DNA of 64,000 nucleotides from Litorilituus sp. (GTDB lineage: Bacteria > Pseudomonadota > Gammaproteobacteria > Enterobacterales > Alteromonadaceae). Both the position numbers and the translations under genes were made by a program. Under the pieces are notes generated by a model. That model searched no databases. It was not told the DNA's origin and saw only the letters and a program-made list of their open reading frames with translations. Below are positions 1-64,000 of the stretch, piece by piece; positions within the stretch are counted from its first letter, which is position 1, and every line of letters starts with the position of its first letter. The stretch is taken from the NCBI GenBank assembly GCA_030754235.1, contig JASMAS010000060.1, positions 1 to 64,000 on the forward strand, given 5' to 3'.

Positions 1-267
<267 letters not shown>

Positions 268-297
268 TCAGGGTAAAAATTAATTTTTTGTGTTGCG

Positions 298-346
298 TTA
301 ATACACCGCATAACACAGATCGAACAATCATACCCTAGTATGATTG
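298..346 (-). promoter_or_regulatory. Candidate mreB promoter with a 9-bp palindrome
   Basis: Reading toward mreB, a weak -35 (TTGTTC, 327-322), an 18-bp spacer and TATTAA (303-298) lie about 65 bp before the start codon. A perfect inverted repeat, CAATCATAC / GTATGATTG (325-333 and 338-346, loop CCTA), overlaps the -35. No T-run follows it, so it looks more like an operator or an mRNA hairpin than a terminator. The repeat is seen directly; the promoter assignment is an inference from weak matches. Confidence 0.3.
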
Positions 347-560
347 CCAATTCTATTGTGAGGGCTATTTTAATGGCTAATTCAAGGTTTTATTTTTAAT
401 TTACTCGATGAGTGCAAAATTAATGGTGTCCTGTGCACTGATGAAAACGCTATCGTTACCGGTAAAAACACCATAAGTGGAAAGTACTGTCGGAATATCA
501 TCGAACTAGAAGGGTAAAAAAAAGACAATATCGAGTAGGGTGAGGCTCATGCCTCATCCC

Positions 561-598
561 TCTCACAGAACCGTACATACGGACCTCGTATACGGCTC
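561..598 (-). ncRNA. Group II intron domain V (catalytic hairpin)
   Basis: Domain V is the best conserved part of the ribozyme and holds the catalytic AGC triad, here within GAGCC at its 5' strand. The lower stem is eight base pairs (one G-U); a short UAC/GUA helix sits above a bulge. Immediately 3' is domain VI, with arms GGGATGAGGC and GCCTCACCC. The unpaired A of that helix is on the 5' arm, and no bulged branch-point A is visible on the 3' arm. Confidence 0.85.
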
Positions 599-617
599 AT
601 GCACTCTTCACATTTCA

Positions 618-1898
618 TCAGCGAGCTTTTCTAAACGCTGATAGAGCAAGCCACCCAGTATTAACATCTTCTATTGAATATAAACCAAGTTCCTCAAACC
701 ATTGGTTAGGCATCGCAAAACTCGATAAAGGACTATTAGCACTACGCCACGAGTTCATTATTATGAACTTAAATGGTGGCTTGTACTTTAATTGCTTTAA
801 TCGCCGATGTAACCTTAATGGTTTCTTCCACAACTTCAGCTGTATTGCCCTTAACCTCCGTCTAATCCAGCCTGCCAAGGCTTTTAGCTCTCGTTTACAA
901 TTGGCGATACTAAAATAATTTACAAAACCTCGCACCACTGGGTTCAGCCGTTTTATTACCTCAGCTAAATTTATGCCGCCATTACGTTTTGTTAATTGTT
1001 TAACTTTTTGTTTAAAGCCGATGAGTTTCGATTTTTGTATCCGTGTCCACTGGCTACCTATCTCCACTCCCAAAAATTTGACTCCTTTACCGCTATGAGC
1101 AATGTGGGTCTTCTTTTGATTGACTGTTAACTTCAAGTCTTTTTCTAGTATCTGGGTCGCTGTGATTAATGCTCTTTGAGCCGCTATTTCTGTGCGACAT
1201 AAGATCAAGATGTCATCTGCATATCTCACGATACGGTGAGTACGCTTTTTCATTTCCCGATCGAAAGCATCTAGATAGATGTTCGCCAACAAGGGGCTAA
1301 TTACGCCCCCTTGCGGACTACCTACCGTACTAGCTTCCCAGTTATTGCCTATCATTACTCCGCTTTTTAAGAACTGATTGAGCAGTTTTAAAATGCTACC
1401 GTCTGTTACCTTGCTTTTGACACTGTTGATTATCAGTTCGTGATCAAGCAAGTCAAAACACTTGGACAGATCCAAATCCACTACCCAGTCTAGGTGATGC
1501 TTACGAATAAACACCGTGGCCTTACTGATAGCATCATGGCAACTTCGCTTTGGTCTATACCCATAACTTGATGGGTGAAAATCAATGTCGAATATCGGTT
1601 GGAGAATGTTCAATAGTACTTGTTGCACTATACGGTCTCGAACTGCGGGAATACCAAGCATTCTAACGCCACCATCATCTTTGGGTATTTCGACCCGTTT
1701 GACTGGCTGCGCACGATATTGCTTGGTTTGCAGTTCAAGTTGCAGTTGCTTTAAGTTTATTTCTAAATTCGAGGCAAACGCACCGATGGACTGCCCATCT
1801 ATTCCGGCTGCTCCTTTGGCGCTTTTAACCTTTTTGAATCCCGTGTACAGGTTATTGATATCCAATAATTGCCCGTACAAGCTGTAATAAACCGTCAT
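618..1898 (-). CDS. ltrA: Group II intron reverse transcriptase/maturase
   Basis: A 426-residue intron-encoded protein that would help its host RNA fold and splice and copy it into new DNA sites. The RT domain is complete: the finger motif around GAAGIDGQSI (residues 29-38), IPKDDGGVRMLGIP, the SYGYRPKRS block, the SPQGGVISPLLANIYLD block and the catalytic RYADD. A maturase (X) domain follows, with GWIRRRLRAIQ and the NSWRSANSPLS tail. There is no C-terminal HNH endonuclease domain, so mobility would rely on single-stranded or hairpin targets. The frame is unbroken and begins at an ATG behind a modest purine-rich site, inside ribozyme domain IV. Very probably functional. Confidence 0.95.
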   Translation of the reverse strand: MTVYYSLYGQLLDINNLYTGFKKVKSAKGAAGIDGQSIGAFASNLEINLKQLQLELQTKQYRAQPVKRVEIPKDDGGVRMLGIPAVRDRIVQQVLLNILQPIFDIDFHPSSYGYRPKRSCHDAISKATVFIRKHHLDWVVDLDLSKCFDLLDHELIINSVKSKVTDGSILKLLNQFLKSGVMIGNNWEASTVGSPQGGVISPLLANIYLDAFDREMKKRTHRIVRYADDILILCRTEIAAQRALITATQILEKDLKLTVNQKKTHIAHSGKGVKFLGVEIGSQWTRIQKSKLIGFKQKVKQLTKRNGGINLAEVIKRLNPVVRGFVNYFSIANCKRELKALAGWIRRRLRAIQLKLWKKPLRLHRRLKQLKYKPPFKFIIMNSWRSANSPLSSFAMPNQWFEELGLYSIEDVNTGWLALSAFRKAR

Positions 1899-2634
1899 TT
1901 TCTGCCTTTGCTTGCGGTATGTCTGCTCGTTTTAGTTAACTTATAGTTTGACTCTTCATGGTGACATTAGGTGTGCTAGCCTGTTGGCAATCTGCCTAAG
2001 CGGTCAGTCATTACTCCATTGCTCGGCCTTTAATTCTCAGCGTCCACATTCCTGCTTAGCCGTCACTTTTTGCCTACTTCCGTCGAAGTACTTGTGAGCC
2101 TAAAAGCTATCTCCACGCTGTTCATACGCTTAAAGAATACTTCCCCCCTTCGCAATCAATAAGAGCTTTTGACTCAAATTGATCCCATCAAACACACTGC
2201 TGATGGTCTGCTTGGTTTTGTCCTCCACACCATTACTGGCTTTCACAGGCCTAGCCTTACTCACTACTACGGGTTCATCTGCCACCTCACACCGACATTA
2301 AACCTTGAGTTTCCTCTTGAATTTAAGCCACTTACCTTTAATTAAGTTTAGATGCCAGGCTTCCCCAGTTACTGCACTAGCTCCCTGTTAGAAATTCCAC
2401 CCTCAAACACAGCATTGGTCTGACTAAGTATTGGGCTTCGCGCTATTTTGGACGCTTACCCACCAATACCGCCGAAACAGGTTTACTTGCGTTGTGTACC
2501 TCTAACTTCCTATGGCTTCCTTCAGACCCCACCGTTAGCCAGTGACGCCCTTGCCATTCGGATTATCTTCCCCTTAGTCGGGGTGATACAGACTTCTTTC
2601 AGTCTGTCGGGTTTGCCAGCTTCGCTGGGCAAAC

Positions 2635-2670
2635 AAAAAAGCCTGAATAATTGCTTATTCAGGCTTTTCT
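2635..2670 (-). terminator. rplS operon terminator
   Basis: A perfect 12-bp stem (AAGCCTGAATAA / TTATTCAGGCTT, loop GCAA on the minus strand) followed by six T. It ends the rpsP-rimM-trmD-rplS transcript. The group II intron begins at the very next base after the T-run. Confidence 0.9.
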
Positions 2671-2696
2671 TATCGTCAAAATTAACTAAAAGAATT

Positions 2697-3050
2697 TTAC
2701 TTCTTAGCCAATTTTTCCTTAATTCTCGCAGACCTACCTGAACGCTCACGTAGATAATAAAGTTTAGATTGACGAACGTCACCGCGACGTTTCACTTCAA
2801 TTGAATCAACAATTGGGCTATGTGTCTGGAATACACGCTCTACACCAACACCGTTCGATATTTTACGAACAGTGAAAGCTGAATGTAAGCCACGGTTTTT
2901 AACAGCAATAACAACGCCTTCAAATGCTTGAAGACGTGATTTATCACCTTCAGTAACTTTTACTTGAACTACCACAGTATCACCTGAGGCGAATGCTGGT
3001 AGGTCTTTTTTTAATTGCTCTTGCTCGAGCATTTCAATAATTTTACTCAT
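2697..3050 (-). CDS. rplS: 50S ribosomal protein L19
   Basis: L19 lies at the 30S-50S interface and contributes to intersubunit bridges. At 117 residues it has the usual family length, with the expected N-terminal [12 protein letters not shown] helix, the central [19 protein letters not shown] barrel and the C-terminal [18 protein letters not shown] segment. It is the last gene of the four-gene rpsP operon and is followed by an intrinsic terminator. The start is unambiguous. A short opposite-phase open frame over its 3' end is a shadow. Confidence 0.98.
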
Positions 3051-3084
3051 AATACCTTCTTCCTAGTTTACACAGTCTAAGTGG

Positions 3085-3882
3085 TTATTTAGCTAGCTTT
3101 TTAATTGCTGCTAACATTTTTTCCTGCTCAGCTGTCAGAGCTAGGTTAGTTAATAGTTCTGGCCTTCTAGTCCATGTTCTCAAAAGAGATTGTTCTTGGC
3201 GCCATTTACGTATATGTTCATGATTACCACTCAGCAACACTTTAGGTACTAACATTTCTTCCCCGCTAGAGGTCGTCAATACTTCTGGCCTTGTATAATG
3301 AGGACAGTCTAATAAACCGTCAGAGAAAGAGTCTTGCTCTGCGGAGTCTTTATGTCCTAATACACCCGGCACTAAACGTGCTACAGCATCTATTACATTC
3401 ATTGCAGGGAGTTCACCCCCACTTAAAATATAATCACCAACCGACCACTCTTCGTCAATATCTGACGCGATTAATCGCTCATCGATGCCTTCATAACGAC
3501 CTGCTATAAAAATCAGGCAGTCATCATGTGCTAATTCACCAACCCCCGCTTGGTCTAATTTTCGCCCTTGCGGTGATAAATAAATAACTCGAGCTGTTCT
3601 ACCACTATTTTCTGCGGTTTTACGCGCACAAGCAATGGCATCTCGAAGTGGCTGCACCATCATCAACATACCTGGACCACCGCCATAAGGGCGATCATCA
3701 ACAGTACGGTGTCGATCATGAGTAAAATCTCTTGGGTTCCACTTATGAAACTCAATTAACCCACTACGAATAGCTCTACCAGTCACCCCATACTCGGTTA
3801 TAGCGTCAAACATTTCGGGGAAGAGGCTTATCACCCCAATCCACATTTTGCTCTTCTTAAGAGAAGGTTCAACACTACTCAC
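3085..3882 (-). CDS. trmD: tRNA (guanine-37-N1) methyltransferase
   Basis: TrmD methylates G37 of tRNAs reading CNN codons with S-adenosylmethionine, which prevents +1 frameshifting. The SPOUT knot motifs are present: YLSPQGR (residues 101-107), GRYEGIDER (128-136) and GDYILSGGE (149-157), with [12 protein letters not shown] nearer the N-terminus. The frame opens with GTG three bases after the rimM stop. An internal ATG at codon 13 ([12 protein letters not shown]) matches the start of many orthologues and may be the true start (position 3846). Function is certain, start is not. Confidence 0.97.
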
Positions 3883-3885
3883 AAG

Positions 3886-4413
3886 TTAAAAACCTGGGTC
3901 CCAGTCAACACAAATTTGTTTATTTTCAATGCTAACCGACTCAATGACTTCTTCAAAAAGATAAGGAATTAACCGCTCTTTTTTACTGAAACCATCATTT
4001 AAGTTAGCTTTAACAACCAGTACATCGTTAGCGCCTGTTTCCATCATGTCAGAAACAGTCCCAAGGTCGTAACCTTTGCTCGTCACAACATTCATGCCGA
4101 TTAAGTCACGCCAGTAAAATTCACCTTGCGGTAAATCTGGCAGTGAGTTTTTATTGGTTAGTATTTCAGAGCCGACAATTGCTTGCGCTTCGTCTCTATC
4201 ATCAATACCATCAACTTTTACAATCAAGCCTTTGTTGTGCTTACGCCAATCAGTAATCTCTACTGCTTGTGTGTTATTCCCTAATTTTAATGACCAAGGA
4301 AAATAGTCAAGTATGGCATCAGGTTCACCAGTGAATGAATGAATTTTTAACCAACCTTTGATACCGTAAACAGCGCCTACTTTACCTAAGATTATTTGAT
4401 CATTATGATTCAT
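3886..4413 (-). CDS. rimM: 16S rRNA processing protein RimM
   Basis: RimM binds ribosomal protein S19 and the 30S head and promotes late maturation of 16S rRNA. The 175-residue product has the two expected domains: an N-terminal barrel (IILGKVGAVYGIKGWLKIHSF) and a C-terminal PRC barrel (EFYWRDLIGMNVVTSKGYDLGTV). It sits between rpsP and trmD, 3-4 bp from trmD, in the conserved S16 operon. Confidence 0.97.
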   Translation of the reverse strand: MNHNDQIILGKVGAVYGIKGWLKIHSFTGEPDAILDYFPWSLKLGNNTQAVEITDWRKHNKGLIVKVDGIDDRDEAQAIVGSEILTNKNSLPDLPQGEFYWRDLIGMNVVTSKGYDLGTVSDMMETGANDVLVVKANLNDGFSKKERLIPYLFEEVIESVSIENKQICVDWDPGF

Positions 4414-4462
4414 AAGAACTCACTTACTACTACTATTACCTACTAAGTTTTTAAAGATGCTA

Positions 4463-4711
4463 TTAAGCTGCTGCTTGCGCGTCTTTAACTAACTTAGCCA
4501 CACGATCAGATACACCAGCACCTTGACCAACCCAATGGTTGATACGATCTAGGTCTAAACGTAATTTTTCAGCTTGACCTTGTGCTGTTGGGTTGAAGAA
4601 ACCAACTTTCTCGATGAAACGACCATCGCGAGAGTTACGGCTATCTGCAACAACAACCTGATAGAATGGACGCTTCTTAGCGCCACCACGAGCTAAACGA
4701 ATGGTAACCAT
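4463..4711 (-). CDS. rpsP: 30S ribosomal protein S16
   Basis: S16 is an early-binding small-subunit protein needed for 30S assembly. The product starts [20 protein letters not shown] and is 82 residues, the normal size. The frame stays open 15 codons further upstream, but the ATG at 4711 is preceded by a good AGAGGG site and matches the family start, so the longer version is rejected. It is the first gene of rpsP-rimM-trmD-rplS. Confidence 0.97.
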
Positions 4712-4759
4712 ATCGCCCTCTATATATTTAAGTGTTAAAACGAATTTTCCAGACACTCC

Positions 4760-4815
4760 CTGCCTTAACCGGCAGAAAAGCTCGCGTATTTTACGCTTTT
4801 AGCAGATTTTTACAA
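4760..4815 (-). promoter_or_regulatory. rpsP operon promoter and leader hairpin
   Basis: On the minus strand a -35 TTGTAA (4815-4810), a 16-bp spacer and a -10 TAAAAT (4793-4788) lie about 80 bp upstream of rpsP. The leader then contains a small stem CTGCC / GGCAG (4760-4775). The spacing and matches are good for a sigma-70 promoter; a regulatory role of the hairpin is only a guess. Confidence 0.55.
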
Positions 4816-4833
4816 GCTTTTTGTCTAACTTCA

Positions 4834-5799
4834 TTATTTCCAATAAATAAATCTACCGGTAAAAAGACGTTGCCCTGCTTTTTTAAACGGCTCTAGATAA
4901 ATTTGCCGTAAACTATGATGTCCTTGGTGTTCACCGCTAATTCCAAAAGAAATATTTTTCACTTGTGATGCCTTAATATGGCATGAGTATAATCGGTCCC
5001 ATAGAGCTAAGGCTGCCCCAAAGTTTGCATCATAATGCTCAGGGTTATCGCTGTGGTGAATTTGGTGCTGTGCAGGACTGATTAACCACGACTCTATTTT
5101 ATCTCCCCAACTAAGCCAAATATGACTGTGACGAAGATTTGAGCCAAAGAAGTTAAATAAAAACACAAAAGCATTCGCTCCTAAAATGTCATACATTTTT
5201 AACGTAGGACCAAGAAAATAATAACAAACACCCACCACAAAACCTTGCGTTATTGCCATTCTAAAAGCATATATTAAGCTTTCGACAGGGTGGCTGCGAT
5301 AAATGGTAAAAGGTGTTAATACAAGGGCTGAATGGTGTACTTTATGAAACTCCCATAAAAAAGGTATTTTATGAAGCAAGTAATGCAAGTAGAATCGGGT
5401 AAAGTCGTCAGCGACAAATAAAAATACCGTAAAAATAGTAACAATGGTAATCGAAGATAAAACAATTGGCTCAATATAACCAAAAACCCACTCTAATCCA
5501 GAGGAAACTGCAATAGCTATGGGGGCCATGGTTATAACAACAGCAGGAAATAGCGCCGACTTAATTAGTTTGTTTATAACAAGTAAGGCGTAATCATGGC
5601 AAGCTGACTTATGAGTATAAATCTCTTTAGGTAGTGCAAATTTTAATAAACCAGAGAGTGTGTACTGAGTATTTTTTTGCCTATAAACAGGAATAGCCAG
5701 TAATAGTGCAGAAGCAAGATATACGAAATAAATACGTTTATTGGCATCGAATAAGTATTGGGTTAACTCGTTAACATTGAGCGATAAAAAGTCAAACAC
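4834..5799 (-). CDS. Sterol desaturase / fatty acid hydroxylase family membrane protein
   Basis: A 321-residue integral membrane protein with the three histidine clusters of the di-iron fatty acid hydroxylase superfamily: HYLLH (139-143), HKVHH (152-156) and HQIHH (245-249), plus H170 before PVES. Hydrophobic segments lie near residues 21-40, 80-100, 110-130 and 185-225. The family hydroxylates or desaturates lipids; the substrate cannot be told from sequence. The start is GTG behind GCGGAG. It stands alone between the S16 operon and the iron-uptake operon, with 170 bp separating it from the receptor gene. Confidence 0.85.
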   Translation of the reverse strand: MFDFLSLNVNELTQYLFDANKRIYFVYLASALLLAIPVYRQKNTQYTLSGLLKFALPKEIYTHKSACHDYALLVINKLIKSALFPAVVITMAPIAIAVSSGLEWVFGYIEPIVLSSITIVTIFTVFLFVADDFTRFYLHYLLHKIPFLWEFHKVHHSALVLTPFTIYRSHPVESLIYAFRMAITQGFVVGVCYYFLGPTLKMYDILGANAFVFLFNFFGSNLRHSHIWLSWGDKIESWLISPAQHQIHHSDNPEHYDANFGAALALWDRLYSCHIKASQVKNISFGISGEHQGHHSLRQIYLEPFKKAGQRLFTGRFIYWK

Positions 5800-5913
5800 A
5801 TGAACTCCGCTTTTGTCTACTCGGCCCTTATTAGTTTGGATTGTTAACTCATCAACAAACTAAAAAAACCGTGAAGATTGAAAGTATCGCCACTTAGCGA
5901 ATTTGGGCTTACA

Positions 5914-5951
5914 TGCTAAATCAAAACGAGATCAAATATTTTGATTTAGCA
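5914..5951 (-). repeat. 13-bp inverted repeat behind the receptor gene
   Basis: TGCTAAATCAAAA and its exact complement flank a 12-nt loop just beyond the receptor stop codon. No T-run follows on the minus strand, so it is probably a 3'-end stabilising or weak terminating hairpin of the iron operon. The remaining 130 bp up to the sterol-desaturase-like gene show nothing else. Confidence 0.5.
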
Positions 5952-5969
5952 CAAGCTTAGCAATAAAAT

Positions 5970-8255
5970 TTAAAAGCTGTATTGGTAACCAATAAATAAC
6001 TGCTGAGGTTTACCGGGTCTAGCCCCATATGGACGGCGACTGACAATTTGTTGCTCATCTAAAATATTATCGGCTTTAAGGTACACTTTGCCCCAATCAC
6101 CTAAGTAGTAACTTGCAGAGAAATCAACAATAGTATGCGCTTTAGTTTGATACCCCTCTAACGGCAACGAAACCGACTCAGTTTTTACTCCTGATGCTTC
6201 AAGCATGCTATCAACATAACGGGCAATTAAATTAACATCCCAATTGTCAGCCGTAACCCCAATATTAACCGTCAATTGGTTTTGTGGTAAGTAAGGTAAG
6301 CTATCGCCAGCTTCAATTTTACCCCACATAGGGAATTCAGACTCGAAGCTATTCTTAAACTCGGAGTCACTTAAGGTATAAACCACAGATACGGGCATAT
6401 CTAGCTGCGCGGTTAATTCAACTTGATAGTGTGCAGTAAACTCTAGACCATAAACATCCACCTCACCGGCATTATGTTCTGTATCTTCACCGCCACATGC
6501 TGCACCTTGAGAAAATGAACAGCTTTCTTTAAGATTACTGATATCATTATAAAAGACTATCGCCTCAACCTTGGCATTCCCATTGTTGTAACGGCCACCA
6601 AACTCATAGTTGATACTATTTTCAATATCAACTTTTGGGTCTTGTTTAGGGCTTGTTGGAATAAAACCTTCATGCACACCAAATAATAAACCAGCACGGC
6701 TATTTAAGGTATAAAACACGCTTAAACTAGGCAACCAAATATGAGATTTTTTCTTGAGCCAGTCATTTTCTTTACCTAAAGCGCGATTTTGATAATGAGC
6801 ATCAATAAATTCACCGCGTAAACCTAAGGTAACCTTTAATGCATCATAGCTAACAGTATCTTTAACAAACACTGAAAGAGCGCTGGTTTTTTCCCGATCA
6901 GTCGTCGTGGCGACTTGCGCACTGCCATCACTTACTAATTGCGATGCACTCATCATAAAAGCATCTGTGGTGTGGTTGCGTTCAATTTGATCTTGATGAA
7001 AGCGCCCACCGACATTAAATTCGTGGTCCAAACCAAATAAACGTTGCTGCCAATATAGTTCACTTTGAATACCTTGAGAGTAATATTGACGGGCATTATC
7101 CCCCAAAATAATTTTCTGGCCTTCGTTTTGTGAGTCACTTTGCCCTATTAACACCTGATAATATTGATCATTAACTTCAGGGTTAAGTAGTACTTTTTCA
7201 ATACTGGTGCCATCTTTGAAGTTATTTACTTTAAACCAAGAGCGCTCAAAATTATTACGATAAAGTCGCGTTGTAATATCAAAGTCACCGGTTTGCATAA
7301 AGTGAGAAAATTGAATTTGCTGATGTTGCCAATCCATTACATCTTTTTGACTTGTCAGGTAACGACGATTAGGTGCTTTAGCAAAGTCATCATCTGTTAA
7401 ACCTAAGTATGTCTCATTAGATTTTTCTTCAGCATAGGCTAATTTAAGTTCAAAGGTATGCTCCATGCTGCCTGAACTTACATCATAACGAAATTTCGTC
7501 ATAATATCGCTCTTATCAAAGCCTGTATCTCCGCCACCATCAAGCTCTTTAAAACCACCTGATTGCATATTTATCGCTTCAACCAAAAAACCTAAATTAC
7601 CAACCGTGTCGCCATAATAGCCATGCACATTAGAATAAGCGTCAGAGCCAACAGCTAAATCGAACATCCCTTCTTGGGCACTAGGAACTGCTCTGGTGGT
7701 CATATTGAGCGCACCGGCAACCGTGTTAGGCCCATATTTAATGGCAGCAGGTCCTTTAAATACTTCAACTGAAGTCATTTTCGACATCATTGGGAAATAA
7801 TATGCCGGTGGCGCAGAATAAGGTGCAGGCCCACTTAAAATACCGTCTTCCATAATAGTAATTTTTTTACTGCGCTCAGGCGTTGCCCCGCGAAAGCCAA
7901 TATTCGGCCTTAAACCATATCCGTCTTCTTCCCTAAGATTAATACCGGGTATATTAGCTAGAATACGGTTAATATCATCAAATTTAAACTTCTCTAATTC
8001 TGTTTCACCGATTAAGGTAGCTGAGCCTGCTTCTGTTCTAAGGTTATCACCATGACCGATAATTCGCATACGCTCAATGTAATCTATAGTTTCTCCATTA
8101 CTGACATCATCTACTTTATCATTTGCCAAGACTTGGGCTAAAGGCAATGTTGCTATAAGTAAAGCACCAGATAGTTTGGAAAAAGAAAAACGAATTGCCG
8201 AACTCATTAACGGTGGATGAGTTAAGTACTTTTTAACTGTTAATTTTTTCATCAT
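5970..8255 (-). CDS. TonB-dependent outer membrane receptor, FecA-like
   Basis: A 761-residue outer membrane gate for an iron complex or similar ligand. A signal peptide precedes about residue 45 (…LAQVLAN). The plug domain follows with ILANIPGINLREEDG, PNIGFRGATPERSKK, ITIMEDGI and VEVFKGPAAIKYGPNTVAGA. The rest is the 22-strand barrel, closing with aromatic-ended GYQYSF. The plug most resembles Fe(III)-dicitrate receptors (FecA), but there is no N-terminal signalling extension and no fecI/fecR pair nearby. Its ATG overlaps the imelysin stop codon by one base (TAATG), so the two are translationally coupled. The ligand is unknown. Confidence 0.92.
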   Translation of the reverse strand: MMKKLTVKKYLTHPPLMSSAIRFSFSKLSGALLIATLPLAQVLANDKVDDVSNGETIDYIERMRIIGHGDNLRTEAGSATLIGETELEKFKFDDINRILANIPGINLREEDGYGLRPNIGFRGATPERSKKITIMEDGILSGPAPYSAPPAYYFPMMSKMTSVEVFKGPAAIKYGPNTVAGALNMTTRAVPSAQEGMFDLAVGSDAYSNVHGYYGDTVGNLGFLVEAINMQSGGFKELDGGGDTGFDKSDIMTKFRYDVSSGSMEHTFELKLAYAEEKSNETYLGLTDDDFAKAPNRRYLTSQKDVMDWQHQQIQFSHFMQTGDFDITTRLYRNNFERSWFKVNNFKDGTSIEKVLLNPEVNDQYYQVLIGQSDSQNEGQKIILGDNARQYYSQGIQSELYWQQRLFGLDHEFNVGGRFHQDQIERNHTTDAFMMSASQLVSDGSAQVATTTDREKTSALSVFVKDTVSYDALKVTLGLRGEFIDAHYQNRALGKENDWLKKKSHIWLPSLSVFYTLNSRAGLLFGVHEGFIPTSPKQDPKVDIENSINYEFGGRYNNGNAKVEAIVFYNDISNLKESCSFSQGAACGGEDTEHNAGEVDVYGLEFTAHYQVELTAQLDMPVSVVYTLSDSEFKNSFESEFPMWGKIEAGDSLPYLPQNQLTVNIGVTADNWDVNLIARYVDSMLEASGVKTESVSLPLEGYQTKAHTIVDFSASYYLGDWGKVYLKADNILDEQQIVSRRPYGARPGKPQQLFIGYQYSF

Positions 8256-9499
8256 TAATCATTATCTCCAGCAGCAGTTTTTGGCAACTCTAAAGCTAAA
8301 CTGGTAATAAAATCACTTTTTAATTTGTCAGTAATATTTTTAACTTCGGTGTGTGTTTGCTGAACTTGATCAGGATTTGTCGCTAAAGTTTGTGCCAGTG
8401 TCATTTGATAAGCTTGTGCTGATGTTAGTACCTGTTCAATGTCAGCATCTAAATTGTCTGCGGTAGTGTTATCACCCACATCAATTAAATAGTCTCTAAA
8501 GCCAATAGCATTATCACCACTACCTTGAATAAACAATTTAAAGGCTTGAATATTATTAATAATATTTTCTAACGAATGATGACTATAGGTTGCTTCAACC
8601 GCCTCAGGGCAAGGCTGAGAACCACAAGGGTTTAACTCTAAGCCAACGGGCTCGGCAATTTTTTTGCTTTTTGTAAAAATGTCTAAATAAAATAAGGCAT
8701 CACTCAACTTATTAACAGCTTGATGCTCAGTCTCAAATTCACTCCCCTGTGTGCCTGCAGCTTTTAATTTACTCGCATAGCCATTAATACCAGACCACTG
8801 TTTTAATAACACTTGACTGTTATTCTCAATATCTTTAGCAACTTCTTCTGCAAACTCACAACGAGCAACCCTTCTATATTGCTCTGTTTGATTATTCCAG
8901 CTTTCTGGTTGTGTTGCGCCAGTACAGCTATGTTCTAAATTATCATTAAACAGTAAATACTCTAAAGCAACTAAGCTTTTACGTGACGCGGTACGCAATG
9001 ATATATCATAAGGTTTGCCATTAACGCTACCTTCTTTATAAAAAGTAACGTCAAAATCTACACCACAAGTATTTTTTGTTGGCCAAGAATAAATGTTATT
9101 ACGTAATTCCCCATCAGCTTTTGATAAGGGTTCAAGTTGCATCATTTCAGCCTGCTGCCAAATATTCATCGCTTCGCGCCAACTATTTTGTGCTGCAAGT
9201 TTACTGTCATTGACACTTGAGTTGTCATTTTTTTCAAGTTGACAATAGGTATTAATGGCTTGTGTTTGTGCCTGCGCTAAAGTAGAAAATTGCTCAAACG
9301 TGGGCGTAATAACCTGATCAACAAGACTCGTAATTAACTGAGCCTGATTAAAGTCTGTATTGGTATTTTTTTCTTGGTTATAATCTTCACCACTTGAGCT
9401 ACTGGTATCTTCGCCACAAGCACTTAACGCTAATACTGTAACAAGAGCAACAGAACTCAGCTTTTTTTTATTCGTAAAAATATTCATTGTTTCCATCAT
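8255..9499 (-). CDS. Imelysin-like (M75-type) lipoprotein
   Basis: A 414-residue lipoprotein (lipobox LSAC, Cys28) of the imelysin/IrpA-type family, helical-bundle periplasmic proteins linked to iron or haem acquisition. The family signature region is recognisable at LVALEYLLFNDN (residues 176-187), but the classical GxHxxE motif reads SLVALE here, so the Gly and His are missing and only the Glu remains. A metal-binding or peptidase role through that motif is therefore doubtful. It is cotranscribed with the TonB receptor and follows the DUF4856 gene, which supports a role in iron uptake. The start is ATG behind AAGGTGG. Confidence 0.8.
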   Translation of the reverse strand: MMETMNIFTNKKKLSSVALVTVLALSACGEDTSSSSGEDYNQEKNTNTDFNQAQLITSLVDQVITPTFEQFSTLAQAQTQAINTYCQLEKNDNSSVNDSKLAAQNSWREAMNIWQQAEMMQLEPLSKADGELRNNIYSWPTKNTCGVDFDVTFYKEGSVNGKPYDISLRTASRKSLVALEYLLFNDNLEHSCTGATQPESWNNQTEQYRRVARCEFAEEVAKDIENNSQVLLKQWSGINGYASKLKAAGTQGSEFETEHQAVNKLSDALFYLDIFTKSKKIAEPVGLELNPCGSQPCPEAVEATYSHHSLENIINNIQAFKLFIQGSGDNAIGFRDYLIDVGDNTTADNLDADIEQVLTSAQAYQMTLAQTLATNPDQVQQTHTEVKNITDKLKSDFITSLALELPKTAAGDND

Positions 9500-9557
9500 C
9501 AGTCCACCTTATTTGTCCTTATTATTTCTAATGAAATCGTAAGGGCTATAAGCGCAA

Positions 9558-9590
9558 CAAAGCTTGAACAACCTATTTGTTCAAGCTTTG
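9558..9590 (-). repeat. 14-bp inverted repeat between DUF4856 and imelysin-like genes
   Basis: CAAAGCTTGAACAA and its perfect complement TTGTTCAAGCTTTG flank a 5-nt loop, inside the operon. It lacks a T-run, so it is more likely an intercistronic hairpin that terminates partly or protects the upstream message than a full terminator. It would let the DUF4856 lipoprotein be made in excess over the receptor; that is inference. Confidence 0.6.
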
Positions 9591-9635
9591 TGAGTATATT
9601 TAACTTAAACTTGCTTACTAAGCAAGAGTCAGTTT

Positions 9636-11414
9636 TTACCAATTAGTAACATTGTCAGCATCAAAATCATATGCTGTTTGCAATAAATCACTTGCTGCTG
9701 ATAAGTCAGCGCGATAATCAGCTACTTTACTTTCGTCAAGAACAGGCGCATCTTTAAGTAACTCATGAAGCTCAACAAATTTTGCAAACTTTGTATCATC
9801 TGAACCTGCAATAGGTGAATAAGGATTAAATTGTAAACCTAGTGCAAAGCCTTTCATTTCAGAGAAGTGTTTTGCTGCTGTAGTAAAGTTAAAGTCACCA
9901 CTTCCTGTTTCAAGTGGTTCAAGGTCAGCACGTAAGTCATTAATATAGTGAATTACCGTTGCAACCACGCTACGCTCCCAAGCATCAAGAGCTACATCAC
10001 GATAACCAACTAGTTCCGTTTTTTGATCATCAGTTAACTCTGCACCTGAAGCATCGTTAATTAATTTACGACCTGCTAAAAATGCATCCATTGCTTGTTT
10101 GCTAAAATCTGTAGGGTTAGCATTACTTTTTGAACCACGATCTCGTTTACCAGCATTAACTGAATTACCAAAGTTAATCTCACTTAATAAATCAATTTTT
10201 CCATCACCGTCGGTATCGTGCTTACCATTCCAGTCACTGCGACCATCTTCTTCTGATGATACTTTACCAGCAATTTCATTATCGTTATACGACAAATAAT
10301 CTCTAGCTGCACCAAAATAGCCAAAACCTTCATCAAATTGATGCTCTAATTTACTGTAAGGTTTAGTGCCATCTTTATCGCCAGTAATATTATCAGTAGC
10401 TAACCCTTTGTTTTCATCTAAGTAATCATCAGCCGCTTGAGAATAAGCAACAGACATAAGCAAGAACTTTTGAATTAACTGGTTCAAATCAGTGCCATCA
10501 TAGTTAATATATACGGCAATTTCATTTGCATCTACTTGCTCTGCATTAGGAATATATCGTTTACCACCTAAATTCTCCATCGCATTTTCAGCGATTTGAT
10601 CAAAAAAGTGTTCAATTAAACCTGATGGTGTGATTGCCCCTTGTACACCCCAACCAGCAAAAGCTACATTTTCACCATTTTCATCGCCATTCCATAGTTT
10701 ATGCTGGCCGCTAGCATCATTGCCGGCAACTTTTCCTTGTAATGTTTTATACGAAGCAATTTCACTAAAGTAGCTTTGCTTTGCATCAGTGAAAGTGATT
10801 GCAAATCCATCCCAAGCAGCTTCTTCAGGGTTATATATGCTATTTAATTTAGCAATAACCTGAGCTTTTGTGTCTAGATCACCACTGTCTAAGTCTGCTT
10901 GTAAACCACCTTTACCTATATAGTGCTTTAACTCTGCAATAAGAGCGTGTCGAGCGGTTTGTCCTGAATATGAAACGCTTGATTCACCATCAATGAATTT
11001 ACTATTAAAACCATAATAATCTAATAAATCATTCACATTGATTGTCAATGTTTGAGTGTGAGTTAAACCACCGTTATCGGTTACTGTTACATCTACATCA
11101 ACAGTGGGCATTTTCTCAAAATCAAATGAGGTTTCCGCGGCTAAACTCAGTTTATCGCCAGAGATAACAAAATCAGTGCTGTCAGTGCTATAGGTGAAGG
11201 TATCACCTGTATTAGCATCTGTTGCTGATAAAGTCCCTATCTCAACACCTGGCATATTCTCATCAACCGTATTAGCTGATAACGAGACAGCCGTTGGTGC
11301 CGTATTAACCGGTGTTACGTTATCTGAATCATCACTAGAACTCGAACCACAAGCACTTAAAGTAGAAGTAGCTATCATCACGGCTACGGCCAAAGCCTTT
11401 TTTTGAAATTTCAT
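9636..11414 (-). CDS. DUF4856 lipoprotein with cadherin-like domain
   Basis: A 592-residue lipoprotein (MKFQKKALAVAVMIATSTLSAC, lipobox Cys22) with a Ser/Asp-rich linker, then a cadherin-like repeat at about residues 38-130 (NTAPTAVSLSAN… TLTINVND), then a large domain I recognise as DUF4856. Residues near HDTDGDGKIDLLSEI form a DxDxDG calcium-binding loop. The molecular function is unknown. In related marine bacteria such proteins sit next to imelysin-like proteins and TonB receptors, and here it is the first gene of that operon, so a role in binding an iron source at the cell surface or in the periplasm is likely but unproven. Confidence 0.75.
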   Translation of the reverse strand: MKFQKKALAVAVMIATSTLSACGSSSSDDSDNVTPVNTAPTAVSLSANTVDENMPGVEIGTLSATDANTGDTFTYSTDSTDFVISGDKLSLAAETSFDFEKMPTVDVDVTVTDNGGLTHTQTLTINVNDLLDYYGFNSKFIDGESSVSYSGQTARHALIAELKHYIGKGGLQADLDSGDLDTKAQVIAKLNSIYNPEEAAWDGFAITFTDAKQSYFSEIASYKTLQGKVAGNDASGQHKLWNGDENGENVAFAGWGVQGAITPSGLIEHFFDQIAENAMENLGGKRYIPNAEQVDANEIAVYINYDGTDLNQLIQKFLLMSVAYSQAADDYLDENKGLATDNITGDKDGTKPYSKLEHQFDEGFGYFGAARDYLSYNDNEIAGKVSSEEDGRSDWNGKHDTDGDGKIDLLSEINFGNSVNAGKRDRGSKSNANPTDFSKQAMDAFLAGRKLINDASGAELTDDQKTELVGYRDVALDAWERSVVATVIHYINDLRADLEPLETGSGDFNFTTAAKHFSEMKGFALGLQFNPYSPIAGSDDTKFAKFVELHELLKDAPVLDESKVADYRADLSAASDLLQTAYDFDADNVTNW

Positions 11415-11458
11415 TATTACTCCAATTTAATTAACATATAAATTTTATCATTGACTCT

Positions 11459-11500
11459 ATTATACACATAAAAAAATAAAACACGAACAATTCTCATTGT
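11459..11500 (-). promoter_or_regulatory. Iron operon promoter with possible Fur site
   Basis: On the minus strand a perfect -10 (TATAAT, 11464-11459, preceded by TGTG) lies about 45 bp before the DUF4856 start. Just upstream, ACAATGAGAATTGT (11500-11487) is an imperfect palindrome that resembles half of a Fur box of the AATGAGAATTATT type. No convincing -35 is present. Fur control fits the genes but the match is partial. Confidence 0.4.
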
Positions 11501-11636
11501 GGTTAACAGCATCATATTCATTACTATTATAATATCAATACTAATTGAGCAGAACTATCAAGCTATAATTCATTTAAGGTATATTTTTAAATTTATTACG
11601 CATCTCTCAAACCGTATACAGAGGTTCGTTAAATAA

Positions 11637-11661
11637 CAAAAAAGGCAGCCTGAGCTGCCTT
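11637..11661 (-). terminator. ffh terminator
   Basis: AAGGCAGC / GCTGCCTT (8 bp, 4-nt loop) followed by a run of T on the minus strand, 26 bp after the ffh stop codon. The 170 bp between this and the iron operon promoter hold nothing else I can identify. Confidence 0.85.
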
Positions 11662-11686
11662 AATAACGTTAATTAACTAGTGCTTA

Positions 11687-13063
11687 CTAGCGATTGAACA
11701 TACCGCCCATCCCGCCGGGAGGCATCATTCCTTGCATAGAACGCATCATTTTTTTCATGCCTCCTTTGCCTGACATTTTTTTCATCATTTTTTGCATTTG
11801 AGAAAATTGCTTGAGTAATTTATTCACATCTTGAATTTGTGTACCTGAACCTGCCGCAATACGACGCTTACGTGAGCCTTTAATAATATCAGGTCGCTCT
11901 CGTTCAGCAGGTGTCATAGAGTTAATGATGGCTTCCATTTGTATGGTAATTTTATCATCCATTTGATCTTTGATTTTGTCAGACATATTACCCATTCCCG
12001 GTAACTTATCCATCATCCCCATCATGCCACCCATGCTTTTCATTTGCACAAGTTGATCACGAAAATCCTCTAGACTAAAGCCTTTACCACTTTTAACTTT
12101 TTTAGCTAATTTCTCTGCTTTTTTTCTATCAACTTTTTGTTCGACTTCTTCAATTAATGATAGAACATCACCCATACCTAAAATACGAGATGCGATACGA
12201 TCAGGGTGAAATGGCTCTAATGCTTCTATTTTTTCACCAACACCCATAAACTTAATTGGCTTACCAGTGATATGGCGAATTGACAGCGCAGCACCGCCTC
12301 GGGCGTCACCATCTGTTTTAGTTAAAATAACCCCTGTTAAAGGTAAAGCGTCATTAAAAGCTTTTGCGGTATTAGCAGCATCTTGACCTGTCATAGCATC
12401 TACGGTGAATAAAGTTTCAACAGGATTGATTGATTGATGTAAGTCTTTGATTTCATGCATCATTGAATCATCAATATGCAAACGACCGGCAGTATCAACA
12501 ATAACGACATCAAAAAAGTTTTTCTTGGCGTGATCTATCGCAGCATTAGCAATAGCGACAGGCTTTTGCTCTATGTTACTAGGGAAAAAACCGACATTTA
12601 TTTCATTAGCTAAGGTTTCAAGCTGCTTTATAGCGGCAGGACGATATACATCTGCACTGACCACAAGTACTTTTTTCTTTTCGCGCTCGGTTAAAAATTT
12701 TGCCAGTTTAGCAACTGAAGTTGTTTTACCTGCGCCTTGCAGGCCAGCCATTAACACAATTGCAGGAGGAGCAGCTTTAAGATCTAAATTCTCATTTATT
12801 CCCCCCATAGCCATTTCTAGTTCTTTTTGCACTATTTTTACAAAGACTTGGCCAGGCGTTAAGCTTTTTGAAACATCCGTACCAATAGCTTGCTCTTTAA
12901 CTTTACCAACAAATGCACGAATAACAGGCAATGCTACGTCAGCTTCAAGTAAAGCCATCCGCACTTCGCGAAGGGTATCTTTAATATTGTCTTCAGTTAA
13001 GCGGCCACGACCACTAATATTTTTAAGGGTTTTACCTAAACGATCGGAAAGATTCTCAAACAT
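11687..13063 (-). CDS. ffh: Signal recognition particle protein Ffh
   Basis: Ffh binds 4.5S RNA and the signal sequences of nascent inner membrane proteins, and docks with FtsY. The NG domain shows GLQGAGKTTSVAKLA (P-loop), DTAGRLHIDD and TKTDGDARGGAALS; the methionine-rich M domain ends in GGMKKMMRSMQGMMPPGGMGG. Length 458 is normal. The frame is open 10 codons further upstream, but MFENLSDRLGKTL at 13063 is the standard start. Head-to-head with the permease gene; ypjD and corB, its usual neighbours, lie just beyond. Confidence 0.98.
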   Translation of the reverse strand: MFENLSDRLGKTLKNISGRGRLTEDNIKDTLREVRMALLEADVALPVIRAFVGKVKEQAIGTDVSKSLTPGQVFVKIVQKELEMAMGGINENLDLKAAPPAIVLMAGLQGAGKTTSVAKLAKFLTEREKKKVLVVSADVYRPAAIKQLETLANEINVGFFPSNIEQKPVAIANAAIDHAKKNFFDVVIVDTAGRLHIDDSMMHEIKDLHQSINPVETLFTVDAMTGQDAANTAKAFNDALPLTGVILTKTDGDARGGAALSIRHITGKPIKFMGVGEKIEALEPFHPDRIASRILGMGDVLSLIEEVEQKVDRKKAEKLAKKVKSGKGFSLEDFRDQLVQMKSMGGMMGMMDKLPGMGNMSDKIKDQMDDKITIQMEAIINSMTPAERERPDIIKGSRKRRIAAGSGTQIQDVNKLLKQFSQMQKMMKKMSGKGGMKKMMRSMQGMMPPGGMGGMFNR

Positions 13064-13104
13064 GAATAACTCTAAATAGCAAAATACAAACAAATAATTA
13101 CAAC

Positions 13105-13132
13105 ATTATACCTGTGGTAAACAGATTGTCGA
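13105..13132 (-). promoter_or_regulatory. ffh promoter
   Basis: TCGACA (13132-13127), a 16-bp spacer and a perfect TATAAT (13110-13105) on the minus strand, 42 bp upstream of the ffh ATG. A good sigma-70 match. Confidence 0.6.
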
Positions 13133-13273
13133 GATAAGGAGGAAAAACAACCAAAAGATAATGATCTTGCTAAACCATGATTAAGGCAACAATGGGTTTC
13201 AAACTATCTTAGTGAACTGAAAACATGCTAGGATTAACAAGTAGATTTTATTGTAACTTTCAAAGGCGTAGAT

Positions 13274-14434
13274 GTGGAAAGACTATCTTTATTTCTTAGT
13301 AATTTTATCGATCTCAGTGCTGAAGCTAGTCCTTGGCTGTTATTGGGGTTACTTATAGCAGGATTAATGAAATCTTGGGTGCCAAGTAAAATTTTAAGTA
13401 AGCATCTTGGTCAAGGTAAATTAGCGATAGTAAAAGCAGCGTTAATCGGTGCTCCTTTACCTCTATGCTCTTGCGGTGTAATTCCTGTAGCGACTGAGTT
13501 AAGGCGAAGTGGTGCTTCAGCTCCAGCAACATCTTCTTTTTTGGTTGCAACACCGGAAACGGGGGTTGATTCCGTTTCTGTTTCATATGCCTTGCTTGGC
13601 CCTGTTTTCGCCATTTATCGCCCTTTCTCTGCCATTATGTCAGCCATTTTGACAGGGTTACTTGTTGGCACCATCAAGAATGAAAAAATACACGTTCCTA
13701 TTAACTCATTAACAACTAGCTCCGGCAGTTGTTGCTCTAGCAAGCCCGACACAGAGGAGCCTGAACCTGAAAAAAATTCATGCTGTAGCTCTGAACCCAC
13801 TATCGACGCTCCAGCAAAAAGTTCATGCTGCTCATCAAATGCAACGGTTACCATGACGCAACCTACCTTGGCTGAAACGCCTATTTTTAACGATTTTTTT
13901 GAAAAAACCAAAACAGGCATTTATTACGCTGCAACGAAATTAATTGATGATATTATTATTTGGCTTGTCATTGGGCTTATTTTTGCTGCGATTGTGCACA
14001 CTTTTATGCCCAAAGAGTTTTTATTAAGCTATGGAAGTGGTTTACCAGCAATGCTATTAATGATTGTAATTTCAATCCCTATGTACATCTGTGCCACTGC
14101 TTCAACCCCTATTGCCGCTGGCTTTATTATGGCAGGTTTATCTCCTGGTACCGCCTTAGTCTTTATGATGGCTGGCCCTGCAACAAACATCTCTACCTTA
14201 GGGGTGATAAAAAAGGAGATGGGTGCAGCAGTGTTAATACGCTATCTTTTGGGTGTTGCTCTATGCGCTCTGAGCTTTGCTACTCTACTTGATGTGGGTT
14301 TGAACTTTTATCAGATCGATATTAATCATCAAATGGAACATGCTCATGAAATACTTCCTCATTGGTTTGGCGTTTCCTGTGCGGCATTAATTACCTTATT
14401 AGCAATCAAGCCTATTAGAAAATTAGTGCTTTAA
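13274..14434 (+). CDS. SO_0444-type Cu/Zn efflux permease
   Basis: A 386-residue membrane protein of the ArsP/DUF318 permease family, closest to the SO_0444 copper/zinc efflux group. The conserved first half contains PLCSCGVIPVATELRRSGAS and SFLVATPETGVDS; the second half has PMYICATASTPIAAGFIMAG and MAGPATNIS. Between them (about residues 150-192) a hydrophilic loop carries three near-repeats of Ser-Cys-Cys-Ser-Ser, an obvious soft-metal ligand. The start is GTG with AAGGCG upstream. It interrupts the usual ffh-ypjD-corB neighbourhood. Metal specificity is inferred from the family. Confidence 0.85.
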   Translation: MERLSLFLSNFIDLSAEASPWLLLGLLIAGLMKSWVPSKILSKHLGQGKLAIVKAALIGAPLPLCSCGVIPVATELRRSGASAPATSSFLVATPETGVDSVSVSYALLGPVFAIYRPFSAIMSAILTGLLVGTIKNEKIHVPINSLTTSSGSCCSSKPDTEEPEPEKNSCCSSEPTIDAPAKSSCCSSNATVTMTQPTLAETPIFNDFFEKTKTGIYYAATKLIDDIIIWLVIGLIFAAIVHTFMPKEFLLSYGSGLPAMLLMIVISIPMYICATASTPIAAGFIMAGLSPGTALVFMMAGPATNISTLGVIKKEMGAAVLIRYLLGVALCALSFATLLDVGLNFYQIDINHQMEHAHEILPHWFGVSCAALITLLAIKPIRKLVL

Positions 14435-14532
14435 GTTATTTTAAATCAAGGGTATTAGTTAATGTCATAGCGCTTGCGTATTTATCTGATAGAATTGTCA
14501 CAATTGTGTTTAGTGTTTAAGGAGTTTATTAA

Positions 14533-15333
14533 GTGGATTTTTTGGTTATTGGCTCTAGCATTGCTTTTATTGCTTATCTGCTTGCTACTATAGCAATTTT
14601 ATCACGCTTATTTCACCCTGATGGGCCTAACCTTAAGTTAGCATTAGGCTTTGCTGTTGTTGCTATTATCTCCCACTTTATCAATGAATTTCAGTTAGTA
14701 TATAACCAAGTGGTTATCAATTTTAGTTTGCCTAATGTCATCTCTTTAGTCAGCCTTATAATCACTTTTACCATTTCAGTGGTCGCTTTACGCTCTAAAG
14801 TAAATTTATTATTGCCGGTTATTTATGGTTTTGCTAGCATCTGGCAGTTAGTGTTAATTTTTATTCCTAAAGTTGAAACCATACCACTAGTGACTGAAAA
14901 GATCATTTTGGTTAGCCATATTAGTATTGCGCTTATCGCCTATTGTATTCTTATTATTGCTACTTTATATGCATTTCAGGTGACATACATCAACATGAAA
15001 TTGAAGAAGAAAAACTTAACCGCCGTTGTACACTTACCACCTCTAATGCATGTAGAAAGGCAGCTTTTTAATATATTAGCCGTCGGTACAGTTGCACTTT
15101 TTGCCAGTGAAATTATTGGTTTGTTCTTCTTAGAAGGCTTTTTTGCTAAAGCAAACATACATAAAACAGTACTGTCTTTGGTGGCACTAGTCCTGTATAC
15201 GGTTATTTTATTTGGCCACTTCAAACAAGGTTGGCGTGGTCATAAAGTATTAGTGCTGATCATTTCAGCCAGCGCTCTATTAACCTTGTCATATTTTGGC
15301 AGTCGCTTCGTTAGAGAGTTTCTGCTATCTTAG
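14533..15333 (+). CDS. ypjD: YpjD, CcsA-like inner membrane protein
   Basis: A 266-residue protein with about eight membrane helices, of the cytochrome c assembly (CcsA/CcmF-like) family. E. coli YpjD, of ill-defined function, sits in the same place beside ffh and corB. Start is GTG behind AAGGAG. The 3' end overlaps the longest possible reading frame of the next gene, but that gene probably starts 40 bp downstream. Haem-handling Trp-rich motifs typical of true CcsA are not obvious. Confidence 0.85.
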   Translation: MDFLVIGSSIAFIAYLLATIAILSRLFHPDGPNLKLALGFAVVAIISHFINEFQLVYNQVVINFSLPNVISLVSLIITFTISVVALRSKVNLLLPVIYGFASIWQLVLIFIPKVETIPLVTEKIILVSHISIALIAYCILIIATLYAFQVTYINMKLKKKNLTAVVHLPPLMHVERQLFNILAVGTVALFASEIIGLFFLEGFFAKANIHKTVLSLVALVLYTVILFGHFKQGWRGHKVLVLIISASALLTLSYFGSRFVREFLLS

Positions 15334-15373
15334 CAGCACAAGTAACCCACTAGTTTATACAAAGGATCCTTTT

Positions 15374-16678
15374 TTGGATAACATATCAACCCAGATGCTG
15401 TTTATCATTCTTGGCATACTGGTTCTCGTCTCAGCCTATTTTTCCGGCTCTGAAACTGGCATGATGTCACTGAATCGCTATCGGTTACGTCACCTTGAAA
15501 AAGAAAAACATAAAGGGGCTAAAAGAGTCAGTAAGCTGCTCGATAGACCTGATCGTCTTATTGGCTTGATATTAATTGGCAACAACTTGGTGAATATTGC
15601 CGCATCATCCATTGCTACAATTATTGCCTTAAGGTTAGCAATTGATATAGGTATATCTAAAGATCTCGCTCTAGGTATAGCAACTATTTTACTTACCTTA
15701 GTGGTGTTGATTTTTGCCGAAGTTACGCCAAAAACACTAGCAGCACTATATCCAGAAAAGATAGCATTTCCAAGCTCTATTATCTTAACGGTACTACTTA
15801 AAATGTTTTTTCCATTTGTTGTGGCGGTCAACTGGATTACTAATGGTATCTTAATGCTGCTAGGTATCAGCTCTGAGCAAAGGGAGCAGCATAGTTTAAG
15901 CAGTGAAGAATTAAAAACTGTCGTCAATGAGTCAGGTGCCTTGTTACATGAGCAAGATCAAAGTATGCTGATGAGTGTACTCGATTTAGAAAAAGTAACC
16001 GTTGAAGATATTATGATTCCCAGAAGTGAACTGGTAGGCATTGATATTAATGACAACTGGAAAATAATACAAAAGCAACTTACCCAATCAAACCACACTA
16101 GAGTACTATTATACAGAGATAATATTGACGATGTTGTCGGTTATATCCATGCTCGTGATGCACTAAAACTATTGTCTAAAAGCCAATTCACTAAAGCAAC
16201 ATTATTACGTGCTGTGCGCGAATTGTATTTTATTCCCAAGAGCACTCCGCTTAATATCCAGCTATTAAAATTTCAACACGCAAAAGAGCGGTTAGGGCTT
16301 GTTGTTGATGAATATGGTGATATTCAAGGCTTAGTCACCTTAGAGGATATTCTGGAAGAAATTGTTGGTGACTTTACCACCACGATGACACCAACACCGA
16401 GCGATGAAGTGACATTACAACCTGATGGTAGCTTCTTAGTTGACGGTAGTGCCAGTATACGTGACATCAATAAAGAGATGTCGTGGCAATTACCAACAGA
16501 CGGACCTAAAACACTTAACGGTTTAATCATAGAATACCTCGAGGATATACCTCAAAGAAAACTCAGCGTCCGCATTGCTGGTTACCCTGTAGAAATTGTC
16601 GACGTGACAGATAATATGATTAAAACAGTGCGGGTTATGCCTGAGCACTTTTATGATGAAGACAATCAAGAAGAGTAA
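15374..16678 (+). CDS. corB: CorB/HlyC-CorC family CNNM transporter
   Basis: A membrane protein of the CNNM/CorB magnesium transport family. Order of domains: DUF21 transmembrane domain (FSGSETGMMSLNRYRLRHL… FAEVTPKTLAALYPE), a CBS pair (VEDIMIPRSELVGID…, IPLNIQLLKFQ…LVVDEYGDIQGLVTLEDILEEIVG region) and a C-terminal CorC_HlyC domain. I chose the TTG at 15374, seven bases after AAAGGA, giving 434 residues; the frame stays open to 15296 inside ypjD, and ATG at 15395 is another option. Orthologue of E. coli yfjD, with the conserved ffh-ypjD-corB setting. Confidence 0.9.
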   Translation: MDNISTQMLFIILGILVLVSAYFSGSETGMMSLNRYRLRHLEKEKHKGAKRVSKLLDRPDRLIGLILIGNNLVNIAASSIATIIALRLAIDIGISKDLALGIATILLTLVVLIFAEVTPKTLAALYPEKIAFPSSIILTVLLKMFFPFVVAVNWITNGILMLLGISSEQREQHSLSSEELKTVVNESGALLHEQDQSMLMSVLDLEKVTVEDIMIPRSELVGIDINDNWKIIQKQLTQSNHTRVLLYRDNIDDVVGYIHARDALKLLSKSQFTKATLLRAVRELYFIPKSTPLNIQLLKFQHAKERLGLVVDEYGDIQGLVTLEDILEEIVGDFTTTMTPTPSDEVTLQPDGSFLVDGSASIRDINKEMSWQLPTDGPKTLNGLIIEYLEDIPQRKLSVRIAGYPVEIVDVTDNMIKTVRVMPEHFYDEDNQEE

Positions 16679-16714
16679 ATAACCATTTATATTCCGAAAA
16701 AAGTTAACAACAAA

Positions 16715-16767
16715 GTTATCCACAGGGTTGTTTTAGAAAACAGCTTTCCACAATTTCTGTGGATAAC
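16715..16767. promoter_or_regulatory. Inverted pair of perfect DnaA boxes
   Basis: TTATCCACA on the + strand (16716-16724) and its reverse complement TGTGGATAA (16758-16766), the strongest DnaA-binding sequence, lie 33 bp apart. Together with flanking bases they form an 11-bp perfect inverted repeat. A third partial box, TTTCCACA, is at 16745-16752. This is not oriC: no dnaA, mnmG or AT-rich 13-mer cluster is here. A DnaA-titration or regulatory site is possible. Confidence 0.55.
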
Positions 16768-16818
16768 GAAGCCAAGCCCCATTAGTAACAGCTTTTAACT
16801 ATTACAACCGTTTTTTTT

Positions 16819-16860
16819 AAAAAAAGTCATCTTTTTTTAGATAAAAAAAAATGACTTTTT
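16819..16860. terminator. Bidirectional terminator after corB
   Basis: A long stem with arms AAAAAGTCAT and ATGACTTTTT, continued inward by a T-run pairing with an A-run. It has T-rich ends in both directions and would serve corB on the + strand and the convergent lipoprotein gene on the - strand. The other bases of this 313-bp gap (16679-16991) show only the DnaA boxes. Confidence 0.8.
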
Positions 16861-16991
16861 GTGAGCGTTATTCTACTGGCGTTGTCGGCAAGTCTATTGT
16901 TTTTTTATAATAAAACTAGCCAGATTGGCAAGCTTTATGCGGTGATATATTCGAGCATGATTTTTGATTCAATTGTAGATAAAGCATTATA

Positions 16992-17612
16992 TTAACCAAA
17001 AAACAAACGCCATAACCAACCATGGCCTAACTCTTCTTCACAGCTTTTTAATTGCGATGAATACCTGCGCGCACGGTTATCAACTTTTCTTGCCACTTTC
17101 ACTAACCACGGTTTCTTTTTATAGGATTTACGTTTAAATCCTCCCCAACCTTCATGGTAATTTAAGTATTGGCTATAGGCATCCCATTTAGAGACACCAT
17201 TTATTTTTTGAGATTTGTAAATGAACCATCCCATAAAATCAATCGCATCCTCAAAATCATCTCTATCCGCTCCGGTGTTATCCGTTTCTCGCACATAGTC
17301 ATCCCAAGTCATCGTTTTTGCTTGTGAATAACCATAAGCACTACTAACTCTTCCCCAAGGAATAAAGCCAAGTAAATAATCTCTAGGAGGTAAAGCATCA
17401 TGCTTAAAAGAGCTTTCTTGATACATCATACTCATAGGTACATGAATGGGGACCCCCCAACGCTCTTTTACGTCTTTTGCAGCAAAATACCAATCTTGAT
17501 GTTCCCGAAATATCTCACAAATATTTTCAGGGTTTTTGGGTGGGGGAGTAGCGCAGCTTGATAACAGTAGAGCCAACACAATTGTGCTACAGATAAGTTT
17601 GACAAAAGACAT
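16992..17612 (-). CDS. Lytic-transglycosylase-like lipoprotein
   Basis: A 206-residue lipoprotein (lipobox LLSSC, Cys20) with a divergent SLT-type lytic transglycosylase fold. Candidate catalytic Glu66 lies in SMMYQESSFK, followed by AYGYSQAK and a C-terminal YLNYHEGWGG. The family cleaves peptidoglycan without water, leaving anhydromuramic ends; activity here is inferred from these motifs. It is monocistronic, divergent from the two small-RNA units on its 5' side. A near-perfect DnaA box (CTATCCACA, 17632-17640) lies 20 bp upstream of its start. Confidence 0.75.
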   Translation of the reverse strand: MSFVKLICSTIVLALLLSSCATPPPKNPENICEIFREHQDWYFAAKDVKERWGVPIHVPMSMMYQESSFKHDALPPRDYLLGFIPWGRVSSAYGYSQAKTMTWDDYVRETDNTGADRDDFEDAIDFMGWFIYKSQKINGVSKWDAYSQYLNYHEGWGGFKRKSYKKKPWLVKVARKVDNRARRYSSQLKSCEEELGHGWLWRLFFG

Positions 17613-17766
17613 AGAAAAAAACTATCCACAAAAATAATTAAAACCAATAATGCCAGAATTAACGATTAATTTGCAGTGTTATTACCAAGAGTTTGCGCAA
17701 AAAGTATAGGCTTTCAAAGGGAAGTCAATTATTTTTAAAGTATTTTTATATTTTTTAAAGTAATTT

Positions 17767-17793
17767 GAACTTATTCTGAAAAAGAGACTCCTA
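17767..17793 (+). promoter_or_regulatory. Sigma-E promoter of small-RNA unit 1
   Basis: GAACTT (17767-17772), a spacer of exactly 16 bp and TCCTA (17789-17793). This fits the RpoE consensus (GGAACTT, N16, TCnnA). The same elements with the same spacing occur in unit 2 and before rpoE in this window. Expected start of transcription is near 17800. Confidence 0.7.
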
Positions 17794-17799
17794 CTTATC

Positions 17800-17867
17800 G
17801 GTAACATTATGTTATTCCCTAGTGTTTTATGTTTTGATGCGTTTATCTTAGATAAACGCTTTTTTTT
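17800..17867 (+). ncRNA. Candidate sigma-E-dependent small RNA, copy 1
   Basis: A predicted transcript of about 68 nt that ends in a perfect 9-bp GCGTTTATC / GATAAACGC stem (17839-17859) and eight T, the kind of terminator seen in Hfq-binding small RNAs. There is no + strand gene that it could terminate: the nearest one ends at 16678 behind its own terminator, and the gene between is antisense. The body (17809-17840) is nearly identical to copy 2. It is not recognisably MicA, RybB, VrrA, RyhB, Qrr or CsrB. The exact 5' end is inferred from the promoter. Confidence 0.65.
17839..17867 (+). terminator. Intrinsic terminator of small-RNA unit 1
   Basis: GCGTTTATC, loop TTA, GATAAACGC, then eight T. 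The minus strand reading has an A-run instead, so it works only on the + strand. Confidence 0.85.
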
Positions 17868-17900
17868 GCTTGTTAAACAACAAAACATTTTATTTAAATG

Positions 17901-17927
17901 GAACTTTTTCAGAAAATCCCTTTCTGA
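17901..17927 (+). promoter_or_regulatory. Sigma-E promoter of small-RNA unit 2
   Basis: GAACTT (17901-17906, preceded by G, giving the full GGAACTT), a spacer of exactly 16 bp and TCTGA (17923-17927), a typical RpoE -10. The predicted start is near 17933. Confidence 0.75.
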
Positions 17928-17932
17928 CTATA

Positions 17933-17998
17933 GGAGAGTTGTTATTTCCCTTAGTGTTTTATGTTTTGTGCGCTTATCTTTGATAGGCGCTTTTTTTT
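17933..17998 (+). ncRNA. Candidate sigma-E-dependent small RNA, copy 2
   Basis: A predicted 66-nt transcript paralogous to copy 1. The two share the core TTATT(T)CCCT(T)AGTG and the following TTTTATGTTTTG almost base for base, while their 5' ends differ (GGTAACATTA against GGAGAGTTG). It ends in GCGCTTATC / GATAGGCGC and eight T; the stem differs from that of copy 1 by substitutions that keep pairing (one G-U), which argues that the hairpin is selected. The remainder of the 459-bp gap (17613-18071) holds only the lipoprotein gene's upstream region and a short spacer to gshA. Confidence 0.68.
17970..17998 (+). terminator. Intrinsic terminator of small-RNA unit 2
   Basis: Nine paired bases (GCGCTTATC / GATAGGCGC, one G-U), loop TTT, then eight T on the + strand. 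Confidence 0.85.
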
Positions 17999-18071
17999 AT
18001 TTAGCCTTATCCCTGACATCACTAGGTATTAACCCATGGTGATAATTAAAGTACTGGGCAGTATTATTTTT

Positions 18072-19655
18072 TTATTTAAAATAATCTGTTAAAAAATCAT
18101 CAAAACTAAGTTTATCATTTGCTTCAATATGAGCTTGCTCTTGATGCGACTTTAACGCTTCATCAATAAAAAACTGCTCAGAGTAAAACTGGTAATCACG
18201 TACAGAGGCTTGTTGTCGATATTGAACGGCTTTATTAAGAGAGTATGTAGAAATACTTTGCCTACCTTCAAGCATAATGGTAAGAAGTTGAGCTGATGGC
18301 GTTAATCGTGAATCATTGATTTTGGCGCGCTCACGCTCAACAGACTTTGTGTAACACTCTGTTTTATAAGCACTATCAAGCAAGCTGGCCACTTTTCCCA
18401 TATCGTCAAAAAGCTCATTTCCCCACTGGCTTATTGATTTTTTATTTACCTGCCCTTTACTGACTACGTCACAGAGTAGTAATTCAGGATCTCGACCGCG
18501 CATGACCACCTCAGTCATATTATTTTCATGATGTTGTTGAGCATCACAATCTAATTCTTTGTTATCGACAAAAGCACAGTAGGTCAAAAAAGTGTCTAAA
18601 AAGTGAATTTGCTCTAAACTTATGCCAGTATCAACAAACGGATTGACATCAAGGGCACGCACTTCAATATACTCTACGCCTCTTTCACGCAACGCTTGGG
18701 AAGGTTTTTCCCCCGACTTGATCACTTGTTTTGGTCTTATAGGGGCGTAAAGTTCGTTTTCTATTTGTAAAACATTAGTATTTAATTGTTGATATTGGCC
18801 ATTCACTTTTACGCCAATATCTGCAAATTTTTTAGACTTTAAGGAAATTGCCTTCTGCACACCATCAACATAATCGTCTAAATTATTATAACAAATCCTT
18901 AAGCTTGACTGCTCACTGCTTGTATAACCTAAATCACTCATCCGCAATGACGTGGCATACTCTAAATATAAAGCACCATTAGGGAGTTTTTTAAAAGGAA
19001 TATTATGATCATCTCCTTGTAAAAAGGAATGACATAACGCAGGAGAACTGCCATACAAATACGGAATTAACCAACAGTAACGCTTATAGTTTCGTAAAAT
19101 TGAAAAATAACGCTCGGAAATAAAATCTTCGAGCGGAGAATCATCCTGATGTAATGCTTGTTGTACTTGCCAAAACTTCGTTGAAAATGAAAAGTTGAAG
19201 TGTATACCAGCAATCACTTGCATCATGGAGCCGTAACGGTTTTTTAACCCTTGACGGTAAACCGTTTTCATCCTACCAATATTGGAACTGCCATATTGTG
19301 CTAGCGGTATTTGCGCTTCATCGTTAACAAAACAAGGCATACTCATCGGCCAAAGCAATTCACTTTTTATATTGGCATAAGTAAATTTTTGAATGTCTTG
19401 TAACTGAGCGATGGTTTGTTCGGCTGAATGACTAACCGGAGTGATAAACTCAAGCAAGGTTTCTGAATAATCAGTCGTAATTTGCCCATGGGTTAATGCT
19501 GCTCCAAGCTCAGTATAATGCGCTTTTTCTGAAAGCTTCCCCTCTGGTAGTATTCGTAATGCTTCTCGCTCTATACCTCGACCAATGCCAGCAATAGCAC
19601 TTAAATTACTTGCTTGATTAAAGGCGGTAATATAATCGTTAAATGATAATGTCAA
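18072..19655 (-). CDS. gshA: Glutamate-cysteine ligase
   Basis: The first and rate-limiting enzyme of glutathione synthesis: ATP-dependent joining of glutamate and cysteine through the gamma-carboxyl. The 527-residue protein is of the gammaproteobacterial type, with GIGRGIEREALRI near the N-terminus, VIAGIHFNFSF and ERGVEYIEVRALDVNPF. The frame begins with TTG (19655) behind AGGA; E. coli gshA also uses UUG, which keeps its translation low, so this start is credible. It stands between the small-RNA units and an M16 protease gene, apparently as a single gene. Confidence 0.96.
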   Translation of the reverse strand: MTLSFNDYITAFNQASNLSAIAGIGRGIEREALRILPEGKLSEKAHYTELGAALTHGQITTDYSETLLEFITPVSHSAEQTIAQLQDIQKFTYANIKSELLWPMSMPCFVNDEAQIPLAQYGSSNIGRMKTVYRQGLKNRYGSMMQVIAGIHFNFSFSTKFWQVQQALHQDDSPLEDFISERYFSILRNYKRYCWLIPYLYGSSPALCHSFLQGDDHNIPFKKLPNGALYLEYATSLRMSDLGYTSSEQSSLRICYNNLDDYVDGVQKAISLKSKKFADIGVKVNGQYQQLNTNVLQIENELYAPIRPKQVIKSGEKPSQALRERGVEYIEVRALDVNPFVDTGISLEQIHFLDTFLTYCAFVDNKELDCDAQQHHENNMTEVVMRGRDPELLLCDVVSKGQVNKKSISQWGNELFDDMGKVASLLDSAYKTECYTKSVERERAKINDSRLTPSAQLLTIMLEGRQSISTYSLNKAVQYRQQASVRDYQFYSEQFFIDEALKSHQEQAHIEANDKLSFDDFLTDYFK

Positions 19656-19749
19656 AATAATTCCTAAATTTTGCTATAGAGCGAAGCCCTTATATATGGT
19701 TTATAAATAAGGGAGTTTTCCTCATTTTCAACGGTGAAAAGCAGTTATT

Positions 19750-22617
19750 TTATTGCGATAACGGCAAATCAATAATATTGAGTTTTAATTTTTCTAATTG
19801 CGGCTTAACTACTTGACCGTCTCCAACAACAATCCATTGCATAGGTTTACTTAATTGTTGTTTGGAAATTTCATTAAGTTGTTCAATTGTAATGGTATTT
19901 ATAATATCGTTTTGTTGCTCACCATAGTTTTCAGGCAAACTGTAATGCAATAACTGCCTTAAGAAACCACTCTTTTGACTGGGCGTTTCATAACTTAATG
20001 CTTCATTTTGTGAGATGGCTTGGCGCATAAAATTTACTTCTGCGTGAGTTAAACCATGTTGTTGATAAGTACTTAGCTCTTGTTGAATTTCAAACATGGC
20101 ATCCTTAGTGTGCTCTTTTTTTACACTAGCGCCAACAATAAAGAGACCTAAGGTTTTTCCTGATGAAAAATAGCTTGATGCTCCGTAAGTATACCCTTTA
20201 TCTTCACGTAGATTTAAATTAATACGACTATTAAAAGCACTCCCTAGCGGGTAGTTCATCAATGTTGCTTTAAAATACTCCCCCGTTGCATCATATGACA
20301 TTGCTCGACGAGTATATTTAATCACCGATTGGCTTGCGTTAGGTAAATCAACAAAATAAACATTTTTCGATGTCACCTGAGGAAATTTATTATATTCCGG
20401 TATACTATAATCGCCGCCCTGCCATGCCTTCAAATAACTTAATTTAGGCATAATCTGTGATTTACTGATATCTCCAACAATCACTAAGCTCGTTTGTGCT
20501 GGTGAAAAATATTGTTGATAAAAGTTTTTTACATCATCTAACGTAATTGCCGACACTGTTGCTATGGTTCCGCTATCAGGCAAACCAATTCGATTATTCT
20601 TACCGTATGTGACTTGCTTAACCGCCTTAGCGGCTAGTGCGCTCGCATCCTTATTCTCTTGTTCTAACCCCCTAATTAGTTGATTTTTAACTCGCGAAAA
20701 ATCAACTTGCTCAAAAGCGGGGTTTAACATCATATCCAGCATCAAGTTCAGGGTAGCGTCAAGATGTTTAACCAAAGAGTTAACGCGAATGGTGGTACTG
20801 CGCCCAGAGGCGCCAATAGCGATATTACTCCCTAATTTAGCTAACTCATTAGATAACTCTTCTTTAAGGTAGTTTGTTGTACCTTCATTCATCAAGCTAG
20901 CCGTTAAAGAAGCCAAACCTGCCTTTTCAATGGGGTCAAGCAAAGGTCCGCCTTCAATGCTAAGTAATAAACTAACTGTAGGTGTTTCGCTGTTTTGACT
21001 GGCAATAATATCAATGCCATTTTTAAACCGTTCTCGCCACAGTGTTGGCAGTTCAATTGATGGATTAACACCGGGCTTTGGCATAATAGTACGATCAAAA
21101 CTGCTGAGATTATTCATTATGGCTGTATTCACTGGTGGTATATTTTTAGGGTTATTGATATCAGGTAAAACAAAATCATCTGCTTGAGCAATAAATTGCT
21201 GTTGTCCGTATGGATAGACAGATAACACAGCAGCCCCCTTAGTTTTTATGTATTTTTGATACACGCGCATGACATCAGATTTAGTCACCTTATTATATCG
21301 AGCTACTTGCTGCGCGGTATAATCAGCATTACCTAACATGGTTTGATAATGAGCCAAAGTAGACACCTTACCCGAAACACTTTGCAGGCCATAAATAGTG
21401 TCCGTCTCAATACTCACTTTAGTTTTTAATAAGTCATTATCGTTTACACCACGCGTTTCAAACTCTCGTAATGTATCATTAATCACTTTTTCTAATTTAG
21501 CTAGTTCCATACTTTGTTGCGGGTTTGGTAATGCAAAAAAGTTCATTTGACAACTGAGTTCCTTACACGGATGACTTGCGCCAGCTTGCACTGCAACACC
21601 TGATTTAACTAGATTTTTATAAAGCAAAGAGGTAGGACCGTTACCAATAATATTTGCGAAAACATCAAGAGCAGCTTCATCTTCATGCATAGCATAAACA
21701 GTAGGAAAACTAATATACAATAATGGTAAAGACACGTTATCACTAAAAGAATAATAACGATTGTTATCAAGTGTGATTAATTTTTTAGCAATATTGTTAA
21801 CTTCTGGACCCGCTTTTAGTCCTCCAAAGTATTTATTTACCCAAGTAATCGTTTGCGCTTCATCAAAATCACCGCCTATAGTTAATACCGCATTATTAGG
21901 GCCATACCAACGACTAAAGAAAGCTTTCAAGTCAGCTAACGTGCCTCTATCTAAGTCGCTCATATACCCTATAACAGGCCAAGAATAGGGGTGTTTTCTT
22001 GGGTACATCATTTGATTTATGGTTTCATTTAATCGGCCATATGGGCGATTATCGACATTTTGTCCACGTTCATTTTTAACTGTTGCTCGCTGTAGCTCAA
22101 ATTTTTCTTCAGTAATACTTGCTAGCAAAAAACCCATTCGGTCAGACTCAAGCCAAAGCATTTTTTCTAATTGATTATTAGGCACTGTTTCATAATAGTT
22201 AGTGCGATCACTATTCGTGGTACCATTTAAGTCTCCACCACTTTGGGTGACAATTTTAAAATGTTGCTCATCTGCTACATTTTCTGAGCCTTGAAACATC
22301 ATATGTTCAAAAAAATGGGCGAAGCCTGATTTCCCGATTTGCTCGCGCGCTGACCCAACATGATAAGTGACATCAACATGCACCAGAGGATCTGAATTAT
22401 CTTGATGCAAAATAACGGTTAACCCATTATCGAGTAAGTATTTTTTAAATGGAATAGCGATGCGATTATCTGATGGTTTTACTGTTTTAACTAAGCTAAC
22501 ACCTGTCGGTAAACTACCATGCTCTGAATTTTGTTTTTTGCCGGTACAAGAAAGTAATAAAAGACTAACAAAGGCAAAAACACTCAATTTTAGCTTAAAT
22601 GGTGCTGTAATATTCAA
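19750..22617 (-). CDS. M16 family zinc protease lipoprotein
   Basis: A 955-residue two-module insulinase-like metalloprotease. Lipobox LLLLSC gives Cys24, so it is membrane-anchored in the periplasm or outer membrane. The active site HFFEH is at residues 101-105 (inverted HxxEH motif) with the downstream zinc-ligand region NERGQNVDNRPYGR. The second half (from about residue 520) is the usual non-catalytic M16 copy. Such proteins resemble PqqL and other periplasmic peptide-degrading enzymes; the substrate is not known. Monocistronic, divergent from the pseudouridine synthase gene. Confidence 0.9.
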   Translation of the reverse strand: MNITAPFKLKLSVFAFVSLLLLSCTGKKQNSEHGSLPTGVSLVKTVKPSDNRIAIPFKKYLLDNGLTVILHQDNSDPLVHVDVTYHVGSAREQIGKSGFAHFFEHMMFQGSENVADEQHFKIVTQSGGDLNGTTNSDRTNYYETVPNNQLEKMLWLESDRMGFLLASITEEKFELQRATVKNERGQNVDNRPYGRLNETINQMMYPRKHPYSWPVIGYMSDLDRGTLADLKAFFSRWYGPNNAVLTIGGDFDEAQTITWVNKYFGGLKAGPEVNNIAKKLITLDNNRYYSFSDNVSLPLLYISFPTVYAMHEDEAALDVFANIIGNGPTSLLYKNLVKSGVAVQAGASHPCKELSCQMNFFALPNPQQSMELAKLEKVINDTLREFETRGVNDNDLLKTKVSIETDTIYGLQSVSGKVSTLAHYQTMLGNADYTAQQVARYNKVTKSDVMRVYQKYIKTKGAAVLSVYPYGQQQFIAQADDFVLPDINNPKNIPPVNTAIMNNLSSFDRTIMPKPGVNPSIELPTLWRERFKNGIDIIASQNSETPTVSLLLSIEGGPLLDPIEKAGLASLTASLMNEGTTNYLKEELSNELAKLGSNIAIGASGRSTTIRVNSLVKHLDATLNLMLDMMLNPAFEQVDFSRVKNQLIRGLEQENKDASALAAKAVKQVTYGKNNRIGLPDSGTIATVSAITLDDVKNFYQQYFSPAQTSLVIVGDISKSQIMPKLSYLKAWQGGDYSIPEYNKFPQVTSKNVYFVDLPNASQSVIKYTRRAMSYDATGEYFKATLMNYPLGSAFNSRINLNLREDKGYTYGASSYFSSGKTLGLFIVGASVKKEHTKDAMFEIQQELSTYQQHGLTHAEVNFMRQAISQNEALSYETPSQKSGFLRQLLHYSLPENYGEQQNDIINTITIEQLNEISKQQLSKPMQWIVVGDGQVVKPQLEKLKLNIIDLPLSQ

Positions 22618-22695
22618 AATTACATCCTGTATTATGAGTAATGAGGAAAGAATTCAATTATCATAACAAAGTTAAATGAAAACGGGTTAACTTAA

Positions 22696-23409
22696 ATGTT
22701 TAAAATTATCACACAAACACCAGACTTTATTGTTATTGCTAAAGCTCCTGATGTTAATTTTCATGATGAAGGGAAAATTGGCGAAGGTTTATTTTCTCAA
22801 GTGAAATCCTACGTGTTGTCTCAATCAATTTGTCAAACACTTTACCCTGTTCACCGTTTAGATAAAATGACTTCTGGATTACTACTTTTTGCGACAAACT
22901 TAACCAGTGCACAAATTTTTAACGATTTGTTTAAAAACCATCAAATAGACAAATATTACCTTGCCATTAGCGATAAAAAGCCAAATAAAAAACAAGGACT
23001 TATAAAGGGAGATATGGAAAAAAGTCGCCGAGGCATGTTTAAGCTAATGCGCACTCTACAAAAACCAGCTATTACCCAGTTTTTTTCTTATAGCATTGGC
23101 GAAGGAAAAAGGCTGTACTTGTTAAAACCTCATTCAGGAAAAACCCATCAATTACGTGTTGCTTTATCAAGTATTGGTGCACCAATTTTAGGTGATCCTT
23201 TATATTACCCAAAACCACACCAGCGCAATATAGCGCAGCAAAGAGGTTACCTTCATGCCTATGCTCTTCGCTTTTATTATCAAAATGAACTGTTTGAACT
23301 TACGTCCTTTCCTGCCGAAGGCAAGCTATTTTTACAAGCAGCCACCACAAAGCAATTGCAAGCAATCAAAAAACCTTGGTCACTAAGTTGGCCTAATGTT
23401 TCAGCTTAA
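22696..23409 (+). CDS. RluA-family pseudouridine synthase
   Basis: A 237-residue single-domain enzyme that would convert uridine to pseudouridine in rRNA or tRNA. The catalytic motif is HRLDKMTSGLLLF with Asp56; KPHSGKTHQLRVAL and LGDPLYY are the other family blocks. There is no S4 domain. It most resembles the TIGR01621 subfamily, whose target is unassigned. It starts 78 bp from the divergent M16 gene. Confidence 0.9.
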   Translation: MFKIITQTPDFIVIAKAPDVNFHDEGKIGEGLFSQVKSYVLSQSICQTLYPVHRLDKMTSGLLLFATNLTSAQIFNDLFKNHQIDKYYLAISDKKPNKKQGLIKGDMEKSRRGMFKLMRTLQKPAITQFFSYSIGEGKRLYLLKPHSGKTHQLRVALSSIGAPILGDPLYYPKPHQRNIAQQRGYLHAYALRFYYQNELFELTSFPAEGKLFLQAATTKQLQAIKKPWSLSWPNVSA

Positions 23410-23556
23410 TTAATTTACACAGCCAAAAAAGATTTCATCTATTGCTTGTTGGGTCTAAGCAAAACATAATAGTTAAAAAAGAAGATCTCACCGCTCTCCT
23501 TGTGGCATAATTAGCGCAAAAATCAATCCTAATAATAAAGAGAATTTTTGTCTTAC

Positions 23557-26148
23557 ATGACTAAGCCTGTAGCAGATATTTCCCAACACACCCCTATGAT
23601 GCGCCAGTATTTAACAATTAAGGCGGAATTTCCTCATATTTTAATTTTTTATCGCATGGGCGATTTTTACGAATTATTTTTTGATGATGCAAAAAAAGCC
23701 TCAAATTTATTAGATATTTCACTCACTGCACGAGGTAAGACAGGTGGCAACGCTATACCAATGGCAGGCGTTCCTTACCATGCAGTAGAGAATTATTTAG
23801 CTAAGCTAGTACAACTTGGTGAAAGTGTTGCTATTTGCGAACAAATTGGCGACCCCGCAACCAGTAAAGGCCCCGTCGAGCGAAAAGTTGTTCGTGTTGT
23901 CACTCCCGGCACCATCAGTGATGAAGCATTATTAACCGACAGACAAGATAACCTTATCGTTGCCATTGTTGAAAACAACTACATCGCTAAAAAATCGTCT
24001 GATCCTGCCTTTGGTTTAGCTTATTTAGATATGACAAGTGGAAGGTTTGTCTTAACCGAGCTACAAACTAGTGAACAACTACAAGCTGAATTGCAACGTT
24101 TGTCACCGGCAGAGTTACTCTATTGCGAAAGCCTTTCCGATTTTAGTTTGATAGAAAATTATAAAGGTTTACGTCGCCGGCCTGAATGGGAGTTTGATTT
24201 ACAAACCGCAATATCTTTACTAAACCAGCAGTTTGAGACTAAAGAACTAGCAGGCTTTGGGGTTGAAGATAAACTATTAGGCTTATCTGCTGCCGGTTGT
24301 TTGTTCCAATATGTTAAAGACACTCAGCGCACAGCTCTCCCTCATATACGTGCTATTTTGAATGAGTCAACCAATACAGGTGTCATCTTAGATGCATCAA
24401 CTCGGCGAAATTTAGAGCTAACCCAAAACTTGCACGGTGGTATTGAAAACACTTTAGCTTCAATACTGGATAAATCAGCTACACCGATGGGATCACGTTT
24501 ATTAAAACGTTGGTTACATTTTCCACTCCGAGATATTTCTATCTTAGAAAATAGACAAAACACCATCAGTCACATAATAGACAATGAGTTGCATCTTGAA
24601 CTTCACCCATTATTTAAAGGGTTAGGCGATATTGAGCGAATAGTCGCACGAATTGCTTTAGGATCAGCACGCCCTCGTGATTTTGCTCGTTTGCGCTTTG
24701 CTTTACAAAAGCTACCTGACTTACAAGCCTATTTAAACAATTCTACGTCGGGCTATATTCAACAATTACAACAGTCTTGTTTACCTATACCGAACATGCA
24801 ATTGTTACTTGAAACAGCGATTGTTGACAACCCTCCTGTGCTTATTCGTGACGGTGGCGTGATCGCTCCAGGCTATAATGCTGAATTAGATCACTTACGT
24901 GACTTAAGCCAAGGTGCTGAAAACTTCCTCGCTGATCTTGAGCAACGAGAGAAAGATAAAACAGGCATTCATAGCCTAAAAGTAGGTTACAACAAGGTAC
25001 ACGGTTTCTTCATTGAAATAAGTAAAAGTGCAGCAAGCGATGTGCCTGATAACTATATTCGTCGACAAACATTAAAAAATAATGAGCGCTTTATCACTGA
25101 AGAGTTAAAAACACATGAACATAAAGTGCTTAGTGCACAAAGCCAGTTTTTAGCTCTAGAAAAGCGCCTCTATCAAGAGTTATTCGCCATTATTTTACCC
25201 GAACTTGGCCAGCTGCAACAACTAAGCCAAGCCATTGCTGAGCTTGACGTACTAGCGACCTTTGCTGAGCGAGCTATCGTTTTAAATTATGTAAAGCCAA
25301 CGCTCTGCCAAGAAGCTGGAATTAATATAGATGCTGGTAGACACCCTGTGGTTGAGCAAATGACAGATGATGCTTTTATCGCTAACCCTGTACTGCTAAC
25401 AGCGCAGCGAAAAATGCTGATTATTACTGGCCCTAATATGGGAGGTAAATCAACTTACATGCGTCAAACAGCACTGATAGTGTTACTTGCTCACATAGGT
25501 TGTTTTGTGCCTGCACAAGGAGCTCAAATAGGTATGGTTGATCGTATTTTCACCCGTATTGGTGCATCTGATGATCTTGCCAGTGGTCGTTCAACTTTTA
25601 TGGTGGAAATGACTGAAACGGCCAATATTTTACATAATGCTACAGACCGAAGCTTAGTTTTATTAGATGAAATTGGTCGGGGAACCAGCACCTATGACGG
25701 TTTATCGCTAGCTTGGGCTTGTGCCGAAATGTTAGCATTAAAAACCCATGCTTTTACGTTATTCGCTAGTCATTATTTTGAGTTAACCTTACTAGCTGAG
25801 CAAATAGATAGTTTGGCTAATGTGCATTTAGATGCTATGGAGCACGATGACAACATCATATTTATGCACGCTATACAAGAAGGCGCTGCGAGTAAAAGTT
25901 TTGGTCTACAAGTGGCTCAACTTGCGGGTGTACCAAAAGGTGTTATCAAGCGTGCTAAGCAGCGCTTAAATGAACTAGAAAACCAACAAGCTCCTTCACT
26001 TTTACCTATGAAAACTGAGGCTTTTGAGCAATTACCTTTAATGCCTACTGAGCATCCTGCCCTTGACGCATTAAAAGATATTGACGTAAATGATATCACT
26101 CCTAAGCAAGCTTTAGATCTATTATTTACATTGAAAGCCAAATTATAG
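23557..26148 (+). CDS. mutS: DNA mismatch repair protein MutS
   Basis: MutS recognises mispaired and looped-out bases and recruits MutL. The mismatch-wedge Phe-x-Glu is in [11 protein letters not shown] near the N-terminus; the ATPase has Walker [14 protein letters not shown] (about residue 625), Walker [15 protein letters not shown] and the C-terminal helix-turn-helix. Length 863 is normal. The frame also has a TTG three codons upstream at 23548, close to AAAGAGA; I prefer the ATG, which matches family N-termini (MTKP…QHTPMMRQY). It converges with rpoS. Confidence 0.98.
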
Positions 26149-26156
26149 AGTAAAAC

Positions 26157-26189
26157 TAAAAAGGCTGTGAAGCGAAAACTTCACAGCCT
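26157..26189. terminator. Shared mutS / rpoS terminator
   Basis: An 11-bp perfect stem (AGGCTGTGAAG / CTTCACAGCCT, 6-nt loop) between two convergent genes. The T-run lies on the minus strand side, so it is strongest for rpoS and weaker for mutS. Confidence 0.75.
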
Positions 26190-26235
26190 AACCTTTCTGA
26201 ATAGCTTAATTATACTAAGTTAAGATCACTAACCA

Positions 26236-27129
26236 TTATGAGACTTGAAATATAGCTTCAATTGACAAGTTTTGCTGGTTTAAGATATCACGCAAACGCT
26301 TTAATGCCTCCACTTGAATTTGACGAACCCGCTCACGAGTCAAACCAATTTCAATACCTACATTTTCTAAGGTTTCAGCTTCATATCCCAGCAAACCGAA
26401 ACGTCTTGCTAATACTTCTCGCTGTTTGGAATTTAACTCATTGAGCCAGTCTCGAATATTATTGCTCATGTCTTCTGATTGTAGATCACCTTCTGGACCA
26501 AAGCTTTTCTCATCAGCAATAACATCAAGAAGTACTTTATCAGAATCACCTGCAAAAGGTGTATCTACTGAGGCTATGCGTTCGTTTAGACGAAGCATCT
26601 TATTAACATCTGCAACGGGTTTATCTAGTGAATTAGCGATTTCTTCTGCACTAGGCTCATGATCAAGTTTTTGTACAAGTTCACGAGAAGCACGTAAATA
26701 AATATTTAATTCTTTAACAACATGGATAGGTAAGCGGATAGTACGAGTTTGATTCATAATCGCTCGTTCGATGGTTTGGCGTATCCACCAAGTAGCATAG
26801 GTTGAAAAACGAAAACCACGCTCAGGGTCAAATTTTTCTACTGCACGGATTAAGCCTAAATTCCCCTCTTCAATTAAATCTAATAGAGGTAAACCACGGT
26901 TATTATAACGTCTAGCTATTTTTACGACCAACCGCAGATTACTTTCAATCATACGCTTTCTGGCTTCATCATCACCTTTAAGGGATAATCGTGAAAAATA
27001 AACTTCTTGTTCGGCACTTAACAAAGGGGAAAAACCAATTTCGCTTAAATAGATTTGAGTGGCATCTAAGTTTGATGGTGTTTCTTCCTTATCTGATAGG
27101 ATTTCTGCTTTTTGTTTTTCTTGTACCAT
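26236..27129 (-). CDS. rpoS: RNA polymerase sigma factor RpoS
   Basis: The stationary-phase and general stress sigma factor. Region 1.2 ([22 protein letters not shown]), region 2 ([39 protein letters not shown] and [16 protein letters not shown]), region 3 and region 4 ([19 protein letters not shown]) are all present. The 297-residue version starting at 27129 has GGGAGAG directly upstream; 14 more open codons upstream are unlikely to be used. It follows nlpD, as in E. coli, where the main rpoS promoter lies inside nlpD. Confidence 0.97.
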
Positions 27130-27255
27130 ACTGCTCTCCCGTACATTATCTATGTAAAGTTGAATTAACAATTAAATATTCACATGTTCTCCAGTTTTCT
27201 TAATTTTTATCGGTACTCTTACTGCCTAACATTGTTATTGAGTACACTCATTATT

Positions 27256-28194
27256 TTAGTGTTTAGGTAAATATTTCAATGGGTCTACTGACTTTCCACG
27301 AAAGCGAACTTCAAAATGAAGCATGACTCTTTGCGCATCGGTGTCACCCATTTTAGCAACCATATCACCCGCCTTTATTTTCTGCTGGTCTTTCACTAGT
27401 ATAGTCTCATTATGAGCATAAGCGCTTAAATAGTCGTCATTATGTTTAACGATAACTAACTTGCCATACCCTCTTAACGCACTACCAGCGTAAACTACCT
27501 TACCATCAGCTGCGGCCCTTATAATGGTACCGCGTTGCCCAGTGATATCTATCCCTTTATTTCCCTGAGCTTTAGAAGAAAATTTAGCAAACACTCGACC
27601 TTTCACAGGCCACTGCCAACGGCTAATTTTTTTAGAAAAACTTTCCGTAAATGTATTTTTTTTGTCTACTTTCTTCCTAGCTACACTTGCACCATACGCT
27701 TGCTTTTTGTTGGATGCAATAGGCTTTTTTACCACTTTAGCACTGGTCGGAGTAGAGCTATTATTCTTCTTTTTACTAAAGGCCTTATTATTACTCGCCT
27801 GAGTTGATTTTCGATTATTATTAGCTACTAAAAATAATTTCTGACCTGGATAAATATTATAAGGAGGTGCGATATTATTCAATTTAACTAATTGTCGAAC
27901 ATCTGAATTAGCTCGCCAAGCTATAGAATACAAGGTTTCTCCTGACTTCACCGTATATTCACTGCCGTGAATACTGTGTTTTACCCTTTCTTTCAAAGGT
28001 ATGGTGCCGTTTACGCTAACAACTGGCGCCGGAGCATCACGAGAAGAGCAAGCAACAAGCAGCAGGGAAAAAATAACATAGCAAACTATGTGACCCATTG
28101 AATAAATCGTTTTTTTTGCAATCGCAAAACGAGTACCCCTTGAAGCCAGGTGACTCATCGTTAAATCAAACTTACTTAATTGCTTAGCTATCAT
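27256..28194 (-). CDS. nlpD: NlpD, amidase-activating lipoprotein
   Basis: A 312-residue envelope lipoprotein (lipobox LLVACSS) with a LysM domain (about 77-120, YTVKSGETLYSIAW… PGQKLFL) and a C-terminal LytM/M23 domain (about 205-310). In the LytM domain the zinc ligands of active M23 peptidases are not conserved: GIDITGQ and MLHFEVR replace the full HxxxD and HxH motifs. This is the known state of NlpD, which activates the amidase AmiC at the septum and does not itself cut. A 46-residue N-terminal stretch precedes the lipoprotein signal, so the true start may be an internal ATG (MSHLASRG or MGHIVCY). Confidence 0.93.
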   Translation of the reverse strand: MIAKQLSKFDLTMSHLASRGTRFAIAKKTIYSMGHIVCYVIFSLLLVACSSRDAPAPVVSVNGTIPLKERVKHSIHGSEYTVKSGETLYSIAWRANSDVRQLVKLNNIAPPYNIYPGQKLFLVANNNRKSTQASNNKAFSKKKNNSSTPTSAKVVKKPIASNKKQAYGASVARKKVDKKNTFTESFSKKISRWQWPVKGRVFAKFSSKAQGNKGIDITGQRGTIIRAAADGKVVYAGSALRGYGKLVIVKHNDDYLSAYAHNETILVKDQQKIKAGDMVAKMGDTDAQRVMLHFEVRFRGKSVDPLKYLPKH

Positions 28195-28218
28195 AAATAT
28201 ATTTAATAATTTTTTGAG

Positions 28219-28797
28219 TTAACGCAGTATAAAATAGGCTAGGATAATCACACCAACTAATCCCCAGCCAAGTACATCAACCCACTGCCGAAGTTTTTTC
28301 TCCATAGCACTTCCCCCCCATTGAATAAGGCCAGCAACGAGAAAAAATCGCATTCCTCTGCCAACAGCAGAAGCAATTAAAAAAGGTAAAAACGCCATCT
28401 GCAAAAAACCGGCGCTCACTGTAAATAATTTATAAGGAATGGGCGAAAAGCCAGCAAGAAAAACCACCCAAACACCCCATTGTTCAAACCAACTCATTGC
28501 GGTATCAAAACGTTGTTGGTAGCCAAACTCAGTTAATAGTGGCTGTATCCATGGTTCAAACATCCAAAAACCCAATAAATAACCGACAACACCGCCAGCA
28601 ATTGATGAGAGTGTTGTCAAACTGGCTAACCACCAAGCTTTATCTGGTTTAGCCAAGACCATAGGTGCAAGCAAAACGTCAGGTGGAATAGGAAAGAAAA
28701 CTGATTCAGCAAAAGTTAGCAGTGCTAATATACGAGGAGCAAATTTATGCTCAGCCCACTTTAATGTCCATTCATAAATAGCAGAAAATAATTTCAC
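28219..28797 (-). CDS. yqaA: YqaA, DedA/SNARE-associated family membrane protein
   Basis: A 192-residue inner membrane protein of the VTT/DedA family with the FPIPPDVLLAPMVLA and FLAGFSPIPYKLFTVSAG segments, motifs related to lipid scrambling and membrane potential maintenance. The GTG start shares its G with the pcm stop codon (TAGTG), so it is coupled to pcm. Its place between pcm and nlpD is common in Alteromonadales. The function is not established. Confidence 0.85.
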   Translation of the reverse strand: MKLFSAIYEWTLKWAEHKFAPRILALLTFAESVFFPIPPDVLLAPMVLAKPDKAWWLASLTTLSSIAGGVVGYLLGFWMFEPWIQPLLTEFGYQQRFDTAMSWFEQWGVWVVFLAGFSPIPYKLFTVSAGFLQMAFLPFLIASAVGRGMRFFLVAGLIQWGGSAMEKKLRQWVDVLGWGLVGVIILAYFILR

Positions 28798-29462
28798 TAC
28801 AACAATTCTCCCGGTACTAATGGTACAAAACGAACAGCTTCTACCTGCTGCTCACTGAAGTATTCACCTTCTCGAGTCATCACTTTTAATATCTGTGTAT
28901 GCTCACCGACAGGAATCACCAATCGCCCACCATCATTTAGTTGATTTAACAATGCTTGTGGAACACTAGCCGCAGCAGCAGTAACTATGATGGCATCAAA
29001 AGGAGCTTTACTTGCCCACCCTTGCCAACCGTCTCCGTGTTTCATTGAAACATTGTGTAACTCCATTGCTCTTAAGCACCGCTTTGCTTGAAATTGTAAT
29101 GACTTGATACGCTCTACCGAGAACACTTTATCTGTTAGCTGAGCTAAAATAGAAGTTTGATAACCAGACCCTGTACCTATTTCTAAAATACTATTTGGTC
29201 TACCATTGGCAATTAATAATTCTGACATTTTTGCGACAATATAAGGCTGTGAAATAGTTTGTCCTTGCCCAATAGGCAGCGCCGTATTGTCATAAGCTTT
29301 ATGGGCTAGAATTTCTGGAATAAAAATATGTCTGGGCGAATTAGCGATTGCCTTTAAGACTTGAGGGGTTGAAATGCCTTCAGCTCGCAGTTTCTGTGCA
29401 AGCAACTCACCACTTCGCTTTGATTTACCAGCTTGGCGCCCATTATTTATAGTAGTCATCAT
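28797..29462 (-). CDS. pcm: Protein-L-isoaspartate O-methyltransferase
   Basis: Repairs aged proteins by methylating isoaspartyl residues with SAM. Family motifs: the [20 protein letters not shown] substrate loop, SAM-binding [16 protein letters not shown], and [18 protein letters not shown]. The 221-residue length is normal. It overlaps surE by four bases (ATGA), and the surE-pcm-nlpD-rpoS order is the classic stationary-phase survival cluster. Confidence 0.97.
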
Positions 29463-30211
29463 AAATTTAATTCACTCATCCATTTTGCCATATTGCTTAT
29501 ACTCTTGTGTGCCGTCATATCTATAGTTAATGGGGTAACTGAGACATAATTATTTGCCACCGCGTGAAAGTCGGTGCCTTCAGAACCGTCTAATTCAGCT
29601 CCTAACGTGCCATACCAATAAATATCACGTTGCCATGGGTCTTTCATTTTTTTCATTATCTCAGCCTTATGGCGATGACCCAGGCGAGTCACTTTTATAC
29701 CTTTTAGGGCTGATATTGGCACATCAGGTACATTGATATTCAGAATTTGATCAGCCGCTAAAGGGTGAGACTGCAAGCGTTTTATTATTTTAACGGTTAT
29801 TTTCGCTGCCGTTTGATAATACTGTTCATGTTGACCAATTAACGATACCGCTATCGCTGGCATTCCCATATGCCTTCCTTCTGTCGCTGCTGCAACAGTA
29901 CCTGAATATAAAGTATCATCACCTAAGTTTGCACCTTTATTAATACCAGCAACAACTAGATCAGGTAAGGATGGCATCAATTGACTAATACCTAGATGAA
30001 CACAATCTGTAGGCGTGCCATTAACCGAAATAAAACCATTATCTAGACCTTGTGCCCTCAGAGGATTAAGTAAGGTTAATGAGTTGCTAGCACCACTACA
30101 GTTTCTATCTGGTGCAACAACAGTTACGTCAAAGTGTTTGGCAAGCTCCTCATGCAACACTTTAATACCTAAAGCATGAACGCCATCATCGTTACTCAAT
30201 AATATATTCAT
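29459..30211 (-). CDS. surE: 5'/3'-nucleotidase SurE
   Basis: A metal-dependent phosphatase acting on nucleoside monophosphates. The N-terminal metal site is [15 protein letters not shown], with [11 protein letters not shown] and INVPDVP further on. The ATG at 30211 gives 250 residues and the standard N-terminus; 15 more open codons upstream lie inside truD and are rejected as a start, though the 3' end of truD overlaps neither choice by more than 31 bp. Confidence 0.96.
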
Positions 30212-30225
30212 TAAATTCTCTACTG

Positions 30226-31302
30226 TTAACTTGCCTTGACAACCCGTTGGCCACAATCTTTATATTGAATTAACTCACGTAATACTGTGGTTGCATAGGA
30301 GCCTGCCGGCAATATAAAACTCACTTTTACTATCGGTAGCTCTGCATTTTCAAGGTTATTAATTATTTCGATGTCAGCCTCTTGAATTGTTAAGCGAATT
30401 CTACGACGTTCTTGCTTTAAGCCAAAACGAGGTAACCCTTGCACAAAATCAGGATATTGTTCAGCGACCTGTTGCTCAATAGCTTGGGCCTTATCGGTTG
30501 TCATCAATTGACCTGCTCCCCACATAGGTGCGGTAATATCAATATCTTGCTCCACTAGCCTTTGCTGAACACTTTCATCAACTTGCTCTTGGTGAAACAC
30601 TGACTGAGTACCAGACAACATTAATACATCACCATTTTCTATAATATCAAAAAGTCCTCTGCTAATACGTTCATCAACCACCGCATTAAAGATCTGAGAT
30701 CTTGCCGCTGATAAATACATGCCGCGCTTTTTCTTGTCTTTAATTTTGCTACCATTAAATAACGCTAAAGCACGTTCTATATTGCCACCATCTATACCAA
30801 ATCGTTGTTCACCAAAATAATTAGGAACACCTTGTTTTACAATGTTGTGCCAACGCTCATTCAGTGCTTTTAGATCTGTCACGTCACGTAAAATTAGTTC
30901 AAATCGATTACCGGTTAATACTCCTATGCGAAGCTTTTTGTTATGTCTTTTATAACTCAGTACTTCAACACCTTCGATAGCAAGATCACTCAATTCAAAC
31001 GCTTGCTTGCCGGGTACATGAACGCCAAACCACTGCTCTGTAACTGCAAATCTGTCTTTTAACCCCGCATAAGAAACTAACGCTTCTTTTACTTTAAAGT
31101 ATTTTGCTAATTCTCTGGCAACAAAAACCGTATTAGCGCCTGTTTTTCTAATATGAATAAATAAATGCTCTCCTTCACCAATGGGTGAAAAAGGCAGTTG
31201 TTCGTACACTTTAAAATCACTTTCTTTGCTTCTTAATAAGCCCGATGATGAAGGCTTACCATGGAAAAAACTATTCTCTGCTAACATTATTTTCTCTGTC
31301 AT
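30226..31302 (-). CDS. truD: tRNA pseudouridine-13 synthase TruD
   Basis: Makes pseudouridine at position 13 of tRNA-Glu. The catalytic aspartate is Asp83 in [23 protein letters not shown] and the TRUD insertion domain follow, ending with the LREL(I) motif region. 358 residues, family-sized. Its ATG overlaps the ispF stop (ATGA). Order ispD-ispF-truD-surE-pcm-nlpD-rpoS is the same as in E. coli. Confidence 0.97.
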
Positions 31303-31784
31303 TCTTTTTGAGCAATCTTAGTCAGCAGCACAACACTGTGTACTGCAATACCTTCTTTTCTACCTACATAGCCTAACTTCTCTGTGGTAGTCGCTTTAAC
31401 ATTGATTTGCTCAACATTACACTGTAAATCTTCACTCAAACATTCTCTCATAGCCAACAAATATGGTGCTATTTTAGGTGCTTGAGCGGCAATGGTGATA
31501 TCTCCATTGCCTAATTGGTAGCCTTTTTCTGTCATTAACTTCACCACATGACGTAATAATATTCTGCTAGAAATATTGTCATAGAGCTCATCAGTATCTG
31601 GAAAGTGATTGCCGATATCCCCTAAGCACAAAGCCCCTAAAATAGCATCGCAAAGAGCATGAATTGCTACATCGCCATCAGAGTGAGCCACAAAGCCTTG
31701 CGAATATGGTATGTCAACTCCCGCTAAGACTATAGGCCCAGAGCCTCCAAATTTATGAACATCGAAGCCATGTCCTATACGCAT
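31299..31784 (-). CDS. ispF: 2-C-methyl-D-erythritol 2,4-cyclodiphosphate synthase
   Basis: Fifth step of the MEP isoprenoid pathway, releasing CMP to form the cyclic diphosphate. Zinc ligands Asp8 and His10 in GHGFDVHKF; the [15 protein letters not shown] block and C-terminal [12 protein letters not shown] are typical. 161 residues. Overlaps ispD by 10 bp and truD by 4 bp. Confidence 0.98.
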
Positions 31785-32536
31785 GAGTTATCCTTTAAAT
31801 TGGTTTTTAGTTGTTGTTCAAGGTAAAAAGTAGCTAAACTTAGATCTTCAGGACGAGTGATTTTAATATTTTCTCTACTACCCAATACTAATTGACTAGG
31901 TAATCCTGCCAGTTCGATTGCTGAAGATTCGTCAGTAATAGTCAAACCTTGCTGTTGCGCTTGCTCAATAGCCTTTATGAGCTCAACCGTTTTGTACATT
32001 TGAGGTGTTAATGCATGCCATAAGTGACTGCGTTCAACGGTGGTAAGTTTGTTTTCTGATTTTTTATCATCACTTTGCTTAATCGTGTCAGTCACAGGCA
32101 CCGCTAATAATCCACCAATACCTTCAGTGATGCATTGCTCAATTAAGTTATCTATATCTTGATGGGTTACACAAGGCCTTGCCGCATCATGCACTAACAC
32201 CCACTGCTCTTGTTCTCCACTTAGTGCATATAACCCCTGCAAAACTGAGTCGACACGCTCTTTACCACCTATGACTTTAATAATATCGTCATTATCAGTT
32301 AAGTTTGTTTGATTGAAGTACTCGTCATTTTCGCTAAGCACGACAATAACTTTAGCAATTTTTTTATGGGTTAATAAACGATTAACAGTATGTGACAAAA
32401 TACTTTGCTGCTCTATTTGTAAATATTGCTTGGGGTAATTAGCTAACATGCGTTTTCCCACGCCTGCTGCTGGTACAATAACGCTATATTGGTGGAGTTC
32501 TTGCGGCATAAAATGATCTTGAGTTTGAATACTCAC
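31775..32536 (-). CDS. ispD: 2-C-methyl-D-erythritol 4-phosphate cytidylyltransferase
   Basis: Third MEP pathway step: transfer of CMP to methylerythritol phosphate. The nucleotide loop is [20 protein letters not shown] and ITRPEDL are also typical. The frame opens with GTG at 32536; an ATG nine codons on (32509, [12 protein letters not shown]) is an equally good start and neither has a strong ribosome site. Fifteen bases after ftsB. Confidence 0.96.
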
Positions 32537-32551
32537 GGCTATTTAATTCTC

Positions 32552-32851
32552 TTAATTTGGTGTTTGGTTCGCTTGCTCTTTAGCTGGTATTATACGAAAA
32601 AATGTTTCATTTTCTTTAATCATACCCAGTTCATTTCGCGCCCGCTCTTCAATAGCTTCACTGCCAAGCTTTAAGTCATCAGTATCGGCATAAAGAAGCT
32701 TGTTGCGTTGTTTTAGTTTTTCATTGGCCGCCTGTTGACGTGTCACTTCTTCTTGCAAAGCGAAGTAATCCGGCACACTATTTTTACCGAACCAAAGTCG
32801 GTATTGTAGTAATATCAAAATAACCAGCATAAGCACTGTAAAAGCCCGCAT
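32552..32851 (-). CDS. ftsB: Cell division protein FtsB
   Basis: A small bitopic divisome protein that forms a complex with FtsL and FtsQ. Membrane helix at about residues 3-20 (FTVLMLVILILLQYRLWFG) followed by a coiled coil (YFALQEEVTRQQAANEKLKQRNKLL) and the GSEAIEERARNELGMIKENE motif. 99 residues. Upstream of ispD as in E. coli, but the gene is separated from eno by an unidentified gene. Confidence 0.95.
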   Translation of the reverse strand: MRAFTVLMLVILILLQYRLWFGKNSVPDYFALQEEVTRQQAANEKLKQRNKLLYADTDDLKLGSEAIEERARNELGMIKENETFFRIIPAKEQANQTPN

Positions 32852-32934
32852 AAAAACCTAAAAAATACTAAAAGACAATGAAAAGAGACCATTATATAAA
32901 GGTGACGGCCAGTGTAAATGTTTATATGTGCTTA

Positions 32935-33618
32935 TTATCGATACGAGCGCGGTCGCTTGAAGTTTTGCCAATTAATAGCACAAGACAATAATAATTCTCT
33001 TAATGAAGGAATAATGGGTCTTAACCTAGAAGCATTTAAAGAGTTTTGCCATCGATGTCCTGCACAGGCTGCTAACATAGTTTTTTTATTAGGCTTAAGT
33101 AAACGCTGAGTTTTTATCTGTTCAGCTTGTTCTTCAGTGTCTAGGGTTAAAGAAAACCAACCAAAGACATTGGTACGAAGCCTTTTTTTGTCTGCATTAA
33201 TGCCGTCAATACAATCTAAAACGACATGATCATTAACTAATACTGGGATCACTAGTCCTAACAACGATTTCGGCTCTTTTTGCAATAACCTTAAATACCA
33301 TGAGTTGATGCTCTCAAGCACCTGTCCTGATAAAGGTATCTGTAATGCTTGCTTTGAAGACCAAGTGGCATTTTGTACATCTAATGTTAAAGGCGAATTT
33401 CCTTGCTCATTAACCTGAGTCATTAGGTTTGCAGTTTTGTTAATATAATAAGATAAACTTTTTAAGCGCCGCTGCAGCACGTTGACATTTTCTGTTTCCC
33501 TATTAGCAAGCAAACGTAACTCTCGCTCATAGAGCGCATTACATATTTCAGCAAAGTGACTACTTTGCTGATTGTCTTGCCAAAGGGATGATTGTGTCAC
33601 TAGTTTTAAAATCAACAA
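32935..33618 (-). CDS. Uncharacterised soluble protein between eno and ftsB
   Basis: A 227-residue product I do not recognise. It has no signal peptide or membrane helix. The N-terminal half is helical and basic (NALYERELRLLANRETENVNVLQRRLKSL), the middle has QIPLSGQVLESINSWYLRLLQ and GLVIPVLVNDHVVLDCID, and the C-terminus is basic (NFKRPRSYR), which might fit RNA or DNA contact. It reads in the same direction as eno and ftsB, behind the eno terminator, and starts within 16 bp of it, so its own promoter is not obvious. No frameshift is seen. Probably a real, lineage-restricted gene. Confidence 0.6.
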   Translation of the reverse strand: MLILKLVTQSSLWQDNQQSSHFAEICNALYERELRLLANRETENVNVLQRRLKSLSYYINKTANLMTQVNEQGNSPLTLDVQNATWSSKQALQIPLSGQVLESINSWYLRLLQKEPKSLLGLVIPVLVNDHVVLDCIDGINADKKRLRTNVFGWFSLTLDTEEQAEQIKTQRLLKPNKKTMLAACAGHRWQNSLNASRLRPIIPSLRELLLSCAINWQNFKRPRSYR

Positions 33619-33674
33619 CTTACTTATCAGTTATTAAGCATACTCGATAATGATAAAAAGATAAAATTTGACTA

Positions 33675-33706
33675 TAAAAAACCGAGCCTCATTGGACTCG
33701 GTTTTA
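33675..33706 (-). terminator. eno terminator
   Basis: AAAACCGAG … CTCGGTTTT stem with an inner CC/GG pair, followed by a six-T run on the minus strand, 27 bp after the eno stop codon. Confidence 0.85.
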
Positions 33707-33732
33707 ATTGACTCGCGTAAAACTAACAACGA

Positions 33733-35098
<1,366 letters not shown>

Positions 35099-35112
35099 TT
35101 ATGATACATCTA

Positions 35113-36987
<1,875 letters not shown>

Positions 36988-36989
36988 TT

Positions 36990-37235
36990 ATGCCAAACGC
37001 ATTAGAAAACGTTTTATCAGCTATTGATAACCTTAATAGTCAAGATATCAACCAAACGCTAGTCAATAGTGAAGTTCACCCTAAAGAGTTCATATACAGA
37101 CATCGAATGACAGCTTGTTTAAATGAGTATTGGCCCGAGGCCAATGATTTACTGCAAATAGCCATTCGCGGCCAGCACATAAAACGCTGGCACATAAAGC
37201 AAAGTGGCTTTGAACAAGGCAAAGCGGGTTATTTA
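36990..37235 (+). pseudogene. Truncated DUF4202 gene
   Basis: From the ATG at 36990 (MPNALENVLSAIDNLNSQD) the frame matches the first about 80 residues of the DUF4202 family, including the conserved AIRGQHIKRWHI and GKAGYL. The family then continues with a Trp-Arg and roughly 100 more residues; here it turns after GYL into sequence that is simply the antisense of the DUF454 gene and stops at 37322. The break falls within a few bases of the DUF454 stop codon (37229). I read this as a deletion that removed the C-terminal half. The first 80 codons are still open, so the loss is probably recent. Confidence 0.7.
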
Positions 37236-37666
37236 CTTTCGGGCAGGCGCCACAAAAAGATAAAGGGACCCATAACAAGCAGTATAACTAATAGTGATAA
37301 CAGTATGTTTTGTAATAAATAACTAGACCAGGCAATTGATAACACTATGGTCAATAAAGCAATACGTTTAGCTTTTCTCGGTATACTTCGGTGCTGTTGC
37401 CATTCATGGATAAGCGGGCCGAATGTTTTGTTATTCAACAACTTTTTTTGCATTCTAGGAGACGATTTAGCAAAACATCCTGTTGCCATAATGAGAAATA
37501 CTGTAGTCGGTAAAAGTGGTAAAATGGCACCTAAAATAGCTAAAGCAACACAAAAAACACCTGCAGCTTTCCATAAGAACACTTTCGCTTTACTACGGGT
37601 AGAAACAGGTAAAGGACATTCATTCAGGCCTATATTTGATTCAACTGATTGTTGGTTTTGCTCCAT
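37229..37666 (-). CDS. DUF454 (YbaN-like) inner membrane protein
   Basis: A 145-residue small membrane protein of the DUF454 family. Core motif LGAILPLLPTTVFLIMATGCFAKSSPRMQKKLL follows a first helix; two more helices are near the C-terminus (IALLTIVLSIAWSSYLL and SLLVILLVMGPFIFLW). The function of the family is unknown. It ends exactly where the truncated DUF4202 remnant on the other strand is interrupted. Confidence 0.85.
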   Translation of the reverse strand: MEQNQQSVESNIGLNECPLPVSTRSKAKVFLWKAAGVFCVALAILGAILPLLPTTVFLIMATGCFAKSSPRMQKKLLNNKTFGPLIHEWQQHRSIPRKAKRIALLTIVLSIAWSSYLLQNILLSLLVILLVMGPFIFLWRLPESK

Positions 37667-37692
37667 ACCTACTCCACAACTTTAAGCTAATA

Positions 37693-38265
37693 CTACACTT
37701 TTACTTTCACTTTATTGTTTGTATCTCGGCTTTTTCTGATCAAAGTATCATCACTCTGGCTTTGATTGTTGTTAATCAGAGATTTCGCTAATCTGTCGTA
37801 TAATAATACATTTACCGATGCGGCTAAATTCATGCAGCCATGCGTTGGTACATACACGACTTCGTCAGCACTATCAACAACCGCTTGGCTTATTGTGCCG
37901 TCTTCAGGACCAAAAATATACAATGCCTGCTCCGGATGCTCAAAGTATGGCAAAGGAGTCGCGCCTTCAACGAGGTCTACACAAATAATTTTAGTCGCTG
38001 GTGAAATAGTTTCAAGTTGGGCTTTAACGTCAATGAAATCATTTACTGGGCTTAGCGGAATCTTATTGAGGATGTTTTTAGTATCGGTATTATGCTTTTG
38101 ACCCACATGTTTAGCGGCCTGCTGATAACGTTTACCTGTATATAACACTTGATCAACATTGTAATTCCCCGCAGCACGCATAACAGAGCCAACATTACTT
38201 GGACTTTTAGGGTTAGTTAAAGCAATAGTTACCTGTAAATTGTAAAAACTTTTCATCGCATTCAT
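37693..38265 (-). CDS. SPOUT (TrmH-like) RNA methyltransferase
   Basis: A 190-residue SAM-dependent RNA 2'-O-methyltransferase of the SpoU/TrmH type. The three knot motifs are visible: NPKSPSNVGSVMRAAGNY, IFGPEDGTISQAVV and CMNLAASVNVLLYDRLAK. The target RNA is not known; it differs from TrmL and RlmB. It overlaps mazG by four bases (ATGA) and is probably translated with it. The C-terminal 25 residues are a hydrophilic tail. Confidence 0.88.
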   Translation of the reverse strand: MNAMKSFYNLQVTIALTNPKSPSNVGSVMRAAGNYNVDQVLYTGKRYQQAAKHVGQKHNTDTKNILNKIPLSPVNDFIDVKAQLETISPATKIICVDLVEGATPLPYFEHPEQALYIFGPEDGTISQAVVDSADEVVYVPTHGCMNLAASVNVLLYDRLAKSLINNNQSQSDDTLIRKSRDTNNKVKVKV

Positions 38266-39086
38266 TTAGGACTCTTCTCTTGTGATTTTACTTGTTGCCA
38301 ATACTGCTCTAAAACCACTAAATTATGTGCTGAAAATGCCTGACCTGAATCAGACACTAGCGCTTCAACGCCCTGAAAGCGTTTAATAAACTTATTATTT
38401 GCCTGACGGAGCAGTGTTTCAGGGTCTTGCTTGGCATGACGGCATAAGTTCACTACAGCAAACATTAAATCTCCAAGCTCTTCACCTAATGCTGCATGGT
38501 TAATATTTTGAGCTGTTAACTCGTCTTTTACTTCAAGTACTTCTTCTTCGATTTTAGCGAAAACATCATGAATATCATGCCAATCAAAACCGACATGGGA
38601 GCATCGTTTTTGAATTTTTGCAGCTTGCGATAAGGCAGGTAAGTTTTTGGGAATATCGGCAAGAATACTCAAGGGTGCTTTAGCATTGTTAAGCTTTTTT
38701 TGCTGCCTTTCTTTAATTTTTTCATTTTCCCAGTTTGCTTTAATTTGCTCGTCAGTATGCAATTGTGCATCGGCAAAAACGTGGGGATGACGACGGATCA
38801 ATTTTTCGCAAATTGATTCCACAACCATATCAAAGTTAAATAGCGCTTGTTCTTGGGCAAGCTGACTATAAAAGATCACCTGAAATAATAAGTCCCCTAA
38901 TTCTTTTGTTAACTCAATAAAATCATGTTGCTCAATGGCATCAACAACTTCATAAGCTTCTTCAAGGGTATGGGCGGTGATAGAAGCAAAATCTTGCTTC
39001 ATATCCCAAGGGCACCCCGTTTGAGGATCACGCAATTGCGCCATGATCCAACGTAATTTTTCTACCGATGATTTTTCATTTAACAT
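38262..39086 (-). CDS. mazG: Nucleoside triphosphate pyrophosphohydrolase MazG
   Basis: Hydrolyses NTPs to NMPs and pyrophosphate; in E. coli it limits ppGpp build-up and non-canonical nucleotides. Two MazG domains in tandem: the first with CPWDMKQDFASI and HTLEEAYEVVDAI, the second with FDWHDIHDVFAKIEEEVLEV and LGEELGDLMFAVVNL. 274 residues. Lies 20 bp downstream of relA, the classic pairing; no mazEF genes between them. Confidence 0.96.
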   Translation of the reverse strand: MLNEKSSVEKLRWIMAQLRDPQTGCPWDMKQDFASITAHTLEEAYEVVDAIEQHDFIELTKELGDLLFQVIFYSQLAQEQALFNFDMVVESICEKLIRRHPHVFADAQLHTDEQIKANWENEKIKERQQKKLNNAKAPLSILADIPKNLPALSQAAKIQKRCSHVGFDWHDIHDVFAKIEEEVLEVKDELTAQNINHAALGEELGDLMFAVVNLCRHAKQDPETLLRQANNKFIKRFQGVEALVSDSGQAFSAHNLVVLEQYWQQVKSQEKSPK

Positions 39087-39106
39087 CTATGATTTTTCAC
39101 TTTAAT

Positions 39107-41326
39107 TTATAATCTTTTTACTTCAATAACATCATCTAATTGGCGAAGTTTTTCTAATACTCTAGATAATAACTCACTACTGGTCACTTCCATTTTAACG
39201 GTCATAATCATAGTTTGTTTAGCAAAATCGGTGTTACTTTCTATCCCTACAATACTTATTTTTTCATTGGCAATAATGGTAGAAATATCTCTAAATAACC
39301 CCTGTCTATCGCTAGCAATAATTTGCGCGTTAGCTTGATAACTTTGCTTATCATCAAGTCCCCACTGCACTTCAACTTGTCGTTCAGGTTGCGGGCTTAA
39401 CGCATTAGTTAATTGTTCGCAATCAGCTCTATGTACTGAAATACCCCGGCCTTGGGTAATAAAGCCAGAGATAGCATCTCCTGGTACAGGTGAACAACAC
39501 TTGGCTATATGTGTTAATAAGTTTCCTACGCCGGATACGGTTATGCCATTGTTATCTGTGGCAAGTTTTTTTTCATGTGAACTTTGTCTGACAAAACTTT
39601 GGGGATCTATATCTTCGACAGGTTTTAATTTATTAACCAATTGCAAAAAGTGATTAACCACCTGTTGTAATCGAGCATTGCCTGAGCCAATAGCGGCATA
39701 AAGATCATCCACCGTTTTCACATTAAAGCGTTCAGCCGCTACTTTTAAATCTGCCGGAGTCACAGTTAACTTGCTTAACTTGCTAAGCTCCCCATCTAAA
39801 AGCTCTTTACCATGGGCAAGGTACTTGTCTTTATCTTGCAGTTTAAAAAAGTGCTGAACTTTAGCCCGAGCTCGTGATGAGTGAATATAATTTAAGTTTG
39901 GATTCAACCAATCTCGACTGGGGTTTGGTTGTTTACTGGTGAGAATCTCAACTTGATCACCCGTTTGTAATCGATGGGTGAAAGGCACTATTTTGCCAAA
40001 GACTTTAGCACCAATACAGCAATGCCCTACATTTGAGTGTATATAATAAGCAAAATCTAACGGTGTTGCCCCCATCGGTAAATCAATTACATCACCACTG
40101 GGGGTAAACACATAAATTCTGTCTTCAAAGACTTGGCTGCGTAACTCATCGAGCAAAGCACCACTTTCGGCGACATCATCTTGCCATTGTATAATTTTTC
40201 TGAGCCATCCCACTTTTTCATCAAACCTTGATGATTTTTCACCACCTTTACTTGTAGCTGTTCCTTCTTTATATCGCCAATGAGCGGCGATACCAAGCTC
40301 AGCATCATCATGCATTTGCTCCGTTCTAATTTGTATTTCTATCGACTTACCTTCTGGTCCAAGTACAACGGTATGAATTGATTGATAGCCATTAGGTTTT
40401 GGCGTTGCTACATAGTCAGAAAACTCTTGACCTAAATGGTGCCACTGAGTATGTACAATACCTAATGCAGAGTAACAGTCTTGAATTTTATCTACAACAA
40501 TGCGTACTGCTCGAACATCAAACAATTGTTCAAAATCGAGAGATTTTTGCTGCATTTTTTTCCAGATACTATAGATATGTTTGGGCCTACCATAAACAGT
40601 TCCGGTAATGTTTACTTCTTTGAGTTGTTGATTCAAGTTATTCACAAAGTCTGTCATATATTGCTCGCGTTCCAAACGAGTTTCATCAAGTAACTTAGCT
40701 ATTTTTTTATAGACTTTTGGATGAAGGTACCTAAAAGAAATATCTTCTAACTCCCACTTTAATTGGCCAATACCTAGCCTATTGGCAAGTGGGGCATAAA
40801 TGGTTGCACTTTCTTTAGCGGTAATAACTCGATTTTCTTCGGCGCTATTTTTTTGGCTTCGTAAATCACATAAGCGCTCAGCAAGTTTGATCACAACAGC
40901 ACGAACATCTTCGACCATGGCCAACAACATACGACGAACATTGTCGATATTATAAGTATTTCTTTGTTCATCACCTTGCCCTTGGCTTAGCTCTTTTATC
41001 GCGGCCATTTGTTTAACACCATGGCAAAGTAAGGCGACTTCCTTAGTAAAATGTTCTGCTATAAAGTCTATATCAATATACGCTTCATCTAAAATTGGTG
41101 TTAAAAAGGCAGCCGATAGAGAATCTTTATCTAAATTAAGCCCTGATAAAATTTCAACCATTTCCATGGACTTTAGCAAACTTTCTTCACGCTTTTGAAA
41201 ATAACTTGAGACTTTTTCCCACAACTTTTCTAACGCTTGATGCTTATTTTCAGCTAATGCAAGTGCCAATAACCAGTGATGAAAATCATTACTAACTACT
41301 TGATGAGATTTGCGCACCGAAACCAT
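39107..41326 (-). CDS. relA: (p)ppGpp synthetase RelA
   Basis: Ribosome-associated synthetase that makes (p)ppGpp when uncharged tRNA enters the A site. 739 residues: an N-terminal pseudo-hydrolase domain in which the HD pair is lost, the synthetase (YSIWKKMQQK, FDVRAVRIVV, GYQSIHTVVLG), TGS (DRIYVFTPSGDVIDLPMGAT), zinc-finger region (HIAKCCSPVPGD) and C-terminal ACT domain. Loss of the hydrolase residues marks it as RelA and not SpoT. Upstream of mazG, downstream of rlmD. Confidence 0.97.
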   Translation of the reverse strand: MVSVRKSHQVVSNDFHHWLLALALAENKHQALEKLWEKVSSYFQKREESLLKSMEMVEILSGLNLDKDSLSAAFLTPILDEAYIDIDFIAEHFTKEVALLCHGVKQMAAIKELSQGQGDEQRNTYNIDNVRRMLLAMVEDVRAVVIKLAERLCDLRSQKNSAEENRVITAKESATIYAPLANRLGIGQLKWELEDISFRYLHPKVYKKIAKLLDETRLEREQYMTDFVNNLNQQLKEVNITGTVYGRPKHIYSIWKKMQQKSLDFEQLFDVRAVRIVVDKIQDCYSALGIVHTQWHHLGQEFSDYVATPKPNGYQSIHTVVLGPEGKSIEIQIRTEQMHDDAELGIAAHWRYKEGTATSKGGEKSSRFDEKVGWLRKIIQWQDDVAESGALLDELRSQVFEDRIYVFTPSGDVIDLPMGATPLDFAYYIHSNVGHCCIGAKVFGKIVPFTHRLQTGDQVEILTSKQPNPSRDWLNPNLNYIHSSRARAKVQHFFKLQDKDKYLAHGKELLDGELSKLSKLTVTPADLKVAAERFNVKTVDDLYAAIGSGNARLQQVVNHFLQLVNKLKPVEDIDPQSFVRQSSHEKKLATDNNGITVSGVGNLLTHIAKCCSPVPGDAISGFITQGRGISVHRADCEQLTNALSPQPERQVEVQWGLDDKQSYQANAQIIASDRQGLFRDISTIIANEKISIVGIESNTDFAKQTMIMTVKMEVTSSELLSRVLEKLRQLDDVIEVKRL

Positions 41327-41360
41327 GAATTTTTCCTTTTTAACACATGTGAGTTTTACT

Positions 41361-42722
41361 TTATTTAGTGAACAATACCATAGTCTCTACATGCTTTGTT
41401 TGCGAAAACATATCCACGAGGCCAATTTGGGTGATTTTATAACCTTGAGCGATTAATAACTGGCTATCTCTTGCCAGCGTTGCTGCATTGCAACTAATGT
41501 ACAAAATGGTGTGAATACCCAATTGTGAAATTTGACTAACCGCATGTTCAGCACCTGCTCGTGCAGGATCAAGGACCGCCTTAGTAAAATGCGGCTTTGC
41601 CCAAGCCAGCTCAAGCCAATGACTATTTAAGTCAGCCTGATGAAATTGACAATTAATTAATTGGTTTTCAATGGCATTAGCTGCGGCTTTATCTACCATA
41701 GCCTGTACCCCTTCAATACCCACCACACTCTTAACTTTAGTGGCTATAGGTAAGCTAAAGTTACCTAAACCACAAAATAAATCTAACACTTTGTCGCTTT
41801 TATCTAATGCTAACCACAACATAGCTTGTTGAACCATGGCTTGATTAACATGCTCATTGACTTGGATAAAGTCATGCTGAGTAAATTGTATGGTTATATT
41901 TTCTACTAATGTATAAGTTAATACTGTACCATTACATGCTATTTCCTCAGCCTTTTTGCCAAAATCAAAAACAAGTTGCCAACGATATTGTTGAGCAAAA
42001 CTCTCCCATAGCAGGCGATCTGGCTCTGTTAACCCCCTTAACTGCCTAACAATCAAAGTGATGAGATTGTCTTTACTATGCTGTTGCTTGGAAGCAATCA
42101 CCTCTATATGACCAATGGCTTTTTTCACCTCGAGTTTTGTGATTAAGGTTTGCAAGATTGGAAAAATGTTATTTAAGGGCTCTACCAAGGTAGGGCATGA
42201 CTTAATTGCTACTAATTGGTTTGTTGCTTTTTGACGAAAACCAATTGTAGGTTGAGCATTTTTATTAAACTGTACACCAATTCTAGCCTTTCGTCGGTAA
42301 TGCCATGGTTTGCCGACAATAGGAGGCTGCCAAGGTAATTGTTCAATAATTTTAGTATCAATACCGCTACGTGAAAATAACTCTATCACTTTTGTTTTTT
42401 TAAAACTTAACTGTTGTGGATAATCGAGGTGCTGTATGTTACAACCTCCACACAAAGTAAAGTGTTTACACAAAGGAAGCGCTCTGTCTTTACTTTCTTC
42501 ATTTATTTTCACTAGCTTCCCTTGGAAGAATTTATTTTTTTGCGCTATCAGTAGTGCTTCAACCTTTTCTGTAGGTAAACTGCCTTCAATAAAAATAGGT
42601 TTATTTTGATAGCGCCCTACACCACAACCATTAATATCTAACTTTTCAATATTAATTGTTAAACGTTGTTTCGCTTGAGTTGGAGAAGATTTTTTTACAC
42701 TGGCTTTAAAAAAGTTTGCCAC
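41361..42722 (-). CDS. rlmD: 23S rRNA (uracil-1939-C5) methyltransferase
   Basis: Methylates U1939 of 23S rRNA with SAM and an Fe-S cluster. The N-terminal TRAM domain (INIEKLDINGCGVGRYQNKP) precedes the cluster cysteines in CKHFTLCGGC and SCPTLV; the SAM motif is VLDLFCGLGNFSLP and the catalytic Cys is in LYISCNAATLARD. 453 residues. Start is GTG behind AAGGAAC. It is divergent from barA, as in E. coli. Confidence 0.96.
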   Translation of the reverse strand: MANFFKASVKKSSPTQAKQRLTINIEKLDINGCGVGRYQNKPIFIEGSLPTEKVEALLIAQKNKFFQGKLVKINEESKDRALPLCKHFTLCGGCNIQHLDYPQQLSFKKTKVIELFSRSGIDTKIIEQLPWQPPIVGKPWHYRRKARIGVQFNKNAQPTIGFRQKATNQLVAIKSCPTLVEPLNNIFPILQTLITKLEVKKAIGHIEVIASKQQHSKDNLITLIVRQLRGLTEPDRLLWESFAQQYRWQLVFDFGKKAEEIACNGTVLTYTLVENITIQFTQHDFIQVNEHVNQAMVQQAMLWLALDKSDKVLDLFCGLGNFSLPIATKVKSVVGIEGVQAMVDKAAANAIENQLINCQFHQADLNSHWLELAWAKPHFTKAVLDPARAGAEHAVSQISQLGIHTILYISCNAATLARDSQLLIAQGYKITQIGLVDMFSQTKHVETMVLFTK

Positions 42723-42865
42723 TATTGAATGTTCCTTCGTTGGTAAACAAGATAAACTATATAAATTGCTTCAAGCATATGACATGATAGCTTTAATTAG
42801 AGTGATTATTTTACACTAGTTTTTCTATGAGTTCTCTTATTAACTAATAGGGCTGTTCACAAGAC

Positions 42866-45661
42866 ATGCATAAAATTAGCCTTAAAAATTGGGTTATCTT
42901 ACTTACCGTATTACCAACAGCTTTGATCGGTTTTACTCTTGCCGGATACTTTTCTTATAGTAGAAGCGCAGAGTTGGATGACTTTTTAAATTTACGTGCT
43001 CAAAGTATTATCGAACCCCTAGCCCTTGCCGCTAAAATGCCTTTATCAAATAATAACAGAGAGCAACTGCGTCAATTAATCAGCTTTGCTCATCGAAGTC
43101 AGTCCAGTATAGTCAAAACCATTGCTATATTTACGTTAGATAATCAAATTTTTATTACCAGTGCTTATCATGGTGACACTAATAAAATGCGCTTAAAAGC
43201 AGGACAAAAATTACCTAGCTACACGATTGCCGAAGAACTCAATGATTTTATTATTTACCGAACACCTATTATCGACGAAAACAAAAAAAATTCGTCCAGT
43301 GCTCCACTTATACTTGGCTACATTGCTGTTCACATTGACAAAAGCAGTATAAAATTCAACCAGCAAAATCAATATATCATTGCACTGACCTTAGCACTTT
43401 TCGGAGTTTTACTCAGTATTATTTTTGCTAGAAGATTAATACATAATGTGGCTAAACCTGTTGACACAATGGTAGAAGCAATAGATAGAATTCGTGAAGA
43501 TAAATTAGAAAGCCGTGTTAGTGGCAAATTTGTAGGTGAACTTAATTTCCTAAAAAAGGGTATCAATGCCATAGCAGAGAAGTTAGGCAATAATAACAAT
43601 GATATGCAGGGAAAAATTGATCAAGCCACTATCGATTTTCGTGAAAATGCAGAACAACTTGAAATTCAAAATGTTGAATTAAGTATCGCAAAGAAAAAAG
43701 CACAAGAAGCGAATAAAATTAAATCTGAATTTTTGGCCAATATGAGCCATGAATTACGTACGCCGCTTAATGGTGTTATTGGTTTTACTCGTCAAGTGCT
43801 TAAGACTCCATTAAGTGGTCCACAAAGAGATTATTTACAAACCATTGATAGGTCAGCTAATAATTTGCTTACAATCATCAACGATATTCTAGATTTTTCT
43901 AAACTAGAAGCAGGTAAAATGGTTATCGAAAGTATTCCTTTTTCTTTACGAGAAGCAATCGATGATAGCCTAGTTTTACTTGCCCCTAGCGCCCACAAAA
44001 AGAATATAGAACTTTCTATTAATATAGATAAATCTATACCTGACTCTTTGTTAGGGGATGCTATGCGCATTAAGCAAATCATGAGCAATTTAGTGGGAAA
44101 TGCGATTAAATTTACCCAAGAGGGCTCGGTAATGATTGAGGTAACTCATCAAAATAATACCGCTAAACACGCAACAATAAAAATAATGGTTGTCGATACG
44201 GGTATTGGCATGAGTGATGAACAACAACAAACCATTTTTAGTTCTTTCTCCCAAGCAGATCAAAGTATTACTCGCCTATATGGTGGTAGTGGCTTGGGAT
44301 TAGTTATTTGTCAACGACTTGCTTTTGAAATGAAAGGGGATGTTGGCTTTAGTAGCGATGAAAATCAAGGTTCATCTTTTTGGTTTAGCTTTGAATGTGA
44401 AGTTAACTCTTTATCCCTTAGCAATGAGCTCGACACACAACAATTAGCCAATAAAACCATCCTATATTACGAACCACACCCACATACCAGAGCAGCAACT
44501 TGTGATATACTTTCGCAGTGGAACATGCAGATAACTTGTGTTCAGAGCATAGCTGCGCTTAATCAAGCGGTAATAACTGCTGATAAAAAAGTATCATTCG
44601 AATATGCTTTAATAGGCCATGATAATTCATCAACCGCATTAAGTGAGCTGAAGAAGACAATTGCTCAAATAAAACCACATATAGAAAAAATTCATTTAGC
44701 AATGAATAGCAATTCACCAAGCTTGCAGGAAGCACTGATTTCTTGTGGTGCGCTTAGTTGTCTAAGCAAGCCAATTACGGCCAGCAAACTCAACTTCTCG
44801 CTACTCTCTCAAGAATACAACCAACTAGATTCAAAAAATAAAATACTACCAATTAAGGTGTTAGCTGTTGATGACAATGAGGCTAACCTTAAATTGATAA
44901 ATGCTCTATTGCTTGAGCAGGTGAGTGAAGTAGTTCTGGCTGAAAACGGTATAAAAGCAATAGAGCTTTGTAAATCTGAAACCTTTGCATTGATTTTTAT
45001 GGATATTCAAATGCCGGTAATGGACGGTATCACCACACTTAAAAAAATTAAAAGTGAAACGATTAATGGTAAAACACCTATCATCGCGGTGACAGCTCAT
45101 GCGTTAAGTGGTGAAAAAGAAAAAATGCAACAACAAGGATTTAATGCCTATATGACTAAACCCATCGATGAAACGATGCTCTGTCATATTATTTATGAAT
45201 ATTGTGATCTAGAAAAAGCATTTTCCGGCATTTCCGATGGCAAAATTAAACAAAACCATCAACAGCTAGGGTTAATTAGCGCTAATACCAACCTCACCAT
45301 ACAATCCGCTGTTATTGATTGGCCTTTATCCATTCAAAGGGCTGCTGGGAAAGAAGATTTAGCAAAAGAAATGTTAGCAGGCTTAGTCGATAGCCTAGCG
45401 GATAATGAAAAATATATTAGCCAAGCTTTGATTGATGAAGATATAAACACATTGAAACAGCGGATTCATCAACTCAATGGCAGCTGCTGCTATACTGGCG
45501 TACCCAGTCTACATAATATCTGCCAGTATATTGAAACTAAATTAAAAACATCGAATTCCTTAGCTGATTTAGAGCCTGAATTCTTAGAACTTTTTGAGCA
45601 AATTGAACTGGTGCTAGCTGAAGCTAATAAACTATTTGATAGCTTAGATGACGTTAATTAA
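42866..45661 (+). CDS. barA: Hybrid sensor histidine kinase BarA
   Basis: Membrane sensor that phosphorylates UvrY/GacA and, through it, drives the Csr small-RNA switch. Two membrane helices (about 10-31 and 170-190) bracket a periplasmic loop; then HAMP, HisKA with His295 in MSHELRTPLNG, the ATPase domain, a degenerate receiver (about 520-650, no acceptor Asp apparent), a true receiver with Asp713 in FMDIQMPVMDG, and an Hpt domain with His868. This full tripartite phosphorelay layout and the position next to rlmD and relA identify BarA. No uvrY or csrB is in the window. Confidence 0.95.
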   Translation: MHKISLKNWVILLTVLPTALIGFTLAGYFSYSRSAELDDFLNLRAQSIIEPLALAAKMPLSNNNREQLRQLISFAHRSQSSIVKTIAIFTLDNQIFITSAYHGDTNKMRLKAGQKLPSYTIAEELNDFIIYRTPIIDENKKNSSSAPLILGYIAVHIDKSSIKFNQQNQYIIALTLALFGVLLSIIFARRLIHNVAKPVDTMVEAIDRIREDKLESRVSGKFVGELNFLKKGINAIAEKLGNNNNDMQGKIDQATIDFRENAEQLEIQNVELSIAKKKAQEANKIKSEFLANMSHELRTPLNGVIGFTRQVLKTPLSGPQRDYLQTIDRSANNLLTIINDILDFSKLEAGKMVIESIPFSLREAIDDSLVLLAPSAHKKNIELSINIDKSIPDSLLGDAMRIKQIMSNLVGNAIKFTQEGSVMIEVTHQNNTAKHATIKIMVVDTGIGMSDEQQQTIFSSFSQADQSITRLYGGSGLGLVICQRLAFEMKGDVGFSSDENQGSSFWFSFECEVNSLSLSNELDTQQLANKTILYYEPHPHTRAATCDILSQWNMQITCVQSIAALNQAVITADKKVSFEYALIGHDNSSTALSELKKTIAQIKPHIEKIHLAMNSNSPSLQEALISCGALSCLSKPITASKLNFSLLSQEYNQLDSKNKILPIKVLAVDDNEANLKLINALLLEQVSEVVLAENGIKAIELCKSETFALIFMDIQMPVMDGITTLKKIKSETINGKTPIIAVTAHALSGEKEKMQQQGFNAYMTKPIDETMLCHIIYEYCDLEKAFSGISDGKIKQNHQQLGLISANTNLTIQSAVIDWPLSIQRAAGKEDLAKEMLAGLVDSLADNEKYISQALIDEDINTLKQRIHQLNGSCCYTGVPSLHNICQYIETKLKTSNSLADLEPEFLELFEQIELVLAEANKLFDSLDDVN

Positions 45662-45690
45662 TCCTCCTCTTTAGCGTTATTCAAATAAGG

Positions 45691-46068
45691 TTATGAGAGT
45701 GTTACAAAAGCGGTGGCATAAAGCTTTTCATCCGCAAGAGAGATATGCCAGTGGTTAGCATTTAGGGATTTTGCTATCTCTAAGGCACGCTCGGTAAGTA
45801 TAAGCATTGGTTGACCGCTATCTAGCGAGTGGATAGTGAAATGTTGAAAAGAAACCCCATTAGCAATCCCCGTTCCAAGGGCTTTCGCAGCAGCCTCTTT
45901 ACCTGCCCACCTTTTAGCTAAAAAGCGTTCAGGGTTATTAATTTCACTATAATGTGTATACTCTCTTGGCGTCAGTACACGCCTAGCTAAGCGCTCACGT
46001 GTTCTTTGTGCCATATGAATAATACGATTAATTTCTATAATGTCAGTGCCTATTCCAATTACAGGCAT
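45691..46068 (-). CDS. acpS: Holo-[acyl-carrier-protein] synthase
   Basis: Transfers 4'-phosphopantetheine from CoA to acyl carrier protein. Metal-binding Asp in GIGTDIIEINR and the Glu in RWAGKEAAAKALGTG are present. The frame opens with GTG at 46074, one base from AGGAG, which is too close; the ATG at 46068 has proper spacing and gives MPVIGIGTDI. End of the long rpoE-lep-rnc-era-recO-pdxJ-acpS series; separated from pdxJ by a palindromic element. Confidence 0.95.
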   Translation of the reverse strand: MPVIGIGTDIIEINRIIHMAQRTRERLARRVLTPREYTHYSEINNPERFLAKRWAGKEAAAKALGTGIANGVSFQHFTIHSLDSGQPMLILTERALEIAKSLNANHWHISLADEKLYATAFVTLS

Positions 46069-46103
46069 ACACACTCTCCTATTCTCTCAACTCTATAGTG
46101 CTT

Positions 46104-46157
46104 ATACCAAGTACATTAATCGACCACTTCGAAAGGAGTTATTAATGTAATTGGTAT
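46104..46157. repeat. Palindromic intergenic element (MITE- or REP-like)
   Basis: ATACCAAGTACATTAAT (46104-46120) and ATTAATGTAATTGGTAT (46141-46157) form a 17-bp inverted repeat with one mismatch around a 20-bp centre that is itself partly symmetric (ACTTCGAAAG). It lies between pdxJ and acpS. Similar palindromes starting ATACCAA are, as I recall, frequent between genes in Colwellia and relatives, so this is probably one of a dispersed family. I noticed no second copy in this window. Confidence 0.5.
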
Positions 46158-46167
46158 TATACGCTAG

Positions 46168-46908
46168 CTAGCGATTACTCGCTCTTGCTGCTAACATTAA
46201 TGTTTTCATATCTCGAACTGCCTTATCTAAACCATCGATAGCAGCGCGAGCAATAATGGCATGACCAATATTTAATTCAATAATCTCTTCAATAGCAGCA
46301 ATGGGCTTAACATTAAAATAATTTAAACCATGGCCAGCATTAACGTTAAGCCCAATGCCATGGGCATACTTAATACCTTCAATTAAACGTTGTAATTCCG
46401 CTTGTTGCTCAGTATCTGAATTGGCATCTGCATAATGACCTGTATGGATTTCAATATACGTTGCTCCCGTTGCTAAAGCGGCATCGATTTGACTTTTATC
46501 TGCATCAATAAATAAACTAACTTGTGTGCCAACAGCAGCTATTTTTTTTACTGCATCGGTTACTTTAGCGAGTTGAGCAACTACATCTAATCCACCTTCA
46601 GTGGTTAACTCTTCACGCTTTTCTGGTACTAAACAACAAAAGGCTGGCTTAACATCACACGCTATGGCCACCATTTCATCAGTCACTGCCATTTCAAAAT
46701 TCATGCGAGTATGTAAGGTTTCTTTTAATACATAAATGTCTCTGTCTTGAATGTGGCGTCTGTCTTCTCTAAGATGAACCGTTATACCATCTGCACCGGC
46801 ATGCTCAGCTACACTTGCAGCATAAACGGGATCAGGGTAATTAGTACCTCGAGCTTGACGCAATGTTGCGATATGATCAACGTTAACCCCTAGCAATATT
46901 TCGTTCAT
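46168..46908 (-). CDS. pdxJ: Pyridoxine 5'-phosphate synthase
   Basis: Last step of de novo vitamin B6 synthesis, joining deoxyxylulose phosphate and 3-amino-2-oxopropyl phosphate. 246 residues in a TIM barrel; [30 protein letters not shown] and [11 protein letters not shown] are typical. Four bases downstream of recO, the same coupling as in E. coli. Confidence 0.98.
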
Positions 46909-46912
46909 ATTT

Positions 46913-47635
46913 TTATCTCTTATTTTTTGTGAATAATTGTCGACTGTTTAGCACTTTACCATCAAGCAAGTGATTAAAGACATCCCTCATTAATAATTTA
47001 AAGGTATGCTTTGCTCCTTGATGCACAAGCACTTTACCATCTAATACATGTTCAGCAATTGATTGTATATGTTCAATAGAAAACCAAGGTGTGGTTATCT
47101 TGTTGACAGAATACTGATAAGCAGGCATAAAGCCTTCTTCTGGTAGAAAGTAAAAGCCAACAACATGCTTAGGTTGTTCAGCAAATACAGGGCTAAAATC
47201 AAAGGATAAGCCCAGTTCATCTAACAAAACTAATTCAAACTGCCGTAGTTGTTGTGCTATCTCTAAACCTTGAGAGAGTGCTAATAAGGCCGCTTGATAG
47301 TGACTAAATAAGTATTCGCAGGCTATTTCATCATTAAGCAGTTTTACCAATAGCTCATTAATATAAAAAGCGCTATAGAGATGATCTTTGCTTAAAGGGA
47401 AAGATTTAGCAGTAGCATCAATAGTAGTGATCCGTTTTAACGACGTTCCTTGCCCTTTCAAAGCCAGTGTTATCGGTAAGAAAGGTTGTAATAAGGCTTT
47501 TTTAATAGAGCGTTTTGATTGACCAACATAAACTAGCGCTGACACTTTACCTTGATCTTCGGTCAACAACTCAACCAGTTGCTGGTTTTCTTTAAATGGG
47601 CGAGTATGAAGCACAAAGGCTCTTTGCTCGTGCAT
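46913..47635 (-). CDS. recO: DNA repair protein RecO
   Basis: Works with RecF and RecR to load RecA on gaps coated with single-strand binding protein. N-terminal OB fold ([34 protein letters not shown]) and a C-terminal helical domain ([12 protein letters not shown]). The four-Cys zinc site of some RecO proteins is absent, as is common in this group. 240 residues. Confidence 0.95.
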
Positions 47636-47700
47636 TTTATTTACTATGCCTAGGGTATATATTATGAGCTTGTAGTAAAAATACTAGCATGGCAAATAAC

Positions 47701-48615
47701 CTAACCCGAATAATCATCACCGTAACCCAAACTGCGTAATGCTCGTTCATCATCTGCCCAGCCCGACTTTACTTTGACCCAAGTTTCCAAAAATACTTTA
47801 GCATCAAATAAGTTTTCCATGTCACGTCTTGCTTCTTGGCCAATGGTTTTCAAGCGCTCACCTTTATTGCCTATGATCATACGTTTTTGACTGTCTCGTT
47901 CAACAAGCACTAAAGCGTTAATATGAATAATACCTTTGCTATCCATTTTAAATTGCTCTATTTCAACTGTGGTTGAATAAGGTAATTCATCACCAGTAAA
48001 ACGAATCAGTTTTTCACGAATAATTTCTGACGCCATAAAACGGCTTGAGCGATCGGTAATATGATCTTCTGGAAACCAAAAATCACTCTCTGGTAAACTC
48101 TCTAAACAAAGTTTAGCAATGGTATCGACACCATTACCTTTAGTGGCTGAAATAGGGACTATATCGCTAAAATCATGCATAGCACCGAGTTTTTGTAGAT
48201 GTGGGAGTAAATCATCTTTATCGGCAATATTATCAACCTTGTTAACGACTAAAATACAAGGTGAGCCGCTTTTTTTGATTTTGTTAAGTACCAAGTCATC
48301 ATCAGGTGTCCAATTGGTTCCTTCAACAAGAAAAACCACTAACTCTACTTCAGCAATTGTGCTAGTTGCCGCTCTATTCATCAAACGATTTATAGCGCGT
48401 TTTTCTTCCGAGTGTAAGCCGGGAGTATCCACTAAAATAGCTTGTTTATTTTCTTCGGTTAGAATACCTAAAATTCGATGTCTTGTTGTTTGTGGCTTAC
48501 GGGAGGTAATGCTAATTTTTTGACCTAACAAAGCATTAAGCAATGTAGATTTACCTACATTAGGACGACCCACAATCGCAATTAAACCAGCATAGGTTAA
48601 CTCTGTCTTCATCAC
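47701..48615 (-). CDS. era: GTPase Era
   Basis: Essential GTPase that binds the 3' end of 16S rRNA during 30S maturation. G1 [15 protein letters not shown]3 DTPGLH, G4 NKVD, and a C-terminal KH domain ([22 protein letters not shown]). 304 residues. The frame opens with GTG directly followed by ATG (48612); either may be used. It abuts the rnc stop codon, so the two are coupled. Confidence 0.98.
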
Positions 48616-49365
48616 TTATTGGCCCTTTTTAGCTGAATTTTTTTTGGCATCTTTCTTTTTAGTGTTGTCACTTTTTATTATAGCAAGCACTTGTTGCGCG
48701 GCCTCTTGTTCGGCTTTACGTCTACTTGCCCCTTTAGCAACGACTTGGTGGTCTATCACTTCAGTACTGCATCGCACGGTAAATTGTTGATTATGAGACT
48801 GCCCTGTCGTGTCAATCACCTCATAAAGAGGCAAAGAAATTTTTCTACCTTGTAGGTATTCTTGTAAACGGGTTTTAGGATCTTTTTGTTCATGACCCGG
48901 TTTAATAGCACTTAACCGTTGAGCAAACCAATTTAAGATCAGTGCCTTGCAAGCAGTAATATCTGAGTCTAAATACACAGCACCAATAATGGATTCAATG
49001 GCATCTTCTAAAATAGATTCACGTCGATGACCACCACTTTTTAATTCACCTGGGCCCAGTATTAGATAACTACCTAAGTCAAATCCTCGTCCAATTTCAG
49101 CTAAGGTTACGCCTTTAACTAAACTAGATCGCATACGCGTTAAGTCACCCTCGTTATGCATAGGAAACTGTTCAAATAGTGCCTGAGCAATAACAAAGCC
49201 TAAAATAGAGTCACCTAAAAATTCTAACCTTTCGTTATGTTGACCTTTAGCACTTCGGTGTGTAATCGCTTGAATCAACAAACTAGGATCTTTAAAGCTA
49301 TAACCTATACTTTTAGAAAGGCGCGCTATGGCTTGATCTTTATTGGCTTTAACATGCAATGCCAT
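48616..49365 (-). CDS. rnc: Ribonuclease III
   Basis: Cleaves double-stranded RNA, including the rRNA precursors. Signature [13 protein letters not shown] with the catalytic Glu/Asp pair, second acidic cluster [14 protein letters not shown], and a C-terminal dsRNA-binding domain ([12 protein letters not shown]… [16 protein letters not shown]). 249 residues, with a basic tail. Its ATG overlaps the lepB stop (TAATG). Confidence 0.98.
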
Positions 49366-50285
49366 TAGCGAATAGCACCGATACGCTCAAAGCGTATATT
49401 TGTTGGTATCCAAGCGGGTAAAAAACTATCTTCGCTGCGATTAAAATCAAAACTCATCCAAACAGCCACGGCTTCACCCACTAAGTTTTCTTCGGGAACA
49501 AATCCCCAAAAACGTCCATCTAAAGAATTATCTCTATTATCGCCCATCACAAAGTAATGACCAGCAGGAACAAAAAATTCATCCTTTGCTGTACCCGCTT
49601 GTGGAAAATAGCGATTAGTTCTAGGCATGGTATTTTGATCATTCAAAATGTTATGGGTTTTATTTAACATTTGAGCTGTATACTGGTTCATGCCTGCTTC
49701 TGCATCAGGGCCTTGATATTTATGAGTAAAGGTATTGACTACTTGTGTATACGTTGGACACTTTGCATCTTCTTCTTTACATGCGGGTTTAATATAAAGG
49801 GATTTATTTTTATACACTACTCTATCCCCTGGTAAGCCAATAACACGCTTAATATAATCAACTCGCGTATCTAGTGGATATTTAAACACCACTACATCGC
49901 CACGCTCGGGCAAGCCTATATCGAAAAACTTGTTGCGCACGACAGGATCTTTTAAACCATAGTTATACTTATTAACGAGTATAAAATCACCATCGAGTAA
50001 TGTTGGCATCATCGAGCCGGAAGGGATTTGAAATGGTTCATATAAAAAAGAGCGTAATACTAATACAAAAGCAATCACAGGAAAGATTTGTATTGACGTA
50101 TCAACTAAGGGTGAAGGCTCCATTAAAGTTGCTATGGTTTCTCGTGGAAGCTCTATCGCACTTTTTTCTTGTGCTGAAACCACACTTAAACGGCGCTGAG
50201 GTGCTAAGTAAAATTTATCTGCAAGCCATACAATTCCTGTAATAACAGTTATTGCCACAAGAATAATTGAAAAATAAACAGCCAT
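49365..50285 (-). CDS. lepB: Signal peptidase I
   Basis: Removes signal peptides at the periplasmic face of the inner membrane. Two N-terminal helices (about 3-22 and 63-80) precede the catalytic domain with Ser91 in PSGSMMPTL and Lys146 in [12 protein letters not shown], the Ser/Lys dyad at the same positions as in E. coli. [14 protein letters not shown] is box E. 306 residues. Located between lepA and rnc. Confidence 0.98.
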
Positions 50286-50312
50286 ATTTGTCCTTTTATA
50301 AAAAAATCAATC

Positions 50313-50359
50313 ACAAACAACTTGCTTGGCTTTGTACATTAAAGCAAGTGGTTGTTTGT
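50313..50359 (-). terminator. Hairpin between lepA and lepB
   Basis: ACAAACAAC…CTTGCTT pairs with AAGCAAGTTGTTTGT (about 15 bp, two unpaired bases) and is followed on the minus strand by GATTGATTTTTTT. It resembles an intrinsic terminator inside the operon and may reduce read-through into lepB. Confidence 0.55.
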
Positions 50360-50371
50360 AACTTTTTATTA

Positions 50372-52162
50372 TTACTTCTCTAATTTTAGTACGGCTAAAA
50401 ACGCTTCTTGAGGTACTTCAACATTACCTACTTGCTTCATGCGCTTCTTACCTTCTTTTTGTTTTTGTAGAAGTTTCTTCTTACGACTGACATCACCGCC
50501 ATAACATTTTGCCGTGACATTCTTGCGCAACTGCTTAACGGTGGTACGAGCAATAACGTTATTGCCTATTGCTGCCTGGATAGCAATATCAAACATTTGA
50601 CGATGAATGAGTTCTTTTAACTTATCTACTAGCATTCTGCCGCGGGAAACTGAATTAGTTCTGTGAGTTATCATGGCTAGGGCATCTACTCTGTCGCCGT
50701 TAATCATGACATCAACGCGCACCATGTCAGCCGCTTCAAATCGTAAAAAATTATAATCAAGTGACGCATAGCCTCGACTGACAGATTTCAATTTATCAAA
50801 GAAATCCATCACTACTTCAGCCATTGGCAATTCATAAGTAACCGCCACTTGGTTGCCATGATAAATAAGATCTTTTTGCACGCCACGCTTTTCAATACAT
50901 AACGTAATAACACTACCTAAATATTCTTGCGGTACTAAAATGTTGGCTTGAACAATAGGCTCTCGAATTTCATTTATATTATTAATAGCAGGTAAGTCGG
51001 CAGGGTTATCAATGGATAAGACTTCGCCAGTAGTACAGGCAATTTCATAGTTTACCGTGGGTGCTGTGGTGATTAAGTCAAGATCATATTCACGGGCTAA
51101 ACGCTCCTGAATAATTTCCATGTGTAACATACCCAGGAAACCAATACGGAAACCAAACCCTAGTGCTGACGAGTTTTCTGGTTCAAAAAATAATGAGGCA
51201 TCATTGAGGCTAAGTTTATTTAACGCATCGCGGAAATTTTCATAATCATCTGAACTGATCGGAAAAATACCTGCGTAAACTTGTGGTTGCGCTTTTTTAA
51301 AACCTGCTAAAGGCGCCTCAGTTTCTTTTTTGCTAATCGTAATAGTATCACCTACTGGCGCACCATGAATTTCCTTAATCCCTGCAATGATAAAACCAAC
51401 TTCACCTGCTCGTAGCACACCAGTTTCGGTTTGTTTAGGGGTAAAAATACCTACTTTATCAATTTGGTGTACTTGCCCTGTCGACATAACCAACATTTTA
51501 TCACCACGTTTTACTTCACCGTTCATGATACGTACTAATGAGACAACGCCTTGATAATTATCAAACCAAGAATCAACGATTAACGCTTGTAAGTTAGCCT
51601 TAGGATCCCCCTGCGGCGCAGGTATATTTTCAACAATAGTCTCTAAAACATCATCAATGCCTATACCTGTTTTAGCTGAACAAGTGACAGCATCGGTCGC
51701 TTCAATACCAATAATGTGTTCTATTTCTTCGCAAACCCGTTCTGGATCTGCTTGTGGTAAATCAATTTTATTTAAAATGGGTAAAACTTCTAAGTCCATT
51801 TCAATGGCGGTATAACAATTAGCAACGGTTTGAGCTTCAACTCCCTGACCAGCATCAACTACTAATAAAGCTCCTTCACATGAAGCCAAAGAACGAGATA
51901 CTTCATAAGAAAAATCGACGTGGCCTGGCGTATCGATAAAGTTTAACTGGTAGGTTTCCCCATCTTGTGCTTTATAATCTAACGTCACACTTTGTGATTT
52001 AATGGTAATACCACGCTCGCGCTCTAAGTCCATAGAATCAAGCACTTGTGCTTCCATTTCACGATCTTGTAAACCACCACAATGCTGAATTAGGCGATCA
52101 GATAATGTTGATTTACCATGGTCAATATGGGCAATAATTGAAAAGTTACGTATGTTTTTCAT
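50372..52162 (-). CDS. lepA: Elongation factor 4 (LepA)
   Basis: Translational GTPase that acts on ribosomes, with a role in initiation or back-translocation. G1 [14 protein letters not shown]3 DTPGHVDF, G4 NKID; EF-G-like domains II and V and the LepA-specific C-terminal domain with the basic [20 protein letters not shown] end. The ATG at 52162 gives [16 protein letters not shown], the usual start; nine more codons back to a TTG are unlikely. First gene after the rse cluster. Confidence 0.98.
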
Positions 52163-52262
52163 AAATGGAAGTTCGGATAAAGGTTTCAAATTCTAGAATG
52201 GCGTGATTTTAACGAATTTAGGGCGCTGGGGCTATCTTTTGTTCAGAATTTTGCTAAAAGCT

Positions 52263-52778
52263 CTAGTGCTTTTTAAAATTTTCATTTTTAATATCAAGGA
52301 AATTTGGCAACACGCGTAATATTTTAGGCTGTAATTTACTTTGCTGGCAGGCTTGGCTTTGCCAATATTTTGCGAGTCTATAACCTAAGTAACCACCGAA
52401 CATCCCCAACAATAACGCAAGAAGTTCATGCGACAGTATCCCGTTGAGTAGTAACCGTTGCCCTATGGCAGAAAATAAGATTAAGCCCAGTATTGGCAAT
52501 AAATATACTTGCCATGCGCTTTGCAGTAACCCTGCTTCGGGTAACGTTAACATAACACAATCACCGACTTGAATAGTTTGATTTTTTTCTAACAAATTTA
52601 ATGACTCTGGATAAGGTAACGTAAGCGATAATTTTTTATGAGGAATGGCTTTAGCTACTTGTCCACTGGCACAGGTAGCGGCTTGTGAGCAAGTGTTACA
52701 AGTCGATTTCACTTGGCTCACAACCGTTATATCATGATCACTTATATCAACAACTTCAGCTAACTCTTCCACTATCAA
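52263..52778 (-). CDS. rseC: SoxR-reducing / sigma-E regulatory protein RseC
   Basis: A 171-residue inner membrane protein of the RseC/MucC family. A cytoplasmic Cys cluster, CNTCSQAATCASG, precedes two membrane helices (YLLPILGLILFSAIG and LLALLLGMFGGYLGYRL). E. coli RseC helps the Rsx complex reset SoxR and has a mild effect on sigma-E. Fourth gene of the rpoE operon. Confidence 0.9.
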   Translation of the reverse strand: MIVEELAEVVDISDHDITVVSQVKSTCNTCSQAATCASGQVAKAIPHKKLSLTLPYPESLNLLEKNQTIQVGDCVMLTLPEAGLLQSAWQVYLLPILGLILFSAIGQRLLLNGILSHELLALLLGMFGGYLGYRLAKYWQSQACQQSKLQPKILRVLPNFLDIKNENFKKH

Positions 52779-52795
52779 TGCTCGCTCGCGTACTA

Positions 52796-53818
52796 TTAAT
52801 TTATCGTAGTTTGAGTAAAGCTCAATGAATTGACAATTTTTTTTGCGCTGCTCAATGGTATTTTACCAACCACGCTTACTTCAATATTATTTTCAACGTT
52901 ATTTAACACAATTGTTGCTCCATCTTGTGCATACTCAATTGGTCGTTGCTTTTCTTGGCTAGGGTTTACGTAAACTGAGATATCAATCAATCCATCATTA
53001 AATAACATAAATTCAACGGCCTGCTTAGAGTTCGTTATTCTGTGCCTGTCTGATTTTACTTCTTTAAAACCCCGAGGCAGCCAGTTAACTTGCCATGCTA
53101 GTTGTGTATTATCATCCTTTGCAGAAAGTTCGATAACTTTAGGTAAGTCAGTTACCGAAAGCTGTTTTAAATTTTCTGAGGCATTGTCACTGATTTCTAA
53201 ATGGGTAAATTGTATTTGCTCTAATAACTGACCTTTTCTAGTCACTACTGCAAGCTTTAACAGTAAACCACTGTCTTTATCTAACCATAGCCAATATCCA
53301 TATCGATGAGTATCTTTAGGCACAATACGAATTAACTGTGCAGCTCTTCCCAACACACGACTTTTCCCAACTGACACAAAATGATAATTATCATGTAAGA
53401 CACTAACATCTCTACCTAAAACAGCAGGGATAGGCCCGCTAATTTGTGCTGAAGTTATAGAGTATGGCGCATATTCAGGTTCAATATAACTCACCGTATT
53501 ACCGACCCGTAAAATGTCTCGACGAGGACCATTAAGTAAAGCAAGAATTTCCAATTCAATTTTTGCTTCTGAGTTATTTTCACCTTCACTTTTCACATCA
53601 ACCACGCCATGTAGCCAATGATAAGGCTCTGCCTGATTATTTTTAACCACAACAAACGAGGTATTAAAGTTCAATTGACGCAATGATTTTGAAAGGCGCT
53701 CTAAAGATGCTTTTGCTTGCTCAGCATCAGAGGCACACGCAGAAAAGTTAATTGCAACGCTGAAAAAACAAAATAAAAAAGATAATGCAAAGGGTAATTT
53801 AAAAGGTAAGATCTTCAT
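52796..53818 (-). CDS. rseB: Sigma-E negative regulator RseB
   Basis: Periplasmic protein that binds the RseA tail and shields it from DegS; it also senses lipopolysaccharide intermediates. Signal peptide at residues 1-29 (…INFSACASDAEQA). The LolA-like N-terminal domain has HWLHGVVDVKSEG and GYWLWLDKDSGLLLKL; the C-terminal domain starts near WLPRGFKEV. 340 residues. Between rseA and rseC. Confidence 0.95.
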   Translation of the reverse strand: MKILPFKLPFALSFLFCFFSVAINFSACASDAEQAKASLERLSKSLRQLNFNTSFVVVKNNQAEPYHWLHGVVDVKSEGENNSEAKIELEILALLNGPRRDILRVGNTVSYIEPEYAPYSITSAQISGPIPAVLGRDVSVLHDNYHFVSVGKSRVLGRAAQLIRIVPKDTHRYGYWLWLDKDSGLLLKLAVVTRKGQLLEQIQFTHLEISDNASENLKQLSVTDLPKVIELSAKDDNTQLAWQVNWLPRGFKEVKSDRHRITNSKQAVEFMLFNDGLIDISVYVNPSQEKQRPIEYAQDGATIVLNNVENNIEVSVVGKIPLSSAKKIVNSLSFTQTTIN

Positions 53819-53920
53819 GTGTTCTCAAAAGTAAATGACAGCTTGCGCCACATAGATAGTGAATAAAACAATTATTCACTATCTATTGACTATTTACTAG
53901 CTATGTTTATACATGGGTTA

Positions 53921-54544
53921 TTATTTTGTTGATGTTGAAATTGCTTCTTTTTCAACTTTAGTGGCTTTAACGGCACTTAATTTAACTTGTTGTTGGTGAT
54001 CTGATAGCAAAGCTTGAAAGCGTCGTTGTTGTTTAATTCTTTGCTCCAGTACAGCTTGCTTTTGTTGTGATTGAGAGTTTTGAGAATAATTAAAACTAAC
54101 AGGGTTTGCAAAACCTGCTAAAGGTTTAGTTTGAACAACTTGGCTTGGTGTAATCACTTCGCCAGTATCTGCTGTATTTTGTTGTACGCCAATAATCATT
54201 AGGCCTGCAGCAGAGGCCGCAATAGCTAACTGACCTACAGGTTTAATTAGTTGTACTATTTTAGCCTTGATAGCATTTTGCTCTTTGAACACTTTGCTTG
54301 AAGCGATAGGTGCCAATATACTTGGTTCATCAGCAATGGCTTCTGCAATTTGTGAAGATAAGTCTAATTGCAATGCTGATGAAACTTCATCACGGATGAC
54401 ATCACCAATAAGGTGGTATTGCTGCCATGTTGTTGATAAGTGTTCATCATCGAGTATCTCATCAATCACTTGTTCTGTCTCTTGAGCAGAATCATGATAA
54501 TTATCAACTAGTGATGATATTGCCTCAAACTTAATTTCACTCAT
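53921..54544 (-). CDS. rseA: Anti-sigma-E factor RseA
   Basis: Inner membrane protein that holds RpoE inactive until DegS and RseP cleave it. The cytoplasmic N-terminal domain (1-90) contains EAISSLVDNYHDSAQETEQV and WQQYHLIGDVIRDE; a single helix at about 102-121 follows; the periplasmic part is Gln-rich. 207 residues. Directly downstream of rpoE. Confidence 0.95.
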   Translation of the reverse strand: MSEIKFEAISSLVDNYHDSAQETEQVIDEILDDEHLSTTWQQYHLIGDVIRDEVSSALQLDLSSQIAEAIADEPSILAPIASSKVFKEQNAIKAKIVQLIKPVGQLAIAASAAGLMIIGVQQNTADTGEVITPSQVVQTKPLAGFANPVSFNYSQNSQSQQKQAVLEQRIKQQRRFQALLSDHQQQVKLSAVKATKVEKEAISTSTK

Positions 54545-54632
54545 ACATTAACCTTCAAACTCACAATAAATAATTTAATAATACTAATACCCATATTGAT
54601 AATAATGTCTTTTTACTCAACTTTTATCTTAC

Positions 54633-55208
54633 CTATTTGAGCAAAGGAGCTATTTTTTTATCGATAGCATCACGCGCCCTAAATATGCGAGAGCGCACAG
54701 TGCCAACAGGGCACTCCATAACAGTCGCTATTTCTTCATAACTTAAACCTTCTATTTCTCGAAAGTTTATAGCAATACGCAAATCATCCGGTAATTGCTC
54801 AATTGTTTTAAAGATAACAGCTTTAATTTCTTCCGTGAGTAAAACTTTTTCAGGTGAAGCACTTTCTCTTAACGCCTCTCCACCGTCATAAAATTCAGCA
54901 TCTTCTACTTCAACATCATTGCTTGGGGGTTTTCTGCCAAGCGCTACACTGTGATTTTTTGCACAGTTAACCGCAATACGGTATAACCAAGTGTAAAATG
55001 CACTTTCGCCTCTAAAGTTAGGTAAAGCACGATAAGCTTTGATAAAAGCTTCCTGCACTATATCTGGCACATCACTGTTATTGCTCACATATCGTGACAC
55101 TAAATTAGCCACTTTATGCTGATATTTTGTTACCAACAGGTTAAAGGCGTTTTTATCGCCTTTTTGTACCCGTTCAACCAATACTTGGTCGACGTTCTGT
55201 TCGCTCAT
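54633..55208 (-). CDS. rpoE: RNA polymerase sigma-E factor RpoE
   Basis: ECF sigma factor for envelope stress. The 191-residue product from the ATG at 55208 ([26 protein letters not shown]) matches E. coli RpoE in length and start; the frame also has an ATG three codons upstream (55217), nearer to AGGAG. Region 2 ([35 protein letters not shown]) and region 4 ([35 protein letters not shown]) are complete. Its own promoter is of the sigma-E type, and so are those of the two small-RNA units at 17767-17998. Confidence 0.98.
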
Positions 55209-55294
55209 TTGAGCCATATCTCCTACTGCTACCACCAAGTAATATGGGGGATAAAAATCACTTTCTACATTTGGCTCATAACAAACGCATCAAT

Positions 55295-55321
55295 TAAGAC
55301 TATAGCTTTTAAAAAAAGTTC
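55295..55321 (-). promoter_or_regulatory. Sigma-E autoregulatory promoter of rpoE
   Basis: On the minus strand GAACTT (55321-55316), a 16-bp spacer and TCTTA (55299-55295), about 85 bp upstream of the rpoE start. This fits the RpoE consensus and the known autoregulation of rpoE. Confidence 0.75.
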
Positions 55322-55396
55322 TCTTTTATTTTACTTTTTTTCAACTTTAGACTTAATACTGCTTCCAAGCACTAGTTTAAATTATCTCAATACCTA

Positions 55397-55402
55397 TATA
55401 AT
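55397..55402 (+). promoter_or_regulatory. Possible nadB -10 element
   Basis: A perfect TATAAT about 31 bp before nadB; no recognisable -35 at the proper distance, so only the -10 is claimed. Confidence 0.35.
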
Positions 55403-55433
55403 ACCTGAAAAACAACCCAAAAAATCATTTTTT

Positions 55434-57035
55434 ATGAATCATCAAAATAACTGTGACGTGTTAATCATTGGTAGTGGCGCCGCAGGTTTAACGCTCGCGC
55501 TGCATTTAGCTAAAAATGCCGATGTCGTCATTTTAAGTAAAGGCCCTGTTAATGAAGGCTCTACATTTTATGCTCAAGGCGGTATAGCGGCAGTATTTGA
55601 TGAAAACGACAGCATTGAAGCCCATGTAAAAGACACCCTAATTGCAGGTGCCGGGTTATGTGATGAATCGGCAGTGCAATATACCGCTGAAAATGCCAAA
55701 TCCTGCCTAAACTGGTTAATTGACCAAGGAGTGGCATTTGACGAAGAGGAGTCTTCTCAAGGCAAGGTGAAATATCACCTAACCCGTGAGGGCGGTCACA
55801 GTCACAGACGAATATTACATGCTGCCGACGCCACAGGTAAAGTGATTCAAACTACCTTAGCCCAACGTGTTAAAGAGCATTCTCGCATTAGAGTGTTTGA
55901 GCGCTATAACGCCATCGACCTTATTTGCCAAACAGATACAGTGTCAAGCCAAAGCAAACAATGTATTGGAGCTTATATATGGAATAGAAACAGTGAAAAA
56001 GTTGAAAGCATCTATGCCCAAAAAACTATTTTAGCTACTGGCGGTGCGAGTAAAGTTTACCAATACACCTCAAACCCTGATGTTGCTAGCGGTGATGGCA
56101 TTGCCATGGCATGGCGCGCAGGATGTCGTGTAGCAAATATGGAGTTTAATCAATTCCACCCTACTTGTTTATTTCATCCAGATGCGGGTAATTTTCTATT
56201 AACAGAAGCACTCAGGGGCGAAGGGGCGAAGTTAAGACGCCCTGATGGTAGTCGCTTTATGCCCTCCTTCGATAAACGAGCTGAATTAGCTCCGCGTGAC
56301 ATTGTTGCTAGAGCAATTGATTATGAAATGAAGCGCTTAGGCGTTGACTGCATGTACCTCGATATCAGCCATAAGCCAAGCGATTTTATAAAACAACATT
56401 TTCCTACTATTTATCAACGAACAAAAGCACTGGGTATTGATATTACCAAACAACCTATACCTGTTGTACCTGCAGCCCACTATACCTGTGGTGGAGTAAT
56501 GATAGATCAACATGGTCAAACAGATATTGCTCAACTTTATGCCATCGGTGAAATGTCATACACGGGTTTACATGGCGCCAACCGCTTAGCAAGCAATTCA
56601 TTATTGGAGTGTTTAGTTTTCGCCCGCGCTGCGGCATTAGAAATAAGTCATTCATTAATACTAAACAACAGTTTTCCAATACTGCCTCGATGGGATGAAA
56701 GCCGCGTAACAGATTCAGATGAAGAAGTTGTCATTCAGCATAATTGGCATGAACTGCGACTATTTATGTGGGATTATGTCGGCATTGTTAGAACAACCAA
56801 ACGCCTTGAGCGCGCTTTACATCGCGTTGAACTGTTACAGCAAGAAATTCAAGATTATTATCAAAACTTTAAAGTGAGTAATAACTTACTTGAGCTGAGA
56901 AACTTAGTGCAGGTTGCAGAATTAATTATTCGCTGTGCCATGGAAAGAAAAGAAAGTAGAGGTTTACATTATACTCTAGATTTTCCTGACACATTGGCAG
57001 AAACAAAACCAACAATACTTAAGCCTGAGCATTAA
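55434..57035 (+). CDS. nadB: L-aspartate oxidase
   Basis: FAD enzyme that oxidises L-aspartate to iminoaspartate, the first step of NAD synthesis. The N-terminal dinucleotide fold is [41 protein letters not shown] and the [20 protein letters not shown] block are typical. 533 residues from the ATG at 55434. The open frame runs 106 codons further upstream into rpoE on the other strand, which is rejected. Divergent from rpoE, as in E. coli. Confidence 0.98.
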
Positions 57036-57546
57036 TATACGCAAGCACCGCTGATAAACGTGAAAAATCTTGTTCAGTTAAACTATCTTTAAAAATAAAC
57101 AAATGTTTATGTTGACAAACATTCAATGATTTTATCGGTGAAGATCTAAGAAAAAATAACCAACAGCCAAAAAAACTCAATCGACTACTTCCCTGTAATT
57201 GATAATGTTTGTTACCGTCAAAAGTACATACACCTTGGTTTGTTATTTCAAAATGATAAAGCAAAGATTTATCCTTAACTAACACAGGTCGGTTATGCTT
57301 TTGAGCTGAATACAAAATGCCAAGTAGCAGAGTAGTTATTACCGCATGGACTAAAGCAAGTTGATAAGCATAGCTAAAATAAAGTAGCAATAAAGAGACT
57401 ATTAGCTGCGAAATAGCAATATAAATGAGTGGCTTATAATACGACTTATAAACCTTAACATTAAACTTTGACGCGATTGAGAATAAATTGCACCATGGCG
57501 TTAAGTTCTGTGTCTTCACAAGTTTTATGCCCCATAAACCAAGCAA
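57019..57546 (-). CDS. cptA: CptA/YgfX-like membrane protein
   Basis: Partner of SdhE in the ygfYX pair; inner membrane protein of uncertain role (reported as antitoxin target, cytoskeleton inhibitor or motility factor in different hosts). Two close hydrophobic helices ([19 protein letters not shown] and [16 protein letters not shown]) and a soluble C-terminal part with [12 protein letters not shown]. The start is uncertain: the first ATG in frame lies 86 bp inside sdhE, with a GTG nine codons later; the ATG formed at the sdhE stop is out of frame. Overlaps the end of convergent nadB by 17 bp. Confidence 0.75.
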
Positions 57547-57763
57547 ATAAGTCAGGGTCTTGCTCTGTTAATAACCGTTCAAAAATTCGCTTATCTTTCT
57601 CTGGCAAATCATCATAAGCTTCATCGACAAAGGGAACAAAAAGTACATCGAGCTCTAACATACCACGGCGACATGCCCATTTTAGTCGAGCCTTATTTAC
57701 TGGTTGAGAACTAACTGACTGAGAAGTAGCTGAATCTAATTGTGAATGCTCTGTTGACGACAT
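57461..57763 (-). CDS. sdhE: FAD assembly factor SdhE
   Basis: Small protein that promotes covalent attachment of FAD to succinate dehydrogenase. The RRGMLELDVLFVPFV motif, with the RGxxE essential for flavinylation, is at about residues 33-47. At 100 residues it has a roughly 20-residue Ser/Gln-rich N-terminal extension over the usual length, so an internal start is possible. Divergent from ygfZ. Confidence 0.93.
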   Translation of the reverse strand: MSSTEHSQLDSATSQSVSSQPVNKARLKWACRRGMLELDVLFVPFVDEAYDDLPEKDKRIFERLLTEQDPDLFAWFMGHKTCEDTELNAMVQFILNRVKV

Positions 57764-57909
57764 ATCAAATTACCTAATAATAAAGTTAGTGCTATTCTAA
57801 CAATAACACCAGTTTACTCGCTAATTTATTTCGAGTTTTTTATGACTAAACTTGAATTTAATCACTTTGACCATATTTCAGTGTAATCATTCAACCAATC
57901 ATTTTTATT

Positions 57910-58887
57910 ATGCCGTTAACTATTGCGCAGAATTTACCTGCTATTGAACAGCTAAATAACACATACCTAATTAGCATTGACAGCTATAGTGCTATTTCTT
58001 TGCACGGTGAAGAGCAAAGTAAATACTTACAAGGCCAAGTCACTTGTGACGTAAATGATGCCACACAAAACAATTTACTTGTTGGTGCACACTGCAACGC
58101 AAAAGGTAAAGTATTTGGTGTCTTTCGCTTAATTAACCGTGATAATTCGCACTTGCTAATTCAACCTAACGCCAGTATTAAAGACTCACTTACAGAATTA
58201 ACAAAGTTTGGCATTTTTGCCAAAGTTACCATAGAACAAGCAAGTAACTTAAGTTTTTATGCCCTAGCAGGTAAACAAGCAAGTACTATTTTACAAGAAG
58301 TATTTGACCAAGTACCCGATAGTTTAACACCGGTTGTTCATGCGGGAAGTACAACCATTGCCTATATTGCAGGAAAACAAACTCGCTATATATTAATTGA
58401 TGAAAGCAACACCTTAAATGAAAAGCTTAGTCAATTATCATTGACTTGCTATAGTGAAAAAGTATGGAATCTATTAGAAATAGTCGAAGGTTTTGTACAA
58501 TTAAATCAAAATTCTAGTGGTGAATATGTGCCACAAATGCTTAACTTGCAAGCGATTAACGGCATAAGTTTTACCAAAGGCTGTTATTTAGGGCAAGAAA
58601 CTGTCGCTCGCATGCAATATTTAGGGAAAAATAAACGTGCATTATTTTCATTAACAACAGACACTGAAACGCCTTTATCAGCAGATGAGAGTATTGAAAT
58701 AAAGTTAGGTGACAATTGGCGCAAAGCGGGTGACTTATTAACCTCATACCAAGCAGACAACGGTCATTGTTACCTACAAGCAGTCCTTAGCAGCGAGTTA
58801 ACTGAACAAACACAATTAAGATTAAAATCACAGCCTGATGCTCAGGTAGTTATTCAAGCATTACCTTATTCGTTAGACCGCGAATAA
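57910..58887 (+). CDS. ygfZ: tRNA-modifying / Fe-S repair protein YgfZ
   Basis: Folate-binding protein related to GcvT that helps maintain some Fe-S enzymes such as MiaB. The signature KGCYLGQETVARMQYLG, with the essential Cys, is at about residue 223. 325 residues. Head-to-head with sdhE/cptA, the usual gammaproteobacterial arrangement; slyD follows after 25 bp. Confidence 0.95.
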   Translation: MPLTIAQNLPAIEQLNNTYLISIDSYSAISLHGEEQSKYLQGQVTCDVNDATQNNLLVGAHCNAKGKVFGVFRLINRDNSHLLIQPNASIKDSLTELTKFGIFAKVTIEQASNLSFYALAGKQASTILQEVFDQVPDSLTPVVHAGSTTIAYIAGKQTRYILIDESNTLNEKLSQLSLTCYSEKVWNLLEIVEGFVQLNQNSSGEYVPQMLNLQAINGISFTKGCYLGQETVARMQYLGKNKRALFSLTTDTETPLSADESIEIKLGDNWRKAGDLLTSYQADNGHCYLQAVLSSELTEQTQLRLKSQPDAQVVIQALPYSLDRE

Positions 58888-58912
58888 ACTTTAGATAAAT
58901 TAGGAACCCCAT

Positions 58913-59470
58913 ATGAAAATTAGTAAAAACTCTGTAGTCGTTATGCATTATGCCGTATCTGATAGTGAAGGCACGCTGATTGATAGCTCTTATGATCACA
59001 AGCCTATGTCGATTATTCAAGGCACTGGCTATTTAATTCCAGGTTTAGAAGATGCGCTTATTAACCATAAAACAGGCGACAAATTTGAAGTTAGCGTTCC
59101 TTGTCAGCAAGCATATGGTGAACGTCATGATGATTATGTACAAACGGTGCCCAAAGAATTATTACAAGGTGTTGAAGAGTTAGCGGTAGGTACGCAACTA
59201 CGCGCCTCCACTGACGAAGGTGAGCAAACTGTGATTGTAATTGAGGTTACTGATGATGAAGTAACTGTTGACGGCAATCATCCTCTATCTGGTATTGATC
59301 TTAGTTTTGATGTCGAAATATTAGAAGTGCGCGAAGCCACTGAAGAAGAACTTGCACATGGCCATATCCATAGTGAATCAGACTCATGTTGTGGCGGTGG
59401 TGATCACAGCCATGAACAAGATAAAAAGAAAGATGGCTGCTGTGGTGGTGGAGGTTGCGGCTCTCACTAA
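58913..59470 (+). CDS. slyD: FKBP-type peptidyl-prolyl isomerase SlyD
   Basis: Proline isomerase and chaperone that also supplies nickel to hydrogenase. FKBP domain with inserted flap (VMHYAVSDSEGTLIDSSYDHKP, GLEDALINHKTGDKFEVSVP) and a metal-binding C-terminus rich in His and Cys: HGHIHSESDSCCGGGDHSH and GCCGGGGCGSH (about 148-185). 185 residues. Start ATG behind AGGAAC. Confidence 0.95.
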   Translation: MKISKNSVVVMHYAVSDSEGTLIDSSYDHKPMSIIQGTGYLIPGLEDALINHKTGDKFEVSVPCQQAYGERHDDYVQTVPKELLQGVEELAVGTQLRASTDEGEQTVIVIEVTDDEVTVDGNHPLSGIDLSFDVEILEVREATEEELAHGHIHSESDSCCGGGDHSHEQDKKKDGCCGGGGCGSH

Positions 59471-59493
59471 TCCTGCTCAGTAAATGACATATC

Positions 59494-59528
59494 AGTTACG
59501 AGTTTTTTCAACAAAGACACTCGTAACT
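59494..59528 (+). repeat. 10-bp inverted repeat after slyD
   Basis: AGTTACGAGT / ACTCGTAACT with a 15-nt loop that contains six T. No T-run follows the second arm on the + strand, so it is a hairpin of uncertain function between slyD and the small membrane protein gene. Confidence 0.4.
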
Positions 59529-59536
59529 CATTAATA

Positions 59537-59842
59537 ATGAGTACATCTTTTACCTATCTAAAATCGATTAAAAACATGAATAACAGTGTAATCTCAAAAT
59601 TTTCCGGTGTTTTTGTCAGCTTGTTTATTATTTGGTTAATTAACGAACTCACTGTAGTAGATTATTGTTTAGAACAAGGTGGTAAGTTTGAATACCGCAC
59701 AGGAACATGTTTACTTGAAAATGGAGTAGTCTACAGTTCAGCAAATGAAGTACCTCTGATTATCTTATATGTTTTTATCGGTTTTTTTGTTACCTTTTTT
59801 GTTTCCAAGCTTCTCAACAAATTAGTTAAATTAGATAATTAA
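59537..59842 (+). CDS. Small two-helix membrane protein, unknown
   Basis: A 101-residue product I do not recognise. Two hydrophobic helices (FSGVFVSLFIIWLINEL and PLIILYVFIGFFVTFFV) flank a loop with two Cys (DYCLEQGG, GTCLLENG) that could form a periplasmic disulphide. The upstream ATG (59537) lacks a clear ribosome site; an ATG at codon 14 (59576, MNNSVISKF) is an alternative. It lies between slyD and yajQ without a clear promoter. The coding assignment rests on the sensible membrane topology. Confidence 0.5.
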   Translation: MSTSFTYLKSIKNMNNSVISKFSGVFVSLFIIWLINELTVVDYCLEQGGKFEYRTGTCLLENGVVYSSANEVPLIILYVFIGFFVTFFVSKLLNKLVKLDN

Positions 59843-59969
59843 GCTGGATTATGTTGCTGTCAATAGTTACCGAAATGAATTATACACGTTTCGGTAAAAA
59901 TAGAGATAAACGCTTATCCTTAAAAGTTAACCGCTTACCTCGAAGAATTAAACAAGATAATGAGTAACA

Positions 59970-60452
59970 TTAGTCTTTAAAGTTAGTGAACTGAAAAGTC
60001 TGCTCTAATTCCGCTTCGCGTACTGCACGCATTACTGCCTGTAATTCATCACGCTTTTTTCCAGTAACACGAACTTGCTCCCCCTGAATAGCCGCTTGCA
60101 CTTTAAACTTTTCAGCTTTGATCAATTTCACCACTTTTTTGGCGACATCTTGTTCAATCCCCTCTTTAAAGGTTACTTGTTGACTCCAGCTCTTTCCACT
60201 TGCTGAAGCTGAGCCTAAAGTCATCGCTTTAGCATCAACTTGACGTTTAGTTAATTGACTGCGCAACATATCACTAAGTTGTTTTAATTGATAATCTCCT
60301 TCCGCTTTTATAGTTACTGCTGGTTTATTCCATTCAAAACTTGCTTCAATACCACGAAAATCAAAACGATTTTTTAACTCTCGATTTGCATTTTCAACAG
60401 CATTTCGTACTTCTTCGATATTAATTTCAGATACTATATCCATTGAGGGCAT
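59970..60452 (-). CDS. yajQ: YajQ family nucleotide-binding protein
   Basis: A 160-residue DUF520 protein with two ferredoxin-like halves ([55 protein letters not shown]). Family members bind cyclic di-GMP or RNA in several bacteria. Monocistronic, convergent with the small membrane protein gene. The product normally begins MPSMDIVSE or MDIVSE. Confidence 0.95.
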
Positions 60453-60588
60453 AACTATTCTCTTTATATTTAAAATTTACTTAACTGCTATTATACCCTT
60501 GAGATAGCCTCAAACAAGTAAGCTTTTATTTCCTAAAGAGTAATCCATGTTATCATCATCATACCTTAGCTAAATTTAAGCCTTATTT

Positions 60589-61011
60589 GTGAAAGCTCGC
60601 TACCATCTGCTATTTGTAACCTTGCTTGTTATTGCCGCCATTTTATTATTTTTCCCTAGCGCGTTTCTGTTTACCACAGAGATAAAAAAGATTGTTTTTC
60701 GCTCACCACAAATTGATAAGATAGGCCATTTTATCAGTTTTTTTATTTTAGCGTGGGTAATGCATTCACATCTTAAAATTTCATTAATGACCACTTTAGG
60801 TACGTTAACATTTTATGGTGCATTTACTGAGTTTGGTCAATTTTATCTTGGTTTTCGTAACGCTGAGTTTAGTGATTTTTTTGCAGATATCTTTGGCATT
60901 ATATTCTTTATTTTATTAAAAAGTCTGTACTTATTTTATAACCGTATTTTGTTTACTAAATATAATCAAACTCCTCCTTTGGCTCAAACCAAAAAAAGAG
61001 AAAAGTCATGA
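60589..61011 (+). CDS. VanZ-like membrane protein
   Basis: A 140-residue membrane protein with about four helices and the VanZ family pattern (DKIGHFISFFILAWVMHSHL, FYGAFTEFGQFYLGFRNAEFSDFFADIFG). No function is established for this chromosomal subgroup. Starts with GTG and overlaps panE by four bases (ATGA), so it is coupled to it. Confidence 0.8.
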   Translation: MKARYHLLFVTLLVIAAILLFFPSAFLFTTEIKKIVFRSPQIDKIGHFISFFILAWVMHSHLKISLMTTLGTLTFYGAFTEFGQFYLGFRNAEFSDFFADIFGIIFFILLKSLYLFYNRILFTKYNQTPPLAQTKKREKS

Positions 61012-61940
61012 ATTGGCTCATTATAGGACAAGGAGCCATTGGCTTACTTTGGTATCATCATTTACAGCAATACACACGACTAAATAATAGCAGCGAAATC
61101 ACCTCACTGAGTTTGTTAGCGTCAAAAAATCATGACCATAGTCAAAAAAATTACCAGTATACAAGCCTTGAACAAGATATTTTTCAAGGTAAAATAAAGT
61201 ATGCAACTCACACACAACTGCAATCAGCTGACACCATTTTTCTTTGTTTGAAATCCTATCAAATCACTTTTGCAATTCAACAAATATCAGCGCATATAAA
61301 AACTGATGCCAACATCATTTTGGCCCATAATGGCATGGGAACACTTGAGGAGCTTTCACCAAATTTCACAAAGACTCATCCAATCTATGTACTTATAACT
61401 ACTCACGGTTGTTTACGCAGCAAACCACTAACTATTACCCACACTGGCGCTGGAAAATCAGAGTTAGGTTTATTATTTGGTCACAACAACCCCCGTATAG
61501 AAAAAGTGCTTTCTTCAACCTTGCACAATGCACTATCTCCGACAATTTTTGCAGTTGACATCACTAAAAAACAATGGCTAAAACTTGCCATCAATTGTGT
61601 TATCAACCCGATCACTGCATTACATAATATCAACAATGGTTTAGTCAATAACCACCAGTTCACCGAGCAGAGAAAACAAATTATTACTGAATTAGTCGCT
61701 GTTGCAAAGGCAGAAGGCATTCATTTATCTATAAGCGATCTTAATGACAATGTTCAACTTGTCGCCCAAGCAACAGCTTCAAACTGTTCTTCAATGCGTT
61801 GTGATGTGTTAGCAAATAGACAAACCGAGATTGATTATATCAACGGTTATATTCACCGTTTAGGCATTAAGCATAATATCAAAACACCTGAAAACAGTAA
61901 AAATTATCATCACGTTAAGGCATTACTTACTGCTAAATGA
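61008..61940 (+). CDS. panE: 2-dehydropantoate 2-reductase
   Basis: NADPH-dependent reduction of ketopantoate to pantoate in CoA synthesis. N-terminal IIGQGAIGLLW dinucleotide fold; the catalytic Lys and Asn are in KKQWLKLAINCVINPITAL; C-terminal SSMRCDVLANRQTEIDYINGYI is the substrate part. 310 residues. Family function is broad, so another ketopantoate-like substrate cannot be ruled out. Confidence 0.88.
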   Translation: MNWLIIGQGAIGLLWYHHLQQYTRLNNSSEITSLSLLASKNHDHSQKNYQYTSLEQDIFQGKIKYATHTQLQSADTIFLCLKSYQITFAIQQISAHIKTDANIILAHNGMGTLEELSPNFTKTHPIYVLITTHGCLRSKPLTITHTGAGKSELGLLFGHNNPRIEKVLSSTLHNALSPTIFAVDITKKQWLKLAINCVINPITALHNINNGLVNNHQFTEQRKQIITELVAVAKAEGIHLSISDLNDNVQLVAQATASNCSSMRCDVLANRQTEIDYINGYIHRLGIKHNIKTPENSKNYHHVKALLTAK

Positions 61941-61958
61941 AGCTTACCTATATTATAC

Positions 61959-61988
61959 TTGCATTTAAATAGACGATCGGTCTATTAT
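61959..61988 (+). promoter_or_regulatory. acuR promoter with AcuR operator 1
   Basis: TTGCAT (61959-61964), 18-bp spacer, TATTAT (61983-61988). Between them lies the palindrome ATAGACGATCGGTCTAT (61969-61985). The same 17 bases recur at 62643-62659 before acuI. A TetR regulator bound here would block polymerase, giving autorepression. Confidence 0.75.
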
Positions 61989-61994
61989 ATTTAT

Positions 61995-62627
61995 ATGATC
62001 ATACAAACAACCCAACCTCGCCGTGGTAGACCCCCAAAAATTGCGAGAGAGAATCAAGATACCAAAGCGGAATTAATACGCAGTGGCTTAGCACATTTAA
62101 CTGAATTTGGCTTTGCTTCGTCTGGTATTGATCAAATCCTTAAAAAGGTTGGCGTACCAAAGGGCTCTTTTTATCATTATTTCGCCAGCAAAGAAGCCTT
62201 TGGACAAGTCGTTATGCAAAGTTACCATCATTACTTTCTTGCTAAGCTAGATAAATACTTACTTGATGATTCATACTCAGCATTAAGGCGTATCAATAAC
62301 TTTGTTGAAGATGCAAAAGCCGGCATGAAACGCCATCAGTATAAGCGTGGCTGCTTAGTAGGTAATCTTGGTCAAGAAGTAGATTTATTGCCTGAAAGTT
62401 TTAGGCCCTTGTTAATAGAAGTTTTTGCCACATGGCAACAACGACTTGCTAACTGCCTTAGTATCGCTAAAGAGCAAGGGGAATTAGCTGCTGATGCTGA
62501 TTGTACTGTATTAGCCGAATATTTTTGGATTGGCTGGGAAGGTGCAGTAAGCAGAGCAAAGCTTGTACAGAGCAGCCAGCCACTTGATAATTATTTTAAT
62601 CATTTTATTTCAGGCTTGACTAAATAA
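61995..62627 (+). CDS. acuR: TetR-family regulator AcuR
   Basis: A 210-residue TetR-type repressor, resembling AcuR, which responds to acrylate in DMSP-degrading bacteria. N-terminal GRPPK, helix-turn-helix GFASSGIDQILKKVGVPKGSFYHYFASKEAFG and a C-terminal ligand domain with GCLVGNLGQEV and FWIGWEGAVSRAKL. I take the ATG at 61995: the longer open frame would run through the operator. The predicted transcription start falls at or next to this ATG, and there is no ribosome site, so the mRNA may be leaderless. Followed by acuI, its likely target. Confidence 0.85.
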   Translation: MIIQTTQPRRGRPPKIARENQDTKAELIRSGLAHLTEFGFASSGIDQILKKVGVPKGSFYHYFASKEAFGQVVMQSYHHYFLAKLDKYLLDDSYSALRRINNFVEDAKAGMKRHQYKRGCLVGNLGQEVDLLPESFRPLLIEVFATWQQRLANCLSIAKEQGELAADADCTVLAEYFWIGWEGAVSRAKLVQSSQPLDNYFNHFISGLTK

Positions 62628-62659
62628 ATTTTTTCACCATTAATAGACGATCGGTCTAT
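62616..62659 (+). promoter_or_regulatory. acuI promoter with AcuR operator 2
   Basis: TTGACT (62616-62621) inside the end of acuR, 17-bp spacer, ATTAAT (62639-62644). The operator ATAGACGATCGGTCTAT (62643-62659), identical to operator 1, covers the -10 and start region. AAGGAG precedes the acuI ATG. Confidence 0.75.
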
Positions 62660-62672
62660 AAAGGAGAGTTCT

Positions 62673-63653
62673 ATGTTTAACGGTATTGTTATTGAAAAAG
62701 ACGAACAAGGTTATACAGCTAAGGTTAAAGAAATTGATAATAACGATCTGCCAGAAGGTGACGTTACCATCAAGGTATCCCACAGCACATTAAACTATAA
62801 AGACGCCTTAGCCATCACGGGAAAAGGGCCAGTGGTGAGAAAATTCCCTATGGTGCCCGGCATTGATTTAGTCGGTTTGGTTGAGCAAAGTAATAGTGAA
62901 AGATTTACTGTGGGTGATACTGTACTGCTTAATGGTTTTGGTGTTGGTGAAAGCCACTGGGGTGGCTTGGCTGAAAAAGCGCGGTTAAACAGTGATTGGT
63001 TGATCCCATTACCCAAAGGTATTACTCCTCGCCAAGCCATGGCTATAGGCACAGCAGGATACACAGCAATGCTTTGTGTTATTGCACTAGAGCAAAATGG
63101 AATCACCCCCGATAAAGGTGAAATATTAGTTACTGGTGCAAATGGTGGTGTGGGTAGTTTTTCTATCGCTATTTTAACCAAACTTGGTTATCAAGTAGTT
63201 GCCTCAACAGGTCGATTAGAGCAAACACCTTATTTGAAAAAACTAGGCGCTGAAGAGGTTATTGATCGCAATACCTTGTCTGAGCCAGGCAAACCGCTAA
63301 CAAGAGAGCGCTGGGCAGGTGCAATAGACTCTACGGGTAGTTATACTCTTGCCAATATTTGCGCTAGTACCCAATATGGTGGTGCAGTGGCAGCTTGTGG
63401 CTTGGCTCAAGGAATGGATTTGCCCGCAACGGTTGCCCCTTTTATATTACGAGGGATTACCCTTGTGGGTATTGATAGTGTTATGCGCCCACGTGAAGAC
63501 AGGCTTGAAGCGTGGAAACGGTTAGCTGATATTCTATCCCCTGAAGTGTTTGAAGAAATTGCTGTTGATATTAACTTAATCGATGTCATTGACGTAGCCA
63601 ATGACTTAATGGCTGGCAAAGTTCGTGGCCGAGTAATTGTTAATATAAGTTAG
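62673..63653 (+). CDS. acuI: Acrylyl-CoA reductase AcuI (MDR family)
   Basis: NADPH-dependent reduction of acryloyl-CoA to propionyl-CoA, which detoxifies the acrylate arising from DMSP cleavage. 326 residues of the YhdH/AcuI quinone-oxidoreductase type: HSTLNYKDALAITG, PGIDLVGLV, the GANGGVGSFSIAIL nucleotide motif and GVDSVMRP-like IDSVMRPREDRLEAW. No zinc ligands. With AcuR and its operator it forms the conserved acrylate module; no DMSP lyase or CoA ligase is visible before the window ends. Confidence 0.88.
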   Translation: MFNGIVIEKDEQGYTAKVKEIDNNDLPEGDVTIKVSHSTLNYKDALAITGKGPVVRKFPMVPGIDLVGLVEQSNSERFTVGDTVLLNGFGVGESHWGGLAEKARLNSDWLIPLPKGITPRQAMAIGTAGYTAMLCVIALEQNGITPDKGEILVTGANGGVGSFSIAILTKLGYQVVASTGRLEQTPYLKKLGAEEVIDRNTLSEPGKPLTRERWAGAIDSTGSYTLANICASTQYGGAVAACGLAQGMDLPATVAPFILRGITLVGIDSVMRPREDRLEAWKRLADILSPEVFEEIAVDINLIDVIDVANDLMAGKVRGRVIVNIS

Positions 63654-63657
63654 TTTT

Positions 63658-63697
63658 TTTGCTATGGTTGAGTAATATCATATACAACCATAGCAAA
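63658..63697 (+). repeat. 13-bp inverted repeat before the SDR gene
   Basis: TTTGCTATGGTTG / CAACCATAGCAAA with a 14-nt spacer, starting just after the acuI stop. Neither strand has a T-run after the second arm, so a plain terminator is unlikely. It sits 12 bp before the SDR start codon and could act as an operator or affect translation. Confidence 0.5.
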
Positions 63698-63709
63698 GTA
63701 AAAACCACT

Positions 63710-64000
63710 ATGAGAAAAAACATATTAATAACAGGTGCAAGCTCAGGTTTAGGAAAAGGCATGGCTATTGAATTTGCCAAGCGAGGGCATAACCTTGCCC
63801 TTTGTGCTCGGCGTATTCAAAATCTTGAACAGCTTCAAGGTCAGCTTGAAGTAATTAACCCTAATATCACCGTGATAATCAAATCACTTGATGTTAACGA
63901 TCACCCTGCAGTATTTGCAATATTTAAAGAATTTAAAACTGAGATGGGCTCGCTTGATCGCATTATCATCAATGCAGGAATGGGCAAAGGGGCTTCTATT
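63710..64000 (+). CDS. Short-chain dehydrogenase/reductase (5' part only)
   Basis: The first 97 codons of an SDR enzyme. It starts MRKNILITGASSGLGKGMA, the NAD(P)-binding TGxxxGxG motif, and continues with LCARR (NADP preference) and IIINAG. The gene runs off the right edge, so the catalytic Ser-Tyr-Lys is not visible. Same direction as acuR-acuI, 56 bp downstream, so it may belong to the AcuR regulon. Confidence 0.9.
   Translation, partial: MRKNILITGASSGLGKGMAIEFAKRGHNLALCARRIQNLEQLQGQLEVINPNITVIIKSLDVNDHPAVFAIFKEFKTEMGSLDRIIINAGMGKGASI

Follow-up and report, generated by a model that had tools for sequence, protein, structure and literature searches.

A 64-kb window of DNA (the whole stretch analyzed here, 64,000 nucleotides) carries, in the gap between a transglycosylase gene and gshA, a pair of similar plus-strand units at 17767-17998. 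Why would two short sequences, each apparently with its own promoter and terminator, stand side by side in such a gap, and what might their products do? A reading made from the sequence alone had proposed that they are a tandem pair of sigma-E-dependent small RNAs that silence outer membrane protein mRNAs. The relevant features are these:

16992..17612, minus strand: SLT_4 transglycosylase gene, left synteny marker (Pfam PF19489, E 6.7e-82)
17767..17793, plus strand: unit 1, predicted sigma-E-type promoter (GAACTT 17767-17772, 16-nt spacer, TCCTA 17789-17793)
17799..17867, plus strand: unit 1, predicted small RNA of about 69 nt (5' end placed from the -10 box)
17825..17835, plus strand: unit 1, presumed seed UUUUAUGUUUU, predicted to pair across the porin start codon
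17839..17867, plus strand: unit 1, intrinsic terminator (9-bp hairpin 17839-17859, eight T 17860-17867)
17901..17927, plus strand: unit 2, predicted sigma-E-type promoter (GAACTT 17901-17906, 16-nt spacer, TCTGA 17923-17927)
17933..17998, plus strand: unit 2, predicted small RNA of about 66 nt
17957..17967, plus strand: unit 2, presumed seed UUUUAUGUUUU
17970..17998, plus strand: unit 2, intrinsic terminator (9-bp hairpin 17970-17990, eight T 17991-17998)
18072..19655, minus strand: gshA, right synteny marker (TIGR01434, E 5.1e-184)
54633..55238, minus strand: rpoE ORF, above the NCBIfam cut-off for RpoE
55295..55321, minus strand: rpoE promoter, used for comparison (GAACTT-N16-TCTTA)

The boxes, the 16-bp spacer and the hairpin with eight T that the sequence-only reading had described are borne out at these coordinates in both units. 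Its statement that no plus-strand gene lies within 1 kb upstream also holds for ORFs of at least 60 aa, the nearest plus-strand ORF upstream ending at 16678 and so leaving 1,089 nt up to the first -35 box. Both units fold more stably than shuffled sequences (z -2.97 for unit 1 and -3.72 for unit 2), and for neither was any of 200 shuffles equally stable. UUUUAUGUUUU is wholly unpaired in the predicted fold of unit 2. In the minimum-energy fold of unit 1, which accounts for just 0.087 of the ensemble, the segment is open except at its first two letters, which are paired. The 5' part of the unit 2 RNA (GAGAG..TTTCCC) is like the form found in other genera. Judged by these features, each unit appears to fit a free-standing intergenic RNA gene with an intrinsic terminator.

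A covariance model built from 42 units matched unit 1 (E 6.1e-11) and unit 2 (E 8.6e-10) in their own genome, values that are not independent because both window units are among the 42. That genome holds these two copies only, the next match (E 4.2) being the rpoE promoter region. Three other readings of the units were dropped on inspection, namely a small coding gene (the ATG in the core of the Colwellia consensus reads four codons and then a stop), a Csr-type RNA (the consensus lacks repeated GGA) and a bidirectional terminator for gshA (the minus strand lacks a T-run).

The promoter and its counterpart before rpoE

The pattern GAACTW-N16-TCNNA occurs at exactly three sites in the window: unit 1, unit 2 and 55295-55321 on the minus strand, upstream of rpoE. 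Downstream of this rpoE gene follow in turn rseA-, rseB- and rseC-like ORFs, for which the right models were matched with scores below their NCBIfam cut-offs; the RseA ORF exceeds both Pfam domain cut-offs. The three sites alone are not beyond chance, because shuffles contain 0.99 sites on average and three or more turn up in 11 of 100. What gives the pattern its weight is its conservation in relatives. GAACTT-N16-TC[TCA]TA stands upstream of rpoE in all 39 Colwellia genomes examined, the window's own genome included. A profile search of the window and the 29 loci first fetched from relatives returned 123 matches, 71 of them promoter-bearing units and 52 others. GAACTW-N16-TCNNA with exact spacing is present in 70 of the 71 and 1 of the 52, a contrast that arises partly by construction, since the classes were split by the reach of the profile match, but the exact spacing does not. 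The -10 box is TCTTA in 66 of the 71. Across Colwellia and the other genera, the 16-nt length of the spacer is conserved and its letters vary.

A weight matrix derived from rpoE promoters alone placed unit 1 20th among the 23 sites that scored over 8 bits in 337 kb, a set without unit 2; it was dropped as too narrow, having been fitted to one orthologous promoter, and was replaced by the box-and-spacing count. By that count the promoters of the units appear to be of the sigma-E type. They share boxes and spacing with the promoter before rpoE, as had been claimed, and the occurrence of the same layout before rpoE in every Colwellia genome examined lends support to the proposed control by sigma-E.

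Spread among relatives, arrays and terminator covariation

An exact-pattern scan of named genomes yielded 67 stretches, mostly from Colwellia and otherwise from Cognaticolwellia, Thalassotalea, Thalassomonas and Alteromonadaceae assemblies. With BLAST, 32 of 37 same-genus genomes gave a match, as did 34 of 61 genomes overall, a total that includes two weak matches (G047 and G051) from other families of the order, covering short parts of the query only. Of 395 genomes from the family, 116, spread over 26 of 52 genera, gave a match to the covariance model under stricter filters that lose weak matches; in an order-wide sample the count was 9 of 295, all nine from the same family. Every one of the 31 same-genus genomes among those listed in the family-wide scan has a match, the listing having no entries for 259 genomes without one. 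A search of plasmids for the unit gave no match. In Colwellia and in other genera the unit often lies between the transglycosylase gene and gshA. The array adjoins one or both of these genes in 19 of the 29 first-fetched Colwellia loci, and neither marker gene is within the fetched stretch in the other 10. From other genera, 20 regions were fetched, of which 10 carry the array at this position too.

The window does hold a tandem pair, but to speak of a pair is too modest for relatives, in which the number of units at the locus ranges from one to 15-16 and dispersed copies occur besides. The biggest array (L016) has 15-16 units, one weak unit making the difference, and 5 of them bear promoters. 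Promoterless units mostly end 100-125 bp past the preceding unit, and the 31 of them that were aligned share a core. Exact TTTCATG is found in 21 of the 52, TGTTATT in 39 and a six-T run in 40; several are truncated, two that were folded gave z of -1.44 and -0.44, and one of the 52 is a diverged gshA-side unit clipped by the end of its locus. Arrays L016, L018, L024, L025 and L027 contain promoterless repeats with part of the core and usually the terminator.

Six of the 71 promoter-bearing units belong to a diverged type next to gshA. A diverged promoter-bearing unit with the core TCCCTGGATTGCTTTCATTT is the last in the array in seven Colwellia loci, and resembles the unit adjoining gshA in other genera:

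L018:20-126 (minus strand), TCCCTGGATTGCTTTCATTT unit
L020:985-1091 (minus strand), TCCCTGGATTGCTTTCATTT unit
L021:2586-2692, TCCCTGGATTGCTTTCATTT unit
L024:669-776 (minus strand), TCCCTGGATTGCTTTCATTT unit
L026:639-745 (minus strand), TCCCTGGATTGCTTTCATTT unit
L027:2974-3058, TCCCTGGATTGCTTTCATTT unit
L028:759-872, TCCCTGGATTGCTTTCATTT unit

The 20 regions from other genera gave 49 model matches. The promoter is present with the exact 16-nt spacing in 48 of them, the exception containing an N; 26 of the 49 have TCTTA as the -10 box, and 31 contain exact TTTCATGTTTT. In these matches 99.7% of the cells of the terminator helix are paired, compared with at most 68.3% in slid controls, and changes on both sides occur in all six pairs (71 both-side-change cells versus 16.8 in shuffles, with 0 of 500 shuffles as high), a count that leans towards pairing because the sequences, although absent from the model, were aligned to its structure. 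The sequence-only reading had named loss of boxes and hairpins between conserved flanks as a sign against it; what we found in relatives is that boxes, spacing and terminator pairing are kept, often at the same locus.

In four of these regions (L338, L339, L348 and L350), the interval between the transglycosylase gene and gshA contains further related units whose promoter layout is unchanged but whose cores differ. One core has CCCTTGGA and another, adjoining gshA, has CCTCCCTGGACTGCTTTC, these types being spread over the four regions, not each type in each. From its sequence, this interval resembles a cluster of different sigma-E small RNA types; in the window there is a single type, present twice.

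Complementarity of the core to porin start regions

The conserved core reads UUCCCUUAGUGUUUCAUGUUUUA in the Colwellia consensus and UUUUAUGUUUU in the window's own species. We took it to be the likely pairing segment because it is conserved across the genus and is needed for neither terminator nor promoter. Porins matching PF13609 (Porin_4) are present in all 39 Colwellia genomes. Our porin set comprised 106 of 110 start regions from the PF13609 matches listed (30 loci plus 80 fetched), with L211, L264, L265 and L276 left out for start picks that were wrong on inspection, and the background comprised 583 start regions from two Colwellia genomes, with automatic start picks and no gene-by-gene matching. 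Perfect complementarity to the core over at least 9 nt occurs in 39 of the 106 porins versus 12 of the 583 other genes, a comparison in which Fisher p-values overstate independence, the porins being mutually related, and in which the 9-nt threshold was fixed after a first look at the data; the direction is unchanged at thresholds from 8 to 12. The remaining 67 porins have no 9-nt match. When similar porin start regions are removed, 12 of 37 match, and within starts that read ATGAAA the counts are 30 of 66 porins versus 5 of 59 others. Only 1 of 500 shuffled cores reached 39 porin matches. The background still includes porins: a G032 gene in it that matches over 12 nt is among the porins listed, and its presence there lessens the contrast.

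The commonest porin match spans the start codon (AAAACAUGAAA), a sequence that may in part be common start context of exported proteins. A 12-nt match starting 27 nt upstream of the start codon is found in five of the eight start regions examined from one porin subfamily (L282-L285 and L287, within L282-L289). Porins of other genera (L355-L382, 28 of 30 loci, the weak matches L383 and L384 being excluded) matched the core form of those genera over at least 9 nt in 14 of 28 cases versus 2 of 144 for other genes, and 0 of 500 shuffled cores did as well. The direction there is the same at thresholds of 8 to 11, with no matches at 12, and within ATGAAA starts 12 of 24 porins matched versus 7 of 85 background genes pooled with those of Colwellia.

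The window's own genome has one Porin_4 match among the matches listed. This porin could pair with both units along an uninterrupted stretch of 11 positions that includes one G-U, and of 263 genes sampled from the genome 1 equals this pairing for unit 1 and 0 for unit 2. Ranking by the energy of the whole duplex, in which long gapped duplexes dominate, does not single out porins: the own porin comes 88th and 159th of 263, and the G032 porin (L167) 81st of 320. Matches are also in excess, though less so, at the start regions of small OMP_b-brl proteins (5 of 30), three of the 30 matching over 11 to 15 nt. An exact search with AGGGAATAACATG across the 39 Colwellia genomes gave 9 matches versus 1 for the reversed control, and none in the window's own genome; one of the nine is a porin start (G025) and four are open frames of less than 25 residues. 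This pattern is a lead to porins, not proof. The conserved segment thus appears complementary to the mRNAs of outer membrane proteins, here porins. For the silencing of such mRNAs, the complementarity at porin starts is in favor and the whole-duplex energy ranking disagrees.

Among 320 sampled G032 genes, the top whole-duplex partner of the consensus core is L196:3740-5096, at -26.0 kcal/mol. Its protein reads like RseP by inspection. If it is RseP, and if the pairing occurs, there would be feedback on sigma-E activation.

Proposed role, alternatives and known systems

We think it probable that the two units each encode a trans-acting small RNA, about 65-70 nt long, that is driven by sigma-E, terminates itself and blocks the translation of porin mRNAs. 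Envelope stress would free sigma-E, RNA polymerase with sigma-E would transcribe the units, and the intrinsic terminator of each would end its RNA. The largely exposed conserved segment (UUCCCUUAGUGUUUCAUGUUUUA; UUUUAUGUUUU here) would then base-pair with the mRNAs of porins, in most cases across the start codon (AAAACAUGAAA) and probably aided by Hfq, to which the U-rich RNA end would be suited; an hfq gene is present in the genome. Covering the start codon would block translation and reduce the burden of porins during envelope repair by the RpoE response, and in this manner the units probably shut off porin production. The early steps of this scheme rest on promoter identity, and the last on complementarity. 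In Colwellia and other marine bacteria, porins control the uptake of nutrients, so a regulator of this kind would, if the scheme is true, have ecological reach. The original reading of the pair as sigma-E small RNAs is, so far as sequence comparison goes, largely supported.

Other explanations have to be set against this one. Sigma-E small RNAs might have other envelope mRNAs as their main targets, with the complement of AUG reflecting a generic start context; the whole-duplex ranking does not favor porins, the best of the 320 G032 duplexes is with the RseP-like mRNA (named by inspection), and the matches of 11 to 15 nt in three OMP_b-brl start regions point the same way. We nevertheless consider this unlikely, although worth keeping in view, given that the porin enrichment holds within ATGAAA starts and against shuffled cores and recurs in other genera. 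The units could also be driven by a different ECF sigma factor with a sigma-E-like promoter. ECF promoters often have an AAC core in the -35 box, and unit 2 has TCTGA, not TCTTA, as its -10 box. This is improbable in our view, because the boxes and spacing are those found before rpoE in 39 of 39 Colwellia genomes and TCTTA is the commonest -10 box, both in Colwellia units and in other genera.

Tandem arrays and dispersed, promoterless and truncated copies are also what a repetitive, mobile-element-like sequence might leave behind, one that spreads itself and whose promoter and terminator serve no regulation. We judge this very improbable, as the units occupy the same locus across genera, their terminators show compensatory changes, the promoter spacing is exact despite variable spacer letters, and the core is complementary to porin mRNAs. 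The position between gshA and the transglycosylase gene would suit mere terminators, or an antisense or leader element for either gene. Both, however, are minus-strand genes, whereas it is on the plus strand that each hairpin leads into its T-run, and at the 10 first-fetched Colwellia loci noted above neither gene is in the fetched stretch, so that we give this idea hardly any credence.

On the account that we prefer, in which the units are sigma-E small RNAs directed at porins, the array itself could be a regulatory device, a speculation that we offer with considerable doubt. Sigma-E would fire several promoter-bearing units that leak into promoterless cistrons holding much of the core and mostly the terminator, stress intensity would set the dosage and length of the RNA, and recombination would tune copy number. 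Several other genera would have a cluster of sigma-E small RNA types, with their own promoters and terminators and with different cores for different outer membrane proteins.

No family in Rfam 15 reaches its threshold at the units, and among matches with E up to 10 around them there are nine weak ones, none of which is MicA, RybB or VrrA, which we take to be present as Rfam families. The window's only matches at gathering score are to introns, both of them group II intron family matches on the minus strand (530-600 and 2376-2545). We found no prior description of the units in the open-access literature, a scope with bioRxiv and most subscription papers outside it, and the suggestion that they are undescribed holds for Rfam 15 and for that literature. 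A Shewanella small RNA survey names Colwellia psychrerythraea 34H (PMC5471319). By sequence, the units would be a new RNA family with a mode of action (sigma-E, in the manner of MicA, RybB and VrrA) that is already known.

VrrA of Vibrio is, according to PMC2628432, a sigma-E-dependent small RNA with a conserved sigma-E site, as the units are proposed to be, but it is 140 nt long, whereas the units are about 65-70 nt, tandem, and without an Rfam match to VrrA. FoxI and FoxJ of Fusobacterium are described in PMC11005410 as a sigma-E-dependent pair that represses an abundant porin, a likeness by description only, as FoxJ is about 156 nt and Fusobacterium belongs to another phylum. In enterobacteria, MicA and RybB carry out sigma-E-driven silencing of outer membrane protein mRNAs, again according to PMC2628432. 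That is the activity proposed for the units, which differ from MicA and RybB in having no Rfam match, multicopy arrays in relatives and a presumed seed over the start codon.

PrrF1/PrrF2 and OmrA/OmrB have two copies each and are under other regulators. Like the units, they are tandem sibling small RNAs, and according to PMC4211561 PrrH arises by readthrough of the first prrF terminator, which offers a precedent for reading through an array. The table in that source gives tandem siblings at most 2-6 copies (PMC4211561). What is unusual here is an array that reaches 15-16 units and has promoterless ones among them, and such arrays provide a natural series for studying why bacteria multiply small RNA genes.
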